This document shows, piece after piece, positions 1 through 64,000 of a stretch of DNA of 64,000 nt (positions within the stretch are counted from its first letter, which is position 1; every line of letters begins with the position of its first letter). This stretch comes from Tyzzerella sp. Lineage in GTDB: Bacteria > Bacillota > Clostridia > Lachnospirales > Lachnospiraceae. A program made the translations under genes and the position numbers. The DNA lies in contig JAFTWA010000016.1 in assembly GCA_017465565.1 (NCBI GenBank), positions 27,853-91,852 of the forward strand, given 5' to 3'. The notes beneath the pieces were generated by a model. The model saw nothing but the letters and a program-made list of their open reading frames with translations. It was not told where the DNA came from and ran no database searches.

Positions 1-362
1 GTTCCTGCGAAAAATGGTTTTTGCTCTGGGGTCAGGAAAATAGTTGTCGGCCAGCCGCCACTTCCTGTAACTGCCTGGCATACAGCCATGTAGATACTGT
101 CAATGTCTGGTCGTTCCTCTTTATCCACTTTTATTGAAATAAAGTGTTGATTTAGTATTTCAGCAATTTCTTCATCTTCAAAGCTCTCATGCGCCATAAC
201 ATGGCACCAATGACAGGTACTGTAACCAATACTCAAAAAAATGGGTTTATCTTCTGCTTTTGCCCTTTCAAAGGCCTCTTTGCACCATGGATACCAGTCA
301 ACTGGATTATCAACATGCTGAAGAAGATAAGGGCTCACTTGATTTTTTAAATGATTTTGCAT
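1..362 (-). CDS. DUF255 thioredoxin-like domain protein (YyaL family), 5' part
   Basis: Only the N-terminal 120 residues lie in the window; the gene continues off the left edge. Reading leftwards from an ATG at 362, behind an AGAGGTG ribosome-binding site, the protein begins [16 protein letters not shown]. It carries the DUF255 hallmarks: DNPVDWYPW, then STCHWCHVM with the CxxC-like pair, then [10 protein letters not shown] and TGSGGWP. In the YyaL/SSP411 family this thioredoxin-like domain precedes an (alpha/alpha)6-barrel related to N-acylglucosamine 2-epimerases; the biochemical role is poorly defined. The family call is confident from the motifs. It is convergent with nothing and sits downstream of the aro operon, separated by that operon's terminator. 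Confidence 0.9.
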
Positions 363-458
363 ATCTACACCTCTATAGAATCGAATTTCAAAACTTAGCT
401 TTATATATCTTATTATGTCATTTAAGAAAATTTTTACACCACACATCTATTTTAACGC

Positions 459-487
459 AAAAAAATTGCGCAAATTGAATGCGCAAT
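459..487 (-). terminator. Rho-independent terminator of the aro operon
   Basis: The arms ATTGCGCA (465-472) and TGCGCAAT (480-487) form an 8-bp stem with a 7-nt loop. On the minus strand they are followed by a run of seven T, 13 nt after the DAHP synthase stop codon. Confidence 0.85.
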
Positions 488-500
488 CTTTTTACCTTCA

Positions 501-1529
501 TTACATTTCTTCTGCCATCTCATAAATCAATTTCTCTGTCTTCTCCCAGCCAAGACATGGGTCTGTAATGGATTGTCCATAAACACCACCTGTTGCTGAC
601 TGTGCCCCATCTTCGATATAGCTTTCAATCATAAGGCCTTTTACAAGATTATGGATATCTTTATTTACACGTCTGCTATGAAGAACGTCTTTTGAAATAC
701 GGATTTGTTCCAAATATTTTTTATTTGAATTCGCATGATTTGCATCAATGATAACGCTAGGATTTTGCAAATTCTTTTCCTGATAGGTTTCATATACCTT
801 CATCAAATCTTCATAGTGGTAGTTTGCAATATTCCCACCAAGCACACTCATTCCACCACGGAGAATTGCATGGGCATATGGATTACCTTTACTTTCTACT
901 TCCCATCCTCTATAAATAAATGTATGGCCCTTCTGAGCCGCTGTAATAGAGTTCATCATGATAGACAAATCTCCACTTGTTGGATTTTTCATTCCAACTG
1001 GCACATCAATTGCACTTGCGGTGAGGCGATGCTGCTGGTTTTCCACCGAACGTGCGCCAACTGCCACATAGGCAAGTAAATCCGACAAATATCTGTAATT
1101 TTCTGGGTATAACATCTCATCTGCGCAGGTAAATCCCGTTTCGCGGAGTGCGCGCATATGAATCTTACGGATTTTTGTAATACCCTCTAACATGTCTTCA
1201 TCATGTAATGGATCTGGCTGATGAAGCATTCCTTTGTATCCAACGCCTGTTGTTCTAGGTTTATTTGTATAGATTCTAGGAATGATAATAATTTTGTCCT
1301 TTACCTTTTCCTGTACAGGACAAAGTCTTGAAATATAGTCCATAACCGACTCTTCATAATCCGCAGAACATGGTCCAATGATTAGTAAGAGTTTATCACT
1401 TTCCCCTGATAATACCTTTTTAATTTCAATATCACGCTCTTGGAAATTATGCTGCATCTCCAAGGTCATTGGGTACATTTCCTTTACTTCCATTGGGATT
1501 GGTAGTTTTCTTTTGAAATCACAATTCAT
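501..1529 (-). CDS. 3-deoxy-7-phosphoheptulonate (DAHP) synthase, AroFGH type
   Basis: Catalyses the entry step of the shikimate pathway, condensing phosphoenolpyruvate with erythrose 4-phosphate in the cytosol. Family motifs are present: IIGPCSAD near residue 50, KPRTTGVGYKG near 90, RGGMSVLGG near 225 and IIDANHANS near 260. The length of 342 residues is normal for class I-alpha enzymes. An upstream in-frame GTG (1556) gives nine more residues, but GGAGG lies 8 nt before the ATG at 1529, so that start is chosen. It is the last gene of the aroB-aroC-aroA-DAHPS operon and starts 16 nt after the aroA stop. The leader upstream of aroB carries Phe/Tyr codons, so this enzyme is probably controlled by Phe/Tyr-tRNA charging. 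The E. coli-style isozyme letter (F, G or H) cannot be assigned by eye. Confidence 0.93.
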   Translation of the reverse strand: MNCDFKRKLPIPMEVKEMYPMTLEMQHNFQERDIEIKKVLSGESDKLLLIIGPCSADYEESVMDYISRLCPVQEKVKDKIIIIPRIYTNKPRTTGVGYKGMLHQPDPLHDEDMLEGITKIRKIHMRALRETGFTCADEMLYPENYRYLSDLLAYVAVGARSVENQQHRLTASAIDVPVGMKNPTSGDLSIMMNSITAAQKGHTFIYRGWEVESKGNPYAHAILRGGMSVLGGNIANYHYEDLMKVYETYQEKNLQNPSVIIDANHANSNKKYLEQIRISKDVLHSRRVNKDIHNLVKGLMIESYIEDGAQSATGGVYGQSITDPCLGWEKTEKLIYEMAEEM

Positions 1530-1545
1530 ACATTTTTCCTCCAGT

Positions 1546-2754
1546 CTAATCTTCACGCATCACTTGAATGCCTAATTTTTGAATCTCTTCATAATAATTT
1601 GGAAAGCTCTTTCGAACCGATTCCGCACCTTCAATATAGCCCCCTGTAATCGTACATAGAGTTGCAAGTGTCATGGCAATTCTATGGTCGTTGTGGCTAT
1701 TTAGAACCTCTTCTGGCTTTTTTAATTTCCCTGGAAATACGGTTATCTCATTTTCCAATACTTCCACGCGAATTCCAAACTTCTTTAATTCCTCAGCCAT
1801 AACCGTTCCACGGTCACTTTCCTTTATTTTCAGACGTTTTGTACCTGTAAACTTAGCGCCATGTAGAGCCGCTGCCATTCCCATCAGGATTGGTCCAAGG
1901 TCTGGACATTCCGCAATATCCATCACAGGTTTGTCTTCTTTTAATAACTCAAAATACGTTTTATAAATCTGGTCACCCTGCAGACTGTCTTCCCGAAGAC
2001 CTTCCACCTGAACTTCTCCACCTATCAGATTAAACGCATCTAGAAATGCTGCATTGGAATAATCGCCTTCCACAACACTATCCTTTGCTATATAAGTTTG
2101 CCCGCCTGAAATATAGAATGTATTTTCTTTTCTTTGAATCTTAATTCCATAATACTCCAGTGCCTCCAGGGTCATTTCAATATACGCTTTGCTCTCTACC
2201 GGTGGAAGAACTTCTATCACACTGTCTCCCTCCAATAAAGGAAGTGCATATAATAATCCTGTAATAAACTGACTACTAATGTTTCCAGGAACTTTATAAT
2301 GTGTTGATTTTAGTTTCCCTTCTAATTCCAGCGCCTGCTCTGTTCTCTGATAGAAAATCCCTTGCTCCTTGCAAATATTTTCATAAATTTCCAAAGGCCT
2401 CTCCATCAATCGTTTCGCACCGACAAATCTTACTTTTCCACCACCTGTCAATAATAGTGGGATAAAAAATCGAAGGGTACTTCCACTTTCCTTGCTATCC
2501 AGTTTTTCTTCTGTCTGCAGACTTCTTTTTCCAACACCTTTCATAGTGACGGTACGGTCATCTATTTTATAATCGCACCCCAGTGCTTTCAGTATTCCAA
2601 GTGTTGCTTTAATATCTTCGCTAAGGTCGATATTTCCAATAACCGAAACTCCCTCTGCAAGACCTGCCCCCATCAGCATGCGGTGTGCCATACTCTTAGA
2701 AGGTGGTGCCAAAACGGAGCCTTCTGCCTTACTCGGCAAGATTTTCACTCTCAT
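1546..2754 (-). CDS. aroA: 3-phosphoshikimate 1-carboxyvinyltransferase (EPSP synthase)
   Basis: Transfers the enolpyruvyl group of PEP to shikimate 3-phosphate in the sixth shikimate-pathway step. The 402-residue protein has the N-terminal substrate loop APPSKSMAHR (about 16-25), KESGSTLRFF near 88 and the C-terminal motifs KIKESDRGTVMAEEL near 308 and NSHNDHRIAM near 352. The length is slightly short but normal for Clostridia. The ATG is preceded by GAGGAG with 8-nt spacing. It follows aroC by 16 nt and precedes DAHP synthase by 16 nt, all in one transcript. Confidence 0.96.
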   Translation of the reverse strand: MRVKILPSKAEGSVLAPPSKSMAHRMLMGAGLAEGVSVIGNIDLSEDIKATLGILKALGCDYKIDDRTVTMKGVGKRSLQTEEKLDSKESGSTLRFFIPLLLTGGGKVRFVGAKRLMERPLEIYENICKEQGIFYQRTEQALELEGKLKSTHYKVPGNISSQFITGLLYALPLLEGDSVIEVLPPVESKAYIEMTLEALEYYGIKIQRKENTFYISGGQTYIAKDSVVEGDYSNAAFLDAFNLIGGEVQVEGLREDSLQGDQIYKTYFELLKEDKPVMDIAECPDLGPILMGMAAALHGAKFTGTKRLKIKESDRGTVMAEELKKFGIRVEVLENEITVFPGKLKKPEEVLNSHNDHRIAMTLATLCTITGGYIEGAESVRKSFPNYYEEIQKLGIQVMRED

Positions 2755-2770
2755 ATCCCAATCTCCTCAT

Positions 2771-3868
2771 CTATCTAAGCCAGTCTGTTCCGTAACGCAG
2801 TGCTAACATATCGCTGATTACAATTGCCGTAATACTGTCTACTACCACACGCGCTCTGTGAATAATTGCCGGGTCATGTCTTCCCTGGATTTGGAAAGTC
2901 ACATTTTCTTTTGTATCCATATTCACCGTTTCCTGCGCTTTATAAATGGATGGAGTCGGCTTAATCACAGTATTAAATAGGATTGGCATGCCATTTGTAA
3001 TGCCGCCGTTAATCCCACCGTTATTGTTGGTCTTTGTCGTAACCTTTCCATCTTCTATTTCAAATGGGTCGTTTGCTTCGCTGCCTTTCATCTCCGCAAA
3101 TGCAAATCCCTTACCAAATTCAATTCCTTTCACAGCTGGAACACTGAAAATTCCATGTGCAAGCATGCTTTCCATGGTGTCAAACCAAGGCTCTCCAACG
3201 CCCGCTGGAATACCTGTAACAACTGTCTCCAAGATGCCTCCAACACTGTCACCTTCATTTGCTGCCGCTTCCATGTATGCATGTATTTCTTCTGCTGCTT
3301 TTTCATCCAGCACTGGAAAAATCAAATCATTCACCTTTGCAAGCTCTTCCTCATAATTTGTAAATGGCGTATCTTTGATTGTTCCACATTGCTTGATGTG
3401 GGTTCCAATATGAATTCCTTTTTTCTTTAATGCATCGATTAAGACTGCTCCCACTGCTACGATTGGAGTTGTAATTCTTCCTGAAAAATGTCCGCCGCCG
3501 CGATAATCTGCAAATCCATGATATTTTTCGATTGCTGTATAATCCGCATGCCCTGGACGCATCAAATCTTTTGTTTTGGAATAGTCTTTACTCTTTGTAT
3601 TATTGTTTTCAAATAAAATGCAAATCGGAGTCCCTGTAGTTTTCCCCTCAAAAACACCACTCACAATATGAGGTTCGTCCGTCTCCACACGCTGTGTCGA
3701 AATCTTTCCGTGTGGCTTTCTCAGATTCAACTGCTTTCGCATAAAATCTAAATCCACTTCGATTCCCGGTGCAAGTCCGTCGATAACCGCGCCAATCTCC
3801 GCTCCATGACTTTCACCAAATAGGGTTACTGTAATACTATTTCCCAATACATTCTTCACGCTATTCAC
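2771..3868 (-). CDS. aroC: Chorismate synthase
   Basis: Catalyses the last shikimate step, anti-1,4-elimination of phosphate from EPSP, using reduced FMN. Motifs in order are LFGESHG (residues 16-22), QLNLRKPHGK, RPGHADYTAIEKY, RGGGHFSGR and, near the C terminus, GRHDP. The 365-residue length is standard. No ATG is available; the GTG at 3868 overlaps the aroB stop by 8 bp but lies only 1 nt after its GGAG. A second GTG three codons on (3859) has 10-nt spacing to the same GGAG and may be the real start. Either way it is translationally coupled to aroB. Confidence 0.95.
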   Translation of the reverse strand: MNSVKNVLGNSITVTLFGESHGAEIGAVIDGLAPGIEVDLDFMRKQLNLRKPHGKISTQRVETDEPHIVSGVFEGKTTGTPICILFENNNTKSKDYSKTKDLMRPGHADYTAIEKYHGFADYRGGGHFSGRITTPIVAVGAVLIDALKKKGIHIGTHIKQCGTIKDTPFTNYEEELAKVNDLIFPVLDEKAAEEIHAYMEAAANEGDSVGGILETVVTGIPAGVGEPWFDTMESMLAHGIFSVPAVKGIEFGKGFAFAEMKGSEANDPFEIEDGKVTTKTNNNGGINGGITNGMPILFNTVIKPTPSIYKAQETVNMDTKENVTFQIQGRHDPAIIHRARVVVDSITAIVISDMLALRYGTDWLR

Positions 3869-4865
3869 GCTCCAATCTTGCTAAAACCTGTTCCATCGGC
3901 CATTCTTCAATTTGTCCGTCTCCAATTTCTGACACGAACACAACAGAACAGTTTTTATTACTTGCTTTTTTATCATGCGTAATTGCTTCTTTTACTTCTT
4001 CTATACTAAACTCATCAGACTCCGGCACATTAAATCCTAAGCGTTCATAAATCTGAATCAGTTTCTCTTTTACTTCATCACTACTCATGTACAGCATTCC
4101 CAGTGCAACACATTCTCCGTGTAAATACTTTCCTTTTGCCGCACTTTCGAATCCATGTCCAATGGTATGTCCAAAGTTTAAAATCTTGCGAAGATGACTT
4201 TCCTTCTCATCCTGCTCAACCACATATTTCTTTACAAGCAATGCTTTCTCTATAATGTAATCTAATTTATCTTTCCATTCACCATTTAAGAACAATTCAA
4301 ATAACCCAGGGTCACTGGTTGCTCCCATTTTAATTGCTTCTATTAATCCATTTACAATCTGGCGTTCTGATAAACTATTCAGTGTATCTGGGTCAATCAG
4401 AACTGCCTTTGGCTGATGGAATGCACCAATAATATTTTTGATTCCCGCTAAATTTACCGCTGTCTTCCCACCGATAGAAGAATCTACCTGAGATAATACT
4501 GTAGTTGGAACATTATAAAAATCAATACCGCGCATATAAAGAGAAGCCACAAAACCACCAAGGTCTCCAACAACTCCACCGCCCACTGCAACCACACAGT
4601 CCTTGCGGCTAAACTGGAATTCCAACATATCTGTCAGAATCTCTTCTGCTGTCTGAAGGGATTTGCTGCCTTCACCTTGTGGTACGACTTTGATATATGC
4701 TTTTTTACATTGCTGTGCAATCTTTTCTGCGTATTGAATCGGAACTCCCTCATCTGTAATAATCATTACGCTACGATTCAGTTTCAGATATTCATTTGCT
4801 TTTGCAAGAATTCCTCTCTCCAATTCGATATTGTAACTATTTGCTCCTAATTCCATTCTAATCAT
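3861..4865 (-). CDS. aroB: 3-dehydroquinate synthase
   Basis: Converts DAHP to 3-dehydroquinate, the second shikimate step; NAD- and divalent-metal-dependent. Motifs are GGGVVGDLGGFVAS (about 94-107), QVDSSIGGKTAVN near 129, the metal-binding NFGHTIGHGFE near 230 and HGECVALGM near 248. At 334 residues it is slightly shorter than E. coli AroB (362). ATG with GGAGG 7 nt upstream. It is the first structural gene of the operon. The 200-nt leader carries a consensus promoter, an aromatic-rich leader peptide and an attenuator whose T-run ends about 15 nt before this start. Confidence 0.96.
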   Translation of the reverse strand: MIRMELGANSYNIELERGILAKANEYLKLNRSVMIITDEGVPIQYAEKIAQQCKKAYIKVVPQGEGSKSLQTAEEILTDMLEFQFSRKDCVVAVGGGVVGDLGGFVASLYMRGIDFYNVPTTVLSQVDSSIGGKTAVNLAGIKNIIGAFHQPKAVLIDPDTLNSLSERQIVNGLIEAIKMGATSDPGLFELFLNGEWKDKLDYIIEKALLVKKYVVEQDEKESHLRKILNFGHTIGHGFESAAKGKYLHGECVALGMLYMSSDEVKEKLIQIYERLGFNVPESDEFSIEEVKEAITHDKKASNKNCSVVFVSEIGDGQIEEWPMEQVLARLERE

Positions 4866-4880
4866 TGTGATTCCTCCGAA

Positions 4881-4917
4881 TAAAAAAACCGATATTTGTT
4901 ACATTCAAATACCGGTT
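4881..4917 (-). terminator. Attenuator terminator in the aro leader
   Basis: On the minus strand, 12-nt arms at 4906-4917 and 4887-4898 form a stem (one G-U pair) around a 7-nt loop, followed by seven T. It lies between the leader-peptide stop and the aroB ribosome-binding site, so it is a regulated terminator and not an operon end. Its 5' arm plus loop (4898-4917) is also complementary to 4948-4965. Confidence 0.88.
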
Positions 4918-4965
4918 TGCACTCTTTTTATAAAATATATGGTGTGTATCGGATATGAACGTAAC
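4898..4965 (-). promoter_or_regulatory. Antiterminator of the aro leader
   Basis: RNA from 4948-4965 can pair with 4898-4917, the 5' arm and loop of the terminator, over about 16-17 bp with one G-U pair, one bulge and two mismatches. This is mutually exclusive with the terminator. The distal strand begins 5 nt after the leader-peptide stop codon (4970-4972), so a ribosome waiting at the stop would mask it. A stalled ribosome at the aromatic codons would leave it free. Confidence 0.8.
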
Positions 4966-4969
4966 AAAA

Positions 4970-5044
4970 TTAACCAACGCTAAAATAAAAGCCTTGGCTA
5001 TAAAAGAAAAAGTATGAATTTACATTTTTCTTTGTCTGCATCAT
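4970..5044 (-). CDS. Aro-operon leader peptide, Phe/Tyr-rich (24 aa)
   Basis: A 24-codon reading frame starts with two ATG codons (5044, 5041) behind AGGATGG (5053-5059) and ends at TAA (4970-4972). Residues 11-21 read YFFFYSQGFYF, so eight of these eleven are Phe or Tyr (five Phe, three Tyr). It lies on the transcript from the 5076-5103 promoter and is followed by alternative hairpins. This is the architecture of ribosome-mediated attenuation as in enterobacterial pheA and pheST leaders. The peptide should have no function beyond sensing charged tRNA-Phe/Tyr; function is inferred from layout. Confidence 0.85.
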   Translation of the reverse strand: MMQTKKNVNSYFFFYSQGFYFSVG

Positions 5045-5075
5045 ATCGGTTACCATCCTGTTTAAACTTGTTTTT

Positions 5076-5103
5076 ATTATATCATTGTCATTTTATTTGT
5101 CAA
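5076..5103 (-). promoter_or_regulatory. Sigma-A promoter of the aro operon
   Basis: Perfect -35 TTGACA (5098-5103) and -10 TATAAT (5076-5081) with 16-bp spacing on the minus strand. Predicted transcription starts near 5068, giving a leader of about 200 nt before aroB. Confidence 0.88.
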
Positions 5104-5141
5104 CCAAATTATCTGTCAATTTAAAAGCATATAAAATCAAC

Positions 5142-5170
5142 TTGACTTTCGAACCTTTCCGAATTATACT
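5142..5170 (+). promoter_or_regulatory. Promoter of tRNA-Thr
   Basis: TTGACT (5142-5147), 17 bp, TATACT (5165-5170), 24 nt before the mature tRNA 5' end. It is divergent from the aro promoter. Confidence 0.8.
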
Positions 5171-5194
5171 TTATTTTGTGATTGAAATACATAT

Positions 5195-5267
<73 letters not shown>

Positions 5268-5301
5268 TTCGGGACAATTAAATACTTTCAAAAAACCTAG
5301 T

Positions 5302-5339
5302 AAAATCAAGGCTTTCATGGCTTTGATTTTATTTTTTTA
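5302..5339 (+). terminator. Terminator after tRNA-Thr
   Basis: The arms at 5302-5312 and 5320-5330 form an 11-bp stem with one G-U pair and a 7-nt loop, followed by A and seven T. On the other strand it may also receive transcripts of the Rpn-family gene. Confidence 0.85.
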
Positions 5340-5374
5340 TAATATTTTATGCCTCATTTTGCCCCATAAATTCC

Positions 5375-6226
5375 CTATTCTAATATTTCTTCTACCTGTA
5401 ACAATGAAATATTACACTCTTTCGCTATTTCCTCGTTACTTTTACCCTTGTTGTGAAGTTTATATACACTCTTTGCTAATTGAACTCCTGTCGCAATATC
5501 ATCTTCTCGCAATTTTCTCAACCCTTCGCACATATTTATCGACTCCTCTCCTTCCGGCACTTCTATATTCGCACCTGTACACTCATTAATTACTTTTACC
5601 GCTTCCTTACCAACATTTTCAAACATCTTGTCATCCATCAATTTCGCGCATTCTCCTTTGTTCTTTGATACCGAAATAAACTTCATCACTTTTCCAAACT
5701 CTGTTACATACTGTAAAAGATATGGATCTATATCATCAAACATCTCCTTGAGACACCTTGGTGCATCCCACTCGTCTGCCCCGAAGTAAATAGTCAATGT
5801 AATGACTGGTTTCAATTTATCAGTCTTTTTGAATCCTGATAAAAACTCCCTACTATTCTCAAATTCATGATTCGCACGATGCTTTTTTTCCATCTGCGAA
5901 ACTTGTTTCCCGTAATTCAACGCATCATAAATCATGTTTTTCACAGACGCCGCATAATGAATCTCCGAATGGTTCTCGATTCCCAAAATCAAATAAGCAG
6001 CCTTATCATCTTCCATAAGAATACACTGTTTCAGTACATCTCGAATCTTTTGAACAACTTTCTTGTTCTCATCGTCCAAAATAATTGCAATTTCTGTCGG
6101 GTCCATCACACTTAGCTTTTCTGGTCTGATTACTTGTTTTCCTCCATACAAATGATAATTGAACGCATCTGCAAAATGTTCAGGTTCGGACATATAGTCC
6201 TTTGTCACTGTGTCTCTCTTGCCCAT
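5375..6226 (-). CDS. Rpn/YhgA-like putative transposase-nuclease
   Basis: An intact 283-residue member of the recombination-promoting nuclease / PD-(D/E)XK transposase group common in Lachnospiraceae. Visible features are FADAFNYHLYGGKQVI near residue 16, the core LILGIENHSEIHY near 80 (cf. the IExxS core of YhgA-type proteins), a Lys/Glu-rich middle, and a C-terminal helical HNKGKSNEEIAKECN segment resembling an HTH. ATG codons lie at 6232 and 6226. AGGAGG is only 2 nt from the first and 8 nt from the second, so 6226 is chosen. The ribosome-binding site is predicted to be hidden in a hairpin. A broken relative lies at 62459-63227. E. coli RpnA is a DNA endonuclease; activity here is inferred. 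Confidence 0.75.
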   Translation of the reverse strand: MGKRDTVTKDYMSEPEHFADAFNYHLYGGKQVIRPEKLSVMDPTEIAIILDDENKKVVQKIRDVLKQCILMEDDKAAYLILGIENHSEIHYAASVKNMIYDALNYGKQVSQMEKKHRANHEFENSREFLSGFKKTDKLKPVITLTIYFGADEWDAPRCLKEMFDDIDPYLLQYVTEFGKVMKFISVSKNKGECAKLMDDKMFENVGKEAVKVINECTGANIEVPEGEESINMCEGLRKLREDDIATGVQLAKSVYKLHNKGKSNEEIAKECNISLLQVEEILE

Positions 6227-6233
6227 AGGCATT

Positions 6234-6258
6234 ACCTCCTTTGAATTTGTGCAGGAGG
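6234..6258 (-). promoter_or_regulatory. Hairpin hiding the Rpn-family ribosome-binding site
   Basis: On the transcript, CCTCCT (6253-6258) can pair with the Shine-Dalgarno AGGAGG (6235-6240) across a 12-nt loop, so translation would be low unless the hairpin opens. The same arrangement precedes the pseudogene copy at 63235-63255. Confidence 0.6.
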
Positions 6259-6395
6259 CTTCTATTCTTTTCTTATCAACCTCTCTGCTCTTGATTGAAA
6301 TGAATTGAAAAGCATCGAGATTTCTTAAGAAATGAAAATAGAATTTTAGACGTGATATTCACCACATGATTTTCAGAAATATAATGCTTTTGATT

Positions 6396-6425
6396 ATTTT
6401 ACCATAGAAAGATACAAATTTTCAA
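6396..6425 (-). promoter_or_regulatory. Probable promoter of the Rpn-family gene
   Basis: TTGAAA (6420-6425), 18 bp, TAAAAT (6396-6401) on the minus strand. The leader would be about 160 nt. Apart from this, the hairpin above and the amidohydrolase terminator, nothing is seen in 6259-6540. Confidence 0.5.
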
Positions 6426-6484
6426 CAGATTAGCGTTGAACTTGTAGTTTAATTTTAAATTCAATACATAAAAAAGTCCCACTG

Positions 6485-6522
6485 AAAAAACAAGGAGAAA
6501 TGTGAACACACATCTCTCCTTG
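6485..6522 (-). terminator. Terminator of the amidohydrolase gene
   Basis: A 14-nt inverted repeat (6491-6504 and 6509-6522; CAAGGAGA...TCTCCTTG, one mismatch) is followed on the minus strand by six T. Confidence 0.85.
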
Positions 6523-6540
6523 CAAGTTTCGTATTTTTAT

Positions 6541-7689
6541 TTATATTAGCTTTCCATCAATGAAAACCATCTCTACCTTTGTCGATACTTCCATCGGATT
6601 GCCATCTGCAATAACAATATCTGCATCTTTCCCCACTTCAATTGAACCTACACGGTCTTCAATGCCTACGTGGCGCGCCGGATTGATTGTAATAGCCTGC
6701 AATGCCTGGAACGGATCCATGCCGGCATGGACAGCCATTCCTGCGCAAATCGGCAGATATTCCTGTGGAATGACAGGTGAATCCGTAATAATAGATACCT
6801 GACAACCTGCTGCCGCAAGCACACCTGGTGTTATCCAGCTTTTATTACGCAATTCAAATTTGCTTGCTTCTGTAAGAGTTGGTCCTACAGCCAATGGAAC
6901 ATTTTCCTTCACAAGCTCATCTACAATCAAATGACCTTCTGTGACATGCTCCAATGTAATCTTAACATCAAACTCTTTTGCAATTCGAAGTGCTGTGAAA
7001 ATATCTTCTGTTGCATGTGCATGAGCCTTCAATGGAATCTCTCTTTTCAACACTGGAATCAATGCTTCAGACTTCATATCTAATGAAGGGCACTTTGTAA
7101 TATCTTCTCCCGCTGCTTCTTTTTTCAACATATATTCCCTAGCTTTTGCAAGTGCTTCTCTTAGTTTAAAAGCAGTTGTCATACGGCTAGAATCGCTCTT
7201 ATTTTGATAACAACGCTTTGGATTCTCCCCAAATGCACATTTCATCGCAACAGCATCTCTTACAACCATATCATCCACACGTTTACCGACCGTTTTAATA
7301 GTTGTAAATGTTCCGCCTAAAACATTGGCACTTCCTGGTCCCACACAAACACAGGTAACTCCTGCCTTCGCTGCTGCTTCAAATGTTGGCTGCATTGGCT
7401 TAACGCCATCGATTCCACGAAGTTCTGGACAAACAATGTCATTCATTTCATTATAATCGGTACCTTCATATCCAATTCCATGTCCGTCCAATCCCATATG
7501 TCCGTGTGCTTCTACAAATCCCGGATACACCTCTTTACCGCTCACATCAATAACCTGTGTTCCTTCTGGCAAGTCCAAATTCTTTCCTATCGCTTTGATT
7601 TTCCCATTTTCAATAAGGATATCTGCTTGAAAAGCTTCTGGCTGAATCGCGTCATGTACATTTCCATTACAAATACAAAGTAAGGTCAT
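6541..7689 (-). CDS. Amidohydrolase (imidazolonepropionase-like)
   Basis: A metal-dependent cytosolic hydrolase of the amidohydrolase superfamily, 382 residues. Metal ligands visible in order are EAHGHMG near residue 60 (HxH), AHAHATEDI near 217, LEHVTEGH near 240 and the catalytic-type Asp in IITDSPVIP near 300. The C-terminal composite domain VGKDADIVIADGNP is also typical. Substrate unknown; the family includes imidazolonepropionases and prolidase-like peptidases. A GTG three codons upstream (7698) is possible, but the ATG at 7689 has AGGGG at better spacing. It is monocistronic, with its own terminator. Its promoter region is a paralogue of the one before the GNAT remnant at 9574. Confidence 0.85.
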   Translation of the reverse strand: MTLLCICNGNVHDAIQPEAFQADILIENGKIKAIGKNLDLPEGTQVIDVSGKEVYPGFVEAHGHMGLDGHGIGYEGTDYNEMNDIVCPELRGIDGVKPMQPTFEAAAKAGVTCVCVGPGSANVLGGTFTTIKTVGKRVDDMVVRDAVAMKCAFGENPKRCYQNKSDSSRMTTAFKLREALAKAREYMLKKEAAGEDITKCPSLDMKSEALIPVLKREIPLKAHAHATEDIFTALRIAKEFDVKITLEHVTEGHLIVDELVKENVPLAVGPTLTEASKFELRNKSWITPGVLAAAGCQVSIITDSPVIPQEYLPICAGMAVHAGMDPFQALQAITINPARHVGIEDRVGSIEVGKDADIVIADGNPMEVSTKVEMVFIDGKLI

Positions 7690-7725
7690 AATATCCACCC
7701 CTTTTACTTTCTTACATCTAACTCT

Positions 7726-7772
7726 AGTATAGTACTTAGTATAAAAGAATTCAATTTAGTTTGTAACTGAAT
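7726..7772 (-). promoter_or_regulatory. Promoter and operator-like dyad of the amidohydrolase
   Basis: -35 TTGAAT (7749-7754), 17 bp, -10 TATACT (7726-7731). Directly upstream, 7756-7772 holds an AGTT-N3-AACT dyad (TTCAGTTACAAACTAAA on the transcribed sense strand), a spacing used by MarR-type operators. The whole block 7687-7780 aligns with 9572-9660. Confidence 0.7.
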
Positions 7773-7780
7773 CTTTAAAT

Positions 7781-7837
7781 AACTTCACCTCGGTAAAAAG
7801 TAAAATTTCACTTTTTATCGGGATGAACATTGAAGTT
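7781..7837 (-). terminator. Nested hairpin after the DUF4143 ATPase gene
   Basis: Inner arms CGGTAAAAAGT (7791-7801) and ACTTTTTATCG (7810-7820), and outer arms AACTTCA (7781-7787) and TGAAGTT (7831-7837), form a nested palindrome starting just after the ATPase stop. It is a likely terminator, although the T-run is inside the stem. Confidence 0.6.
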
Positions 7838-7839
7838 CG

Positions 7840-9186
7840 TTAAAATTCTATTCTCTCAACAATATAATCCCGACAATTATTTTTTTCCATAAATCCCGAC
7901 ATATAGATAGGTAAATAGGTTACCTTTTCTTTTTTCTCAATATTACAATTAGCAAATACAAACGCCTCTTCTATATCATATTGTGAAAGATTAACGCAAT
8001 GATTTAACGCCGAATGAAGCGTATAATCTTTCCCGCTTTTTACTTCAATTGGCAACAATTTCCCCTGATATTCTACCACAAAATCCAGTTCACCATATCG
8101 GTTTGAATTATAATAATAAATATCAAATCCTTTATTCTTCAATTCACTCGCCACCGCATTTTCGTAGATTCCGCCACCATTTAAATTGCTATCTTTGCCG
8201 AGAATCATTGTCTTTGTACTCATCCCATATATAGATGTAAGCATCCCTACATCTGAAAGATATAGTTTGAAAAGACTTTGCTTTTCATTAAGTTTAAGAG
8301 GGATTTTGGGTTCAGTAGCGTTGTATACAGGTAACACAACACCTGCATTCTTTAACCATAAGAACGAACTCTCTACTCGATTGAAATGTAATCCTTTTTT
8401 TATATCTGTCACAATAAAGCGTCGGTTTTGTTTTAACAACTCTGCTGGTACAAGTTCATAAATATTGGATAATATGAGTCTTTTATCTTCTGTTTCATAC
8501 TGCGTAAAATCCAATTTATATAATTCTATAATATCTTTGTGTATTGCCATTACATCATTCACATTGTAGGTTTCAGAAAATCTGCTTACTGCTTCCGGCA
8601 TTCCACCAACTACAAGATACTGATTGAATAAAGAAAGCATCTTTTCATTTATTGCTTCCATTACTGGTGTTCTGTTAAAAAAACTCTCCTTTAAGTGTTC
8701 CACCACGTCATTGGATATATTGGTAATCTGAAGAAACTCTTCAAAATCAAGAGGAAACATTTCGTATGTTGTCAGATATCCAACCGGTGCGGATTCTAGA
8801 TTCGTTATTTCCACTCCCAATAGCGAACCACTTAGCACATATTTAAAACTACCTTCATCTACAAGAAATTTAATTTTTGTAACCATATCTTTGTACTTTT
8901 GAACTTCATCAATAAAAATGACAGTTTGTCCTTTGACAAACGGCTTATCCGTCAATGTAGACAAGCCCATGATAAGTTCATTAACCGAATTGTATTCCTG
9001 CAATATCTTGACAGCTTCTGGCATTGCAATGAGATTGATTTCTATATAATTGCACCCCATCGCATCTAGCGTGTCTCTAATCACGTGCGTTTTTCCAACC
9101 TGCCTAGCTCCTTTTATCAACAAAGCTTTACTACTGTTATTATACCAGTCCTGAATTTGTTTGCTTATTTTTCTATATAATTTCAT
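7840..9186 (-). CDS. AAA ATPase with C-terminal DUF4143 nuclease-like domain
   Basis: 448 residues. Walker A GARQVGKTHVI lies near 26-36, Walker B VIFIDEVQKY near 90, and a sensor-like YVLSGSLLG near 118. The C-terminal domain has GELDFVVEYQGK followed by IEVKSGK, a PD-(D/E)XK-type core. This is the DUF4143 class of stand-alone ATPases, found in bacteria and archaea, whose function is unknown; defence or toxin-like roles have been suggested for related families. An upstream TTG would add seven residues, but the ATG at 9186 is preferred with GGAGG 12 nt upstream. It is monocistronic behind a promoter with three phased repeats. Confidence 0.88.
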   Translation of the reverse strand: MKLYRKISKQIQDWYNNSSKALLIKGARQVGKTHVIRDTLDAMGCNYIEINLIAMPEAVKILQEYNSVNELIMGLSTLTDKPFVKGQTVIFIDEVQKYKDMVTKIKFLVDEGSFKYVLSGSLLGVEITNLESAPVGYLTTYEMFPLDFEEFLQITNISNDVVEHLKESFFNRTPVMEAINEKMLSLFNQYLVVGGMPEAVSRFSETYNVNDVMAIHKDIIELYKLDFTQYETEDKRLILSNIYELVPAELLKQNRRFIVTDIKKGLHFNRVESSFLWLKNAGVVLPVYNATEPKIPLKLNEKQSLFKLYLSDVGMLTSIYGMSTKTMILGKDSNLNGGGIYENAVASELKNKGFDIYYYNSNRYGELDFVVEYQGKLLPIEVKSGKDYTLHSALNHCVNLSQYDIEEAFVFANCNIEKKEKVTYLPIYMSGFMEKNNCRDYIVERIEF

Positions 9187-9211
9187 ATTGATGTTGCACC
9201 TCCACAACAGT

Positions 9212-9298
9212 ATTATATCCGCACTTTGTCAAAATAACAAGCAAAATTCTTTTGTTTTTGTCAAAAATATCTTTTGTTTTTCATCCTATTTGTCAAAA
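9212..9298 (-). promoter_or_regulatory. ATPase promoter with three TTTTGACAAA repeats at 32-bp period
   Basis: -35 TTGTTA (9235-9240), 17 bp, -10 TATAAT (9212-9217). The 10-mer TTTTGACAAA occurs at 9225-9234, 9257-9266 and 9289-9298, exactly 32 bp apart (about three helical turns). The first copy lies between the -35 and -10. This looks like a cooperative repressor site; the regulator is unknown. Confidence 0.6.
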
Positions 9299-9306
9299 TT
9301 GATATT

Positions 9307-9574
9307 TTAAGCTTTATTTACTGCCAATTTGCCCACTTTAAGCGCAGCTATAGACGCATAGGGAACTTTACTTATATCATGTTTACTCTTTTCTTCACTT
9401 GTTAATTTAATGGAATCTGCTGACAATGTCATGTACGCGAGTAATTCACCTGTGTGCTTGTGCACTAATAGAAATGTTTTAACTGATATTTAGATTTGAA
9501 AATTGTTTTGCGATGGTTAAGGCATCCTCGCCACTCAATTCTGGAGTTGCTTGAATTGGTTTAATTGTTACCAT
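9307..9574 (-). pseudogene. Remnant of a GNAT acetyltransferase
   Basis: From an ATG at 9574 (AGGGG upstream) a frame reads MVTIKPIQATPELSGEDALT and stops after 31 codons. A second frame then encodes LLVHKHTGELLAYMTLSADS, followed by SIAALKVGKLAVNKA and a stop at 9307. The second part matches the central beta-strands of TacT-like GNAT proteins (YxTLSxDSI...LxxLAVxxxY), just before the acetyl-CoA site, which is missing. The gene is thus both frameshifted and truncated. Its promoter looks intact. The family call rests on pattern memory, not a search. Confidence 0.65.
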
Positions 9575-9595
9575 AACATCCACCCCTTTTCCTTT

Positions 9596-9652
9596 CTTAT
9601 ATCTTCAGTATACCACTGAAGATATAAGAATTCAATTCAGTTTGTAACTGAA
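9596..9652 (-). promoter_or_regulatory. Promoter with a 14-bp perfect palindrome (GNAT remnant)
   Basis: -35 TTGAAT (9630-9635), 17 bp, -10 TATACT (9607-9612). The -10 lies inside a perfect inverted repeat, arms 9596-9609 and 9615-9628 with a 5-bp centre. A second perfect dyad, TTCAGTT-N3-AACTGAA, covers 9636-9652 directly upstream of the -35. Confidence 0.7.
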
Positions 9653-9683
9653 TTTCTTTAAGATTTCATTAATTTTAAAACTT

Positions 9684-9757
9684 CTATAGATTCTCCAGAA
9701 ATCCTTTTAACCTTGCCGCAATATCGTACCCTTTGTCAAAGACAAACGGTTTAGATT
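9684..9757 (-). pseudogene. 3'-end fragment of a second GDSL hydrolase gene
   Basis: Immediately after the GH78-like stop, the minus strand encodes GYDIAARLKGFLENL and a stop. This is nearly the same as the last residues of the intact GDSL hydrolase at 11289 (GHARIAARLKGFLEGL). The GH78-like gene is therefore flanked by two copies of the GDSL 3' end, pointing to insertion or unequal recombination. Confidence 0.75.
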
Positions 9758-11287
9758 CTATTTATTCTCTTCCTCAACATACCTTGAAATCCAATATGCC
9801 GGGGTACAGCTCCATGCATGGCAGGCGCTATTAAGTTCAGGGGCGTTATAGGGAGATTCAAAATCATTATGCTCATTGAAGCATTCGGGACAACAATCGT
9901 AACCACAATTGAGCATCTTACCCCAATAGTCTTTTATTTTCTCAATCATGCGGTCTTTTAAGCCGCAATTGTAAAGCGCTTCTAAATAATAGTGAACGGC
10001 GAAAGGAGTACGCATCGTATACGCAGTATCAAGCTCTTCCACCTTACTTATAAGTGCAACACTTTCATCTTGCGAAAGAATACCGCTTAAAACCGCCCAG
10101 ATTTGAGAGTGTTGAGAAATTTGTCCGCTTGATGTTACAAACAAACCTTTTGAACTATCAAAATATGTAATCATTAAATCTGAAACAATCCTGATTTCAG
10201 CCTCAATCCAATCAACATTTTCTTCAAGTAACTCACTAATAAATTTAAATTGCCTCAACGAATAAAGATAAACACCTAAAAAGGATATTTCCTTATCAAG
10301 ATTTGGGCACCAGTCAATAAATGAGTGCGTTTGTCCCTTATAAACAGAGTGCACTATTTGTATCTGTTCCTTTGCGACCACATATAGTTCTTTGATTAAC
10401 TCTATGTCCTTACAATCCTCGTAATAGTCGTAAAGACACGAAATAAAGAAAAGGCAGTAGTCGATAAATATCCAGTCGGGCTTGTCATCTATATAGGGCG
10501 GAGATTCGGAAAAAAGGCAGGATGACACCATCTTGCTGTCAGTTCTGCAACCCGCAAGCAAATAAAGAGAGCGTTTTATAAGGTCATAGTTTCTAAAGGT
10601 TTTATAATCCGTTAACGCCTGAACACGCAAATCTCCCAACCATAAACGCCGATCTCTTTTCGGTCCATCCTCAAATACATCCTGCTCACATTCTTTGAGA
10701 GTTTTAAGTGATGCAGTATATATTCGTTTGAGTTTTTCGTCCTTGATTTCAATAGGTAAGGCGTCCCTCAAATCAACTGCAGAAACTGTCTCGGCAAAAA
10801 TGTTTTCAAGTGCTATCGGAAAATCGGCAGTATCAATTCTTTCTATCAAAAGATACCTGAAGGCATATCTTCGGTCCAGTTTGGTTTCGTATGGCATTAA
10901 AGCTATGATTTTTTCTTCACGCTGAAACCAACCGTCACCAAGAACACCCTTATATTCTTCAACTGGCTTGAGAATTTCATAGGGAAATTCCCCGAAGGAG
11001 AATTTAAGCTTTATTGGAGAATCGCATATTCTTATGTCACCGTAATTGTGCAAGGAAAAATGCAGATATCCAACATAATGTTCACCAAAATCAAGCAAAA
11101 CCTTATCACCACTGTTTAAAATCACTGGCAGAGAAAAAGGGGTTTTCTCAATTACCTCAATATTCTGAAAACAGTCAAAGTTTTCAACGAACTCGACCGT
11201 TCTTGTAGGAAAAACGTTATTGGATATTAAATCTTTTTTGAGAGAATTCGCCTTTGCTAAAAAGGATTCATTAATAATAATTGCCAT
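9758..11287 (-). CDS. GH78-like glycosidase (alpha-L-rhamnosidase type)
   Basis: 509 residues. The middle carries the GH78 landmark EDGPKRDRRLWLGDLRVQA near 206-224, and the C-terminal half has the aromatic-rich pattern of a six-hairpin (alpha/alpha)6 barrel, ending in HAWSCTPAYWISRY. Classical GH78 enzymes hydrolyse terminal alpha-L-rhamnose and are usually 700-1000 residues with several beta-domains. Here only one short N-terminal beta-rich region precedes the barrel. The usual RDER of the catalytic region reads RDRR, so the substrate or activity may differ. No signal peptide, so cytosolic. It starts 2 nt after the GDSL stop and is the last gene of the glycan locus. Confidence 0.7.
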   Translation of the reverse strand: MAIIINESFLAKANSLKKDLISNNVFPTRTVEFVENFDCFQNIEVIEKTPFSLPVILNSGDKVLLDFGEHYVGYLHFSLHNYGDIRICDSPIKLKFSFGEFPYEILKPVEEYKGVLGDGWFQREEKIIALMPYETKLDRRYAFRYLLIERIDTADFPIALENIFAETVSAVDLRDALPIEIKDEKLKRIYTASLKTLKECEQDVFEDGPKRDRRLWLGDLRVQALTDYKTFRNYDLIKRSLYLLAGCRTDSKMVSSCLFSESPPYIDDKPDWIFIDYCLFFISCLYDYYEDCKDIELIKELYVVAKEQIQIVHSVYKGQTHSFIDWCPNLDKEISFLGVYLYSLRQFKFISELLEENVDWIEAEIRIVSDLMITYFDSSKGLFVTSSGQISQHSQIWAVLSGILSQDESVALISKVEELDTAYTMRTPFAVHYYLEALYNCGLKDRMIEKIKDYWGKMLNCGYDCCPECFNEHNDFESPYNAPELNSACHAWSCTPAYWISRYVEEENK

Positions 11288-11288
11288 A

Positions 11289-11945
11289 CTATAGACCCTC
11301 CAAAAAACCTTTTAATCTTGCTGCAATTCTTGCGTGCCCCTCATCATTTGGATGTAATCCATCCTGCATATAGAGTTCTTGATAAATCGGAACCTTTGGT
11401 GTCATTCCGCCCATTTGCAGCATATTAAGAAATGGGATGGAATACTTTCTTGTAACCATCTTCAAAACATCTACGTAATCGTAAAGTGTTCCTTGTGGTG
11501 TCGGCTTGTTGTCACCGCATATGCTGTCTTCATTCAATCTGTGAAGCGGACTCATGAAGACAATCTGTGACTTTGGAAAGCGATTAATCAGCTTCTCACA
11601 AATCACATGGCACGCTCCCCAAAATGTATCCTCGGTGCGGTCGTCTGGCGTTCCAATCGGCGCATCACCGTGCCCGAAATCATTTGTACCGCCAAATACA
11701 AGAACCAAATCGCAATCCTCATCGATTTTGTCTACTCTTGAAATAAAGTCCAAGTCATATCTTGGCTCCTCGCTTGGATTTTTCTGGCGGGCAATGCGGG
11801 TTCCTCCGATTCCATCTACGTAAAGTTCTCTGATACCGCATTCTCTTTGGAGGCGGTTGTAGTATGTATTATTTATGTCTTCTACCCAAGCGCCTTCCGT
11901 AATGCTGTCTCCCAGAACGCCCATTTTAATTCCTTTTAGTTCCAT
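11289..11945 (-). CDS. SGNH/GDSL-family hydrolase
   Basis: 218 residues. It has block I GVLGDSITEG near residue 9-18 (catalytic Ser), block III VFGGTNDFGHG near 78 and block V DGLHPNDEGH near 196 (catalytic Asp and His). This family covers lipases and carbohydrate O-acyl esterases; in a glycan locus a deacylase of sugar esters is the natural guess. No signal peptide. The ATG at 11945 has GGAGA 6 nt upstream; a longer frame to 12002 lacks a site. It sits between the GpsA-like dehydrogenase and the GH78-like gene in the same transcript. Its 3' end is duplicated at 9684. Confidence 0.88.
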   Translation of the reverse strand: MELKGIKMGVLGDSITEGAWVEDINNTYYNRLQRECGIRELYVDGIGGTRIARQKNPSEEPRYDLDFISRVDKIDEDCDLVLVFGGTNDFGHGDAPIGTPDDRTEDTFWGACHVICEKLINRFPKSQIVFMSPLHRLNEDSICGDNKPTPQGTLYDYVDVLKMVTRKYSIPFLNMLQMGGMTPKVPIYQELYMQDGLHPNDEGHARIAARLKGFLEGL

Positions 11946-12014
11946 CTTTCGTCTCCTTTGTTTAGAAATAATGTGGGTGCGATTCGCAAAAATCACACCC
12001 ATCTAATCATGTTT

Positions 12015-13067
12015 TTAAACGTCCGCGACAAATGTAAAGTCTTCCCAAGGAAGATTTACAGCCTTCTTTTGACAGATGATCTCATCCACATGCATAAGAA
12101 GTGGGAAATCTTTTGCATCAAGCACTCCGTTAGCTGCTGCAACCTTAATTGCACGAGCAACACGTTCTGCAACTACAAGTGACTCTAATGTTACACCATT
12201 AAGTTCTTCTTTTGCTTCGTCGATGTTAAGACCACGTCCAAGAAGAATACCAACAAGTCTTGTACGTCCGCCGTAAACTGTTACGTAAAGGTCGCCGTAG
12301 CCAACTGTCATATTCTCTAATGTTGCTGCCCCCTGATATGCAAGAAGTCTGTACATTTCTTTGACTGCCTGTCCAAAGATAGCCGCCTGTGAGTTAAAGT
12401 GAAGCTGACTGTCAAGACCGAATTCTTTTTGATTTAATCCGATTGTTAATGCGATACCTAATGCGTATCCGTTTTTAAGAGCTACTGCACTTTCAATACC
12501 TGTTACGTCTGTTGAAAGACTGATGTGGTAGTATGAAGTTGTCATAACTTCTTTCATCATTTTTAAGATTTCCATATCACGTCCACAGAAAGCAACCTCT
12601 GTTTGATCATGGAATACTAATTCGTAGCTTGTACATGGTCCACCAATAGCGTTGATAGAAAGCTTCTTTCCAATTTTTTCCATCTTCGCTTCCCAAACAT
12701 CTGGGTATGTAAGTAATTTTCCGTCTTCTGTATCCACAAGACCTTTTGTTACACTTAACACAGGAATTTCTGAAGGAATCTTTGGTAAAATCACATCGCC
12801 AAACCAGTCTACACCAAAGCTGGAAACACCGCCGATGATAAATGTAGAACCCGCAATAGCTTCGTCTACCTCTTCGATTTGGTAGTATTTGATTCCTGCC
12901 GGAAATACTCTGTCAAACTTTGGATGCTTGTCTTCTTTTCTACAAGCATCAATAATTTCTCTATCTAAATGTGTACCTACCAATCTTACTTCATGTCCAT
13001 TTTCTCTTGCAGGAAAGGCCAAAGCTGAACCCATCATACCTGCACCAATAATTGTTACAATTGCCAT
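12015..13067 (-). CDS. GpsA-like NAD(P)-dependent glycerol-3-phosphate dehydrogenase
   Basis: 350 residues. The N-terminal Rossmann motif is IIGAGMMGSALA (6-17), SVTKGL lies near 105, and the C-terminal helical domain has the conserved Lys in ESAVALKNGYALG near 198. Family members interconvert glycerol 3-phosphate and dihydroxyacetone phosphate. It is unusual for this enzyme to lie in a glycosidase operon next to a glycerophosphodiesterase. This suggests it oxidises glycerol 3-phosphate released from a glycan, or a related polyol phosphate. The sequence departs from housekeeping GpsA in several stretches (GGPCTSYELVF instead of GPSFA), so it is an accessory paralogue. Confidence 0.8.
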   Translation of the reverse strand: MAIVTIIGAGMMGSALAFPARENGHEVRLVGTHLDREIIDACRKEDKHPKFDRVFPAGIKYYQIEEVDEAIAGSTFIIGGVSSFGVDWFGDVILPKIPSEIPVLSVTKGLVDTEDGKLLTYPDVWEAKMEKIGKKLSINAIGGPCTSYELVFHDQTEVAFCGRDMEILKMMKEVMTTSYYHISLSTDVTGIESAVALKNGYALGIALTIGLNQKEFGLDSQLHFNSQAAIFGQAVKEMYRLLAYQGAATLENMTVGYGDLYVTVYGGRTRLVGILLGRGLNIDEAKEELNGVTLESLVVAERVARAIKVAAANGVLDAKDFPLLMHVDEIICQKKAVNLPWEDFTFVADV

Positions 13068-13103
13068 TTTAATCGACTCCCTTCTATCTAAAACTTCAAG
13101 TTT

Positions 13104-13910
13104 TTACTTATGATATCCTTTTTTTCTTAACCAATCTAAAATCTCGTCTGGATTGTTGCAGGTAATGAGGTAAGCACCTCTTTCAATTACCATATCCACA
13201 CGTTCCTCGGTGTCCACGCCTGCACCTGCCCAAGGCTGTACGCCTCTTGCAAGCATCTCATCGCATTCCTCTTTCGTTGCCATTGGCTCCCACTCTTCTT
13301 TGGTTGTAAACATACAACAACAATAAGGGAAGGTATATGGGTCTTCACTAATTTCGCCCAGGCATCCAATTGGATAATAAGAATGCAAACGATATTTCTT
13401 ACCATATTTCTTATTAATATATTCATGAAGTTTTCCACTCCATGTGTTAATAACTACGCGGTCTGTATACCCATAGTCATCAATGATTTTCAACGCTCTG
13501 TCGCAAAGTTCATACGCATATTCCTCGCGGCCTTCTGTTGGATACTCTTTCAATTCCACATCCAGAGTCATAGTTGGGTGGTCTTTAATCCAGTCCATAA
13601 ATTCGATAAACGTAGGAATTTGACAACCTTTGAACTCCTCTCCTTTATGACTTCCGGCATCTAATGCTTTCAATTCTGCCAACGTAAAATCGCATACTAA
13701 ACCAGTAGCATTTGTTGTACGGTCAACTGTGGCATCGTGAATAATAACTAACTCATCATCTTTTGTAACACGTACATCGATTTCAATCTGGTCAACACCA
13801 ATTGCTTCTGACGCCTTAAAAGATTCCATCGTGTTTTCCGGATATTTTGCAGGCCATCCTCTGTGGGCTGCAACGTAAATATTTTTCGGGCTTTGTGTCC
13901 AATAATTCAT
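13104..13910 (-). CDS. Glycerophosphodiester phosphodiesterase
   Basis: 268 residues with the GDPD TIM-barrel signature: AAHRGWPAKYPENTMESF (14-31; catalytic His, Arg and a metal-binding Glu), QIEIDVRVTKDDELVIIHDATVDRTT in two segments near 41-66 (metal Glu/Asp, catalytic His) and TLDVELKEYP near 116. It cleaves glycerophosphodiesters to glycerol 3-phosphate and an alcohol. There is no signal peptide, so its substrate must be imported. GAGGAG precedes the ATG. It lies directly before the GpsA-like gene (36-nt gap), so product and next substrate fit. Confidence 0.92.
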   Translation of the reverse strand: MNYWTQSPKNIYVAAHRGWPAKYPENTMESFKASEAIGVDQIEIDVRVTKDDELVIIHDATVDRTTNATGLVCDFTLAELKALDAGSHKGEEFKGCQIPTFIEFMDWIKDHPTMTLDVELKEYPTEGREEYAYELCDRALKIIDDYGYTDRVVINTWSGKLHEYINKKYGKKYRLHSYYPIGCLGEISEDPYTFPYCCCMFTTKEEWEPMATKEECDEMLARGVQPWAGAGVDTEERVDMVIERGAYLITCNNPDEILDWLRKKGYHK

Positions 13911-13933
13911 GATATTGTCCTCCTCTTATAGCA

Positions 13934-15883
13934 CTATAGATTTATTTTCACTCGTTCCGCCAATTCTATCTCATGTGCATTTTTGCGTACTTCAACAATA
14001 AAATGCCCTGGGGTTACAACCCACTCATTTTTCGCAGTCGAATAGTACGAAAATGCATCCTTGGCCAATTTAAATTGAACTTCCACTTTATCATGAGCCT
14101 TTACAAACACTTTGTCAAATGCTTTTAGTTCTCTTATCGGGCGATATACAATTGGATTCACTTCATTCACATAAACCTGAACTACTTCTTTTCCGTCCAC
14201 ATCGCTTACGTTTTCCACCCAGAAGCTCACATCTACATCCTTTTCATTGACTCTCACCTTCAAATCTGAATATTTAAACCTTGAATAACTAAGACCATAG
14301 CCAAACGGATATAATACATCTATTCCGTGGGTTTCAAAGTGGCGATATCCTACATTCAATCGCTCTTCATATACCATTACCCCTTCATCACGATAGGTAT
14401 GTTCTGAAGGAATGTCATCTAACGAGTAGGCATAGGTCTCAGTGAGCCTTCCTGATGGATTCACCTTTCCAGTCAACACATTTGCAACTGCCTGCGATAC
14501 ATTCTGTCCGCCAAAACCAGCAAGTACCACTGCATCTGCAAGGTTATCAAATTCTGAAAGGTCCACCGCAGAGCCTGCATATACAACCACCACTAATTTT
14601 TTCGTGTGTTTGCGCAAATATCGAACTGCGTCCGCTTCCTCCTTCGAAAGGGAAATGGACTGTCTGTCAGCACTTTCAAACTCTGCCCCTGGTCCTGTAC
14701 CAACTGTCAGAATTGTCACGTCACTCTGTTCGCTGTCCATACACGCTTTTCTGATATTTCCCACGAGAATCAGTGGACCATAGGCTTTCGCAATGCTTTC
14801 TGAGTAAAATGCATCCATGCCCACATTTCTCAAAGCCTCATCCAACGGCACAAATGGTCTATTCGGTGTCACAGCACTACTTCCATTGCCGTGATAATAG
14901 TTGCGTGCTGGTGCTCCTGTCACACAAATTTTTCCTTCCTTAATAGGAAGCACTCCATTATTCTTCAAAAGAACAATGGCCTCTTCCTCCACTTCCTGTG
15001 AAATTGCAATACGTTCTTCCACAGAATATTGAACCTTTTGAAGTTTCTTTTCCGCCGCTGCATTTTCTCCAAGTGCAACAATTCTTCCAGCAGATGTATC
15101 AAGACATTCCAAATCCACTCTGCCCGCTGCCAAATGTTCCTGCATTACCTCCGCATGCTTTGCATTATGTGGAAATTCCAAATCCAGCCCCGAATGAAGG
15201 GTATCCAGCGGGTCCTGCACCGCTTCCCAGTCAGAAACGATAACGCCTTCAAATCCAAAGTCGTCCCTTAGGACTTGATTGAGCTTCTTATTTGCACTCA
15301 TACGAACACCATTTACTAAGTTATAAGAAGTCATTACTGTCCATGGTTTTGCCTTTGTTGCAATCTCAAAAGGCTTCAAATAAATTTCTCGGAGTGTTCT
15401 TTCGTCCACTTCTGATGATAGCCAATATCTCGAATATTCTCGGTTATTACAGCAATAATGCTTGAGGGATGTTCCAACATGCCCCTCCTGAACACCCTCG
15501 ATAAAACTCTTACCAAACATTCCAGCTACATATGGGTCTTCACTGAAATATTCAAAATTACGTCCACAAAGTGGCGTACGTTTAATATTTACTCCAGGTC
15601 CCAAAATGACATCTACATTGTGGTCGATACAATCATCTGCTATGGCACGTCCCATTTTGTGTGCCAGAGATAAATTCCATGTCTGAGATAACATTTGGTA
15701 ACAAGGATATGCGACAGAAGGATAAATACTGTCATTCGCCCAGCTGTCAGTCACTGCAAGGCAACGAAGACCGACTGGACCATCGCTTACCTTAACCTTG
15801 CCGATTTTCCCACCAAGGTCCTCTGTTTCCCACCAGTCCTTTGCCATAACCAGTTTTATTTTTTCTTGATTAGAAATATTCAT
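13934..15883 (-). CDS. GH3 beta-glycosidase (beta-glucosidase-like)
   Basis: 649 residues, intracellular (no signal). The N-terminal TIM-like domain has KVSDGPVGLR (31-40), GRNFEYFSEDPYVAG (107-121), SLKHYCCNNRE (139-149) and the nucleophile region VIVSDWEAV with Asp218. The C-terminal alpha/beta sandwich follows from about 280, then a fibronectin-III-like end. GH3 enzymes release terminal beta-linked Glc, Xyl, Ara or GlcNAc; specificity cannot be read here. It follows the giant surface protein after a GC-rich intercistronic hairpin. Confidence 0.93.
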   Translation of the reverse strand: MNISNQEKIKLVMAKDWWETEDLGGKIGKVKVSDGPVGLRCLAVTDSWANDSIYPSVAYPCYQMLSQTWNLSLAHKMGRAIADDCIDHNVDVILGPGVNIKRTPLCGRNFEYFSEDPYVAGMFGKSFIEGVQEGHVGTSLKHYCCNNREYSRYWLSSEVDERTLREIYLKPFEIATKAKPWTVMTSYNLVNGVRMSANKKLNQVLRDDFGFEGVIVSDWEAVQDPLDTLHSGLDLEFPHNAKHAEVMQEHLAAGRVDLECLDTSAGRIVALGENAAAEKKLQKVQYSVEERIAISQEVEEEAIVLLKNNGVLPIKEGKICVTGAPARNYYHGNGSSAVTPNRPFVPLDEALRNVGMDAFYSESIAKAYGPLILVGNIRKACMDSEQSDVTILTVGTGPGAEFESADRQSISLSKEEADAVRYLRKHTKKLVVVVYAGSAVDLSEFDNLADAVVLAGFGGQNVSQAVANVLTGKVNPSGRLTETYAYSLDDIPSEHTYRDEGVMVYEERLNVGYRHFETHGIDVLYPFGYGLSYSRFKYSDLKVRVNEKDVDVSFWVENVSDVDGKEVVQVYVNEVNPIVYRPIRELKAFDKVFVKAHDKVEVQFKLAKDAFSYYSTAKNEWVVTPGHFIVEVRKNAHEIELAERVKINL

Positions 15884-15912
15884 GTTTCAATTTCTCCTTC
15901 TTGCAATAAATA

Positions 15913-15936
15913 GGCGAGGCGGAAAACCGCCCCGCC
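15913..15936 (-). other. GC-rich intercistronic hairpin
   Basis: GGCGGGGCGG (15927-15936) pairs with CCGCCTCGCC (15913-15922) across a TTTT loop (9 bp and one mismatch), between the giant GH43 gene and GH3. No U-run follows, so it is more likely an mRNA stability or processing element than a full terminator. Confidence 0.6.
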
Positions 15937-15971
15937 CGTCTATCAGGTTATTTCTTCTTTATCACAAAAGT

Positions 15972-18900
15972 TTATTTTGACTTTGGACTAAGAATTTTTA
16001 CTTCTGCAATGCCAACTGAATCTTGACCTTCAGGTACTTCCACTGTAATTCTGATAGAAACTACCTTCGCATCCTCAAATGCCGCATAGTTGGCTGCACC
16101 TGGGATAATAGAACCATTTGCATCAACTACAGCTTCTAAGTCTTCGATGTAACGAACCACTGTTCCGCTACTTTCTTCACAAACTAATTCTATCTTTGTG
16201 ATTTTGTCAAAACACGTATCTGCAAGTTTTGAATTGTAAATCATAATCGCACTTGCTGTCTGCGCTTCTTCAAAGTTGAATGTAAATGTCGTTTTCTTAG
16301 TGATACTGGTTTCACTACTGTATTTGTTGAAAGAGAATAAACCATCATTCAAATAAGAAGCATCACTTGAGCCAGTCACTGTCGCATCATCTGCAATGTT
16401 TTGATATTTGCTAAATGCTTCCATCATAGGTTGCTCTGTAGATGTTGGTCCATTTACAGTCATGATTTCAAGGTCATTTCCATCTTTATCTTTGATTGTA
16501 ACCCACTTAATTTCATCAATCGCATGATTACGCGAGTAAACATTCGTTTCAATATCGTTATGACGATGATATACAATATACGTCTGTTCCCCTACTGTTA
16601 CAAAAGAATGATGTCCTGTACCAGTTACAGTATCAGTTCCAGAAAGGAGGATTCCTCCTTCTTCCTCAGTAAGTTTACGGTAAGGTCCCAAGATGCCATC
16701 TGAAGAAACAGCTTGAATTACCTGATAATCATTTGTCCTATAATCATTTACAGAGAAGGTCAGGTAAACCTTGCCATTATGCTCTGTAATTACAGGACCT
16801 TCATTAATTTCAGCCTCCAATTCATAGGTTGCAGTCTTCTGGTAATCTTTCAGTATAGCGTCCTCCCACTCTGCCACCGTGTAATAGCCGTGGTAAGTAA
16901 GTACTGTAGCAGTACTCCAATCTGGACTCAGCCAATTGTTCATCTTCACACCGCAGATGCGGTCTGAACCTCTGCTGTCCACCCAGAAGAGATACTTATC
17001 ACCATTTGCTGCTACATATGGATGTGGGTCAATTGCTGCTACATAACCCTTATAATTTTCTCCTTTGCTGCTTTCATACGAAGCTTTATTTTCATCAGAA
17101 AATTTCTTGTACAATTCAGGATCAAGCATCATATATTTCGCATATTCCTGCGTATATGTATTTGTACTATATCCATGTTTATTTCCTGTGCCACAGCTAG
17201 ACTCATCTGTAAAGTCTACTAATTTGAAACCGCCATCTGGTCTGTCAGAAACTGCAACATAGAGCATTTCCGTAATACCATCTGAAGTACTTGCGCTGAA
17301 GAACATATAATATGTTCCGTTATTCACGCCATCATCTGTGGCATCTTCGTAAACCACTTCTGGAGCCCAGATATCAGCTGAAACTGCCGCCCGCTCAGCA
17401 TCACTGCTTAATTCTAATGTACTTCCAATTTCTGTCCAGTTCACTATATCTTCTGAGCGGTAGCAATAGCATAAACCGTATGAACCGTATGTACCGTACA
17501 TGTAATAATAGCCATCTACATCTGTATTGTCTAATACAAATGGGTCAGCAACAGATGTCTTCTTCGTATTGCTGAAAAGCATTCCTTCTGGACTAAGCAA
17601 TGTTCTGAGAGCAACAAACGGTGCATCTTCGATGAAAGTTGCCTTTACTTCGTAACTTGTTTTTGTAGCTGTGAAGGTATAAGTTCCGTCAGCAGATAAT
17701 TCCACTTCCTCTCCATCTACACTCAGGCTATTGAATTCATAGCCTGAGTTTGCAGTAGGTGTAAGAGTTACTTTTTCACCAACAATGTAAGATTTATCTG
17801 TTATTTCAGCATTGGTCTGCTTATCTGTAATAACTGTTCCATTTGCAATATCATTGGAAATGTTTATGGTCACTTTATCTGGTGCGCTTGCAGACATTTT
17901 AAATGGCATCTCCACTTCAACATTTTTGTCATCAAATCTCTTTAACCATATTCCTGTTGTTTCAGTGGCATCATATGAGAGTGTTTCAGTTCTCTCTAAT
18001 TTGCCGTCTAAATAGACATTAACCTGTGTTCCAATTCTAACAACTCTTAACTCCAGTCCCTTTCCCTCTGTGATTAAAGAGGTTTCTTCTGCCGACAGTT
18101 CTCGAATCACATTGTAATTTTTATAAGATGCATGTGCAAATGAATACTTCTGTGTGTTTTGATTATAAACAATACTAAAACCTTTATCTCCGCCTTTATC
18201 AGACTTATAATATCCTATTGCAGCTCTGCAACCGTCTTCCTCTGCTTTTGCATGTTTTTTAATTAATATACTCACATCAGAATCTGCATGTTTGTCAGTA
18301 TTAGCGAAATTTAAGTATACGCTGTTTGTAGCATTAACATAATTGCCTGTTTGAACTACTACACCTTTATGTTGATTGGTAAGATTCCACCACTTTAGAG
18401 CATCTCCGTTCGTAGCAAACCTGGACTCTTTGAAACTTGCTGTAATTGTATTTGTTTCTTTCGCTGTAAATGTGTATGTACCATCATTGTTAATAGTTAT
18501 ATCATCATCTTCATTTACTGTTAACGAATCATAGTAATAACCATCTTCTCCTGCTACTGTAAGAGTAACTTTTTCACCGACAATATAACTTTCGGTTGTA
18601 AGGTCTTTGTCTGTGGCAATTGTTCCTTTTGTAGTTTGTGCAATATTCACTGTTGCTTTCTGTGGTTCACCGCCCAGTGTATATTCAATTTCAGTACTCT
18701 CATGGCTATCGCTTCCATACAGTTGCATGTACACAACCGCTGTTTCTGTTGCAATACCACTATCCTTTCCACTAGTCTTATTCTTAGAAAGGTCAAGTGT
18801 CCATGCCTCTATTCCATCCAAATACATATGTGCTGTTGTTCCGATAATTGCTACACGGAATTCAATTCCCTCTTCACTCGTTATACTTTCTATTTCTGCA

Positions 18901-21900
18901 GGATCTAATGTATATTGGGAATTCCAGTTGTTAGTCATCGTATTTGAACTCATCGTCTGAATTCTATATCCTGTATTTGCGTCTGTATTATCCAAACTAA
19001 TTCGGAAAGTTTCATTATTGCCGCCAGTAAACGAGAACTGAATTGCAAAACGGAATTTATTCGAGCTTCTATCTTTGTCACGTAGTTTTACAGTCACATC
19101 TCTGTATGTATTATCAGAAGTTGCAAGCCAGGTTGAACCATTATCTTTATTTGCTAGGGAAGTCACTTTCACAATTCCATCATGTTGTTTTTTCAGATTC
19201 CAACTTGCATTTTCAACAAAGATAGATTCAGCAAAGCTCCCTTCTACAGTATGATTTGCCTGTGTTGCTATAAATGTGTATTTTCCATCTGCATCAGCAG
19301 TCACATCTTTTCCATCCACTTTCAGTGAATTGTAATAGAACCCTGATGCACCTTCTGCTTTCAAAGTAACCTTTTCACCAACTATGTAAGATTTATCTGT
19401 TATTTCAGCATTTGTTTGCTTGTCTGTAGTAACTGTTCCATTTGCAATATTTTCAGCAATATTAATGCTTGCAGTTGCTGGTTCTCCGCCTAATGTAAAC
19501 GGAATTTCAACTGCATAATTAGAACTACATTCTACCCATATAGATACTTGTGCTGTTTTGTTTCCAACTTTATTTTCATCGAGAGCCCATGTTTTTACTT
19601 CTTTACCCTCAATATATGCCTTCGCAGTTGTACCTATAATAGCCAACCGAAACTCAAGACCTTCCGAGCCATTCTCTCCTTTTAGTTTTGCAATTGCTTC
19701 GTCTGATAATACATCACATTTCTCCCATGTAGGTTGATTTAAGGTTCCGTTAAGGGTTCGAAGTTTATATTTTCCACCATCGATGGTGATTCCTGCCTTA
19801 AAGGTCTCTGTTCCAAACTTAAATTGCAAATCTACATTAAATCTATTGTTAGGATTTGGATCTTTTAAAATTAAGGTTACATCTCTATAAGTTGCTAATT
19901 TTGTATCAAGACGTCCACTTTTACCATAAGTACCGCCATTATTATTACCTGGAACTGAAATAACACCATCATATTGTGATGTTAAATCCCAATTAGCATT
20001 ATCATTAAATATCTTCTCTACAAAGCTTCCTTCGATTGTGTAGTTATATCTTTCTGCTTTAAAACTATAAGTTCCGTCAGCAAAAATAACCTTTTCGCTT
20101 AATACTTCATCATCACCATGTTTTACAACAAAGTCTTTACAGTTGTAACCATCTGCTGTATCAACTACAAGTTCCACTGTCTGCCCAACATAGTAGTCTT
20201 TCTTCGCTGTAATTGTTCCATATGCAGAATCTGTAGGAACGTTAATATTAAGAATGACTTTACGATTGAAAGTTGCTTCTACAGTGTTCTCATCCTTAGC
20301 AGTGAATGTATATGTTCCGTCGGTATCTAGTTTAACTGGAGAACCATTTACCTTTAAGCCTGTGCAGCCGTAACCGTCTTTGGCTACTGGTTTGAGTGTT
20401 ACACTTCCATCAACGTAGTTCTTTTCATTAAGTACTTGAACTGCTCCGCCATCTGCTGGTAAGTTTGTGATGCGAACATCTGCCAGTTTAACCCTTTCTA
20501 ACTCATAAGGCATCAAAACACTATGTCCCGTATTTCCATAAAGTCTGACTGACACTTTTGCTGCACTGCTTCCAACACCGCTGTCTTTACCACTCTGGTT
20601 TTTAGAAAGATCGAAAGAGCATGCCGGTACTGTCTTACCATCAAGATATACATGTGCCTCTTTTCCAACGATAGCTACGCGGAATTCAATACCCTCTTCA
20701 CCTGTTACTTTTTTAACTTCGTCCTCATCCAATGTATAAGGACTCTGCCAGTTAGCAAACAAGGTATCACCATTCATGGTCTGAATTCTATATTTTCCAT
20801 CTGAATCTGTGTTATGCAGTCTAAGTCTGAAGGACTCACCATTATCAAAGGCAAAATGTATTGCCACACCGAAATCTTTTATGTTGCTATTCATATTTTT
20901 CGCTGTAACAGTTACACCTCTGTACGCAGAATCCTTCGTATCAGCCCATCCAGAATAGTCAGAGCTATTGCTCGGATTTGCAAGTGCTAAAATACCTACA
21001 TTGTGGTTCAATAGACTCCATTTTCCTCCAGTTGTGAGAACTCCTGCCGCAAAGCTTCCTGTTACTTCATTTTCAGCTTTCGCTTTAAATGTTGGAAGCA
21101 ATGAGTTTTCATCAACCTTAACATCTTTGTCATTTGCTTTTAATGAATCGTAATAGTAATCACCTTCGCCTGTTGGGATAAGAGCCACTCTATCACCAAC
21201 GAAGTATTTGTTGATATCAAGCTGAGTAGTGATTGTTCCATTTTCAATATCATCAGCAATGTTAATGATTGCATTTTCAGGCATTACTTCTGTTATTGAA
21301 TATGCAAACTCAAGATTTTCTACGCCTGCATCATCATAATGTCTGATATATACAGTTGCTGGTGTGTCAGCAGTAATTCCAGTTGCCCCAGTCGTGTTTG
21401 TTGCACCTTCATATGAACTGTTCTGGTGGAACTGGGCGATATCACGAACATTCACTTTTCTATCGCCAATGTAAAGGTGGATATCTGTACCCTTACGAAC
21501 AATTCGGAATTCCACTCCATCTTCTTTGAACTGTCTATATTCATCAGGAGTCAAATCACCATGCGCAGTATAGATGTCATATATTCTGTTCAGATTTTTC
21601 GCATCAGCACCTTTATTGATTGACTGAATCCATGCGCCATTTGCATTTGTAGTAACACCGAATGAAACATTTGCGTCTTTATCACCGTCGTATTTTCCAT
21701 CTCCGTCCACGTCGAACAAGAACAAGGCCTCTGTTCTAGGCCATTTTGAACCCTGGTCAGTAGAATTTTGATCATCTCTCACTGTCAAAGTTAAATCCAT
21801 GTCTGTGTATTTGTCGTAGAACTCGAGCCATCCACCATTGCCGCCGTTAGGCAGTGCAATTACACCATCTGCAGTAATAGCACCATCTTCAACTTTGTAG

Positions 21901-24900
21901 TTCTTATTCTGTTCTACAAGGTCCCATGCACTGTTATCTTTGAAGATTCTTTCTGCGAAGCTTCCCTTCAATGTATGGCCCTCTTTCTTCGCTTCGAAGC
22001 TATAAGTTCCATCCCAGTTAAGGGTTACTTCTTTGCCGTCTACTTTCAGACCTGTGCAGTAGTAGCCTTCCTCGCCTTTGCCGCTTGCAATGACTGTCTG
22101 TCCTGCATAATAGTGCATTTGTTTCGTAACAGCAGTTCCATTTTTACTGTCTTTGATTGTGATTTTAATTGGTTCCTCTGCTTCTGCAAATTCGAATGGA
22201 ATCACTGCATCAACGCCCGTATTACCAAAGTGTCTAATACCAATCTGCGCTGTCACATCTTCCACTTCACTGTCTTCACCATCTATGTTTTTAGAAAGGT
22301 CGAAGCCATATGCGTGTTCATCTTCAAAGTAAACGTCAACGCCTGAACCAATGCGAAGAATGCGCATTTTCAGACCTTCGCCATTTGTAATCTTCTCTGC
22401 CTGCTCCGCACTTAAAGTGTAGCCAGTTGTTAACCAGTTCAGGATGGTTCCATTCATGTTCTGGAGAATGTATGAACCATCTTTCGTATCATTTGTTACT
22501 GTGAATGTAACAGTCTCGCCATTTGTAAAGTAGAATCTTACAGCTGTTCTGAAATTCTTATCTTCACTCTTCTGGTCAATCAATGTGACTGTCATGTCCA
22601 CATCTTTATATGTATTGGCTGAAGTCTTAACCCAGTTTGAATCTCCATTGCTGTTAGGAACGATAAGCTTACCTTCGTTCTGTTTCAGCAGATTCCATTT
22701 TTCACTTGGCTCAAATACTTTCTTCGCTACTTCGCCTTCTACTGTGTATTCTTTTTCAGTTGCAGCAAATGAATAGGTGAAATCCCAATCGATTGGAACT
22801 TCTTTGCCATTTACCTTTATCCATGTAGGATAATGGTCGTCTTTTTCCGCCATAACCTTTACAGTATCACCAACAAAGTATTGTTGTTTTTCTGTAGCAA
22901 CGGAACCATTTTTACCTGGGAGGGTTGTGATTTTTACAAAATCATACTCGTCAGTCAGTTCAAATGGCATTTCAATCTTAACACCTGCATCGTCATAGTG
23001 TCTGATTGTCACAGTTGCTAGCATATCAGCAGTTACGCCACTGTTGTTATTTGTAAGGTCAGCAACCGCTAACATTCTGTCACCAATATAAAGTGTGATT
23101 TCTGTGCCGTATCTCACGATTCGTAAATCCACACCACCATTTATGTATTGTTCGAATTCTTCATCGGTAAGAGTTCCCCAATCTGTCCATCTCTTATAAA
23201 TGTACTGTGTAGATTTCCCATCCACTGTATTTGCAGCATTATTCAAAGATTGAATCCGCATACTATTTTCATCTGTACTAGTACCAAAGGAAATGTGTGC
23301 TCCATTTTCAAACACAAACAATACGTCTGTTCTTGGGAACAATTCTTTACCTTCCTTATCGTACTCTTTCGATGTACGATCATCCTTCACTCTTAAAGTC
23401 AGGTTCATATTTGCCTGCTTTTCGGCAAATTTAAGGTTTCCTCTTCCACCTTCTGGCATTGTGATGAGACCATCATACTGACCTGAAACATCAAAGCCAT
23501 CTGCCATTTTGAATAAAGTATTCTTCAAATTTACGCTTGTTGTGGTAGTAATCTTATATGGAATCTCCACTACTTCACGATTTGCCGCCCAAGCTTCAAA
23601 TCCAATCTGTGCAGTACATTTTGAATACTCGTCATCTAATACTTCCACTGCAATCAGTTTGCCGTCCAAGTGAACGTTTGCATATTTTCCATCTCTCTGA
23701 ATTGAAAGCTTAATGCCGTCTTCACCTGTCAATTTGGCTGCTTCCGCATCCGTCATTTCGTAAATGCCCTTCCAGCCAGTTAAGGAATTCGCACCCGAAT
23801 GTTTTGCGTATTGTACGATATACTTGCTGTCTTGATACAAGATGTCAACATGCCATGTCTTCTCATTGCTAAATGCCACTTTGAGACCCTGACGCTGTTG
23901 TGTGAAAACATCATTGTCACCGACTTCTGCTGCTTCCTTATCATACTTAAAGGTTGCTTCTACTGTAAATTTATTGTACTTATCGTTGGAAAGAAGATTT
24001 CCGGAACCTCCAAACTTATATATGATGCCATCATTCTGGTCATCTAAAATCCAACTTGCTCCTGTTACCGTAAACGCCTGATATTCCAAAGACAATTCTA
24101 CTTCCATATCACGATTCAAGTAGATACTGCGAACAAGTTTTTCGTAGCCTTCTTTTTCAATCGTAATGGTGTAATAACCTTGTTTCAGGTCTGTCAATGT
24201 GAACTTACCTTTGCTGTCAAGCTCCAGTGGTTTTTCACCAGTTGGTCCAGTATAACTTGCAGACACATCCTTGAGGCTTCCACCGCCAAGCTTGTTTGCA
24301 ATCACTGTGCCGCTAAGCGTTTTATTTCCTTCTGTTACAAGAACTGCTGCAGCCGAAATTTTCATTCCGCCCTTTACACCGCGCTCCGTGATTGTAACAG
24401 AACCATCTTCGTTAAAGTTTGCTTTTGTAATATATTCTTCTCCGTTAATCAGAATAGAATTTAACGCATAACCCTCTTCTGGAGTGATGGTAACGTTCGT
24501 CTTCATACCTGGAATTACTGCTGTTCCACCTTCGATTGTATAGTGTTCTCCAGCCTGTAATTCCACAGGAACTGTTCCCTGTACGCCGTTTTCATCAAAT
24601 CTGTAGTATTGGTATACGTTTGAGAGACCAGCACCATATTGTTGTGCAAAATGGTACCAGTATCTGTCTACATTTGCATCTACACCTTCATAGTTAAATG
24701 AAGTAATGTGTGCAGGGTTAACATACACGTAGCTGTCTTTCATTGCATCTACGTCTAAATCAAACTTATCCATATATTCCCATGGAATAAATAATTCTAA
24801 GCAATATCCGTAGCAGCCTTCTGTATTGACTTCGCCGCCCTTTGTTGTAGTGCCGAGAACAGCCATCATATCTTCTGTTGTTGCCACGTTTACGTATCCG

Positions 24901-25397
24901 CCTTTACCATTGCTCTTCTTGAAGGTCATATCACCAGTAGGTAAAAGGTCAATCTCAAATACGCTGTTCTGGTTTCTATTTACAAGTGTGTTTGGTGCAA
25001 GATACATTTCAACACAACTGTTCATATAAGATGAACGAGTTGTATTTACATAAATAGGGTTCCCTTCTGTAACATCATAGACAAAATACATACCCTTATC
25101 GCCATAGTAGCTTGTCATGGCAATATCGACATCTGCTCCGCCTTCCTTATTTGATAAGTAAAGCCAGTTGTTTTTCTGGTATTGCTCTTCGTCCAGGACA
25201 CCATCGATGACAAATCCAGCATCTGTCTCTGCCTTCGTCTCATCAGGATTGACATATCCGTAATCATCTTCCCCAACTACTTCCTTCACATTGTTGCGGA
25301 GATATGCCAGCAACCCTAATGCGCAACCACATACTAAAAAGACAGCAGCAATAATCGCTATCAATTTTTTCGTGGTCAACTTCTTAGGTTTTTCCAT
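15972..25397 (-). CDS. Giant modular surface protein with C-terminal GH43 domain (3141 aa)
   Basis: Order of parts: an N-terminal membrane segment (11-32, after a Lys-rich start) that anchors or exports the protein; a CBM9/DOMON-like sugar-binding domain (about 60-270); a short beta-rich segment (281-350); a carboxypeptidase-regulatory-like domain (352-440). Then come eight tandem modules of about 270 residues (440-2595). Each begins with W[ND]L..Q..G, continues as a jelly-roll-like domain containing a [ILV][DE]G[KR]..L or similar hairpin, and ends in an InlB/Big-like GTYTF.A..T.EGSF repeat. A GH43 five-blade propeller (about 2605-2980) starts with SVADPFVLDN (catalytic base Asp) and contains INEGPVI (putative acid Glu). 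A discoidin-like end (2980-3141) closes the protein. No LPXTG. The C-terminal ~540 residues are a paralogue of the next gene upstream. It probably binds and trims a large glycan at the cell surface. Confidence 0.88.
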   Translation of the reverse strand: MEKPKKLTTKKLIAIIAAVFLVCGCALGLLAYLRNNVKEVVGEDDYGYVNPDETKAETDAGFVIDGVLDEEQYQKNNWLYLSNKEGGADVDIAMTSYYGDKGMYFVYDVTEGNPIYVNTTRSSYMNSCVEMYLAPNTLVNRNQNSVFEIDLLPTGDMTFKKSNGKGGYVNVATTEDMMAVLGTTTKGGEVNTEGCYGYCLELFIPWEYMDKFDLDVDAMKDSYVYVNPAHITSFNYEGVDANVDRYWYHFAQQYGAGLSNVYQYYRFDENGVQGTVPVELQAGEHYTIEGGTAVIPGMKTNVTITPEEGYALNSILINGEEYITKANFNEDGSVTITERGVKGGMKISAAAVLVTEGNKTLSGTVIANKLGGGSLKDVSASYTGPTGEKPLELDSKGKFTLTDLKQGYYTITIEKEGYEKLVRSIYLNRDMEVELSLEYQAFTVTGASWILDDQNDGIIYKFGGSGNLLSNDKYNKFTVEATFKYDKEAAEVGDNDVFTQQRQGLKVAFSNEKTWHVDILYQDSKYIVQYAKHSGANSLTGWKGIYEMTDAEAAKLTGEDGIKLSIQRDGKYANVHLDGKLIAVEVLDDEYSKCTAQIGFEAWAANREVVEIPYKITTTTSVNLKNTLFKMADGFDVSGQYDGLITMPEGGRGNLKFAEKQANMNLTLRVKDDRTSKEYDKEGKELFPRTDVLFVFENGAHISFGTSTDENSMRIQSLNNAANTVDGKSTQYIYKRWTDWGTLTDEEFEQYINGGVDLRIVRYGTEITLYIGDRMLAVADLTNNNSGVTADMLATVTIRHYDDAGVKIEMPFELTDEYDFVKITTLPGKNGSVATEKQQYFVGDTVKVMAEKDDHYPTWIKVNGKEVPIDWDFTYSFAATEKEYTVEGEVAKKVFEPSEKWNLLKQNEGKLIVPNSNGDSNWVKTSANTYKDVDMTVTLIDQKSEDKNFRTAVRFYFTNGETVTFTVTNDTKDGSYILQNMNGTILNWLTTGYTLSAEQAEKITNGEGLKMRILRIGSGVDVYFEDEHAYGFDLSKNIDGEDSEVEDVTAQIGIRHFGNTGVDAVIPFEFAEAEEPIKITIKDSKNGTAVTKQMHYYAGQTVIASGKGEEGYYCTGLKVDGKEVTLNWDGTYSFEAKKEGHTLKGSFAERIFKDNSAWDLVEQNKNYKVEDGAITADGVIALPNGGNGGWLEFYDKYTDMDLTLTVRDDQNSTDQGSKWPRTEALFLFDVDGDGKYDGDKDANVSFGVTTNANGAWIQSINKGADAKNLNRIYDIYTAHGDLTPDEYRQFKEDGVEFRIVRKGTDIHLYIGDRKVNVRDIAQFHQNSSYEGATNTTGATGITADTPATVYIRHYDDAGVENLEFAYSITEVMPENAIINIADDIENGTITTQLDINKYFVGDRVALIPTGEGDYYYDSLKANDKDVKVDENSLLPTFKAKAENEVTGSFAAGVLTTGGKWSLLNHNVGILALANPSNSSDYSGWADTKDSAYRGVTVTAKNMNSNIKDFGVAIHFAFDNGESFRLRLHNTDSDGKYRIQTMNGDTLFANWQSPYTLDEDEVKKVTGEEGIEFRVAIVGKEAHVYLDGKTVPACSFDLSKNQSGKDSGVGSSAAKVSVRLYGNTGHSVLMPYELERVKLADVRITNLPADGGAVQVLNEKNYVDGSVTLKPVAKDGYGCTGLKVNGSPVKLDTDGTYTFTAKDENTVEATFNRKVILNINVPTDSAYGTITAKKDYYVGQTVELVVDTADGYNCKDFVVKHGDDEVLSEKVIFADGTYSFKAERYNYTIEGSFVEKIFNDNANWDLTSQYDGVISVPGNNNGGTYGKSGRLDTKLATYRDVTLILKDPNPNNRFNVDLQFKFGTETFKAGITIDGGKYKLRTLNGTLNQPTWEKCDVLSDEAIAKLKGENGSEGLEFRLAIIGTTAKAYIEGKEVKTWALDENKVGNKTAQVSIWVECSSNYAVEIPFTLGGEPATASINIAENIANGTVTTDKQTNAEITDKSYIVGEKVTLKAEGASGFYYNSLKVDGKDVTADADGKYTFIATQANHTVEGSFAESIFVENASWNLKKQHDGIVKVTSLANKDNGSTWLATSDNTYRDVTVKLRDKDRSSNKFRFAIQFSFTGGNNETFRISLDNTDANTGYRIQTMSSNTMTNNWNSQYTLDPAEIESITSEEGIEFRVAIIGTTAHMYLDGIEAWTLDLSKNKTSGKDSGIATETAVVYMQLYGSDSHESTEIEYTLGGEPQKATVNIAQTTKGTIATDKDLTTESYIVGEKVTLTVAGEDGYYYDSLTVNEDDDITINNDGTYTFTAKETNTITASFKESRFATNGDALKWWNLTNQHKGVVVQTGNYVNATNSVYLNFANTDKHADSDVSILIKKHAKAEEDGCRAAIGYYKSDKGGDKGFSIVYNQNTQKYSFAHASYKNYNVIRELSAEETSLITEGKGLELRVVRIGTQVNVYLDGKLERTETLSYDATETTGIWLKRFDDKNVEVEMPFKMSASAPDKVTINISNDIANGTVITDKQTNAEITDKSYIVGEKVTLTPTANSGYEFNSLSVDGEEVELSADGTYTFTATKTSYEVKATFIEDAPFVALRTLLSPEGMLFSNTKKTSVADPFVLDNTDVDGYYYMYGTYGSYGLCYCYRSEDIVNWTEIGSTLELSSDAERAAVSADIWAPEVVYEDATDDGVNNGTYYMFFSASTSDGITEMLYVAVSDRPDGGFKLVDFTDESSCGTGNKHGYSTNTYTQEYAKYMMLDPELYKKFSDENKASYESSKGENYKGYVAAIDPHPYVAANGDKYLFWVDSRGSDRICGVKMNNWLSPDWSTATVLTYHGYYTVAEWEDAILKDYQKTATYELEAEINEGPVITEHNGKVYLTFSVNDYRTNDYQVIQAVSSDGILGPYRKLTEEEGGILLSGTDTVTGTGHHSFVTVGEQTYIVYHRHNDIETNVYSRNHAIDEIKWVTIKDKDGNDLEIMTVNGPTSTEQPMMEAFSKYQNIADDATVTGSSDASYLNDGLFSFNKYSSETSITKKTTFTFNFEEAQTASAIMIYNSKLADTCFDKITKIELVCEESSGTVVRYIEDLEAVVDANGSIIPGAANYAAFEDAKVVSIRITVEVPEGQDSVGIAEVKILSPKSK

Positions 25398-25410
25398 TCA
25401 TAACACCTCC

Positions 25411-27234
25411 CTATTTTCCAAGAATTCTTACTTCTGAAATACCTACTGACTCTTGGCCTTCTGGCACTTCTACTGTAATTCTAATAGACTTCACATTCAG
25501 CTCATCGAACTCTGCGTATGTTGCAGCCCCAGGAGTAATGTAATAAACAGCACCATCAAGGTCATTTTCCTTATAGTATTCTGAACTGAATTCCAAATCT
25601 TTGATAAAACGAGTTACTTCCTCGCCATTTTCTTCGCAAACCAATTCAATTCTAGAGATGTTCTTGAAAGAGGTATTCTCCATCTTTGAATTGTAAATCA
25701 TAACCGCACGTACCGCTCTTGCTGATGCAAAATCAAAGGTAAATGTGGTTTCTTCTGTAATACTGGTTTCTTTAATGTTTTCAATAAAGACTGGATTAGC
25801 ATATTTATATATAGAAAGAAGTCCGTCGTTCAAATATGAAACATCAGCAGAACCGCTTACAGAAGCTTCTTCTGCGATATTCTTATATTCTGCATAGGCT
25901 TCTATCTTAGGCTGAACCGTACAGGTTGGTCCGTTTGTGTACATTACGTCAAGGTCATTTCCGTCTTTGTCCTTGATTGTAATCCATTTCACTTCGTCAA
26001 TCGCCGCATTTCTTTTATGACCTGCTACTACGAAATCATCGTGGCGATGATAAATGATATATAATTTTCCACCAACTTCCAACATCGTATGATGCCCTGT
26101 TCCTGAGATTTCCTGGCTTCCAGATGTACTGCCGGAAATCACGATTCCACCTTCTTCTTCGGTAAGTTTTCTATATGGTCCCAAAACATTGTCAGAAACT
26201 GCCTGTGCAACCTGATATGAACTGTCATTGTATGAGTTAACTGAGAATGTCAGGTAATATTTATCATTGTGCTTTACTATCTGTGGCCCTTCATTGATAC
26301 CAACATTGGCTAACTCATAAGTAACTTTCTCAACTGTCTGTCCTTCTTTCTCTGCTTTCCAATCATCCACTGTATAATATGTATGATAGGTTAATGCTGT
26401 GGCTGTGCTCCAGTCCGGCTTCAGCCAGTTATCCATCTTTACACCAACAAGGCGGTCAGAGCCTCTACAGTCTACCCATAAGAGGTATTTTGTTCCATCT
26501 TCATCAATATATGGATGTGGGTCAATTCCACCTGTATATCCGCCGTAAGCCTCTGCTCTTGAACCACCGTTTGCATCTGAAAAATCTCTATATTCCTGTG
26601 GGTCAAAGATAAGATATTTCGCATAATAGTGAGGATATTTCTTCGCATCATATGTGTGAAAATTGCCTTCTCCACAGCTTGCTTCATCTTTGAAGTTTAC
26701 TAATTGAAACTCTTTGTCCGGATACTTAGAAGTTGCAACAAACATAAGCTCATATGGATGTCCTTCTTCTACGCCGTTCTTTCCAGCCACCACAGTTGTG
26801 TCTTCTGCCGGTGATGCACTGAAGAACATATAGTAAGTTTCTGTGTCTGGATCATATACAACTTCCGGTGCCCACATTTCATTATCTGTTACCCTGCGGA
26901 ACTCTGTCTGCGAACCATCCTCTGCAAATTCCATGTTATCTAATGTATTTCCAACCGGTTCCCAGTCCATTAAGTTTGTGGAACGATAACAGAAAAGTGA
27001 CCCCTCTGTAACATATTGATAGTAGTAGCCGTCCACTTCCGTGTTGTCCAAAATAAACGGGTCAGCACCACTGGTCTTTTTGTCGTTGCGGTAGAACAGT
27101 TCTTTGTTGTAGTCGGACTGAGTCTGTCCCTCTTCGAGTTGACCCTGGTAGTTCGACACCCAATACTGCGTCTCGCGCCCGCAACCTGACAGCAGCATTC
27201 CTGCTGCTATCAGTAAAACTAATAATTTTTTCAT
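25411..27234 (-). CDS. GH43-family lipoprotein
   Basis: 607 residues with a lipoprotein signal peptide, lipobox LLSGC (Cys18). The GH43 propeller begins SGADPFILDNTEVDGYYY near 55, with WAPEVVYDPDTETYYMFFSA near 120 and the acid region INEGPQIV near 315. The end (about 455-607) is discoidin-like. It is closely similar to the C-terminal part of the 3141-residue neighbour, so the two arose by duplication. GH43 enzymes are arabinofuranosidases, xylosidases, galactosidases or endo-arabinanases; specificity unknown. Start: ATG with GGAGG 12 nt upstream. Expressed with the ABC importer upstream in the same transcript. Confidence 0.9.
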   Translation of the reverse strand: MKKLLVLLIAAGMLLSGCGRETQYWVSNYQGQLEEGQTQSDYNKELFYRNDKKTSGADPFILDNTEVDGYYYQYVTEGSLFCYRSTNLMDWEPVGNTLDNMEFAEDGSQTEFRRVTDNEMWAPEVVYDPDTETYYMFFSASPAEDTTVVAGKNGVEEGHPYELMFVATSKYPDKEFQLVNFKDEASCGEGNFHTYDAKKYPHYYAKYLIFDPQEYRDFSDANGGSRAEAYGGYTGGIDPHPYIDEDGTKYLLWVDCRGSDRLVGVKMDNWLKPDWSTATALTYHTYYTVDDWKAEKEGQTVEKVTYELANVGINEGPQIVKHNDKYYLTFSVNSYNDSSYQVAQAVSDNVLGPYRKLTEEEGGIVISGSTSGSQEISGTGHHTMLEVGGKLYIIYHRHDDFVVAGHKRNAAIDEVKWITIKDKDGNDLDVMYTNGPTCTVQPKIEAYAEYKNIAEEASVSGSADVSYLNDGLLSIYKYANPVFIENIKETSITEETTFTFDFASARAVRAVMIYNSKMENTSFKNISRIELVCEENGEEVTRFIKDLEFSSEYYKENDLDGAVYYITPGAATYAEFDELNVKSIRITVEVPEGQESVGISEVRILGK

Positions 27235-27254
27235 TATAAAGTAACACCTCCAAA

Positions 27255-28130
27255 CTACTCTTTCACGCCACCAACAGTAATACCTTCAATAAAGTATTTC
27301 TGCATAAAGCAGTAAATTATAATCAGTGGAAACATTCCCAGGATAGCCGCCGCACTATAGATGTTTTCACTTCCTGCATTTGGGAAGAGGTTTCGAATCT
27401 GGCTGAGATATAACTGAAGTGTTACAAATCTCGGCTGATTCTGTAAGTACAGCATCGGTGCTAAGTAGCTGTTGTATCCACCTACAAAGCCGAAGATGAA
27501 CTGCGAAATAAACGCAGGCTTCGCAAGCGGAATCATTACCTTGAAGAATGTCTCAAAAAATCCCGCTCCATCTAGTCTCGCTGCTTCTATCAGGGAATCT
27601 GGGATTCCGTCAAAGAATAATCTTAAGAAAAACATGGTTCCGATACCGCCAAACATTCCAGGAACGAGGAGCGGGAGGAACCCTAACTCTCCTGTCCATC
27701 CAATGTTTGAGTAGAATACATAGGAGATAACTCCAAATGCACCCAGCGGAATCATTCTGATAATTACTGAAAATTTAAACAGCTTTTCCTTTCCTGGAAA
27801 ATCTATCTTTGAAAACGCAAAGCCTGCAAGCCCTGCTGTCATAAGACCAACACAAAGCGGAATCAGTGTCAGCCACATAGTGTTGATAAATCCGAGCACC
27901 AAACCTGGAAGTCCCACGATATCGATGTAGCTGTCATTTAGAAAGATAGCCTTATATGCTTCCAGGTTCGCATTTGCTGATCCCCAGATAAATTCTGTTC
28001 TCGTAGCCAACTCTTCCGTTGGAACAAAGGATGTGAGTAACACCGTCACAATCGGGAAAAACAGGAACACTGTATAAATAATCAGTGCTATGTAAACAAA
28101 TATTTGTCCTACTGATAATTTTTTCTTCAC
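27255..28130 (-). CDS. Carbohydrate ABC transporter permease (MalG type)
   Basis: 291 residues with six predicted membrane segments. The cytoplasmic EAA loop that contacts the ATPase reads IEAARLDGAGFFETFFKVM near 187-205. It starts with GTG (GTGAAGAAA) behind GGGCGGTG. It pairs with the permease gene 17 nt upstream and the binding protein before that. No ATPase gene is in the window, so a shared MsmX-like ATPase encoded elsewhere is expected, as is usual for such importers in Bacillota. Confidence 0.93.
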   Translation of the reverse strand: MKKKLSVGQIFVYIALIIYTVFLFFPIVTVLLTSFVPTEELATRTEFIWGSANANLEAYKAIFLNDSYIDIVGLPGLVLGFINTMWLTLIPLCVGLMTAGLAGFAFSKIDFPGKEKLFKFSVIIRMIPLGAFGVISYVFYSNIGWTGELGFLPLLVPGMFGGIGTMFFLRLFFDGIPDSLIEAARLDGAGFFETFFKVMIPLAKPAFISQFIFGFVGGYNSYLAPMLYLQNQPRFVTLQLYLSQIRNLFPNAGSENIYSAAAILGMFPLIIIYCFMQKYFIEGITVGGVKE

Positions 28131-28147
28131 AATTTCACCGCCCTTCC

Positions 28148-29110
28148 CTAAGATACACTTTTTTCTCTCATATTAAACAGAACCATCGAAATGCCACCTG
28201 TTACAAGGAAGAGCAACCAGCTGATTACACATGCGCAGGATACCATGTAGCTTACGCCATTTGCATCGGTGGTTGTCGAGTTCGTAATTAAGAAATACAC
28301 CAGTCGCATCATGGTCAGACCCATGGATTCATTTCCACCAGGTACGCCCCATGCGTTTGGAATAATCAATTGTGCCAGGTCGTATGTTAAGAGACCTGCA
28401 CCTACACCTGCCTGTAAGAGGAAGAATGTAGTCGGGCTGATGCCCGGAAGCGTTACATTGCGGAACTTCTGCCATGCATTTGCCCCGTCAATAGCTGCCG
28501 CTTCATATAATGCATTGTTGATATTTGAGAATGCAGCTTTGTACATTACAATTCCATATCCCGGTGCCGACCAGATTGTGGCAATAATGATACACCATGT
28601 CATAGTCTTCGGGTCTTCCAGCCACTTAATGTCGGTTCCCAGAATACTGTTTAGGATTCCGCCTTCCCAGTCAAAAATCCATCTCCACATCAGGGCTACT
28701 GCAACAGTTGAACAGATATATGGAATGAAGAATAATATCTGAAACAGCTTGCTTCCTGCAAACTTTTCGCGCAGCAGTGCTGCGACAAAAAGTGCAATAA
28801 GGAGCGTTATAATCTGAGTGGAAGCAATCCAAATCGTAATCACAATTGCTTTATAAAAATATTTTGATAAGTCAAAGTAAAACAAATCAAAAGCATGTCT
28901 TGGTATAAATACCGACTTAAAGCCTTCAAAGTTATTCCACTGTATATTTCCCAGGTCATATAAATCCACGTTGCAGAACATTCCAATGAAAGAAATAAGA
29001 AGCGGAAAACAATTAAATATTACAAAACCAATAAGAGGTATCAGCGATACAATCAAAGCAATTACCTGCTCTTTCCTCCATGGTTTCTTCTTTTTAGTTG
29101 TCTTGTTCAT
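28148..29110 (-). CDS. Carbohydrate ABC transporter permease (MalF/UgpA type)
   Basis: 320 residues, Lys-rich N terminus followed by six to seven membrane segments. The EAA loop EAAAIDGANAWQKFRNVTLPG lies near 212-232. GGAGG precedes the ATG, which is 5 nt after the binding-protein stop. Together with the next permease it forms the heterodimeric channel of a CUT1-type oligosaccharide importer. Confidence 0.93.
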   Translation of the reverse strand: MNKTTKKKKPWRKEQVIALIVSLIPLIGFVIFNCFPLLISFIGMFCNVDLYDLGNIQWNNFEGFKSVFIPRHAFDLFYFDLSKYFYKAIVITIWIASTQIITLLIALFVAALLREKFAGSKLFQILFFIPYICSTVAVALMWRWIFDWEGGILNSILGTDIKWLEDPKTMTWCIIIATIWSAPGYGIVMYKAAFSNINNALYEAAAIDGANAWQKFRNVTLPGISPTTFFLLQAGVGAGLLTYDLAQLIIPNAWGVPGGNESMGLTMMRLVYFLITNSTTTDANGVSYMVSCACVISWLLFLVTGGISMVLFNMREKSVS

Positions 29111-29115
29111 TAGAA

Positions 29116-30951
29116 CTACCTCCCATTAATTTGGATGTTCATACCTTTAAGTGCGGTGTCAGCCACCTCTTGTTTCGCATTGATAAATTCAGTTAATGTC
29201 ATCTTTCCTTCACGTACATCGCTGTTGAAGGTTTGAGACCATTCTGTAATCCAAGTTAAAGAAGGGAAGTATGTATAATCCCCGATATCTGCTTTTTGTG
29301 CAACATAAGCACCTGCCCACATGTTTGGAATTGTTCTTTCTTCTGCTTTTGCGTAATCGCCAAGTCCGTATGATGTGTGGTTAGGAACCTGTGCATTTCC
29401 TTTTGCAAGAATTGCCTGTCCTTCTGGACCTGCCGCCCAGCTTGCAAACTTGAATGCTGCCTCATAGTTTTTGTTCTTTGTATTTGCTGGAACGAAGAAG
29501 GCTGCTGCTTCACTTGCTGTTGTAGATTCACCTACGATAGCTGTGTCGCCTTCCATATGTACGTCACCTGTGTAAACTGCTCCGTCATAAGACTCACCGA
29601 TAACTTTCAGGTATTCATTTCCACCGTTTGTATAGGTACTTCCACCAACATACTCTCTGTATTGTGCTGGAAGGGTCATTCCTAAATCATCACCAAGAAT
29701 ACTCTTGTATGATTCTGCGTTTGCAAAGTATTCAATGAGGAATGGACAGTCTGTTCCAGATGTGAAACGTGCTGCACGGTTTGTTGTTGTGCTTGGTGCA
29801 ACGCCGTATCCCTTTATTCCTGTATCTGCATCTTTATCTGCAGGTACACCTAAACGGTTGAATTCAAGGATTGCATCATATGTAGAAGGAAGTGCATAAA
29901 CTTTTCCACTTAATGCCTGAAGTTCTGAAGCATTTTCATTTAAGAATGTCTTGTCTTCATAGAAGAGTACGTCACCCTTCGCATAGTTTGTTCCATTTAC
30001 TGTAACGTCTGCTAATGCTAAGTAGTTTGTCTGTTTGTCTGTAAGAGTAAGTTCGTATTCGTTTGTCTCGTCATTCCATCCGATACAGTCGCCACCTACC
30101 GACCAGCCTACGCTGAACCACCACTCACTCATGAATCCATAGTCATATCCGTACTGTTTTTGCATAGCGCGTGCCACACATCGGAGTTCATCCCAGTTCA
30201 TGGCGATACATTCGTTGAATACTTTGTATACGTATTCGCCTGCTTCGTTCTTGCTGCTCTTTGCATCTGCGTATGGAGCTTCTTTGTATTCTGCATAGCC
30301 ATGTGCTTTTAATGTAGCACTGTTTGCTGAGTTGTAAGCTTCAAGTTCAGATTCTGGAACAGAAATGATGTTCATTCCACACTGTTCCAAGATTGCCTTA
30401 TTATAGAAGAGAACCTGTGGGTTACTTCCATTAGGAAGAGCTAAAAGTTCTGCACCAGCTCCTGCCTGGAAGATGTTGTTTTCATCTGCTTTTGTATTGA
30501 AACGGAAACGGTTTACAAGACTGTCTGGAATATCATCCCAATTCATTGCAGTCTTTACATCATCTGTAAGATATTCATCTAATGCTTTGAAGTAGTTGCC
30601 GCCCTGCATAGCAAGTGCCTTGTATTCACCGTCTTTCAATTGAAGTACGTCGTACATATAGTTGCTTCTGAGTGCCGAATCCAGACCTGCAATTGCTCCT
30701 GAGTTTTCTGTCATCTGAACATAAACTCCATCTTCTTTACCTTGTCCGTCATTATAAGTTTTTACAAGTTCAAGGTAAGCGTCTCGCACCTGTGCTGTTA
30801 CATAAGATGCTGCATAGTAAATAACAGTTCTGTCGCCTGCTGCTGCGTCTTTGTCGCTGCCGCCACCACAGGCAGTAACACTAAGTGTCATCACAGCTGC
30901 CAGTAAAAATGCCGCTGCTTTTTTCAAGTTACTTTTGATTTGTCTTTTCAT
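29116..30951 (-). CDS. Sugar ABC transporter substrate-binding lipoprotein
   Basis: 611 residues. Signal peptide with lipobox SVTAC (Cys28) followed by a GGGSDKD linker. The mature protein has the two-lobed extracellular solute-binding family 1 pattern, with aromatic-rich stretches (SEWWFSVGWSVGG near 265) expected at the sugar site. It is larger than typical MalE-like proteins (about 400-450), as is often seen for binding proteins of complex glycans. Spacing to the permeases is 5 nt. It would capture the oligosaccharides produced by the GH43 surface enzymes. Confidence 0.93.
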   Translation of the reverse strand: MKRQIKSNLKKAAAFLLAAVMTLSVTACGGGSDKDAAAGDRTVIYYAASYVTAQVRDAYLELVKTYNDGQGKEDGVYVQMTENSGAIAGLDSALRSNYMYDVLQLKDGEYKALAMQGGNYFKALDEYLTDDVKTAMNWDDIPDSLVNRFRFNTKADENNIFQAGAGAELLALPNGSNPQVLFYNKAILEQCGMNIISVPESELEAYNSANSATLKAHGYAEYKEAPYADAKSSKNEAGEYVYKVFNECIAMNWDELRCVARAMQKQYGYDYGFMSEWWFSVGWSVGGDCIGWNDETNEYELTLTDKQTNYLALADVTVNGTNYAKGDVLFYEDKTFLNENASELQALSGKVYALPSTYDAILEFNRLGVPADKDADTGIKGYGVAPSTTTNRAARFTSGTDCPFLIEYFANAESYKSILGDDLGMTLPAQYREYVGGSTYTNGGNEYLKVIGESYDGAVYTGDVHMEGDTAIVGESTTASEAAAFFVPANTKNKNYEAAFKFASWAAGPEGQAILAKGNAQVPNHTSYGLGDYAKAEERTIPNMWAGAYVAQKADIGDYTYFPSLTWITEWSQTFNSDVREGKMTLTEFINAKQEVADTALKGMNIQINGR

Positions 30952-30972
30952 ACTTGTTCCTCCTCTTATTCT

Positions 30973-31557
30973 TTATACAAAAAACTCTTTTTCTACTTCT
31001 GAACATAAGTAATGGTATACAGGTAAATGATACTCCTGTATTTTGTAAGTTTCCGCTTCCGGTACTCTGATTGTGACATCACACAGCTCAGACAACTTAC
31101 TTTCCCTTTCTCCTGTTAGTGCCAGAGTTTTTGTTCCTATACAATTTGCTACTTTTATAGCGTTTACTACATTTTTTGCATTACCAGACGTTGATAAACC
31201 AATCACAAGGTCCTCCGCTTTTGCATATCCATACACCAGCTGTGCGTACATCATTTCAGGGTCTACATCATTGATAAATGCTGTAAGAATTGCACTTTGG
31301 CTTGGCAGTGAAATCGCAGGCAGTGAACCCTGCAGCCCTTTTCGAAGTTCTTCTGGAATACCTGCATCTGTCACTGGCCGTTTTAACACAAAGCCCTTCA
31401 TCAGCTCTCCCACAATGTGTTCACTGTCTGAAGCACTTCCGCCATTTCCACACACAAGTATTTTTCCGCCATTTTTATAGGTATCAACCATCAGCTGTAA
31501 TGCTTTCTCTATGTCTTCTTTACACGTATTTAACGCAGGATATCTTTCGTATAACAT
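30973..31557 (-). CDS. SIS-domain phosphosugar isomerase, GmhA-like
   Basis: 194 residues. It has the phosphosugar-binding GmhA pattern VCGNGGSASDSEHIVGELMKGF (36-57), IGLSTSGNAKNV near 119-130 and ALTGERESKL near 146. GmhA converts sedoheptulose 7-phosphate to D-glycero-D-manno-heptose 7-phosphate. In Bacillota, relatives in sugar operons may act on other phosphosugars. It overlaps the ROK kinase gene by 28 bp, so a kinase-then-isomerase pair is likely. GGAGG lies 7 nt before the ATG. Confidence 0.82.
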   Translation of the reverse strand: MLYERYPALNTCKEDIEKALQLMVDTYKNGGKILVCGNGGSASDSEHIVGELMKGFVLKRPVTDAGIPEELRKGLQGSLPAISLPSQSAILTAFINDVDPEMMYAQLVYGYAKAEDLVIGLSTSGNAKNVVNAIKVANCIGTKTLALTGERESKLSELCDVTIRVPEAETYKIQEYHLPVYHYLCSEVEKEFFV

Positions 31558-32507
31558 GATTTACTTCCTCCCATGGACGCCACAGCAAGCGCTGCATAAT
31601 CGCCAATATTCTCTTCCAGCATTGCCGGAACAACTTCACACACTTCCCTCGAAGCCGCCAGACTCTCTCTTCGAATTACCTTCTCCATGGTATCACGAAG
31701 TAAATGCCCGCTTCGCTGGAAAACGCTTCCAATCACAATACGCTCCGGATTCAAAACATCTATCAGAATGGAAAGTCCCCGGCCCAGCATCTCGCCACAG
31801 CACTCATATACTGCAAGTGCATCCTCATGGCCTTCACCCGCACATTCTGCAATTCGTTTTGCAGTAATGCTGCCGAGCTCATTCATATCATCACAGTAAG
31901 AGGCCCTCTGCCCCATCTGTAATTTTTCTCTTGCCATCATCTGGCCAAGCTGTGCAATTCCGGCCCCTGAACAAAATCCTTCAAAGGAACCAGCCTTTCC
32001 AAATCCCACCGGACCATATGGACTTAATCTTACATGTCCAATTTCTCCTGCCATATCATTTGTCCCGGTATAGAGTTTGCCGTTTAGTATGAGGCCTGCT
32101 CCCATTCCCGTACCAAAGGTGAGAAAAATCATATTTTCACAGCTTTTTCCTGCCCCATATTTCCACTCTGCAACGGCACAGGCATTGGCATCGTTCTGTA
32201 AATAAGCCTTGCAGCCATATCTACTTTCTAAATACTCCACAATTTTTACATCATCCCATCCAGGCAGATTTGGCGGCGACAAGATTACTCCTCTTTTCGA
32301 ATCCAGAGGCCCGCCGCAGCTGATGCCGATGCGGTCGATTGTTTCTGTCAACTCTTCTGCCAGCTCACACATGCGGTCAATCATTACATAGGCAGAAACT
32401 GTGTGGTCTGTTGGAATGCTTCTCTTGTCTACAATTATCAGTTCGCCATGCTCCTCATGGCCTAATGTCACAGCGCATTTGGTGCCGCCGATATCAAAAC
32501 CAATCAT
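31530..32507 (-). CDS. ROK-family sugar kinase lacking the zinc cysteines
   Basis: 325 residues. ATP-binding FDIGGTKCAV (4-13), the sugar site QNDANACAVAEWKYG near 104, and GTGMGAGLILNGKLYTG near 127 with AGEIGHV. The zinc motif of most ROK proteins (CxCGxxGCxE) is replaced by GFGKAGSFE, so the ligands are lost. The protein lacks an N-terminal HTH and is a kinase candidate, not a repressor. The ATG overlaps the GH2 stop (ATGA). It probably phosphorylates the monosaccharide released by the glycosidases. Confidence 0.85.
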   Translation of the reverse strand: MIGFDIGGTKCAVTLGHEEHGELIIVDKRSIPTDHTVSAYVMIDRMCELAEELTETIDRIGISCGGPLDSKRGVILSPPNLPGWDDVKIVEYLESRYGCKAYLQNDANACAVAEWKYGAGKSCENMIFLTFGTGMGAGLILNGKLYTGTNDMAGEIGHVRLSPYGPVGFGKAGSFEGFCSGAGIAQLGQMMAREKLQMGQRASYCDDMNELGSITAKRIAECAGEGHEDALAVYECCGEMLGRGLSILIDVLNPERIVIGSVFQRSGHLLRDTMEKVIRRESLAASREVCEVVPAMLEENIGDYAALAVASMGGSKSCYTKDILR

Positions 32508-34789
32508 TCCAGGACCTCCTTAAAACCTTCAAACTCATCCATGCCATATTGTTTCAGCGCTCTCATATATGCTTGATAGTCGATATCAATGATATTGGTG
32601 TAATAATGGTTCTTAAATACTTCGCCATCCATCTCCCACTCTATGAGATAAAACGCTTTCTCACCATCAGCGATCTCAAGATTCCCCAGCGTTATTGCGC
32701 TGTCTGCCGGAACAACCGCTGTTCCTTCCATTAGAATGGTGTCTTCTCTCTTTACACGATAATTAACTGTTTTATTTTTCGGCAAATCGTTCACACCTAC
32801 CAGGCGGATGCTTCCACCTTGAGGCTCGTCGAACATGAGACACACTGGTTTCTGCGAACGCTTGATATAATGATAAGCAAGCTTTTTCGTAAAATAGTAA
32901 TCTACAATCGCATCTGATATCTGTGGCCATCCGTCCAAAAGATTCCACCAGATAACCCCAGTTCTCTTCCATTTTCCAATTCGGAATTTCTCAATGAAAT
33001 ATTTCTTGGCTTCCGCCTGGGAAATCTGACTCTGCCGGATAAAATCGTTGAAATTTTCTTCTGCTTTCCCAAATAAAGTCAGAACCTGGTCATATGCAAG
33101 CTTAATGCGGTATGCATAAGGTGCTTTCACATCCAATTCCATACTTGCCGCATGCACCAGATACTCATCCGTAGGAATTCCGTCTTCCCTGAATATTTGC
33201 TCTGGTTCCTTCAAAAATTTACTCAAAGACTCTGGCGAAGGGAATCCATGGTATCCGATTTCACTTGCGAAGTGACAAAACGTATCTTTATAAAATGGTC
33301 CTTTGAAATAGTCTCTCGGTCCCCACATATGTTCTTCCGGTTTGATACCCTTCCCTTTATAAACCATTTTGCTTATAAAAGGTGAGCTCGGCAGATAAGG
33401 TCTGCTGTAATCATGCAGCTCTACTGCGCGTCTCAGAAAATTGCGGGTCAAACTGTTATGGTTTGGATTCAGTGTGATATTTGCCCACTCAATTGCCACG
33501 TCACACTCGTTATCGCCTGCCCATAATACAAGCGACGGATGATTGCGCAGTCGTTTTATCTGATATACTGCCTCTTCCTCTATTTTTTCACATAACAATT
33601 TATCATCAGGGTATACCGCACAGCCCATGGCAAAATCCTGCCATACCATAATGCCATGGGCATCACAGTACTGATAAAAATCATCTGACTCATACACGTT
33701 TCCGCCCCAGCAGCGCACCATATTGCACCCAATGTCATCTAATAATTCCATCGCCTTTGGAAGGCGTTTTTTATCATTTGCATGCAGCGCATCCAACGGA
33801 ACCCAGTTTGTTCCAAGCACAAATATTTTCTTTCCATTTACCTTAAAACAGAATTCTCCATTTCCTTCCTCATCCGTGCTGTCTGTTCTGTTTAATTCCA
33901 CAGTTCTGATTCCTGTTTTAAATTCGTATGTATCACAGACTTCATCTCTATATAAAAGTTTCACCGTAACATCATATAAGTTGGGCTCTCCTGCATGCTT
34001 TGGCCACCAAAGCTTACAATTTTCAATCTCGAACGTAAAAGCATGGGTATTATGCCAAAGCTTCTCTTCTTGCAAAAAATAGCTATCGCCACAGCTTCCC
34101 TCTACCCTTACTGCATATTCCGTGGCAAACGGACCGCTCAATTCCGCATTTATATAGAAACGCATAAATGCCGTGTCATTTTCAATATGGGTTGCTGCCA
34201 GATATACTTCGCCAATTCTGTTGCACTTTTTCTCTTTAACAGACACATCCTTCCACAACCCTGCAGACACAATTCGTGGCATGATATCCCACCCAAACAT
34301 ATGGGATGCTTTCCTCACATATAAAGAGGGATAGTTGTAGTTCTGTGCATAGCATGCCGCCGGTGTCTTATACTTTCGCGTTTCAAGCATCGTTGGTTTA
34401 ATATGTACCACAATCTCATTTTCACCCATCAGCCAGTTGGCAGCTACATCGTAGGAAAGATACATATTATCTGTAGATTTCACAAGCCCGCCATTTATGT
34501 AAATATCTGCAAATGTGTCAATTCCTTCAAAATACAAATACTGGTTTTTGTTTGTAATATTGCATACGGTATAATACCAGACATGAACATCTTCCAATTC
34601 CTGCGCTTTTAACGCATTTGTTGAAAAATATAACTCCTCCAGCTTCCCTGTCTTCATCAAATCTATTTCCAGACAGCCTGGTACACTTGCTGTCATACTG
34701 TCAAAACCTGAATTCTTAAGTTCGCTAATTGTGTGATATTGTTTTACGCAGCAATCCCTATGATGTGCATATACTAATGTCCACTCCAT
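32504..34789 (-). CDS. GH2 beta-mannosidase-like glycosidase
   Basis: 761 residues from the ATG at 34789, which has GGAGG 7 nt upstream; the frame extends to 34945 without a site. Domain order is as in exo-beta-mannosidases: jelly-roll, Ig-like, TIM barrel, Ig-like. The barrel shows GTNWVPLDALH, NMVRCWGGNVYESDDFY, VWQDFAMGC, the acid/base motif VLWAGDNECD and the nucleophile region FASEIGYHGFPSPE. The WxGxNE form and the MVRCWGG motif favour beta-mannosidase over beta-galactosidase. No signal peptide: it acts on imported oligosaccharides. First gene of the glycan operon, transcribed from a promoter overlapping that of the AraC regulator. Confidence 0.87.
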   Translation of the reverse strand: MEWTLVYAHHRDCCVKQYHTISELKNSGFDSMTASVPGCLEIDLMKTGKLEELYFSTNALKAQELEDVHVWYYTVCNITNKNQYLYFEGIDTFADIYINGGLVKSTDNMYLSYDVAANWLMGENEIVVHIKPTMLETRKYKTPAACYAQNYNYPSLYVRKASHMFGWDIMPRIVSAGLWKDVSVKEKKCNRIGEVYLAATHIENDTAFMRFYINAELSGPFATEYAVRVEGSCGDSYFLQEEKLWHNTHAFTFEIENCKLWWPKHAGEPNLYDVTVKLLYRDEVCDTYEFKTGIRTVELNRTDSTDEEGNGEFCFKVNGKKIFVLGTNWVPLDALHANDKKRLPKAMELLDDIGCNMVRCWGGNVYESDDFYQYCDAHGIMVWQDFAMGCAVYPDDKLLCEKIEEEAVYQIKRLRNHPSLVLWAGDNECDVAIEWANITLNPNHNSLTRNFLRRAVELHDYSRPYLPSSPFISKMVYKGKGIKPEEHMWGPRDYFKGPFYKDTFCHFASEIGYHGFPSPESLSKFLKEPEQIFREDGIPTDEYLVHAASMELDVKAPYAYRIKLAYDQVLTLFGKAEENFNDFIRQSQISQAEAKKYFIEKFRIGKWKRTGVIWWNLLDGWPQISDAIVDYYFTKKLAYHYIKRSQKPVCLMFDEPQGGSIRLVGVNDLPKNKTVNYRVKREDTILMEGTAVVPADSAITLGNLEIADGEKAFYLIEWEMDGEVFKNHYYTNIIDIDYQAYMRALKQYGMDEFEGFKEVLE

Positions 34790-34811
34790 AAAACGACCTC
34801 CTTCTACTGTA

Positions 34812-34841
34812 ATTATATGCGAAAATAAATCTCCTTGTAAA
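34812..34841 (-). promoter_or_regulatory. Promoter of the glycan-utilisation operon
   Basis: -35 TTTACA (34836-34841), 18 bp, -10 TATAAT (34812-34817) on the minus strand, giving a leader of only about 15 nt before the GH2 start. Its -35 overlaps the -35 of the divergent AraC promoter. Confidence 0.75.
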
Positions 34842-34863
34842 TTCTGACAACAGGGGTTATAAT
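34835..34863 (+). promoter_or_regulatory. Promoter of the AraC regulator gene
   Basis: -35 TTGTAA (34835-34840), 17 bp, -10 TATAAT (34858-34863), 32 nt before the ATG. Shared -35 bases with the opposing promoter mean only one can be occupied at a time. Confidence 0.75.
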
Positions 34864-34895
34864 TAAGAAAATCAGTGATTTGAGAGGTGTCGCGT

Positions 34896-35702
34896 ATGAT
34901 TCGAAATTTAATGAAATATGAACAGGCCGTTGACTTTGAAAGCAAAATGGCCTATTACAAACATGAAATTCCTGCTGGGACCACCTATCCGTTACATTGG
35001 CATGATTTTATAGAATTCGAAATCATCTTATCCGGCAGAGCGAAGCATATTTATAATGACCAGGAATATATTGTTAATGCTGGAAGTGCTTATATGATGT
35101 GTTATTACGATTTTCATGAATTGACTGCGGAGACAGACGTAGTGCTATTTCATATGCACTTTGATAAAAATGTTCTTAATCCTAAAATCGCCCAACTTCT
35201 TGACTATAACAAGTTTCACTGCCACTTCGAAGAAAACGAAACGCAGCGAATTGTGCGAAAGATAAATGAACTTTTAGAAGAGACAAATTCAGAGGCCCCT
35301 TTTCAATCCATTATGATTGAAAATATTATTAATGAACTAGTGATTGCTATGCTCAGAAAATGTTCACACAAAGAAATACAGCCTGCTCCACTCCCAATTC
35401 AACAGGCAGTTTCTTATCTCAATGAACATTTCTTAGAAAAAGTGACGTTAGAAGAACTGGCCAGACATTTATCTTTTTCTCCTGATTACCTAGGGAAATT
35501 GTTTAAGCAGCAAACTGGAAACAGTTTTAATGAATACCTGAATATGATGCGTTTAAAATACGCCTGCAATCTACTGCGTTCGTCAAATATGACAATTAAG
35601 GAAATCTCTGATGCGTCTGGATATCGTTCTATTGAGTATTTTATGTATGTATTTAAAAGAAAAATGTTGATGACACCAGGAGATTATAGAAAACTATATT
35701 AA
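34896..35702 (+). CDS. AraC-family transcriptional regulator
   Basis: 268 residues. The N-terminal cupin sensor has YPLHWHDFIEFEIILSG near 26-42. The C-terminal double HTH runs from about 165, with LARHLSFSPDYLGKLFKQQTG (first HTH, two-part) and IKEISDASGYRSIEYFMYVFKR (second HTH). A GTG three codons upstream is possible, but GAGAGG is 8 nt before the ATG. It is divergent from the glycan operon with overlapping promoters, so it is the likely sugar-responsive activator. The inducer is unknown. Confidence 0.92.
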   Translation: MIRNLMKYEQAVDFESKMAYYKHEIPAGTTYPLHWHDFIEFEIILSGRAKHIYNDQEYIVNAGSAYMMCYYDFHELTAETDVVLFHMHFDKNVLNPKIAQLLDYNKFHCHFEENETQRIVRKINELLEETNSEAPFQSIMIENIINELVIAMLRKCSHKEIQPAPLPIQQAVSYLNEHFLEKVTLEELARHLSFSPDYLGKLFKQQTGNSFNEYLNMMRLKYACNLLRSSNMTIKEISDASGYRSIEYFMYVFKRKMLMTPGDYRKLY

Positions 35703-35721
35703 ATATGTTTTAGAAACAAAA

Positions 35722-35755
35722 AAAGTGTGCTGATTAGATTTAATTAGCACACTTT
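35722..35755. terminator. Bidirectional terminator between AraC gene and mscS
   Basis: Arms AAAGTGTGCTGATTA (35722-35736) and TAATTAGCACACTTT (35741-35755) give a 15-nt stem. A-runs on one side and T-rich sequence on the other serve both converging genes. Confidence 0.85.
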
Positions 35756-35771
35756 CTTTGATTATTTATTA

Positions 35772-36638
35772 TTATTTTTCTTTTGTATGTACCACAACCT
35801 GCGGAAATGGAATCTCAATACCGTTTTCATCTAAGGTCAGCTTGATATTCTCAAGGAGTCTCCATTTTGTAATCCAATATGCATCTTTGTCAACCCATCC
35901 ACGGGCACCAATAACAACTGCACTATCTCCCAGACTGTCTACGAATACAGTGATATCTTCATCCTTTAATATATCTTCATCTGAGCGAAGTAAATTCTCA
36001 ATCAACGATTTAGCCTTCTTCAAATCTGCATCATAAGAAATCCCCACGGAAACATCAACTCTTCTTTTATTCTGCGCAGTTACATTTGTGAGGCTGGTGT
36101 TCGCTAAGGTTCCATTTGGAATAATAACTGTCTTGTTGTCTGCCGTTGATAGTTTTGTGTAGAAAAGCTGAATTTCTTTAACAGTACCTTCCTGTCCTTT
36201 ATTGTCTTCCACAATGTAGTCTCCTACAACAAATGGTTTTAAAACAAGAATCAAAACACCACCAGCAAAATTTGATAAACTGCCTTGAAGCGCAAGACCA
36301 ACTGCTACACCACAAGAAGCTAACGCTGCTGCCACCGAAGTAGTATCAAGTCCAAAATTCTTTCCAATCGAAAAGATTAAAATCGCATACAGTGCAAACT
36401 TTGCGAAGGAATCGACAAACTGTTCGACTCCCTTATCTACACCACCTCGTTCCAGAGAACGTCTCAAAAGCTTTCTTATCCATCCGATTACCTTAGATCC
36501 AACTACAAATACAAGCAATGCGAACACTACACTGAGTGCAAAATCAATCACTTGTGGTATCTTATCGTTCATATACTGCGCAAGCTTTCCAACTTCTTCT
36601 GCCACTTCTTCCCCATTTGCCACTTTTGTCAATAACAT
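35772..36638 (-). CDS. Small-conductance mechanosensitive channel, MscS family
   Basis: 288 residues. Membrane segments lie near 27-50 and 80-100. The pore-lining TM3 and beta-domain signature ALASCGVAVGLALQGSLSNF (in two parts near 105-124) is followed by GGVLILVLKPFVVGDYI. The C-terminal cytoplasmic vestibule follows. It releases solutes on hypo-osmotic shock. Gating Gly/Ala of TM3 are conserved. It lies 13 nt after pgeF on the minus strand, so it probably ends the housekeeping transcript. Confidence 0.94.
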   Translation of the reverse strand: MLLTKVANGEEVAEEVGKLAQYMNDKIPQVIDFALSVVFALLVFVVGSKVIGWIRKLLRRSLERGGVDKGVEQFVDSFAKFALYAILIFSIGKNFGLDTTSVAAALASCGVAVGLALQGSLSNFAGGVLILVLKPFVVGDYIVEDNKGQEGTVKEIQLFYTKLSTADNKTVIIPNGTLANTSLTNVTAQNKRRVDVSVGISYDADLKKAKSLIENLLRSDEDILKDEDITVFVDSLGDSAVVIGARGWVDKDAYWITKWRLLENIKLTLDENGIEIPFPQVVVHTKEK

Positions 36639-36650
36639 ATTTCTTTCCTC

Positions 36651-37502
36651 CTATTTCAGTGTCATAAACGCTGCCAGACTTCCTCTTTTGCCTTTGGATG
36701 CACGATGAGAAAATAACTTATCCTCATTACAACAAGTACATACATTTGTGACAGCAATATTTTCTTTTGGAACACCCGCTTCTTCAAAGATAATCTCATT
36801 TGCTTTCCATAAATCAAGCTGATACTTTCCGTTATCTTTTTTATAATATAGAAAATTCCAGTGTTTTTCATCAAAATGCTTCTGAAATTCCAGAATAACA
36901 TCCTCACTTACTTCATAGCACTCCTGACAAATGGATGGACCAATTGCCACTAACAAATCCTTCGGATTTGTGCCATACTCTTCCTGCATTCTTGCAATCG
37001 TCTCTTTTCCCATTTTTCCAACTGTTCCGCGCCAGCCAGAATGACTAAGGCCAATTGCTTTATGTACAGGGTCTACCAAAAATAGAGGAACACAATCTGC
37101 GTAAAATGTGGTAAGACAAAGGCCTGGCACATTCGTAATCAGGCCATCCACATCCTGGTAATCCACAGGCTTTAAAATTCCTTTTCCCTTATCTTCTGCC
37201 GTTACCTTGCGGACATTCGTAGTGTGCGTCTGCACCGCAAATACAAGGCTGTCTTCCTCTGCGCCGATGGCTCTTGCCATACGTCTGAAGTTTTCCCGGA
37301 CTGCCGCTTCGTCATCGCCCCGTGTAAAACTCAGATTCATGGAAGAAAAAATCCCCTCACTTACACCGCCAAGACGTGTCGAAAATCCATGCTTTACCAT
37401 TCGTGTTTTGTCAAACAAAGGGTAACTTAGATATAATAAGTCACCCTTTTGGTTTTCTCGAAAAATAGGTTCTTGATTTTTATATTTTAAAAGCTTATTC
37501 AT
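36651..37502 (-). CDS. pgeF: Polyphenol oxidase / purine nucleoside phosphorylase family (PgeF, YfiH)
   Basis: 283 residues. Landmarks are VFAVQTHTTNVRKV near 67-80, the metal region FYADCVPLFLVDP near 127-139, LSHSGWRGTVGKM near 148-160 and CSHRA-like LFSHRASKGKRG near the end. Family members (LACC1 type) have been reported as multicopper-like oxidases, purine nucleoside enzymes or peptidoglycan editing factors. The annotated frame extends to 37535, but GGAG lies 6 nt before the ATG at 37502. It overlaps nothing and follows yraN by 29 nt. Confidence 0.9.
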   Translation of the reverse strand: MNKLLKYKNQEPIFRENQKGDLLYLSYPLFDKTRMVKHGFSTRLGGVSEGIFSSMNLSFTRGDDEAAVRENFRRMARAIGAEEDSLVFAVQTHTTNVRKVTAEDKGKGILKPVDYQDVDGLITNVPGLCLTTFYADCVPLFLVDPVHKAIGLSHSGWRGTVGKMGKETIARMQEEYGTNPKDLLVAIGPSICQECYEVSEDVILEFQKHFDEKHWNFLYYKKDNGKYQLDLWKANEIIFEEAGVPKENIAVTNVCTCCNEDKLFSHRASKGKRGSLAAFMTLK

Positions 37503-37531
37503 CCATATCTCCATTTTCATCTGTCTCAGAT

Positions 37532-37885
37532 TCACATTATAAAATCAAATGCGTTCTGAATCAACTGGATATCATTTCCTAATATCCCCACTACATCAAA
37601 CCGCACTGGCATATAAGAAAGTCCATTCTTTGTCATATAATACATGGCACATTTGGAAATCGTACGCTGCTTCTGAGCAGATACTGCCTCCAAGGGATGC
37701 CCTTTTTTCTCGCTATCGCGGTATTTCACCTCCACAAACACAAGATATTCTCCATCCTTTGCAACCAGGTCGATTTCGCCCATTCTGCAGTGAAAATTAA
37801 ACTCCAGAATTTCATATCCCTTGGATTCCAGATACGCTGCAGCTTTCTTTTCGTAGTCTGCCCCTGTTGCCCTTTTATTCTTCAT
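37532..37885 (-). CDS. yraN: YraN family endonuclease-like protein (UPF0102)
   Basis: 117 residues. The PD-(D/E)XK-like core is GEIDLVAKDGEYLVFVEVKYR near 37-57, with Asp, Glu and Lys in the expected places. It starts at ATG 37885 with GAGG 5 nt upstream; a GTG two codons earlier is less likely. It typically lies next to rnhB, as here (12-nt gap). Function in the family is unsettled; a Holliday-junction-resolvase-like fold is proposed. Confidence 0.93.
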   Translation of the reverse strand: MKNKRATGADYEKKAAAYLESKGYEILEFNFHCRMGEIDLVAKDGEYLVFVEVKYRDSEKKGHPLEAVSAQKQRTISKCAMYYMTKNGLSYMPVRFDVVGILGNDIQLIQNAFDFIM

Positions 37886-37897
37886 GCACACCTCATA

Positions 37898-38656
37898 TTA
37901 TACAAAATTTTTGATAAAGCTTTCTCTATGTATCGGAGTTGGTCCTTTCTCTCGGATTGCCTGAATGTGCGCCCCGGAACCATATCCCTTATTACTTGCA
38001 AAATCGTATCCAGGAAGCACCTCTTCATATTGCACCATCAGACGGTCTCTGGTTACTTTTGCAATAATACTTGCCGCCGCAATAGAAGCACTTTTTGCGT
38101 CCCCTTTGATAATTGGAACCTGCTTCATCTGCACTTCTGGTATTGTTACCGCGTCATTCAAAAGCAAATCCGGCTGCACACGAAGATTACTAATTGCCAT
38201 ACGCATCGCCTCATAGGTTGCCTGCAAAATGTTAATCTCATCAATACGCTGTGGTCCTATAATTCCAATTCCCGTTGCCACTGCTTTTTCCATAATCTCA
38301 TCGTATAACTCTTCTCTTTTCTTTTCAGAAAGCTTCTTTGAATCATTCAGATATAAAATGTCGCAGTCCTTAGGCAGAATCACCGCGCCAGCCACCACGG
38401 GACCAGCAAGCGGACCTCTTCCAACCTCGTCAATACCGCAGATGTAAGAGAAATCAGCATATTTACGCTCGTAAATATACATATCTTCCATTCTTTTACG
38501 CTCTGCTTCCAGCTTTTCTTCCTGTTTTTTATATTTTGCAATCAGGCTCACTACACCTGAACGGTCATCGTCTGCATATTTTTCATAGAGTAAATGCAGC
38601 TCGCCGCTGTCAGCCTGCTCAAATTCTTGTTTTATTTCTCCAATTTTCTTACTCAT
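37898..38656 (-). CDS. rnhB: Ribonuclease HII
   Basis: 252 residues. The catalytic motif CGIDEVGRGPLAGPVVAGAV begins near residue 73, with YLNDSKKLS near 105 and KGDAKSASIAAASIIAKVTRD-type residues near 185. The ~70-residue N-terminal extension resembles that of B. subtilis RnhB. It removes ribonucleotides from DNA. It overlaps the upstream lepB by 8 bp. Confidence 0.96.
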   Translation of the reverse strand: MSKKIGEIKQEFEQADSGELHLLYEKYADDDRSGVVSLIAKYKKQEEKLEAERKRMEDMYIYERKYADFSYICGIDEVGRGPLAGPVVAGAVILPKDCDILYLNDSKKLSEKKREELYDEIMEKAVATGIGIIGPQRIDEINILQATYEAMRMAISNLRVQPDLLLNDAVTIPEVQMKQVPIIKGDAKSASIAAASIIAKVTRDRLMVQYEEVLPGYDFASNKGYGSGAHIQAIREKGPTPIHRESFIKNFV

Positions 38657-39284
38657 GGGAAATCACTCCTATGCTATCAAGCGGCCAGATACGAATCCAG
38701 GCCCTTCCTATCAAATCTTCCCTTTTCAAAACGCCAACACTGGAATCCCGGCTATCTGAGCTATGGTTTCGGTTGTCACCTAATACAAAGTATTCATCCT
38801 CACCTAACACCACTGGCTCCTCTGCGATTCCGTATTTCGTGCTTTCAATTACTTCCAGTCCATAAGACTCATTCAGTTTCGAACCATTAATATAAACATA
38901 GCCATCTATAATCTGTACCGTTTCTCCTGGAAGTCCAATGATACGCTTAATATAGTAGGTGTTTTCCATATATTTATATGGGAAAACAATAATCTCAAAC
39001 CGCTTCGGATCACGGAAACGGTAAGAAATCTTATCCACAATCAGATTGTCTTCATCATGCAGCGTTGCCTCCATCGAGTCCCCGCTTACCTTCGTACGCT
39101 GTCCCACATAAGTCACGATGAAATATGTGGCACCTATTACGATTACAATATATGCAATCCACCCAAGTATCTCACGAAAAATCTTTTGCTCTTTCGTCAA
39201 ATTCTGGAGTCGTTCTTTCCTTTTCTTTTCTCTGAGTTTTTTCTTTCTCAGATAATTATAACGTTCTCTGTGTTTACGTTCCAT
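38649..39284 (-). CDS. lepB: Signal peptidase I (second copy)
   Basis: 211 residues. A basic N terminus (Arg/Lys-rich, 1-38) is followed by a single membrane segment near 42-62. The catalytic Ser is in VSGDSMEATL near 74 and the catalytic Lys in YYIKRIIGLPGE near 112. FVLGDNRNHSSDSR forms the substrate pocket. It cleaves Sec signal peptides at the outer face of the membrane. It lies between rbgA and rnhB; a divergent paralogue is at 40169. Confidence 0.95.
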   Translation of the reverse strand: MERKHRERYNYLRKKKLREKKRKERLQNLTKEQKIFREILGWIAYIVIVIGATYFIVTYVGQRTKVSGDSMEATLHDEDNLIVDKISYRFRDPKRFEIIVFPYKYMENTYYIKRIIGLPGETVQIIDGYVYINGSKLNESYGLEVIESTKYGIAEEPVVLGEDEYFVLGDNRNHSSDSRDSSVGVLKREDLIGRAWIRIWPLDSIGVISHE

Positions 39285-39305
39285 ACTCGCCCTTCTTTCA
39301 TGTGA

Positions 39306-40157
39306 CTATTCATAGTCTTCTGGAAATTCCAATGTAATTCTCCCCAATTTCCCATTTCTGAAATCGTCAATCAGCAGAATAGCCGCCTTACCCATATCCA
39401 ATTCATTCCCCTTTAAAAGACAATGTCTGCTCTCTGCAATTGCCGCAAGACACTGATATGGGTCTTCCACTTCTGTGATACTATATTTTTCTGCTAAAAC
39501 ACCAGTATAGTATTTTTTCATAAACTGTATCATCTCCGCAGCCAATTCTTCTGTATTCAAAATTTCATCCTTGATAGAACCGATAAACGCAAGACGAAGT
39601 CCCACAGTCTGGTCTTCAAATTTCGGCCATAGGATACCTGGAGTATCCAATAATTCTACGTTCTTATTCAGACGAATCCATTGTTTTCCCTTTGTAACCC
39701 CCGGTTTATTTCCCGTCTTAGCGCAGGCCTTGCCTGCAAGAGAATTGATAAATGTCGACTTTCCTACATTCGGAATTCCAACCACCATCGCTCTTACCGG
39801 ACGATTTAAGATACCACGTTTACGGTCACGCTCCATCTTTTCTTTACAGGCTTCCTGAATCACACCCTGAATGGACTTGATTCCTCCTCCTTTTTTCGAA
39901 TTAACCTTTACAACGGAAAATCCTTTATTTTTAAAGTATTCTACCCAGGCATCGTTCTGCTTTTCTTCTGCCAAATCAGATTTGTTAAGCAAAATCAGTC
40001 TCGCCTTATTTTTGCCCAACTCATCGATGTCTGGATTCCGGCTGCTAATCGGCACTCTGGCATCTACGAGTTCGATAACCAAATCAATTAATTTTATATT
40101 TTCCTGCATCATACGTTTTGCCTTTGTCATATGACCAGGGTACCATTGAAAATGCAT
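39306..40157 (-). CDS. rbgA: Ribosome biogenesis GTPase RbgA (YlqF)
   Basis: 283 residues. It is a circularly permuted GTPase: G4 LLNKSDLA near 57 comes before G1 GIPNVGKSTFINSLAGK near 124-140 and G3 LLDTPGILWP near 171. The N-terminal MHFQWYPGHMTKAKR is typical. It assists late 50S maturation. The frame runs to 40214, but GGAGG is 5 nt before the ATG at 40157. It is flanked by two signal peptidase genes. Confidence 0.96.
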   Translation of the reverse strand: MHFQWYPGHMTKAKRMMQENIKLIDLVIELVDARVPISSRNPDIDELGKNKARLILLNKSDLAEEKQNDAWVEYFKNKGFSVVKVNSKKGGGIKSIQGVIQEACKEKMERDRKRGILNRPVRAMVVGIPNVGKSTFINSLAGKACAKTGNKPGVTKGKQWIRLNKNVELLDTPGILWPKFEDQTVGLRLAFIGSIKDEILNTEELAAEMIQFMKKYYTGVLAEKYSITEVEDPYQCLAAIAESRHCLLKGNELDMGKAAILLIDDFRNGKLGRITLEFPEDYE

Positions 40158-40168
40158 ATTTGCCTCCT

Positions 40169-40744
40169 CTATTTTACAAACCCGAAATTGTCTCCCGGTG
40201 AAACTACGAACCACACCTTGCCCTCAATCTCTGAGCGCTTCACGTTGCCAATATTCGCTGTACGGCTGTCTTCACTGTTTTGTCTGTCATCCCCTAAAAC
40301 AAAGAATTCATTATTGCCAAGCTTCATCGGTTCGTCTACAATTCCCACATCGTCAATCTCTGTAGTTATATATTCTTCCTCAAGTTCTTCCTCATCAATA
40401 AAAATTTTTCCATCACGAATCTCAATCGTTTCGCCTGGAAGTCCAACAATTCGTTTTATATAATAATAGGAACTATCATTCCCATTTGGTTTAAATGCAA
40501 TCACATCACCGCGTTTTGGGGTACTTGCATCATAAACAATGCGGTTTATCAATGTGACATTGCCATTCTCCATCACTGGATTCATGGAATCCCCTACCAT
40601 ACTTACTCTCTGTCCAAAATACCACACAAGTACAAATGCAATCAGACATACGATTGCAATCTGAAACGTCCATACGAGCACTTCACGGATTAACTCATAA
40701 TTTATCTGTCTTCTTCTTTTTCTGTTAAAAGATAAACCTGCCAT
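40169..40744 (-). CDS. lepB: Signal peptidase I (first copy)
   Basis: 191 residues from ATG 40744 (GGGAG 5 nt upstream). Arg-rich N terminus RKRRRQ, membrane segment near 25-45, catalytic Ser in VGDSMNPVM near 56 and Lys in YYIKRIVGLPGE near 95, then FFVLGDDRQNSEDSR. It is similar to but clearly distinct from the other copy 0.9 kb away. It follows rplS after a hairpin terminator, so it may be only partly coupled to ribosomal-protein transcription. Confidence 0.94.
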   Translation of the reverse strand: MAGLSFNRKRRRQINYELIREVLVWTFQIAIVCLIAFVLVWYFGQRVSMVGDSMNPVMENGNVTLINRIVYDASTPKRGDVIAFKPNGNDSSYYYIKRIVGLPGETIEIRDGKIFIDEEELEEEYITTEIDDVGIVDEPMKLGNNEFFVLGDDRQNSEDSRTANIGNVKRSEIEGKVWFVVSPGDNFGFVK

Positions 40745-40766
40745 TTCGTCTCCCTTTAAACACAAA

Positions 40767-40796
40767 AGGGACAAATACAATTATGTAGTTGTCCCT
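40767..40796 (-). terminator. Hairpin between rplS and lepB
   Basis: On the minus strand AGGGACAA (40789-40796) pairs with TTGTCCCT (40767-40774) with inner TACA/TGTA pairing, followed by TTTGTGTTT. It may partially terminate transcription after rplS. Confidence 0.7.
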
Positions 40797-40806
40797 CTCA
40801 CACTTA

Positions 40807-41154
40807 CTATTTTACTAATTCTTTAACTTTAGCTCTCTTACCAACACGTCCTCTTAAGTAGTTAAGTTTTGCTCTTCTTACTTTACCTTTACGAACAACT
40901 TCTACTTTTTCTACGTTTGGTGAGTGTAATGGCCAAGTTTTTTCAACGCCGATTCCGTTAGAATTCTTTCTAACTGTAAATGTTTCTCTTGCGCTTCCAC
41001 CTTGTTTCTTAAGTACAACACCTTCGAAAACCTGGATTCTTTCTCTGTTACCTTCTTTGATTTTACCGTATACTCTTACAGTATCACCTACGTTAAATTC
41101 AGGTGCCTGAGCCTTTAACTGCTCAGCTTCAATTTTCTTAATAATATCGTTCAT
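40807..41154 (-). CDS. rplS: Ribosomal protein L19
   Basis: 115 residues matching bL19 throughout: [51 protein letters not shown] (two parts) and [20 protein letters not shown]. It sits at the 30S-50S interface. The 99-nt gap after trmD is longer than elsewhere in the operon; a leader structure is possible there but I could not fold a convincing one. Confidence 0.98.
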
Positions 41155-41253
41155 TGTGTGACCTCCTTATATTCTGGACGTTCTTAATACCTTCTGTATC
41201 AGAGGACCATCTCTCTTTTTTCTCACAACCTCAATAATCTTATCACACTTCCC

Positions 41254-41985
41254 TTATATTGACAAGTGTTTTTTTGCTAATTCTTTCTCTTTTTGCGTAA
41301 GCTCCGCCTTTTCCAATAAATCCGGACGACGCTCGGCAGTCCGGATGATTGACTGCTCTCTTCTCCACTTCTCGATATTTGCATGGTGGCCGGACATCAG
41401 AATCTCCGGCACCTTCTTTCCATGCCATTCCTCTGGTCTTGTATACTGCGGATATTCCAAAAGATTATCCTGAAAGCTTTCAAACTCTGCTGACACATCA
41501 TTATGCAGAACTCCCGGAATCAGTCTGGAAATTGCATCAATCATGACCATGGCTGGAAGCTCGCCTCCAGTGAGCACATAGTCCCCGATTGATACATAGT
41601 CTGTTACGATTTCCTCCAAGACACGCTCATCAATTCCTTCATAATGCCCGCATAAAAATACCAGTTCTTCTTCTTTTGCAAATTCTTCTGCCATAGTCTG
41701 TGAAAATGTCTGGCCTTGTGGAGACAGATAAATCACTCTTGGTTTCGATTTTGCCTTCTCTAAAACGGATTGGTATGCACCATATACAGGTCCAGCCTGC
41801 ATCAACATGCCTGCTCCGCCGCCATAGGTGTAATCATCCACACGGTTATGCTTGTTCTCTGCAAAATCACGGATATTCACTGCTTCGATTGTCAGCAGTT
41901 CTTTACTCATTGCTCTTCCAATAATACTTGTGCTGAGCCCATCCATCACCATTTCAGGAAATAATGTTAAAATGTGAAAATTCAT
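41254..41985 (-). CDS. trmD: tRNA (guanine37-N1)-methyltransferase
   Basis: 243 residues. Trefoil-knot SPOUT enzyme with [11 protein letters not shown] near 85, [15 protein letters not shown] near 109 and the SAM-binding knot [16 protein letters not shown] near 132-147. It adds m1G37 to tRNAs and prevents +1 frameshifting. It follows rimM by 3 nt. The catalytic Asp-containing loop DEFSRV-like region is represented by [19 protein letters not shown]. Confidence 0.97.
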
Positions 41986-41988
41986 ATT

Positions 41989-42495
41989 CTACACCAATCC
42001 TTTCATAAGATGAATCACCATCTTACGATTCTCAATATCGATATCTAAAACACACTGCTTAATCGCTGGAATCAGCACCTCGCCGTGATTTAAACTATCA
42101 ATAATATAAACATCGTTTGCTCCTGTCTCGAGCACGTCCTTCATAGTCCCAAACTTTTCACCGTCTTCTGTGAAAACTTCAAGACCAATCAAATCTACAA
42201 CAAAGTACTCGTCCTTTCTAAGCTTCACCGCATTTGCACGGTCCACCAGAAGATCCTTTCCTTTGTATTTTTCAATATCATTAATATTGTCAATTCCTTT
42301 AAATTTCAGAATGACAAACTGCTTAAAGAACTTCACACCTTCTACTTCCAGATGCAGATGTTCTCTTCCAGTATCCAGAATTACATTTTTCAATTTTTTA
42401 AAACGTTTTACATCATCTGTTGTTGGATATACCTTTACTTCTCCTCTAATACCATGTGTAGAGGAAATCACTCCAACTCGCAAAAATTGTTCCAT
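41989..42495 (-). CDS. rimM: 16S rRNA processing protein RimM
   Basis: 168 residues. N-terminal RimM domain with [21 protein letters not shown] (two parts) and [21 protein letters not shown], and a C-terminal PRC barrel ([21 protein letters not shown]). It binds S19 during 30S head assembly. It forms an operon with khpA upstream and trmD downstream. Confidence 0.96.
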
Positions 42496-42541
42496 ATAAT
42501 CTCCTTAAGATTTCATGTTAAAGCGAACGAAGACACCGCTA

Positions 42542-42769
42542 TTAAGCGATGTCTACGATAACTTTCTTGTCTTCCTTAGCTGCTGCAGCTTTTACAACGG
42601 AACGGATTGCCTTTGCAATTCTCCCTTGTTTACCGATTACTTTACCCATATCAGAATCAGCAACCTTTACTTCAAGTACGATTGTCTTTCCTTCTGTTTT
42701 TTCAGTAACAACAACGCTCTCAGGATTATCCACTAATGCTTTTGTAATTACTTCAACTAAAGCCTTCAT
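42542..42769 (-). CDS. khpA: KH-domain RNA-binding protein KhpA
   Basis: 75 residues, a single KH domain with the GxxG loop in VIGKQGRIAKAIRSVVKAA. In related bacteria KhpA pairs with KhpB/EloR and binds many RNAs. GGAGG lies 8 nt before the ATG at 42769; an upstream ATG overlaps the site and is rejected. Its place between rpsP and rimM is conserved. Confidence 0.95.
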   Translation of the reverse strand: MKALVEVITKALVDNPESVVVTEKTEGKTIVLEVKVADSDMGKVIGKQGRIAKAIRSVVKAAAAKEDKKVIVDIA

Positions 42770-42799
42770 TACGTGCACCTCCATCATTTATGGAGCAGT

Positions 42800-43045
42800 T
42801 TATTTTTCAATACCTGCTACTTTGAAAATTTTGCCAACTTGTTCTGTTGGTTGAGCACCATTGTTTAACCATTTTTTAGCTGCTTCTTCGTCAACTTTGA
42901 TTACACTTGGTTCTTGTGTTGGATCATAGTATCCGATTTCTTCGATGAATCTACCATCTCTTGGTGATCTAGAATCTGCAACTACGATTCTGTAAAAAGG
43001 AGCTTTCTTTTGTCCCATTCTTCTTAATCTGATTTTAACTGCCAT
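42800..43045 (-). CDS. rpsP: Ribosomal protein S16
   Basis: 81 residues, bS16 from start to end: [40 protein letters not shown] and the C-terminal [16 protein letters not shown]. It assists 30S assembly. It follows ffh by 57 nt. Confidence 0.98.
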
Positions 43046-43102
43046 TTTGTTTACCTCTTAATTCTTTCTTGTAATTTTATTTGTTTACTCTTTCTCTATG
43101 TG

Positions 43103-44452
43103 TTAAAAAGGAAGCTTGAATCTACCTTTCTTACCACCAAAACCACCCATCATTCCAGGAAGCTGCTTCATCATCTTCTTCATCTGTTCAAATTGTTTTA
43201 CCAGACGATTCACTTCACTGATATCTACGCCTGCACCTTTTGCAATACGGCGTTTTCTTGATGGATTCAGGATATCTGGATTGCGGCGTTCTTCCAGTGT
43301 CATCGAATAGATAATCGATTCGATTCTCGCCATCTGCTTCTCGCCCTTCTCCATATCCTCATCTTTAATTTTGGAATTTCCAAGTCCTGGCATCATGCTC
43401 AGTACACTTGACATTCCGCCCATTTTCTTCATCTGCTGCATACTCATTAAGTAATCTTCAAAATCAAACTGGGCTTTTTTAAGTTTCTTTGACATTTCTC
43501 TGGCTTGTTCTTCGTCGATGGTTTCTCCTGCCTTTTCAATCAGGCTGAGCACATCGCCCATTCCCAGAATTCTGGAAGCCATTCTGTCTGGATAAAACTG
43601 TTCCAAATCGGAAAGTTTTTCACCCATACCTACGTAGAGAATCGGTCTGCCTGTCACTGCCTTGATAGAAAGAGCAGCACCGCCTCGGGTATCACCGTCT
43701 AGCTTTGTAACGATAACGCCGTCAATTCCGATTTTCTCATTGAAACTGCTTGCTACATTTACTGCATCCTGACCAGTCATCGCATCCACAACCAAAATGG
43801 TCTGATGCACGGTCACAGTTTCTTTAATCTCCTGTAACTCGGCCATCATGTCCTCATCAACATGAAGACGACCTGCTGTATCCAGGATTACAATATTATT
43901 TCCATTCTTTGCCGCATGCTCCATGGCTGCTTTTGCGATGTTGGCCGGCTTATGATTCTCTCCCATGGAGAACACTTCCACGCCCTGCTTTTCACCGTTA
44001 ATCTGCAATTGCTTAATCGCAGCTGGACGGTACACGTCACATGCAACTAGTAATGGCTTTTTCCCTTTTAATTTAAACTTTCCAGCAATCTTAGCAGTTG
44101 TCGTTGTTTTACCGGCACCCTGGAGACCTGCCATCATAATTACGGTTGTCGCCTGTCCCGGCTGTAGTTTAATCTCCGTTGTCTCAGAACCCATTAATTT
44201 AATCAGTTCTTCATGAACAATCTTGATTACCATCTGTCCTGGATTCAGTCCGTTCATGACATCCTGCCCAATGGCGCGTTCCTGAACGTCTTTTACAAAT
44301 CCTTTCACGACTTTAAAGTTAACATCTGCTTCTAAGAGTGCCATCTTTACTTCTTTCAGTGCTGCCTTTACATCATCTTCTGTTAAGCGTCCTTTGCTTC
44401 GAAGATTCTTGAACACGTTCTGAAGTTTTTCCGACAAACTGTCAAATGCCAT
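43103..44452 (-). CDS. ffh: Signal recognition particle protein Ffh
   Basis: 449 residues. N domain, then the GTPase with GLQGAGKTTTTAKIAGK (108-124), DTAGRLHVDEDMM near 190 and TKLDGDTRGGAALS near 247, then the M domain with Met-rich helices and RKRRIAKGAG near 400, ending in a Met/Gly-rich tail. It binds signal sequences and 4.5S/6S-type SRP RNA. The start is 1 nt after the ylxM stop, so the two are coupled. Confidence 0.98.
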   Translation of the reverse strand: MAFDSLSEKLQNVFKNLRSKGRLTEDDVKAALKEVKMALLEADVNFKVVKGFVKDVQERAIGQDVMNGLNPGQMVIKIVHEELIKLMGSETTEIKLQPGQATTVIMMAGLQGAGKTTTTAKIAGKFKLKGKKPLLVACDVYRPAAIKQLQINGEKQGVEVFSMGENHKPANIAKAAMEHAAKNGNNIVILDTAGRLHVDEDMMAELQEIKETVTVHQTILVVDAMTGQDAVNVASSFNEKIGIDGVIVTKLDGDTRGGAALSIKAVTGRPILYVGMGEKLSDLEQFYPDRMASRILGMGDVLSLIEKAGETIDEEQAREMSKKLKKAQFDFEDYLMSMQQMKKMGGMSSVLSMMPGLGNSKIKDEDMEKGEKQMARIESIIYSMTLEERRNPDILNPSRKRRIAKGAGVDISEVNRLVKQFEQMKKMMKQLPGMMGGFGGKKGRFKLPF

Positions 44453-44453
44453 A

Positions 44454-44795
44454 CTACAACTCCTCTATAATCTCTCCTGAAATCTTCCTAATCTCTTGTA
44501 TCAGCTGACTTTCATCTGTTTTACTTTCTTCCAAGAGTTCATTAATCCGATGTACTTTTTCTTTAACTGAAAGAAACTTTTCAACTAAATGCAACTTTGC
44601 TTCATATTCTTCTAAAGTCTTGTTGCACCGTTTAATCAAATCATGTACACCCTGTCTGCTGACACCTGCATCTTTTGCGATTTCACTCAGGGATAAATCT
44701 TCTACGATGAACTGTTCGTAGATTTCTTTCTGGTGTTCTGTTAGTAGTTCGCCATAGAAATCATACAACAAAGATTGTTTCAAAATCTCATTCAT
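44454..44795 (-). CDS. ylxM: HTH protein YlxM (UPF0122), SRP-associated
   Basis: 113 residues. N-terminal [20 protein letters not shown] and an HTH ([24 protein letters not shown]), followed by a coiled-coil-like tail. It is nearly always next to ffh in Bacillota and is thought to influence SRP assembly. The ATG at 44795 (AAGGTG upstream) is chosen over a longer frame to 44840. First gene of the ffh operon. Confidence 0.95.
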
Positions 44796-44811
44796 TTTTA
44801 TCACCTTTGCT

Positions 44812-44861
44812 ATCTTATACGATTTTCGTTGTCGTGTCAAGTATTTTTTCTTGACACGACA
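44812..44861 (-). promoter_or_regulatory. ylxM-ffh promoter with -35 inside a 12-bp palindrome
   Basis: -35 TTGACA (44835-44840), 17 bp, -10 TAAGAT (44812-44817). The -35 forms part of a perfect inverted repeat, arms TGTCGTGTCAAG (44830-44841) and CTTGACACGACA (44850-44861) around an 8-nt AT centre. The palindrome abuts the stop of the subtilase gene, so it may also act as that gene's 3' hairpin. Confidence 0.65.
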
Positions 44862-44863
44862 TA

Positions 44864-45715
44864 TTATTTTAGAAGTTTATCCAAATTAAGCAAACCTTTT
44901 CCCTGTCTTGTTACATTCATTCCCAAGTCAACACAGCTCTTTTTCAGCAAGCTTTTTATTTGCGCATTGGTCATATTAGGATTTTTCGACAACAAATCCG
45001 CCACTGCTCCACTCACGATTGGAGTAGACATAGAGGTTCCACTCTTTGCAATGTATAGTTTTTTCTCCTCTCTCCATCGTGCATTACAGGAAATAATGCG
45101 TGAACCAGGAACAACCAAGTCCGGTTTCAACACATTCTGCACTAAAGAGCCCCGCCCCGAATATAATTCATCCGATGAGCCTACTGTTATGATTTTTCCA
45201 CTGATTCCGGGAATGGTAATACTCCCTTCCGCCGGCCCTAAGTTGCCAGCAGCCGCGACAACTACAATCCCCATGTCCCAAAGCATTTCCACAGCACTTA
45301 AAATATACTTCTCTCCAGTTTCATTAGAATGAGGCTCCATGCCCATTGATATATTTACAATCCGGATATTATATTTCTCCTGATTTTCCAAAATCCAGCG
45401 GAATCCACGCATACTGTGCTCTACTTTTCCATTTCCATCAGCATCCAGGACTTTCAACATAATCAGTCTTGCCCCCGGTGCAATCCCAATCCGCTTTCCA
45501 CCTATCACGCCGCAGACATGGGTTCCATGCCCATTATCATCATACATATCCGGACGATCATTTACAAAATCTTTAAATTGCAAAATGCGTCCTGCCAGCT
45601 CCGGATGAAGCGAGATGCCAGTATCCAGCACAGCAACCACAATTCCCTGCCCCAGCCACCGATAATCCATCGTACCTTTGCACCGATAATGAATAATTTC
45701 CTTTACACGCTTCAT
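44864..45715 (-). CDS. Subtilisin-like serine protease, intracellular type (S8)
   Basis: 283 residues from the ATG at 45715 (AAGGAAC upstream; the frame opens at 45769 without a site). Catalytic triad: Asp31 in VAVLDTGIS, His63 in [10 protein letters not shown] and Ser228 in [10 protein letters not shown]; oxyanion Asn158 in AAAGN. No signal peptide and no long prodomain, so it resembles intracellular subtilisins. It is divergent from a Cys/Gly-rich small protein gene; whether that is its substrate is unknown. Confidence 0.92.
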
Positions 45716-45855
45716 ATAATAATAGGTTCCTTTTTTACTAAAATATGAATTCTGTAATAATCGGTGCATTTTATATTTTTATATTTTGTGTTCACATGGA
45801 TAAGCCCCAACACATATGATGAAGTGTAAATAAAAAAAACACATGGAGGCTTATT

Positions 45856-46146
45856 ATGAGCGACTTAAGTGCAACAAACTGCGGATGCGGTTACAACAAC
45901 GAAAGATCAAATAACTGTGGATGTGGATGTGGATCTGGATTTGGATTTGGCAACAACAATTCTTGTATCTGGATCATCTTAATCCTTTTATTCTGCTGCA
46001 ATAACGGTTGCGGTTCTTCACGTAGTGGCTGTGGCTGTGGTGATGACAGCTGTGTATGGATTATCATCATCTTATTATTCTTCTGCAACGGCTTTGGCAA
46101 CAACAGATCTGGCTGCGGATGCGGATGCGATGACAACTGCTACTAA
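45856..46146 (+). CDS. Cys/Gly-rich small protein with two hydrophobic repeats
   Basis: 96 residues, 22 Cys. Two near-repeats each combine a hydrophobic run (SCIWIILILLFCC and SCVWIIIILLFFC) with Gly-Cys clusters (GCGCG). GGAGG is 6 nt before the ATG. Similar proteins in Clostridia are labelled chorion-class high-cysteine proteins without known function. Membrane insertion or a cross-linked spore or envelope layer would fit the composition. The 5' leader holds an inverted ATAAGCC/GGCTTAT that could partly cover the ribosome-binding site. Confidence 0.8.
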   Translation: MSDLSATNCGCGYNNERSNNCGCGCGSGFGFGNNNSCIWIILILLFCCNNGCGSSRSGCGCGDDSCVWIIIILLFFCNGFGNNRSGCGCGCDDNCY

Positions 46147-46154
46147 AATTTTTT

Positions 46155-46238
46155 AATTGGGGACGTAGCCAAATTGAATTTGGCTACGTCCCCAATTGCG
46201 TTTAGTGGTGTCCCCAAATTAAACTTTGGGGTGTCCCC
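46155..46238. repeat. REP/MITE-like double palindrome with GGGGAC motif
   Basis: A perfect 21-bp inverted repeat (46155-46175 and 46177-46197, one base between) contains GGGGACGTAGCC. It is followed by CCCCAAA (46212-46218) paired with TTTGGGG (46225-46231) and two direct copies of GGTGTCCCC (46207-46215, 46230-46238). It follows the Cys-rich gene by 8 nt and could end its transcript. Size and GGGGAC core resemble elements mobilised by REP-associated Y1 transposases. Confidence 0.65.
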
Positions 46239-46310
46239 TTTGTAAGATTGGCACATATTTTTCAATTTATTTTCATATATATTTCTCGATATTAGAAATT
46301 TGGAGGTAGT

Positions 46311-46766
46311 ATGAAGGACGATTTCTCCCATATGATGACCCCCTTCGACCAATCTGTATCTACCTGGTCTTTGCAAATGACAAAACTTTTAATCCCTTTT
46401 CTGCCTCCGCAAAGTCAACGCATGATGGCAATTTATGTGAAATTTATAGAATTCCAGAATACACTTTCCTTTTTTCGCTCTGTACGGCAAAAAAAGAACT
46501 CACCAGAAGATATATTTAATGAATTAAAATCCTATCTTCCTTCTTCTGCATTGGAATCCTATGAGAATATCATGAATATGATGAGTATGATAAATATGTT
46601 TCAAGAAATGCAAACTGCATCAGACGCGAGTTCTGGTTTTGATCCAATGTCCATGATGACGGACATGTTAAATCCAGAGCAGCAGGATATGTTCCAGATG
46701 TATCAGGGCATGTTTGCGCAGGAAAACAATACAGAACAATCGAAAGAAGGTGATTCACATGCTTGA
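46311..46766 (+). CDS. Hypothetical Met-rich protein
   Basis: 151 residues, not recognised. It is Met- and Gln-rich, especially in the C-terminal half (NIMNMMSMINMF, DPMSMMTDML, QDMFQMYQGMF), with predicted helices and no signal or membrane segment. GGAGG is 4 nt before the ATG. The 3' end overlaps the next gene by 8 bp, so the two are translationally coupled and probably work together. DNA composition matches the neighbours. Confidence 0.75.
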   Translation: MKDDFSHMMTPFDQSVSTWSLQMTKLLIPFLPPQSQRMMAIYVKFIEFQNTLSFFRSVRQKKNSPEDIFNELKSYLPSSALESYENIMNMMSMINMFQEMQTASDASSGFDPMSMMTDMLNPEQQDMFQMYQGMFAQENNTEQSKEGDSHA

Positions 46767-47043
46767 TTGGTTAAATGACCCGGCACTCCAGAATATGGAC
46801 CCTGTCAAAAAGGAATTGTTTATGACTGCGGCGGCGCAAGTCAGTGGCAAAAGCGGCAACTCCATGGCATCTACTTTGATGTCTATTATTACTTCTGCAA
46901 ACAGAAAAGGAGTCCGCTTCACATCAGAAGAGGTTGCCCTTATTTTAAAGATTATGAAACAAGGAAAATCTCCTGAGGAACAAAGGCAGATTGACAGCAC
47001 CGTACAAATGGTGACAGCGATGATGAATAAATACCAAAAATAG
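46759..47043 (+). CDS. Hypothetical protein, partner of 46311-46766
   Basis: 94 residues, not recognised: MLDWLNDPALQNMDPVKKEL, then a Ser-rich helix and KIMKQGKSPEEQRQID near 73. It is predicted all-helical. The ATG lies inside the end of the preceding gene with AAGGTG upstream. The stop lies within a perfect 15-bp palindromic terminator. Confidence 0.75.
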   Translation: MLDWLNDPALQNMDPVKKELFMTAAAQVSGKSGNSMASTLMSIITSANRKGVRFTSEEVALILKIMKQGKSPEEQRQIDSTVQMVTAMMNKYQK

Positions 47044-47065
47044 AGGGGAATTCCCCTCTATTTTT
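47036..47065. terminator. Bidirectional terminator
   Basis: A perfect 30-bp palindrome (AAAAATAGAGGGGAA and its complement) ends both the 46759 gene and, on the other strand, the GH25 gene. Confidence 0.9.
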
Positions 47066-48947
47066 AAAGTCCTTTATAACAAATACTTAGATCAACGTAT
47101 CCTTTTATTCCTGTAACATATCCTGTTTCTGTATATTGCCACATATCATATTTCCCTGCATATGTACATTCTGTGTTATACTGGGCCACCCAAATCGTAT
47201 ATGCACTTAGCTGGTCAGCGTACAAATTATCTCTGAACCAATATTTATTAGCGTATACTCCCGGCTTATACCCGGCATTTTTTATAGTCTCGCAAAATGC
47301 TTTTACAATTTTGGTTCTTGCACTTCGGCTCAGACTATCAGCCCGTCCACCCGACTTTTCTGTATCAATGAAAATCGGATAGTCCAAATGATACCCTTCT
47401 ACCAACTGTATTGCCATACTTGCTTCCTCTACCGCTTCAGCCTCGGTAATTGCCTGCGAATACACATATATACCAACTTTGATTCCAACCTTTGTTGCTC
47501 CGGCAATATTTTCCTTAAAACGCGGGTCCTCTACCAAAACACCTGATGCTGTCATACGATTTCCCACACGGATAATTGCAAAATCAATTCCCGCACTTGC
47601 AACAGCTTTCCAGTCAATATCCCCATTCCATTTTGAAACATCAATTCCTTTTTTCTCACCGGTATCAATTAATTCTCCATTTTCATCAAAAGAATAGTGA
47701 AAATTGCCGATAGTCTGTTCACCCTTTGCAGGCTGATTGTTTTCATCGAAATAATAGGTCTTTCCGTCAATCGTCTGCCATCCAGTGTATTTTGGCGCCT
47801 CATAGAAGACAGACGCTGCGCTATAATCCTTTAATGTAGCAATCTGCTTTGCCCCGCTGTCCAGATATAGCCCATTTCCATTCAAATCCAAAAGCTGTGT
47901 CTTATCATCTGTAAAATCTCCAACACTTACTGTAGACTTCAGCGTCTTCATCTGAGGTGCTCCGGCTTCATCCAAATATGTAATCACAACTGTGATAGCA
48001 GTAGTCCCTTTCTGCAATGCTGACACAGCAGCCTCTGTATCACCATTCATAGTCAAGCTGGTAATATCAGGGTTGTCCACACTCCATTTGATTTCCTGTA
48101 TCACTGTCTGCCGCATTTGACTGGCAGCTATTTGCATCTGCACTTTACAGCTTTTTGATGTTTCCGCACCTTGATGATACAAGGTAACAGATTCTGGAAG
48201 CCGAATGGTCGTTTGACCTATACTTTCCTCTTTAGCCGTCAGACTCACTGATGCAGCTGTGAAATTCGCAGTGGAGACATTCTCCTTTTCTACTTTCGTC
48301 ACAGTCACTGTACTTTCTAAAAATGGCAGCGTATTCACAATCGGCTTTTCCACAGGCGCTTTATTATTCGACGCATCTTCTTTTTCATCTACATCCTTAT
48401 CCTGCTTGATTTCTGCCTTCACATCTACTTTGACATATTCGATTTTCGCCTTGACATTGACGGAAATTGGATTTTGTAAGATTGCAAAGCCGTCGAGCTC
48501 GTACATCTTTACCACATAATTTCCTGCATCCATATCCTTGATATGAATCATGCCATCCATATCTTCATCTGTATAATCTTTTGCCTTGTCTTCTGCGCCT
48601 TCTGGATATACTGCAAACTTGAATGCGGTACCAGATACCAAAGCTTCGCTCTCATCCACAATTTTTATTTTTAAGTCTTTTTCAATAGATGTACCTGTAA
48701 AAGAAATATTTTTAATTTCTTGAACACCCTCCACTGCCTTCAGTTTTTCAAGTCCTGCCGCCTCTTCAACAACAGTTTCTACTTTAAATATTTCCTTGCT
48801 TTGTTTGGCTGCTCTCTTTGACTCCGTTTGATGATTGTAGTATATCATACCAACACCTGCACATATAACCACAGCTGTCAAAGCAAAAATCGAAATTATA
48901 ATCTGTTGCTTTGTTAACTTTTGTAAAAACCCCTTTATTTTCTCCAT
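47064..48947 (-). CDS. Membrane-anchored GH25 muramidase
   Basis: 627 residues. An N-terminal membrane segment (16-37) acts as anchor, followed by Lys-rich beta domains, a prealbumin-like segment (about 95-170), an Ig/Big-like domain (about 245-345), and one choline-binding-type repeat (GWQTIDGKTYYFDENNQ near 395). The catalytic GH25 domain (about 435-627) has KGIDVSKWNGDIDWKAV and the DxE motif PIFIDTEKSGG. It hydrolyses the MurNAc-GlcNAc bond of peptidoglycan outside the cell. It is convergent with the two unknown genes and shares their terminator. Confidence 0.92.
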   Translation of the reverse strand: MEKIKGFLQKLTKQQIIISIFALTAVVICAGVGMIYYNHQTESKRAAKQSKEIFKVETVVEEAAGLEKLKAVEGVQEIKNISFTGTSIEKDLKIKIVDESEALVSGTAFKFAVYPEGAEDKAKDYTDEDMDGMIHIKDMDAGNYVVKMYELDGFAILQNPISVNVKAKIEYVKVDVKAEIKQDKDVDEKEDASNNKAPVEKPIVNTLPFLESTVTVTKVEKENVSTANFTAASVSLTAKEESIGQTTIRLPESVTLYHQGAETSKSCKVQMQIAASQMRQTVIQEIKWSVDNPDITSLTMNGDTEAAVSALQKGTTAITVVITYLDEAGAPQMKTLKSTVSVGDFTDDKTQLLDLNGNGLYLDSGAKQIATLKDYSAASVFYEAPKYTGWQTIDGKTYYFDENNQPAKGEQTIGNFHYSFDENGELIDTGEKKGIDVSKWNGDIDWKAVASAGIDFAIIRVGNRMTASGVLVEDPRFKENIAGATKVGIKVGIYVYSQAITEAEAVEEASMAIQLVEGYHLDYPIFIDTEKSGGRADSLSRSARTKIVKAFCETIKNAGYKPGVYANKYWFRDNLYADQLSAYTIWVAQYNTECTYAGKYDMWQYTETGYVTGIKGYVDLSICYKGL

Positions 48948-48958
48948 AACTCTCTACT

Positions 48959-49435
48959 CTAATATCCCTCTGCCTTTCTCTGGTTACGTATCTTGCGGCG
49001 CATTTCCGCATTTTCCCATTCTGCCTTTTCTGCCTCTGTCTCCAAAACAAGTCTTGGAACTGGAACAGGCGTATCATTTTCATCCAAGGCTACCATTACA
49101 AAATAAGCCCTATTGATGGCTCTTCGGACACCTTCCATATTTTCAACATAAGTATCCACGCGTACTTCCATAGAAGTTCTTCCCACATGTGTCATTCTCC
49201 CGATAATCACAACCATCTCATTCTGATATGCGCCTTTCAAAAATCTGAGGTTATCAACAGACGCTGTGATTACATTGGTCATGGCATGACGTTTTGCTAC
49301 AATCCCTGCAACCTCATCAATCCACTGCATTAAGATGCCTCCAAATAATCGATTCGCACCATTTAGATGATTTGGACGAACGATGTGAACCGTCTCCACT
49401 ATAGAATCTTGTACTCTTTTTGTTTCTACATTCAT
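48959..49435 (-). CDS. Acyl-CoA thioesterase (hotdog fold)
   Basis: 158 residues. Motif VRPNHLNGANRLFGGILMQWIDEVAG (in two parts, 18-43) has the catalytic Asp of the YciA/BACH type, followed by beta-strands with VGRTSMEVRVDTYVEN. It hydrolyses acyl-CoA in the cytosol; chain preference unknown. Three starts are possible. The ATG at 49474 overlaps the upstream stop as TAATG and would add 13 residues. The ATG at 49435, with GGAAGG, fits the family length best. Confidence 0.85.
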   Translation of the reverse strand: MNVETKRVQDSIVETVHIVRPNHLNGANRLFGGILMQWIDEVAGIVAKRHAMTNVITASVDNLRFLKGAYQNEMVVIIGRMTHVGRTSMEVRVDTYVENMEGVRRAINRAYFVMVALDENDTPVPVPRLVLETEAEKAEWENAEMRRKIRNQRKAEGY

Positions 49436-49473
49436 ACTGCCTTCCCGCTTTTCTTTTATTTGATGCCCACACA

Positions 49474-50154
49474 TTATTTTATCTTCCATGTGCGGAGATA
49501 TGCTTTCTGTTCGTCAGTTACACGATAACTCTCAATAGCCTTCTGAATCGCTTTGTTATGGGCCCACGTATCCAGGCGCTTCTCTTCTATATACGGCAGC
49601 GTCGCCTCATACTGCTTTGCAAGCGCTGTTGCAAAATACCATGCAATCATCATATTGACATAATACTCTTCTGAGCGAATATTCGCCACCATTTCCAGAT
49701 GTTCCCTCTCAAAAGCATCATCTAAATAAAAACTAAGGAGCATTCCAATACCATATCTTACCGTATACACATGGTCTGATGCAATCCATTTTTGTATTTT
49801 CTGAAATAATTCTGGCAAATGCTTCTTGAAAACTTTTGGACGCATCATGTCGCAGGTCGCCCAGTTATCCACATATGGCAGGAATTTTTCAATTCTTTCC
49901 ACCACCACATCATAATCTTTCCCCATTTCAATTAAAAATCCATGGAGATTATTCTCTTCATAGTACTGATGAGGCAGGGCATTCAAAAAAGCTTCGCATT
50001 TATCTGATTTCGCAAATTCCTTTGCGAATTTACGAAGCTGCGGCGTGCGGATGCCAATAATCGTTTCTTTGTCAATTGTCGGCATTAATTTACTGTGAAA
50101 ATCGCGATAAGATACATCTTGCATGGAAAATAAGGTTTGCTGTAATTCTTTCAT
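49474..50154 (-). CDS. DNA alkylation repair protein, AlkD-like
   Basis: 226 residues, predicted HEAT-like helical repeats. Landmarks are IGIRTPQLRKFAKEFAK near 34-50, DNWATCDMMRPKVFK near 96-110 and VRYGIGMLLSFYLDD near 131. AlkD-type glycosylases remove N3/N7-alkylated purines without base flipping. It starts 1 nt before the VOC gene end, in a three-gene string with the VOC protein and thioesterase. Confidence 0.9.
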   Translation of the reverse strand: MKELQQTLFSMQDVSYRDFHSKLMPTIDKETIIGIRTPQLRKFAKEFAKSDKCEAFLNALPHQYYEENNLHGFLIEMGKDYDVVVERIEKFLPYVDNWATCDMMRPKVFKKHLPELFQKIQKWIASDHVYTVRYGIGMLLSFYLDDAFEREHLEMVANIRSEEYYVNMMIAWYFATALAKQYEATLPYIEEKRLDTWAHNKAIQKAIESYRVTDEQKAYLRTWKIK

Positions 50155-50155
50155 T

Positions 50156-50512
50156 TTATACCTCTTTCACTTCAATCACATGCATGTCCGGGTCGTAAAG
50201 GCGCACTACACGCTGTCCATGCACATCTTCCACTGGATTCACATAACTAATCTTAAAATCACTACTCTGAAGTTTTTCCAAGAATATATTCATATTATTT
50301 TCTTCAAAATAAAGTTCTGCATCATGTCCGCCTGGTGTTACAGATTTTCCTGTGAATGATTCCCATAATTTTCTTTCTTGAAGAACCAAACCTTCTGTCA
50401 AAATCACATTCTCTCCCATATCCATTACAACATGTAATCCAAATAAATTTTTATAAAATTTTTTTGATAATTCAATATCATTTACTACAATAAGAATATT
50501 TTTTAATTTCAT
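50156..50512 (-). CDS. VOC-family (glyoxalase-like) protein
   Basis: 118 residues with the beta-alpha-beta-beta-beta pattern of vicinal oxygen chelate proteins: MKLKNILIVVNDIELSKKFY, NLFGLHVVMDMG and the closing strand RVVRLYDPDMHVIEVKE with a metal-type Glu. Substrate unknown. First gene of the VOC-AlkD-thioesterase string. Reading leftwards it is divergent from the toxin-antitoxin-like locus. Confidence 0.85.
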   Translation of the reverse strand: MKLKNILIVVNDIELSKKFYKNLFGLHVVMDMGENVILTEGLVLQERKLWESFTGKSVTPGGHDAELYFEENNMNIFLEKLQSSDFKISYVNPVEDVHGQRVVRLYDPDMHVIEVKEV

Positions 50513-50658
50513 CTAATCTCACCCCATCCTTAGTACTAAAAATTATATTCTATTTCAATCAAATGTACAACGGATGTTTTCTCAAATTATAGAACTTCGC
50601 TAATCCTTTTTTGATATTTTTGTAAAGTTTGCCAGTGTACTTTTTTTGATACTATGTG

Positions 50659-50664
50659 TATAAT
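50659..50664 (+). promoter_or_regulatory. -10 element of the repeat-RNA promoter
   Basis: TATAAT at 50659-50664, with only a weak -35 (TGTACT, 50636-50641) at 17 bp. Transcription would start near 50671, just before the tandem repeats. Confidence 0.55.
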
Positions 50665-50670
50665 ACAAAT

Positions 50671-50840
50671 AAGAAACTGATTTGGTTTCATACCTTTCAC
50701 AATGTAGGACAAAAAACATTGTCGGATACAAATATGCTTCGCAATGTGCAACAAAGAAACATTGCCCGATACAAAAACCTTTCACAATGTAGGACAGAAA
50801 ACATTGTCAAGCCCTATTGCCAGCAATAGGGCTTATTATT
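50671..50840 (+). ncRNA. Type III antitoxin-like repeat RNA
   Basis: Three tandem repeats: 50694-50736 (43 nt), 50737-50778 (42 nt) and a partial 50779-50808 (30 nt, 29 of 30 identical to the first). Each has arms ACAATGT and ACATTGT. In repeat 2 the outer A-U pair becomes G-C on both sides, a covariation that supports a folded RNA. A 12-bp terminator hairpin (50809-50834) with a weak U-tract follows, and then the toxin-like gene. This is the layout of ToxI/CptI-type antitoxins, whose repeats are cut by the toxin. Confidence 0.75.
50809..50840 (+). terminator. Leaky terminator between repeat RNA and toxin gene
   Basis: AAGCCCTATTGC (50809-50820) pairs with GCAATAGGGCTT (50823-50834), followed by ATTATTTC. 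In type III systems such a terminator sets the ratio of antitoxin RNA to toxin mRNA. Confidence 0.8.
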
Positions 50841-50856
50841 TCAAAAAAGGAGGACT

Positions 50857-51216
50857 ATGAAAGAACACGGTATTTATTTCGGAACAAATGACTTTTACCA
50901 ACTTATACGGAAACTAGGTGGTCAATGGACAGACTCAAAAGAACGCCCTCTTTATCATGTAGGTAAAACTGATACTCAATCTATATTTTTCCTAAGTGAT
51001 GTAATCCCCATTTCAAGCAAATATATTGAACGTGAATATAAAAGCAGACATACTAATAAGCTTTATATCATTAAAAACAAACAACTTTTATCAGATTTAG
51101 AAATCAAATTAAAACGTATCTTATCTTGGGAGATCAAACACCCAAACCATTTCAGACAACATATCACAGATATAAAGAAACATCTCCTCAACGAATTGCA
51201 ACAAACTAATTTTTAA
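50857..51216 (+). CDS. Type III toxin-like protein (ToxN/CptN/TenpN-like endoribonuclease, possibly shortened)
   Basis: 119 residues: GTNDFYQLIRKLGG near 9-22, SKERPLYHVGKT near 27, FFLSDVIPISSKYIEREY near 45 and a C-terminal helix with PNHFRQHITDIKKHLL. GGAGG lies 3 nt before the ATG. It directly follows tandem structured repeats and a terminator, which is the main evidence for a type III toxin. Known toxins are about 150-170 residues. This one is shorter, and the join ERPLY-HVGKT may mark an internal deletion, so it could be inactive. I do not see the family's basic active site with certainty. Confidence 0.6.
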   Translation: MKEHGIYFGTNDFYQLIRKLGGQWTDSKERPLYHVGKTDTQSIFFLSDVIPISSKYIEREYKSRHTNKLYIIKNKQLLSDLEIKLKRILSWEIKHPNHFRQHITDIKKHLLNELQQTNF

Positions 51217-51276
51217 TTTTTCCATTTTCTGTTATACTATGATTGTTAAATTAGAATATCAACCAAGGAGACAACC

Positions 51277-52017
51277 ATGCGAAATATTAAATTAGTTTTA
51301 GAATATGACGGCAGCCGTTATCAAGGCTGGCAAAGACTTGGAAAAGATGAATCAACAAACACCATTTCCAACAAAATTATTGAAGTAATTAACAAAATGA
51401 CCAACGAAGATGTAGAACTCAACTGCGGAGCCCGTACCGAAGTCGGCGTTCACGCCTACGGACAAGTTGTGAACTTCAAGACGACAACTGACATGACCTT
51501 AATTGAAATCAAGCGCTATCTGAACCGCTACCTTCCAATGGACATCGCGGTCATTGAGATTGAAGAAATGCCAGAACGCTTCCACGCAAGTTTAAATGCC
51601 AAATCAAAAATTTATTTATATAGATTAGCAGTGAATGATGTTCCAAGCGTATTTGAGCGCAAATATGTCTACCATTCTTTCAAGAAGCCAGATGTAGATG
51701 CCATGAAGCAAGCCGCCCTCTTACTTGCGGGCAAACATGATTTCAAAAAATTCTCTACTGTAAAGAAAAGTAAGTCAACAGAAAAAGAAATCTATGAGAT
51801 TGATATCTATGACGACGGAAATGAAATTCAGTTTACCATCCATGCAAATGATTTCCTTCACAACATGGCACGCATGATTATCGGAACACTTCTGGATATT
51901 GGTGTTGGAAATCGCAAGAAAGAGGACATCGATGATATTCTAAATTCCAACGGACAGGCAAGTGCGCCAATCGACCCAAAAGGATTATATCTTCAAGATG
52001 TGATTTACAATCAATAG
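51277..52017 (+). CDS. truA: tRNA pseudouridine synthase A family, catalytic Asp replaced by Glu
   Basis: 246 residues, TruA fold throughout: VLEYDGSRYQGWQR (7-20), the active-site loop CGARTEVGVHAYGQV (50-64), RFHASLNAKSKIYLYR and HDFKKFSTVKKS. In TruA the loop reads GRTDxGVHA and its Asp is the nucleophile; here that position is Glu55 (codon GAA). Known pseudouridine synthases need Asp, so activity on tRNA positions 38-40 is doubtful or altered. A second, standard TruA elsewhere in the genome is expected. GGAGA precedes the ATG. Confidence 0.88.
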   Translation: MRNIKLVLEYDGSRYQGWQRLGKDESTNTISNKIIEVINKMTNEDVELNCGARTEVGVHAYGQVVNFKTTTDMTLIEIKRYLNRYLPMDIAVIEIEEMPERFHASLNAKSKIYLYRLAVNDVPSVFERKYVYHSFKKPDVDAMKQAALLLAGKHDFKKFSTVKKSKSTEKEIYEIDIYDDGNEIQFTIHANDFLHNMARMIIGTLLDIGVGNRKKEDIDDILNSNGQASAPIDPKGLYLQDVIYNQ

Positions 52018-52091
52018 TTTTCGTGTTAAGATATGCGTTGGTATACTTATAAATCTTATAAATAGGAAACAATCCATGGAGGAAAATATAC

Positions 52092-53747
52092 ATGATTAGC
52101 ACAAGTAATGTTACATTGCGCGTTGGTAAAAAAGCATTATTCGAAGATGTAAATGTGAAGTTTACAGAGGGTAACTGCTACGGACTCATCGGTGCAAACG
52201 GTGCCGGTAAGTCTACATTTTTAAAAATCTTATCTGGAAAGCTAGAGCCTACAAAGGGTGAAGTGATTATCACACCAGGCCAGAGACTTTCTTTCTTACA
52301 ACAGGACCACTTCAAATACGATGAATTCATGGTTCTTGATACCGTTATCATGGGAAACAAAAGACTCTATGATATCATGAAAGAAAAAGATGCATTGTAT
52401 GCGAAAGAAGATTTCACAGAGGAAGATGGAATCAAGGCTAGTGAATTGGAAGGCGAATTTGCTACAATGGATGGTTGGAATGCGGAGTCTGATGCTGCTA
52501 CTCTTTTAAATGGTCTTGGAATCGAAACAGATTTACATTATATGTACGTAAAGGACTTAACTGGCCCACAAAAGGTCAAAGTTTTACTTGCACAGGCTTT
52601 ATTCGGTAACCCAGACATTCTTCTCCTCGACGAGCCTACCAACCACTTGGACCTGGATGCGATTGCCTGGTTAGAAGAATTCTTAATCAACTTTGAAAAC
52701 ACAGTTATCGTGGTATCCCATGACCGTTACTTCTTAAATAAAGTATGTACACAGATTGCTGATATCGATTATGGTAAAATCCAGTTATACGCTGGTAACT
52801 ATGATTTCTGGTATGAATCAAGCCAGTTAATCATCCGCCAAATGAAAGAAGCAAACCGCAAGAAGGAAGAAAAAATCAAAGAATTACAGGAATTTATTTC
52901 TCGTTTCAGTGCCAACGCTTCCAAATCAAAACAGGCTACCTCTCGTAAGCGTGCACTGGAGAAAATTCAGTTAGACGAAATGCGTCCATCAAGCAGAAAA
53001 TATCCTTACATCGACTTCCGTCCAAACCGCTCTATCGGTAACGAAGTGCTGACTGTAGAAGGTCTTTCTAAGACAATCGATGGCGTGAAAATTTTAGATG
53101 ATTTATCATTCACAATCGGTCGTGAAGACAAGGTTGCTTTCGTTGGTGGAAATGAATTAGCAAAGACAACACTCTTTAAGATTTTAATGGGTGAAATGGA
53201 ACCAGACGAAGGAACCTACAAATGGGGAGTTACAACTACTCAGGCTTATTTCCCAAAAGACAGCTCTCATGAATTTGACAATGAAGACAACATCGTAGAA
53301 TGGCTGACACAATATTCCGAAGAAAAAGACGTTACTTATGTTCGCGGTTTCTTGGGAAGAATGCTCTTCTCTGGAGAAGACGGCGTGAAGAAAGTAAAGG
53401 TACTTTCTGGTGGTGAAAAGGTACGCTGTCTCTTATCTAAGATGATGATTTCAGGAGCAAACGTGTTGATTCTCGACGAACCTACCGACCACCTTGACAT
53501 GGAAGCAATCACAGCCCTCAATAACGGTATGATTAAATTTCCTGGTGTTATGCTCTTCGCTTCCCGTGACCATCAGGTTGTTCAGACAACTGCGAACCGT
53601 ATTATGGAAATCGTTCCAGGCGGTAAATTAATCGACAAGATTACAACTTATGACGAATATCTCGAAAGTGATGAAATGGCTAGAAAACGTCAGACATACA
53701 CAGTAACTGCTCTTGAAGAAGACGAATTAGCTGAAGACGAAGAATAA
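52092..53747 (+). CDS. ABC-F family ATPase, YbiT-like
   Basis: 551 residues with two nucleotide-binding domains and no membrane part. Domain 1 has GANGAGKSTFLKIL (33-46), LTGPQKVKVLLAQAL (signature) and LLLDEPTNHLDLDA. The linker is near 245-300. Domain 2 has GGNELAKTTLFKIL, LSGGEKVRCLLSKMM and LILDEPTDHLDMEA, and the switch His region reads ASRDHQ. The unusual Walker A of domain 2 (NELAKTT) recurs in YbiT-type ABC-F proteins, so it is a family feature. ABC-F proteins act on the ribosomal E site. Acidic C-terminal tail. Confidence 0.93.
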   Translation: MISTSNVTLRVGKKALFEDVNVKFTEGNCYGLIGANGAGKSTFLKILSGKLEPTKGEVIITPGQRLSFLQQDHFKYDEFMVLDTVIMGNKRLYDIMKEKDALYAKEDFTEEDGIKASELEGEFATMDGWNAESDAATLLNGLGIETDLHYMYVKDLTGPQKVKVLLAQALFGNPDILLLDEPTNHLDLDAIAWLEEFLINFENTVIVVSHDRYFLNKVCTQIADIDYGKIQLYAGNYDFWYESSQLIIRQMKEANRKKEEKIKELQEFISRFSANASKSKQATSRKRALEKIQLDEMRPSSRKYPYIDFRPNRSIGNEVLTVEGLSKTIDGVKILDDLSFTIGREDKVAFVGGNELAKTTLFKILMGEMEPDEGTYKWGVTTTQAYFPKDSSHEFDNEDNIVEWLTQYSEEKDVTYVRGFLGRMLFSGEDGVKKVKVLSGGEKVRCLLSKMMISGANVLILDEPTDHLDMEAITALNNGMIKFPGVMLFASRDHQVVQTTANRIMEIVPGGKLIDKITTYDEYLESDEMARKRQTYTVTALEEDELAEDEE

Positions 53748-53761
53748 AAATCTTAGAATAC

Positions 53762-53795
53762 AAAAGAACTGGCTCAATATGAACCAGTTCTTTTT
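53762..53795. terminator. Bidirectional terminator after the ABC-F gene
   Basis: AAAGAACTGG (53763-53772) and CCAGTTCTTT (53784-53793) form a 10-bp stem with a T-run on the plus strand and A-rich flank on the other. It serves the converging ABC-F and phosphatase genes. Confidence 0.88.
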
Positions 53796-53804
53796 ATTTA
53801 CTCG

Positions 53805-54443
53805 TTACTTCTTATCTACCCAAGTTGGATTCGCCACAGCATCCTCTTCATATAAAATAATCCCCTGTTGCAAAATCGTCGGTTTTCCATCTGTAACTTC
53901 CACAATTGTCATACCACAGTTTTTATGGAGACCATCCTTCCAGAAGTCTTTTACCTCATACCCTTTTAACACACAAATTATTCCGCTGAGTGCCGCCCCA
54001 TGAGTGGCAACTAAAATGGTACTCTCCTTATACTTTTCGTCATGAAAAAGTTCCTCTAGAAAAGCTTTCTCCCGCGCAAAGATTTCTTCTATACTTTCCA
54101 AACCGTCTTTTGCCCTATAACACTCCGGTTTGCGGAAGAAATACTCTATATTTTCATCTGCTTCATTTTTCTTTGCACCCTCGTATTTGCCAAAAGCAAC
54201 TTCGATTACGCGTTCTTCATCCTGAATCTCGATTCCGCGTCCCTCCAGAATAATCTCGGCTGTTTCTCTCGCCCTCACAAGTGGACTTGTAAATGCCGTG
54301 TCAAACGCTACGCCCTTCAGACCCTCACGCGTCAATTCTGCCACTCTTCTTCCATTTTCATTTAAAGGGATATCTGTTCTCCCTTGCAGTCTTCCTGCTT
54401 TATTCCAATCGGTTTCCCCGTGTCTTACGAAATATACTTTCAT
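53805..54443 (-). CDS. Histidine phosphatase family protein (phosphoglycerate mutase-like)
   Basis: 212 residues. The phosphohistidine motif VRHGETDWN (6-14), LQGRTDIPLN, FTSPLVRARETAEII near 51-65 and the second His in LVATHGAALSG near 143. The family includes cofactor-dependent mutases, alpha-ribazole phosphatase and general sugar-phosphate phosphatases; the substrate cannot be told. GGAGG precedes the ATG. Monocistronic. Confidence 0.92.
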   Translation of the reverse strand: MKVYFVRHGETDWNKAGRLQGRTDIPLNENGRRVAELTREGLKGVAFDTAFTSPLVRARETAEIILEGRGIEIQDEERVIEVAFGKYEGAKKNEADENIEYFFRKPECYRAKDGLESIEEIFAREKAFLEELFHDEKYKESTILVATHGAALSGIICVLKGYEVKDFWKDGLHKNCGMTIVEVTDGKPTILQQGIILYEEDAVANPTWVDKK

Positions 54444-54498
54444 GTTTCATGCCTCCAAATCTTACGTTAGTATACCACACTTCAAATCAGATTTCATC

Positions 54499-54527
54499 TT
54501 GTTTTCACTTAAAGAAATCAGTATAAT
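54499..54527 (+). promoter_or_regulatory. Promoter of luxS
   Basis: TTGTTT (54499-54504), 17 bp, TATAAT (54522-54527), 29 nt before the start codon. No riboswitch can be fitted in this short leader. Confidence 0.75.
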
Positions 54528-54556
54528 AAATTTATGAAAATCAGGAGGAACTAAAC

Positions 54557-55036
54557 ATGGAAAAAATTGCAAGTTTTACAATAGACCATATTAAATTAGT
54601 ACCAGGAGTATATGTGTCAAGAAAAGATTATGTGGGTGCAGAAATCATCACAACCTTTGATCTTCGTATGACGAGCCCTAACGATGAGCCAGTTATGAAT
54701 ACAGCTGAAATGCATACGATTGAACATCTGGCTGCCACATTCTTACGCAACCACAAAGAATTTGGTCCTAAAACCATTTACTTTGGACCAATGGGCTGCC
54801 GCACTGGATTTTATTTGTTATTAGCTGGAGATTACGAATCCAAAGATATCGTTGATATATTAAAAGAAATGTATCAGTTTATTGCAGACTTCAGAGGTGA
54901 AGTTCCTGGTGCATCTGCAAAGGACTGTGGAAACTATTTAGATATGAATCTTCCTATGGCAAATTATCTTGCTAAGAAATACTTGAACGAAGTGTTAGTA
55001 AATATCACAGACAAGCAATTATATTATCCGGAGTAA
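54557..55036 (+). CDS. luxS: S-ribosylhomocysteine lyase LuxS
   Basis: 159 residues. The iron/zinc ligands are His53 and His57 in HTIEH, and Cys124 in AKDCGNY. Catalytic Glu56 and Cys81 (MGCRTGFY) are present. It splits S-ribosylhomocysteine to homocysteine and DPD, the autoinducer-2 precursor. The length matches the family. Own promoter, so it is monocistronic; the hairpin at 55044-55067 follows. Confidence 0.98.
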   Translation: MEKIASFTIDHIKLVPGVYVSRKDYVGAEIITTFDLRMTSPNDEPVMNTAEMHTIEHLAATFLRNHKEFGPKTIYFGPMGCRTGFYLLLAGDYESKDIVDILKEMYQFIADFRGEVPGASAKDCGNYLDMNLPMANYLAKKYLNEVLVNITDKQLYYPE

Positions 55037-55043
55037 TTGAGTA

Positions 55044-55067
55044 AGAGGCAGGTTTTCACCTGCCTCT
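55044..55067 (+). terminator. Hairpin after luxS
   Basis: AGAGGCAGG (55044-55052) pairs with CCTGCCTCT (55059-55067). The T-run is poor, so termination may be incomplete. Confidence 0.65.
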
Positions 55068-55105
55068 ATTACATTCGTTCCTTGTATCATAACCTCCTGC
55101 TTGTT

Positions 55106-55636
55106 TCACTTCTTTAATATATTCTTTTTAATATAAGCAAAGGTCTTCTCTTCCCCTTCTTCTGCCAGCATCCAAAGCATCTCTTCCAGCAAGGATCTGG
55201 TCTCCTCATGTAAAATCAAATGCTCCTTACTCCTGTCATAATATTCCCACGGCGACCGATCCGTATATGCATCCTTCTGGTACACCTTCGACGCAGCAAT
55301 CCGGTCCATGACCATCTCAACCACATATTTTACCGGCATCTTCATCCCTGTCATATTTCGGTTTGGCGGAAGCCCATAATCAATCCAGTATTCCAAATGA
55401 TGCTTATTACGTCCCTTATGGTGAAGCCACGAAGAAGAATAACCTATATCCTCCCGCTCTGCATTATTCGGGCTCCTGTCTCCCTGAAAATACTTCGCAC
55501 CCACGCGAAACTCCACCCTGCTATATTTTGACATATCATGAAGAAGTCCCTGACGATAAAGTCCCACTGCAAAACAGCCTTTCATCACCAGATATTTATG
55601 ATATGTAATTGTACAAAAATGTTTCCAAGCTTTCAT
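55106..55636 (-). CDS. DUF5662 family protein
   Basis: 176 residues. Recognised by HKYLVMKGCFAVGLYRQGLLHDMSKYS (two parts, 13-39) and WLHHKGRNKHHLEYW near 71-85. The conserved His/Asp pattern resembles a metal-dependent HD-type phosphohydrolase, but no activity is known. AAGGA lies upstream of the ATG. It follows TraX by 17 nt and probably shares its transcript. Confidence 0.82.
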   Translation of the reverse strand: MKAWKHFCTITYHKYLVMKGCFAVGLYRQGLLHDMSKYSRVEFRVGAKYFQGDRSPNNAEREDIGYSSSWLHHKGRNKHHLEYWIDYGLPPNRNMTGMKMPVKYVVEMVMDRIAASKVYQKDAYTDRSPWEYYDRSKEHLILHEETRSLLEEMLWMLAEEGEEKTFAYIKKNILKK

Positions 55637-55653
55637 TTCAAGTCCTTCTTTTT

Positions 55654-56295
55654 TTAAATTACTAAATGAATCAAATATAATATCATAAGGTGAACTGGAT
55701 AAAATGCATAAAAGAACATTTTCATCTTAGGTCCAAGCTTTCCGTTATGAAATGCGATTGGAATCATGGCAAACGCAGCATACACCTGCGAATATCCCAT
55801 GAAGAAAATATTCACGATTGCAACCGCCATAAGTTTCAGAATCTTCCTATCACGGAGTTCATAGAATCCAAGAATCATAAGAAGTCCCCAACTGCCATAG
55901 TCCATGCACAAATAATCGCTTACTAAAAATGCTGCGATAATTGTAATTACCTGTCTGAATCGACTCGGTGTCTTCAATATAAGATACAACATCAGAATTC
56001 CCATAAACAGTGTAAAGAATACATTCTGATGTGCTGCTTCGAATACTGTTCCAAAAAAAGCTAAATCAAATGGAATCTCTGAAACAATCGCAAAAATACC
56101 AAGTCTTATCATATATTTCTTCACATCACTGGTATACACAAATCCTTCTACCAGCAAATATGCAAAAATTGGGAATGCCAGCCTCCCCACAATGCGCATC
56201 CACTCGTATTGTGGAAACAGAACTGCTCCTATATGGTCAATCAGCATTGAAATAATTGCAATCCATTTAAGTATAAATGTGTTAATTCCTTTCAT
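55654..56295 (-). CDS. TraX-like membrane protein
   Basis: 213 residues with about seven membrane segments. The N-terminal KWIAIISMLIDHIGAVLFP contains the DHIG motif of the TraX family, followed by GRLAFPIFAYLLVEGF. TraX acetylates F-pilin in E. coli; chromosomal Bacillota homologues are uncharacterised and relate to the acyltransferase-3 superfamily. Weak ribosome-binding site; it starts 9 nt after the GH13-like gene and may be coupled to it. Confidence 0.88.
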   Translation of the reverse strand: MKGINTFILKWIAIISMLIDHIGAVLFPQYEWMRIVGRLAFPIFAYLLVEGFVYTSDVKKYMIRLGIFAIVSEIPFDLAFFGTVFEAAHQNVFFTLFMGILMLYLILKTPSRFRQVITIIAAFLVSDYLCMDYGSWGLLMILGFYELRDRKILKLMAVAIVNIFFMGYSQVYAAFAMIPIAFHNGKLGPKMKMFFYAFYPVHLMILYLIHLVI

Positions 56296-56304
56296 GTAAG
56301 TTCA

Positions 56305-57957
56305 TTACCTTCCTACAAACATTAAAATCGTTCTTGGCTCAATGAGAATTTGCTTTTCACAGGTAACGTCTTCCTTCACGTCAACTGCAGTTGAGACTAC
56401 AAGATGCCACTCTTTCTTATTTGCAAGTGTTGGAAGCGCAAACTTCTGCGCTTCATAATGCATATTATAAGCAATATATAAATCCGTGCCGTCTGCATCG
56501 TGATAATACACGCCAAGCTGACGGCTGTTTTTATCCAGCTGCGGTCTCCACGCACTTTCCCCATGATAAGAAACGTCTGGAACGCCATAACCAGTCCGGT
56601 CCGTTCCTTTTAACGGCTTCTCTGCGTGAAGAATCGGATAGGTCTTTCGAATCTCGATAAGTTTCTTCACATATTCGAAAAATTCAGTTTCTTTTTCAAG
56701 CTTCTTCCAGTCAAGCCATGCAATTTCATTATCCTGGCAGTAGACGTTATTATTTCCATCCTGCGTATTCCCAAACTCATCTCCAGCTAAAATACTAGGT
56801 GTTCCCTGTGCCATCATCATCAAAAACATGGCATTACGCATTTGCTTCTTACGAAGCTCCAAAACTGCTTTTTTGCGGGATGGGCCTTCTTCACCGCAGT
56901 TCCAGCTAAGATTTTCATCTGGACCATCCTGATTCTCTTCACCATTTAGTTCATTGTGTTTGTTATTATAAGAAACCAAATCCACTAAAGTAAATCCTGT
57001 ATGCGTCGTGATATAATTACAGCTTCCTGTCTCCTCAGTGTTCTTTGAAAGCCACCATATTGCACCTGGCACCATGTCCTCATCGCCCTTTAAGAAACGA
57101 CGCATCACATTCTGGAAATCATCCTTGTTCTGTAAAATCTTTGTATGCTTTAAAATAGGATTGGCACGAACAAGCTCCATCGGCGCATTGTATGGATTTA
57201 AAACAAATCCATCCACGTGGTATTCCATCACATAATATTGCAGACATTCTATAATCAAACGCTTTGGAGTCTTCTCTGTAAATGGAAGATTTAACACCAC
57301 TTCAATTCCAGCCTTGTGGCATGCTTTTACCATGTCTTTTAACTCTTTTCCTGCGTTCTTTCCTGCTGCATAAGTGTCCTTCACCGCAAAGCAGAAAGCA
57401 TCACCATATCCCCAATAATTTGTATATTTACTATTCTCTTCAAAATGATAAACCGGCATACATTGAATCTGATTAATTCCAAGTTCTTTCAAATATGGAA
57501 TCTTCTCAATCACGCCAAGAAAAGTTCCTTTCTTCTTTACCTTTGAAGAAGTATGCTTTGTAAAACCTCTTACATGCATATTATATGCAATTACTTCATG
57601 GTATGGGATTCGTAAAGGCTTATCATCTTCCCAGTCATAGGAATCTGTCATGATAATTCCACGACGACCATACTCATTTTCGGAAATACTCTTCACATAT
57701 GGGTCTAGAACATATTTATCCTCAATCTTGTAGCAGTATTCCATCCCTTTCAAATCTGATTTTTGAAATGCTGCGAAACGAACTTCCCCGATTGCATCGT
57801 CTTCTGGAAGTTCCACTTCTGCCTTTGGCAATTCCTCTCCTTTTTTGTAAATACATAAGCTGCATTTCTTTCCGCTTTCCACCGAAATTGAAAAATTCAC
57901 AATATCATTTCTTTCTGATACGCCGAGCGGCAATGGATATCCTACTACTTTCTTCAT
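56305..57957 (-). CDS. GH13 isoamylase-like protein lacking catalytic residues
   Basis: 550 residues from ATG 57957 (AAGGAG upstream; longer frame to 58056 rejected). N-terminal CBM48-like domain, then a barrel similar to debranching enzymes (VIAYNMHVRGFTKH, LKELGINQIQCMPVYHFEE, NYWGYGDAFCF, AQGTPSILAGDEFGNTQDGNNN). The catalytic positions are gone. VVLNH is VVLNLPF; the nucleophile region GFRFD is GFVLN; the acid region with AEPWD is absent (ILKHTKILQNK); and the transition-state region SYNHKHNE is SYNNKHNE. It is therefore a probable pseudo-enzyme, perhaps a glycogen-binding or regulatory protein. Confidence 0.85.
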   Translation of the reverse strand: MKKVVGYPLPLGVSERNDIVNFSISVESGKKCSLCIYKKGEELPKAEVELPEDDAIGEVRFAAFQKSDLKGMEYCYKIEDKYVLDPYVKSISENEYGRRGIIMTDSYDWEDDKPLRIPYHEVIAYNMHVRGFTKHTSSKVKKKGTFLGVIEKIPYLKELGINQIQCMPVYHFEENSKYTNYWGYGDAFCFAVKDTYAAGKNAGKELKDMVKACHKAGIEVVLNLPFTEKTPKRLIIECLQYYVMEYHVDGFVLNPYNAPMELVRANPILKHTKILQNKDDFQNVMRRFLKGDEDMVPGAIWWLSKNTEETGSCNYITTHTGFTLVDLVSYNNKHNELNGEENQDGPDENLSWNCGEEGPSRKKAVLELRKKQMRNAMFLMMMAQGTPSILAGDEFGNTQDGNNNVYCQDNEIAWLDWKKLEKETEFFEYVKKLIEIRKTYPILHAEKPLKGTDRTGYGVPDVSYHGESAWRPQLDKNSRQLGVYYHDADGTDLYIAYNMHYEAQKFALPTLANKKEWHLVVSTAVDVKEDVTCEKQILIEPRTILMFVGR

Positions 57958-58122
57958 ATACGCATTCTCCTTACTAAGATTTTTTATTCTGCGTTTCTTT
58001 ATATTATACATGAATCCAAATTCTTTGCATAGCAAAAAAGAGTATTCTGCTTGCATTTCTCGTCCTATTCTGATAGAGTGAATGTAGCGAATAAATTCAT
58101 TTTAACCAAAGGAGATTTTATT

Positions 58123-58428
58123 ATGAGCGAACAAAATTTCAACGAAGAAGTAACTGTAACATTAACACTTGATAACGACGAAGTGATTGAATGTGCAGTG
58201 CTTACAATTTACAGTGTAGATGACAAAGAATATATCGCATTACTTCCAATCGATGAAGATGGCGATAACGAAGATGGTGATGTATATATCTATCGTTATG
58301 TTGAAACTGAAGATGGAGAACCAACTTTAGAAAACATCGAAGATGACGATGAATACGAAGCAGCCGCAGATGCTTTCGACGAATGGCTTGATGAACAAGA
58401 ATTCGAAGAATTAGAAGACGAAGAATAA
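58123..58428 (+). CDS. DUF1292 protein (YrzB-like)
   Basis: 101 residues, very acidic, with the DUF1292 pattern EVTVTLTLDNDEVIECAVL, EYIALLPIDED and VYIYRYVETEDGEPTLENIED (two parts). The function is unknown; in Bacillota it is usually near the Holliday-junction resolvase genes, which is not the case here. AAAGGAG precedes the ATG at 58123; the in-frame extension to 58051 is rejected. Confidence 0.9.
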   Translation: MSEQNFNEEVTVTLTLDNDEVIECAVLTIYSVDDKEYIALLPIDEDGDNEDGDVYIYRYVETEDGEPTLENIEDDDEYEAAADAFDEWLDEQEFEELEDEE

Positions 58429-58436
58429 AGTTCTTA

Positions 58437-58471
58437 AATAACTCTGGAATTCCAATCCAGAGTTATTTTTT
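58437..58471 (+). terminator. Terminator after the DUF1292 gene
   Basis: AATAACTCTGGA (58437-58448) pairs with TCCAGAGTTATT (58456-58467), 12 bp, followed by a T-run. Confidence 0.88.
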
Positions 58472-58485
58472 AGAAAGGATTTACT

Positions 58486-59346
58486 ATGTTTGGAAAAAGA
58501 CCTGATGGCAGAGCCATACGCAATCTCGACCCTATGCAAAAAATCATGCCATATGTCATGAAAACACGTACAGATTCCATGAACATGTACGAAGATACAT
58601 TTCCATGTGATGTATGGGATACATATATCAAAGAAAAAGAGGCACAAGGCATTAAAATGAGCTATATGCATATTCTCATTGCCGCAGTCGTAAGACTCAT
58701 TGCTCTTCGCCCTCAGTTGAACCGCTTTGTTATGAACGGAAAAATCTATGCAAGACCGAAAATATGGGTTAGCTTCGTAGTACACCCAACGCTGAAAGAC
58801 GGAAGTACTGGCACCACTATCAAGCTTTGCTTCGAAGGAACAGAAAGCATTTTAGAAATTGCCAAAGTCATTAATCAAGCAATCGAGAAAGAAACTACAA
58901 AAAGAGTGGGAGAAAATGGTACAGATAAGCTGCTTCGTGTTCTCATGAATATGATTCCAGGACCATTTATCAAAATTGTCATTAACTCACTCCTGTGGAT
59001 GGACAAACACAGTATCATGCCAAAGCTTATCATAGACTTAAGCCCATTCCACACATCTTTCTTTATTACAAACTTGAAGTCACTTGGTATCAATCATATC
59101 TATCACCACGTGTACGAATTCGGTACAACCGGACTCTTCTTCGCCATGGGAAAAGAGAAGAAGCTTCCTGTGATTCAAGGAGATAAAATTATACATGAAA
59201 AACATATGGGATTTGGACTGGTAACAGATGAGCGCTTCTGCGACGGACTCTACTTCGCAATGTCTCTTCGCCAAATGCGGAAATTTATGAAAAATCCAGC
59301 AGTATTAGAGACACCACTTGAAAAGAAAATCGAGGATGTGAAATAA
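58486..59346 (+). CDS. 2-oxoacid dehydrogenase E2-like acyltransferase domain protein
   Basis: 286 residues resembling the catalytic (CAT-like) domain of E2 acyltransferases without lipoyl or subunit-binding domains: AAVVRLIALRPQLNRFVMNG near 67-86, and near the end LVTDERFCDGLYFAMSL, which aligns with the E2 active site DHRVVDG. The catalytic His is Glu here, so acyl transfer by the usual mechanism is unlikely. Stand-alone copies occur in Lachnospiraceae; function unknown. GAAAGGA precedes the ATG. Its 3' end is overlapped by an antisense HTH frame. Confidence 0.75.
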   Translation: MFGKRPDGRAIRNLDPMQKIMPYVMKTRTDSMNMYEDTFPCDVWDTYIKEKEAQGIKMSYMHILIAAVVRLIALRPQLNRFVMNGKIYARPKIWVSFVVHPTLKDGSTGTTIKLCFEGTESILEIAKVINQAIEKETTKRVGENGTDKLLRVLMNMIPGPFIKIVINSLLWMDKHSIMPKLIIDLSPFHTSFFITNLKSLGINHIYHHVYEFGTTGLFFAMGKEKKLPVIQGDKIIHEKHMGFGLVTDERFCDGLYFAMSLRQMRKFMKNPAVLETPLEKKIEDVK

Positions 59347-59642
59347 ACCACATTCTCTTTTTTTGTCTCTATGAAGGCACAAATCATTTGTTTAAATAAA
59401 GAGAGAGTGATGTCCCTTTTCTCCACCATGATATCCAAGGGACTAACTTCAAACAAATGAGCTAGGGCAAGGAGATTATCCGCCTGCGGGAAGCATTTGC
59501 CTCCCTCCCATTTATAGATTGCCTGTGCTGATTCAAAATTCATATATTGCCGTATCTGCTCAACGGAAATATTTCTCGCCTTGCGAAGTGCCCGGATTCT
59601 TAAGCCTGTTGCGCTCAAACTATATTCTGGTCTCTTTTTCAT
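59250..59642 (-). CDS. Xre-type HTH protein with an unnatural C terminus
   Basis: 130-codon frame. Residues 1-75 are a clear Xre HTH (LRIRALRKARNISVEQIRQYMNF, then AIYKWEGGKCFPQADNLLAL). The last ~33 residues are read antisense through the 3' end of the E2-like gene and look random. Either the gene lost its own end, or the short domain tolerates a read-through tail. It begins inside the Rpn fragment 59620-59920, at a recombination junction. Confidence 0.6.
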   Translation of the reverse strand: MKKRPEYSLSATGLRIRALRKARNISVEQIRQYMNFESAQAIYKWEGGKCFPQADNLLALAHLFEVSPLDIMVEKRDITLSLFKQMICAFIETKKENVVYFTSSIFFSSGVSNTAGFFINFRIWRRDIAK

Positions 59643-59920
59643 TTTTCAAATATTCCTTTGCCTTATCTTTATCAATTTCAAGTTCTTCCATAAGCTGCTG
59701 AATAATCTCCTCATCACTGGCATGATATCTTCGCGCAGTTTTAATGATCCCACTCGCATTTCCTTCTGCTCTTCCTTCTGCTCTTCCTTCTGCTCTTTCA
59801 TCTTCTAACATCTCTCTAATCGCCCTACACATATTGACCTTCCCTTCTTTCATATGATATTCCTTCTTTAAAAGCAAATCCTCTACATCTCCGTAACAAG
59901 CCACCACATCATACGCATCT
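59620..59920 (-). pseudogene. Rpn-family C-terminal fragment (copy 1)
   Basis: Encodes VACYGDVEDLLLKKEYHMKE, the helix MCRAIREMLEDERAEG and HASDEEIIQQLMEELEIDKDKA. The nucleotide sequence is almost identical to 62477-62719. It carries three RAEG (12-nt) units where the other copy has one. The 5' side is cut at 59920 by a 64-bp repeat and the 3' side is replaced by the HTH gene start after KEYL, so both ends are broken. Confidence 0.8.
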
Positions 59921-59983
59921 TGACTTGTAAATAATTGTATCTAAAAAAAATGAGTTACGAAACCAACCTCTGGTTGAATTACA
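59920..59983. repeat. 64-bp dispersed repeat, copy X
   Basis: About 58 of 64 bases match 63434-63497. It contains AACCAACCTCTGGTT, a small hairpin. It abuts the broken Rpn fragment. The rest of 59984-60062 holds a promoter-like TTGACA-17-TAAAAT (60002-60030) with no clear gene. Confidence 0.8.
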
Positions 59984-60062
59984 TTCTTTCCAGAAATTCT
60001 CTTGACAGAAAGTTTAGAATATATTAAAATCATTAACGGAAACGAAGTTTACTACCGTACAG

Positions 60063-60596
60063 CTATTGCTCAAGCGGCTTGCTCGTTTCCTTTTTTGTTC
60101 TCACAAAATCATACAAATACAATCTTTCATCTTTGTCACATCTAACAAGCATTCTTGTCGAAAAAATATTATATCTAATTAACTCTCCGTCATCATCGTA
60201 TACTGGAATACCGAATCGCGTGTCATACCGATACCAGCCATATTTTGCTTTGGATTTATGCTTGTTACCATAATCGGGGTATTCCATCTTATTAGTCGCA
60301 ATTTGAATCAATTCTCCTATTGCAGGAAAAATATTCGATTTAGCCTTTTCGTTTGCACCTTTTAATCCTTTTGTATCTTTTGAATAACTAAATTCATCTG
60401 GAAAATCTGTTCCAATATAAATTTGCTCCGATGATGCTGCTATTTCAAAATATTGTCCAATATATTCTTTTAAACAATTTTCTACTTCATGCCAATTTAT
60501 GTTTCGTCTGGACTTAAATCGTATATCATTAATTAATACAATTTTTTTACCTTCTGCATCTTCAATAATACTAATTTTCTTTTTATCTTGCTCCAT
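60063..60596 (-). CDS. Uncharacterised protein, possibly PBECR-like nuclease
   Basis: 177 residues from ATG 60596 (GGAGG 6 nt upstream; longer frame to 60710 rejected). Conserved-looking segments are LINDIRFKSRRNINWHEVE, IYIGTDFPDEFSYSKDT and the C-terminal KYGWYRYDTRFGIPVYDDDG followed by RLYLYDFVRTKKETS. The last part reminds me of domains at the ends of phage MuF-type and other polymorphic proteins (PBECR, RelE/Barnase-like). I cannot confirm the family. It lies alone in the rearranged region. Confidence 0.6.
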   Translation of the reverse strand: MEQDKKKISIIEDAEGKKIVLINDIRFKSRRNINWHEVENCLKEYIGQYFEIAASSEQIYIGTDFPDEFSYSKDTKGLKGANEKAKSNIFPAIGELIQIATNKMEYPDYGNKHKSKAKYGWYRYDTRFGIPVYDDDGELIRYNIFSTRMLVRCDKDERLYLYDFVRTKKETSKPLEQ

Positions 60597-60763
60597 TCTC
60601 TTCCTCCTGTAATTTAATTTATGTTTCTTCTTGGGAATACTTTTGAATTTTGAAATGATTTTCTTGAAATCTTTGAATTTTAGAATTGTGATAACCATGA
60701 TAGCTATCATCGGTGTAGGTGCTTAGTATAATACACGCAACGCACATTTGTCAAGAATTAAGA

Positions 60764-60794
60764 AAGCCCCTTATGTCCATGACACAAGGAGCTT
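60764..60794 (-). terminator. Terminator of the 60872-62383 gene
   Basis: AAGCTCCTTGTGTC (60781-60794) pairs with GACATAAGGGGCTT (60764-60777) on the minus strand, followed by TCTTAATTCTT. Confidence 0.65.
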
Positions 60795-60871
60795 CCACAC
60801 CTCTTATTTATCACAATGTTTTCTATTCGTCCTTGGATTTCTTTAACCACTTCTACATTGTAAGTCATTTA

Positions 60872-62383
60872 TTAAAACCCAAATACTTCTTTTCTCAATT
60901 CTTTATTCGTCACCAAAGCCATATATCTCCGCAGTGTTACCCTAGCCTTATTATTCCTCTTGCTTCCCTCAGTACAATCCCACAAATTCCGCAAACGTCG
61001 TCTCTTAGTTTTCTCCCAATAATGAATTCCCAGATGTTCATATTCTGGACCTTCTGGAACAAAAATCACGCTTCCTGCTTCTTCTAATTCTGGGTCATGC
61101 AATAATTCATCATATACTTTCCATAAAGCCAAATATCGAACATCAGCCAAATGTTCCATAGTCTCTTCAAAAAAGTCATAAAAAGTAAAAATGCGATAAT
61201 AATTGAAATCTGCATATTCCATTAAATCAAAAATCCACTTCAAAGGTTGTTCTTTTTTGAATTCATTCTTCACCACTTTTTCAAATTTTTCTTTCAGTTC
61301 ATGGAACCAGCATCTCAATTCTTCTGAAAACTCAATGTCTCCATTCGGTTGGTAATACAGAATCATATCATCTGAACTCAGTTTAAAAAAATCTATTGTG
61401 GTAATTTGTTTCACTGGCGCAAAAAGTGTCTCTGATTTATATAATCTCCTTCTCGCCAAATGTTTAAAGGTATTCCAAATTCCCCAAAAATCTTTATCAT
61501 ATTCTTCAGCAAACACCATAAAAGCAAATGCTGGTGCATCAGATGATGCGATATCTAATTGAACTTTCCTCAAATCACTATACTTCTCACCTAAATCTGC
61601 CACCAAATCATCCTGCTCATAATATACTTGCATCATTTCCAATAGCAATCCTAGTTGTTCTTCTTTTGACAGTGGATTAGTTTGATTAAATTTTCTAATG
61701 GAATCTCTTACTTGCTTCATAGACTCTAATCTTTCTAACGTTTCCTCTTCGTCTTCACTCTTTGAGAATTCGTCTATTTTCTCTATTACTTTGTCTGTTC
61801 CTTCTGTCACTGCCAAAATCTCAAAATATCCAATATCTCCGCATACATTTACCGCAAAATCCTTCCACTCAAAATGCTTCATCGGATATTCCCATTCATG
61901 TTCCCTTGAGTAATCATGTAATGCTTCATAAATTCCCCACGGGTCACGGTTCTTGAACCCATAATTTTCTTGAAACAAATAATTTAGCCATCCCACAACA
62001 GCACGCGATAAAACTGGTTCTCCGTTAACAGTTGCTATTGCTGGACCATCAATATAATGTTCCTCCAAAACATAGGCTGAAACCATTGCTCTATGAAATT
62101 CCATCCACCCAATTTTACCACTCCATACTTCTCCCCTTTTTGCTGAGAATCCTGCCGATTCCCACGCAGCTTCTTCAAAGTAATTATAGTGAAATTGCAT
62201 TCCATCTTCATGCATTGTAGGTAGTTTGAGCAATGGAATCTCTTTGTCATATAATTGTGCAGTCTTTATTTCCATCATGCCGCCTGCCTGATAAAGTTTC
62301 TCTAGCCTCTCCTTAAACTCTGGTATTTTACTTTCTGGAATCTGTGCTCCATCTTTTTTAAACAAATCAGCAAATGTTCCCAT
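60872..62383 (-). CDS. Hypothetical protein, 503 aa
   Basis: Not recognised. A soluble protein with many aromatic and acidic residues: MGTFADLFKKDGAQIPESK at the start, GWMEFHRAMVSAYVLEEHYID near 92, LSRAVVGWLNYLFQENYG near 122, NVCGDIGYFEILAV near 179 and a basic C terminus (KTKRRRLRNLWDC). No signal peptide, membrane segment or known catalytic motif is seen. GGAGG precedes the ATG. It sits between broken Rpn fragments, with its own terminator, and base composition resembles its neighbours. Confidence 0.8.
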   Translation of the reverse strand: MGTFADLFKKDGAQIPESKIPEFKERLEKLYQAGGMMEIKTAQLYDKEIPLLKLPTMHEDGMQFHYNYFEEAAWESAGFSAKRGEVWSGKIGWMEFHRAMVSAYVLEEHYIDGPAIATVNGEPVLSRAVVGWLNYLFQENYGFKNRDPWGIYEALHDYSREHEWEYPMKHFEWKDFAVNVCGDIGYFEILAVTEGTDKVIEKIDEFSKSEDEEETLERLESMKQVRDSIRKFNQTNPLSKEEQLGLLLEMMQVYYEQDDLVADLGEKYSDLRKVQLDIASSDAPAFAFMVFAEEYDKDFWGIWNTFKHLARRRLYKSETLFAPVKQITTIDFFKLSSDDMILYYQPNGDIEFSEELRCWFHELKEKFEKVVKNEFKKEQPLKWIFDLMEYADFNYYRIFTFYDFFEETMEHLADVRYLALWKVYDELLHDPELEEAGSVIFVPEGPEYEHLGIHYWEKTKRRRLRNLWDCTEGSKRNNKARVTLRRYMALVTNKELRKEVFGF

Positions 62384-62458
62384 CTCTTATCCTCCTTCGC
62401 AAATAGAATCATTATTCCCTCTATTCTTCCTTCTGCTCTTGTATCTTGTAATATTCCC

Positions 62459-63227
62459 TTAAGATATTTCGGCTAGATATTCCTTTGCCTTATCTTTATC
62501 AATTTCAAGTCCTTCCATAAGCTGATGAATAATCTCCTCATCACTAGCATGATATCTTCGCGCAGTTTTAATGATCCCACTCGCATTTCCTTCTGCTCTT
62601 TCATCTTCTAACATCTCTCTAATCGCCCTACACATATTGACCTTCCCTTCTTTCATATGATATTCCTTCTTTAAAAGCAAATCCTCTACATCTCCGTAAC
62701 AAGCCACCACATCATACGCATCTTCCTCCATATTTTGAAAATAAGAATCATTCTGTACTAATTGGTTAAGTTTCTGCTTATATATAAAATAAACGTCGTC
62801 ACAGGATACAACTTGCTATCCTTGCGGAAACCATACATGTATTCTCCTGCTTCCAGGCCTTTTGGGTTCTTTTTTACTTCCTGTCGGATTTTTGCCGCCT
62901 GCTTCCTATATTCGCCCACATCGTACTCCATATTTCGCAGTGGAATCAAATAATCAATTGTCTCCTGTGCTTCAATTCCTACAATCAAAAATTGATTCCC
63001 ATAGCCACCTTCTGTGCTAAATCTCTGAATTTTGGCTTGCCCCAAGCCTTTTCTGCTGAAAATTGATTCACAAACTTTGGCATCTTCACACCTCTTATCT
63101 GTGTATCCGCTTCCTGTAAATCTTCAGCGGTTACTATCTGCTCTCCGTTACACCCAAAACCATTAATTGCGTCCGCAAACCTGACTGGATCTGAGAAAAA
63201 CTCACTCCAACTACCGTCTTTCTTCAA
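62459..63227 (-). pseudogene. Rpn-family gene broken by frameshifts (copy 2)
   Basis: Three consecutive frames give one Rpn/YhgA-like protein. The first (63227 to about 62985) has SDPVRFADAINGFGCNGEQI, the second (to 62758) has LIVGIEAQETIDYLIPLRNM and GLEAGEYMYGFRKDSKLYPV, and the third (62731-62459) has VACYGDVEDLLLKKEYHMKE to KEYLAEIS. It starts at TTG (63227) with GGAGG 8 nt upstream. Just downstream (62400-62455) a further scrap, LQDTRAEGRIEG, suggests another broken relative. The ribosome-binding site is in a perfect 8-bp hairpin. Confidence 0.8.
62477..62719. repeat. Direct repeat of the Rpn 3' region (partner 59651-59919)
   Basis: Near-identical DNA in the same orientation 2.8 kb apart. 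The main difference is one versus three copies of a 12-nt unit encoding RAEG. Such repeats allow deletion or duplication of the genes between them. Confidence 0.8.
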
Positions 63228-63234
63228 TATCTAA

Positions 63235-63255
63235 ACCTCCTGTTCCGCAGGAGGT
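63235..63255 (-). promoter_or_regulatory. Hairpin hiding the ribosome-binding site of Rpn copy 2
   Basis: ACCTCCTG (63248-63255 on the transcript) pairs perfectly with CAGGAGGT (63235-63242) around a 5-nt loop, covering the whole Shine-Dalgarno sequence. Confidence 0.65.
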
Positions 63256-63433
63256 CTCAAAACCCCTGCTTTTCCTTCGTGAAATAAAAGCAAGAATTTT
63301 CTGAAAAGTGATTACGATTCTGCCTCGTAAACAATAAGAAATGAAATTTACTAAGGGACTCCCCATATAGACATACAATTTGTATAATGAAAATCTGCTT
63401 TTGAATTTGTCTTAGCTTAATAGTTATACACTA

Positions 63434-63497
63434 TTGACTTGTAAATAATTATATCTAAAAGAAATGAGTTGCTCAACCAACCTCTGGTTGAATTACA
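63434..63497. repeat. 64-bp dispersed repeat, copy Y
   Basis: Partner of 59920-59983. It lies about 200 nt upstream of Rpn copy 2. Apart from this repeat and the promoter at 63530, nothing coding is seen in 63256-63703. Confidence 0.8.
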
Positions 63498-63529
63498 AAT
63501 TTGAAATAGTATTGAATTTTCTTTTCTTC

Positions 63530-63558
63530 TTGAAAGTCCCCTTTCTCTATGCTATGAT
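63530..63558 (+). promoter_or_regulatory. Promoter of the Rpn-family gene at 63704
   Basis: TTGAAA (63530-63535), 17 bp, TATGAT (63553-63558). The leader is about 140 nt and contains ATGTGTT/AACACAT pairing. Confidence 0.6.
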
Positions 63559-63703
63559 TTCTGTACATCAAAATGGACGAGGTTCGCTCGAACATTCCTA
63601 TATGTCCAAATGTGTTTTCTAATAACACATCTGTATTTCAAGGCATTTCTGCCATAGATTTCAACTTTGATGAGAACAACATTATTTAAGGAGGAGTTTG
63701 CCT

Positions 63704-64000
63704 ATGCAAAACAATCAAGTCACTTCCTTTATGGAAGCCAGCGGAGATATTGGGTATAATATGACCAATAATTATATGTTCCGCTATATTTTACAAAATA
63801 ACGAAAAGGTGTTGAAGGGTCTTATTTGCTCACTTCTGCATCTGAAGCCTGAGCAAATTAAAAAGGTGGAAATCACTAATCCAATCAACCTTGCTGGTGA
63901 TGTTACTGGCAAAGAATTTATTCTAGATGTCGAAATCATGTTGAATGATGACACTCTTATTAATCTGGAAATGCAGGTTGCCAATGAATTCAACTGGCCA
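63704..64000 (+). CDS. Rpn-family PD-(D/E)XK nuclease / putative transposase, 5' part
   Basis: The first 99 residues are in the window, and the gene runs off the right edge. The start MQNNQVTSFMEASGDIGYNM is followed by MFRYILQNNEKVLKGLICSL and the nuclease core GKEFILDVEIMLNDDTLINL with EMQVANEFNW: Asp, then ExQ, as in PDDEXK_2 proteins. AAGGAGG lies upstream of the ATG. This subfamily differs from the YhgA-like copies at 5375 and 62459. Activity is inferred from the family. Confidence 0.85.
   Translation, partial: MQNNQVTSFMEASGDIGYNMTNNYMFRYILQNNEKVLKGLICSLLHLKPEQIKKVEITNPINLAGDVTGKEFILDVEIMLNDDTLINLEMQVANEFNWP

Follow-up and report, generated by a model that had tools for sequence, protein, structure and literature searches.

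Leader-peptide attenuation is a classical mechanism of transcriptional control, as in the pheA attenuator of the enterobacteria, where a Phe-rich leader ORF is combined with a terminator and an antiterminator and the choice between the two structures is coupled to translation. In the annotation of E. coli K-12 pheL directly precedes pheA, and Rfam 15 contains the enterobacterial Phe_leader, presumably under the number RF01859. In the Clostridia, including many gut bacteria, amino acid control is usually ascribed to T-boxes; clostridial cases may be listed in the attenuation survey that Lopatovskaya, Seliverstov and Lyubetsky published in 2010. According to the accessible portions of the respective articles, His leader-peptide attenuation operates in the Firmicutes at the hisS*/hisZ genes of Bacillus, where T-boxes are otherwise usual (PMC2965389), the tyrosine operon of the B. 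cereus group is under T-box control (PMC2494555), the predicted element uORFC-13-1 of Acholeplasma and environmental DNA carries at least one Phe codon (PMC8632094), and a leader peptide with a Phe-Tyr-Phe stretch has been predicted for aroF of C. glutamicum (PMC4046766). Searches of the open-licence literature yielded no account of clostridial shikimate genes preceded by a Phe/Tyr leader, and the available portions of PMC1262725 and PMC2494555 make no mention of such a leader in this class. The leader described here thus appears to combine a known mechanism with an RNA family that is apparently undescribed and uncatalogued.

The leader lies in a 64,000-nucleotide stretch of a Tyzzerella sp. 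genome, analysed as a whole and referred to below as the window, and all attenuator elements and the operon are on its minus strand. We regard it as highly probable, judging from sequence and comparison, that this region is a ribosome-mediated transcription attenuator sensing charged tRNA-Phe and tRNA-Tyr. The first gene that it would regulate is aroB, encoding 3-dehydroquinate synthase (3861-4865; NCBIfam TIGR01357, above cut-off), which overlaps aroC, encoding chorismate synthase (2771-3868; TIGR00033, above cut-off). After a gap of 16 nt follows aroA, encoding 3-phosphoshikimate 1-carboxyvinyltransferase (1546-2754), whose best match was TIGR01356 with 267 bits, under the cut-off of 287, and which overlaps the last gene, encoding a DAHP synthase (DAHPS) of the AroFGH type (501-1556; TIGR00034, above cut-off). 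In most relatives examined the gene next to the leader is instead a B. subtilis-type DAHP synthase, for which no match was found in the window genome (89% complete), and we therefore infer that the operon was rebuilt around an attenuator that stayed in place.

Upstream of aroB is a sigma-70-type promoter (5076-5103), with TTGACA at 5103-5098 and TATAAT at 5081-5076 separated by a 16-nt spacer with a TG. The first-pass annotation had called this promoter consensus, and all 12 bases indeed match; a similar promoter was seen by eye in all five of the other genus genomes that share the window's aroB. The ribosome-binding site and start codon (5041-5059) comprise an imperfect Shine-Dalgarno sequence, AGGATGG, at 5059-5053, the ATG at 5044, and a stretch designated segment 1 (GAUAUGA, 5047-5041). 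From the ATG to a TAA at 4970 runs an ORF of 24 codons (4970-5044) encoding MMQTKKNVNSYFFFYSQGFYFSVG, which by its sequence is translatable and rich in codons for products of the pathway. Residues 11-21 had been described as mostly Phe/Tyr, and 8 of these 11 are so (5 Phe and 3 Tyr in the leader as a whole, with the control codons within 5014-4982), a density that no shuffled version of the leader attained among 5,000 in which dinucleotides were preserved. Inside the ORF we further recognised a hairpin absent from the earlier account, P1 (CCAAGGC/GCGUUGG, 4974-4997), with the codons for FYF in its loop. A tRNA gene (5195-5267, plus strand) is divergent from the attenuator, and the five other genomes with a window-type aroB have, judging from their sequences, a similar tRNA upstream of that gene.

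The antiterminator strand, segment 2, occupies 4951-4968 and starts 2 nt past the leader stop; the first-pass annotation was correct as to its existence and placed it at 4948-4965, 5 nt after the stop, a position that has been revised. Its partner, 4913-4895, takes in most of the terminator 5' arm, the partner that had been proposed, and extends across the loop into the beginning of the 3' arm. The terminator hairpin itself (segments 3 and 4, 4886-4918) has 13 bp and a loop at 4905-4899, and with the U-tract at 4882-4888, read from the sequence, constitutes a predicted intrinsic terminator between the ORF and aroB. The fold of the whole leader had a z-score of -5.0, and none of 200 shuffles was as stable.

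A transcription start at this promoter, translation of the leader, termination in the cell and a response to Phe and Tyr would together give the following scheme. RNA polymerase would transcribe the leader whilst a ribosome translates the 24-codon peptide. Were Phe or Tyr short, the ribosome would stall between codons 11 and 21 and leave segment 2 free to pair with 4913-4895, so that the terminator would be blocked and aroB-aroC-aroA-DAHPS transcribed. Were both plentiful, the ribosome would arrive at the stop and cover the start of segment 2, and the terminator would form before aroB. If the leader were untranslated, the start-codon region may hold segment 2, a state that would favour termination. 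The probable role of P1 is to set the timing of the ribosome relative to the polymerase.

The claim that a ribosome at the stop or at the Phe/Tyr codons selects terminator or antiterminator, respectively, was borne out when the RNA free downstream of the ribosome was folded with assumed footprints of 13, 14, 15, 16, 17 and 18 nt. With the 16-nt footprint, measured from the first base of the A-site codon to the start of the free RNA, folding predicted the antiterminator at each of codons 11-21 and at codon 22, and the terminator at codons 23, 24 and 25. Under all six footprints codons 11-21 gave the antiterminator and codons 24-25 the terminator, and the predicted switch point for the other five lay within one codon of that for 16 nt. 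The further proposal of a 7-bp pairing of the 1:2 type between 5041-5047 and 4952-4958 was likewise upheld: the pairing is exact and is present in the predicted pre-terminator fold (z -4.2), in which, as long as the terminator has not been transcribed, the region around the start codon is paired to 4958-4952 and to bases further on, and it was supported by the swap test over 27 leaders described below.

For the swap tests, in which the pairing of each element with its own partner was compared with its pairing with partners from other leaders, 32 leaders were tabulated, the terminators of two being redone. L124 and L270 (terminator mis-called) and the near-duplicates L003, L166 and L090 were left out, and the permutation set comprised 27 leaders including L266; a set of 26 without L266 gave a like outcome. 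Across the 27 leaders, none of 100,000 permutations was as good as the pairing of segment 2 with its own terminator arm, and the same was found for the start region with segment 2 (0 of 100,000), for which the window's class alone (7 sequences) gave 1,245 of 100,000. Segment 2 of the window ranked its own terminator first of 30, in both row and column; the own terminator was in the top three of its row for 15 of the 30 leaders and lower for the rest, with L015 placing it 28th. Five of the six control pairings were not extreme (4,693 to 49,970 of 100,000), and the sixth, in which the Phe/Tyr region was paired to the post segment, was intermediate (33 of 100,000 for the 27 leaders and 13 of 50,000 in the 26-leader run), a value that we attribute to P1.

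Covariation was evaluated in an alignment of the nine alignable leaders of the window's class (A2), from which a covariance model, R1, was also built. In A2, both partners have changed in 8 of the 18 P1 and terminator pairs, a count reached by 7 of 500 shuffles, and the covariation score for the two hairpins was reached by none of 500. A larger alignment (A4) contained 21 leaders, two antisense rows of A3 having been removed beforehand, and in it two-sided changes are seen in 15 of 17 P1 and terminator pairs (matched by 0 of 500 shuffles), namely all 6 for P1 and 9 of the 11 aligned pairs for the terminator, and 96.1% of the cells are paired, although 12 of the 21 leaders had been selected with the model, which is biased in favour of these two hairpins. 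The antiterminator helix, which is absent from the covariance model, is paired in 82.3% of the A4 cells; 4 of its 8 pairs change on both sides, a count that 40 of 500 shuffles reached, and its covariation score exceeded those of all 500. The covariation of the antiterminator is thus milder than that of the hairpins in the 21-leader alignment. A Phe/Tyr-rich ORF is present not only in the window but also in genome G007 and in 19 other leaders of A4. The first-pass annotation had looked to a covariance search for support, and the search returned both compensatory stem changes and recurrent Phe/Tyr codons with changing flanks, a combination that favours attenuation, whilst folding, the swap test and covariation agree in having the antiterminator exclude the terminator.

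Ten genomes of the genus were sampled, six of which, including that of the window, have a closely related aroB (81-100% identity). The complete device is present in two of the six, the window and G007. The G007 leader is the same leader at 80% DNA identity, with an unchanged frame, all 8 Phe/Tyr residues kept and one added, and compensatory changes in both P1 and the terminator. Between the two leaders there are 6 amino acid changes and 3 silent ones, and the protein-level constraint outside the Phe/Tyr codons is therefore weak. By eye, G004, G006 and G002 have kept the promoter and a terminator-like hairpin, have no ORF left and have lost all or most of segment 2, with U-tracts that look weaker at two of the three hairpins; G003 has the promoter alone, with neither leader nor hairpin. 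The corresponding regions upstream of aroB (L037/L117, L038/L118, L121 and L119) reveal that the losses end at differing points, promoter and terminator-like hairpin being close together in three of these leaderless loci and only a promoter remaining in one.

Homologues lacking the leader had been expected to count against the attenuator, and within the genus they do occur (4 of 6), whilst complete leaders are found in other families of the class, for which reason the absences in the genus are read as secondary losses. These losses show the attenuator to be dispensable, and they illustrate, within one genus, how attenuation disappears. They also bear on the possibility that the leader is a relic, with attenuation being lost and the operon either constitutive or subject to a fixed partial termination: a lack of the leader in four of the six genomes with a window-type aroB, three of which keep promoter and hairpin, is what such decay would leave, but in the window and G007 every part is intact, the Phe/Tyr codons are conserved and the changes are compensatory, and we consider this explanation very unlikely for them. 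In the four remaining genomes, aroB has 48-51% identity to that of the window; in one of these, G009, aroB is preceded by an unrelated Phe/Tyr leader, MRMNYLVSVFYFYR, together with a U-tract hairpin, and inspection by eye and the ORF scan described below found no such leader before aroB in the other three. Weak genus matches at L367, L369 and L370 were found to hold no leader.

The leader ORF of the window ends earlier than that of its relatives, as seen by comparing GTT GGT TTA TTT TGC TAT of L166 with GTT GGT TAA TTT TGT TAC of the window. In the relatives the ORF runs through segment 2, whereas in the window and G007 the stop precedes it; the window copy therefore has a shortened peptide, and it heads an aroB operon. 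That segment 2 has been kept in these two leaders though untranslated favours a role for the RNA over one for the peptide. This observation is pertinent to the idea of an arrest peptide, in which the nascent chain would sense free Phe or Tyr and stall the ribosome near the stop codon, much as TnaC does in sensing tryptophan. A peptide motif like [FY]YFSAGxFCC does recur in many members of the family, yet the bases that encode it also make up P1 and the antiterminator strand, each of which shows paired changes, and in the window and G007 the part coding for FCC falls after the stop while the RNA strand is still kept; a peptide-based mechanism accordingly strikes us as very improbable in comparison with ribosome-mediated attenuation.

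Leaders of this kind are found well beyond the genus. An ORF scan was made of 80 aroB loci and 35 further loci, using intergenic gaps of at least 90 nt, and in this sample, which includes relatives and in which not all gaps are independent, 13 of the 104 gaps that precede aromatic genes held a Shine-Dalgarno-preceded ORF with at least 6 Phe/Tyr in 8 codons, versus 0 of 121 before other genes. At a threshold of at least 5 the counts were 17 of 104 (87 of the 104 holding fewer than 5) versus 1 of 121, and nine other amino acid pairs gave no contrast of that size in the scan. In the window's GTDB family, 10 of 30 DAHPS loci had a leader with at least 5 Phe/Tyr (L235, L239, L242, L244, L245, L246, L248, L250, L251 and L252), as did 3 of 30 pheA loci (L266, L268 and L270), two of the 30 having no assignable gene. 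The plain ORF scan undercounts, in that the leader of L249 (genome G072) was found by R1 alone (as L301).

When R1 was run against 299 genomes of the GTDB family, 20 gave a match at E values up to 0.01. The 18 places with E <1e-5 consisted of 6 training leaders and 12 new ones, and each of the 12 had a Shine-Dalgarno-preceded ORF with at least 5 Phe/Tyr in 8 codons (4 in L316). Eleven of the 12 precede DAHPS or pheA; at the twelfth, L312, the next gene matched no reference used. At L312 a leader of the window's class (1501-1659) adjoins a gene (1659-2645) that is not evidently aromatic and which, on reading its sequence, we take to resemble HMG-CoA-lyase-like aldolases. Among 341 genomes of the class, 25 besides that of the window were matched at E values up to 0.001, all from other families, and the 19 of these that were examined all had an ORF with at least 5 Phe/Tyr in 8 codons, followed by a recognised gene for DAHPS in 16 cases, pheA in 2 and tyrA in 1. 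Whilst the codon richness of such matches is partly built in, because the model covers the Phe/Tyr codons, their gene context is independent of the model, and 30 of the 31 new loci examined precede DAHPS synthase, pheA or tyrA. To judge from these matches, the family is one that occurs in several families of Clostridia, mostly before DAHPS synthase; the first-pass annotation had treated the leader as a single case, and that picture gives way to a wider family of which the window's aroB leader is an atypically placed member. As the model finds the element across families, control of aromatic synthesis should be predictable from genomes.

A weak R1 match before pheA with a leader (L314, E 0.004) was left out of the counts; two others (L313 and L315) had no notable Phe/Tyr leader, and the matches L317 and L318 were antisense reads over terminators. 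An early supposition that the leader is confined to the genus was dropped after the ORF scans and the R1 matches elsewhere. A DNA pattern for QGFYF occurred at 30 places in 397 genomes, versus 4 for a reversed control; since 22 of the 30 belong to frames that are long or open (some 20 of them presumably resembling EAL-domain proteins with QGYYFSKP) and only two are leaders (L165 and L166), the pattern was rejected as evidence. Long proteins with QGYYFSKP-like motifs (L147-L174) share the bases of the leader motif and are a trap for motif searches.

Several other leaders came to light in these surveys. A second design (L064, L081, L085, L110, L015 and L076), preceding DAHPS, pheA or an aminotransferase gene, has a GGACTGTCC-like stretch directly after the Phe/Tyr codons which, by eye, can pair with a GGACAGTCC-like stretch overlapping the terminator arm. 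Leaders of an AAYYFYFYF type (L239, L242, L244, L245 and L246) precede DAHPS, most of them with a TTTTTGCTG-like strand, and this group was not among the R1 matches in the GTDB family. At L078, on the minus strand and opposite aroB, a Tyr-rich leader (1 Phe, 5 Tyr) lies about 198 nt before DAHPS.

In one genus the amino acid content of the leaders varies with the genes that follow. Its two species sampled, G105 and G401, have two leader copies each. The Phe-rich copies (9 Phe and 3 Tyr in G105, 11 Phe and 5 Tyr in G401) head DAHPS-aroB-aroA-aroC-pheA, and the other copies, with no Phe and 7 (G105) or 8 (G401) Tyr, head DAHPS-tyrA. Genes were named by BLAST against references, tyrA and this pheA by reading of their sequences, and we take the former to encode prephenate dehydrogenase and the latter chorismate mutase/prephenate dehydratase. 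Four operons with both tyrA and pheA (L302, L310, L246 and L239) have mixed leaders. So does L242 (4 Phe, 3 Tyr), where pheA was seen and no tyrA within 5.8 kb, and the relation between codons and branch is for that reason not strict. Codon identity follows the branch clearly in one genus alone, where it is in keeping with what codon-specific sensing would predict, and the pairs of Phe-rich and Tyr-without-Phe copies offer a natural test of such sensing. The window leader, with its 5 Phe and 3 Tyr codons, should respond to both amino acids.

With somewhat better than even confidence, we favour the broader view that these leaders form an uncatalogued, class-wide RNA family of Clostridia that controls the entry to the shikimate pathway, and in which the Phe/Tyr content of the leader has evolved to suit the branch controlled. 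Were this so, mixed codons would mark common operons, Phe-rich leaders an operon ending in pheA, and leaders with Tyr and no Phe the DAHPS-tyrA operon; one RNA design, adapted through exchanged codons and transferred from operon to operon, would be the equivalent of what the enterobacteria achieve with isozyme-specific control of DAHPS synthase.

Searches against Rfam returned no family for the window leader or for the leaders of 14 loci (E values up to 0.5); the enterobacterial Phe_leader model was without a match in the same leaders, and the T-box model RF00230 had none in the window or the leaders of the 14 loci. Elsewhere in the window (50688-50807, plus strand) lies a match to RF02920, Fusobacteriales-1 RNA, a cis-regulatory RNA carrying another phylum's name (93.8 bits versus a gathering threshold of 52.1). 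When 20 DAHPS loci were scanned with Rfam, Phe/Tyr leaders (9, by the ORF scan) outnumbered T-boxes (1, at L253). Control by a T-box or other ligand-binding riboswitch, with the Phe/Tyr ORF incidental, is the least probable of the explanations weighed here, for although T-boxes are common at amino acid genes of the Bacillota and L253 has one before DAHPS, the window leader and those of the 14 loci are without an Rfam match, the ORF rich in Phe/Tyr turns up repeatedly while its flanks change, and its Phe or Tyr content tracks the genes in two species.

Among known systems, the T-box (RF00230) shares with the proposed attenuator the control of Bacillota amino acid genes by tRNA charging, and accounts for 1 of 20 DAHPS loci and not for the window leader. 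The hisS*/hisZ leaders of Bacillus, as far as the available text describes them, represent the same kind of attenuation, directed at histidine and other genes (PMC2965389). Compared by description alone, from the accessible part of the source, uORFC-13-1 resembles the window family in that a uORF with Phe is predicted ahead of a terminator, with a DAHPS synthase gene, aroF, following (PMC8632094). The aroF leader of C. glutamicum also stands before a DAHPS synthase gene, but belongs to the Actinobacteria and, in the accessible part of its source, is without a described comparative family (PMC4046766). With the enterobacterial pheA attenuator the window family has in common the short leader ORF, the terminator before the structural gene, the antiterminator and, as predicted, the coupling to translation. 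It differs in its Bacillota host, in having no match in Rfam, in usually targeting DAHPS synthase, in mixing Phe and Tyr codons, in bearing a covarying hairpin inside the ORF, and in that most of its ORFs run through segment 2.
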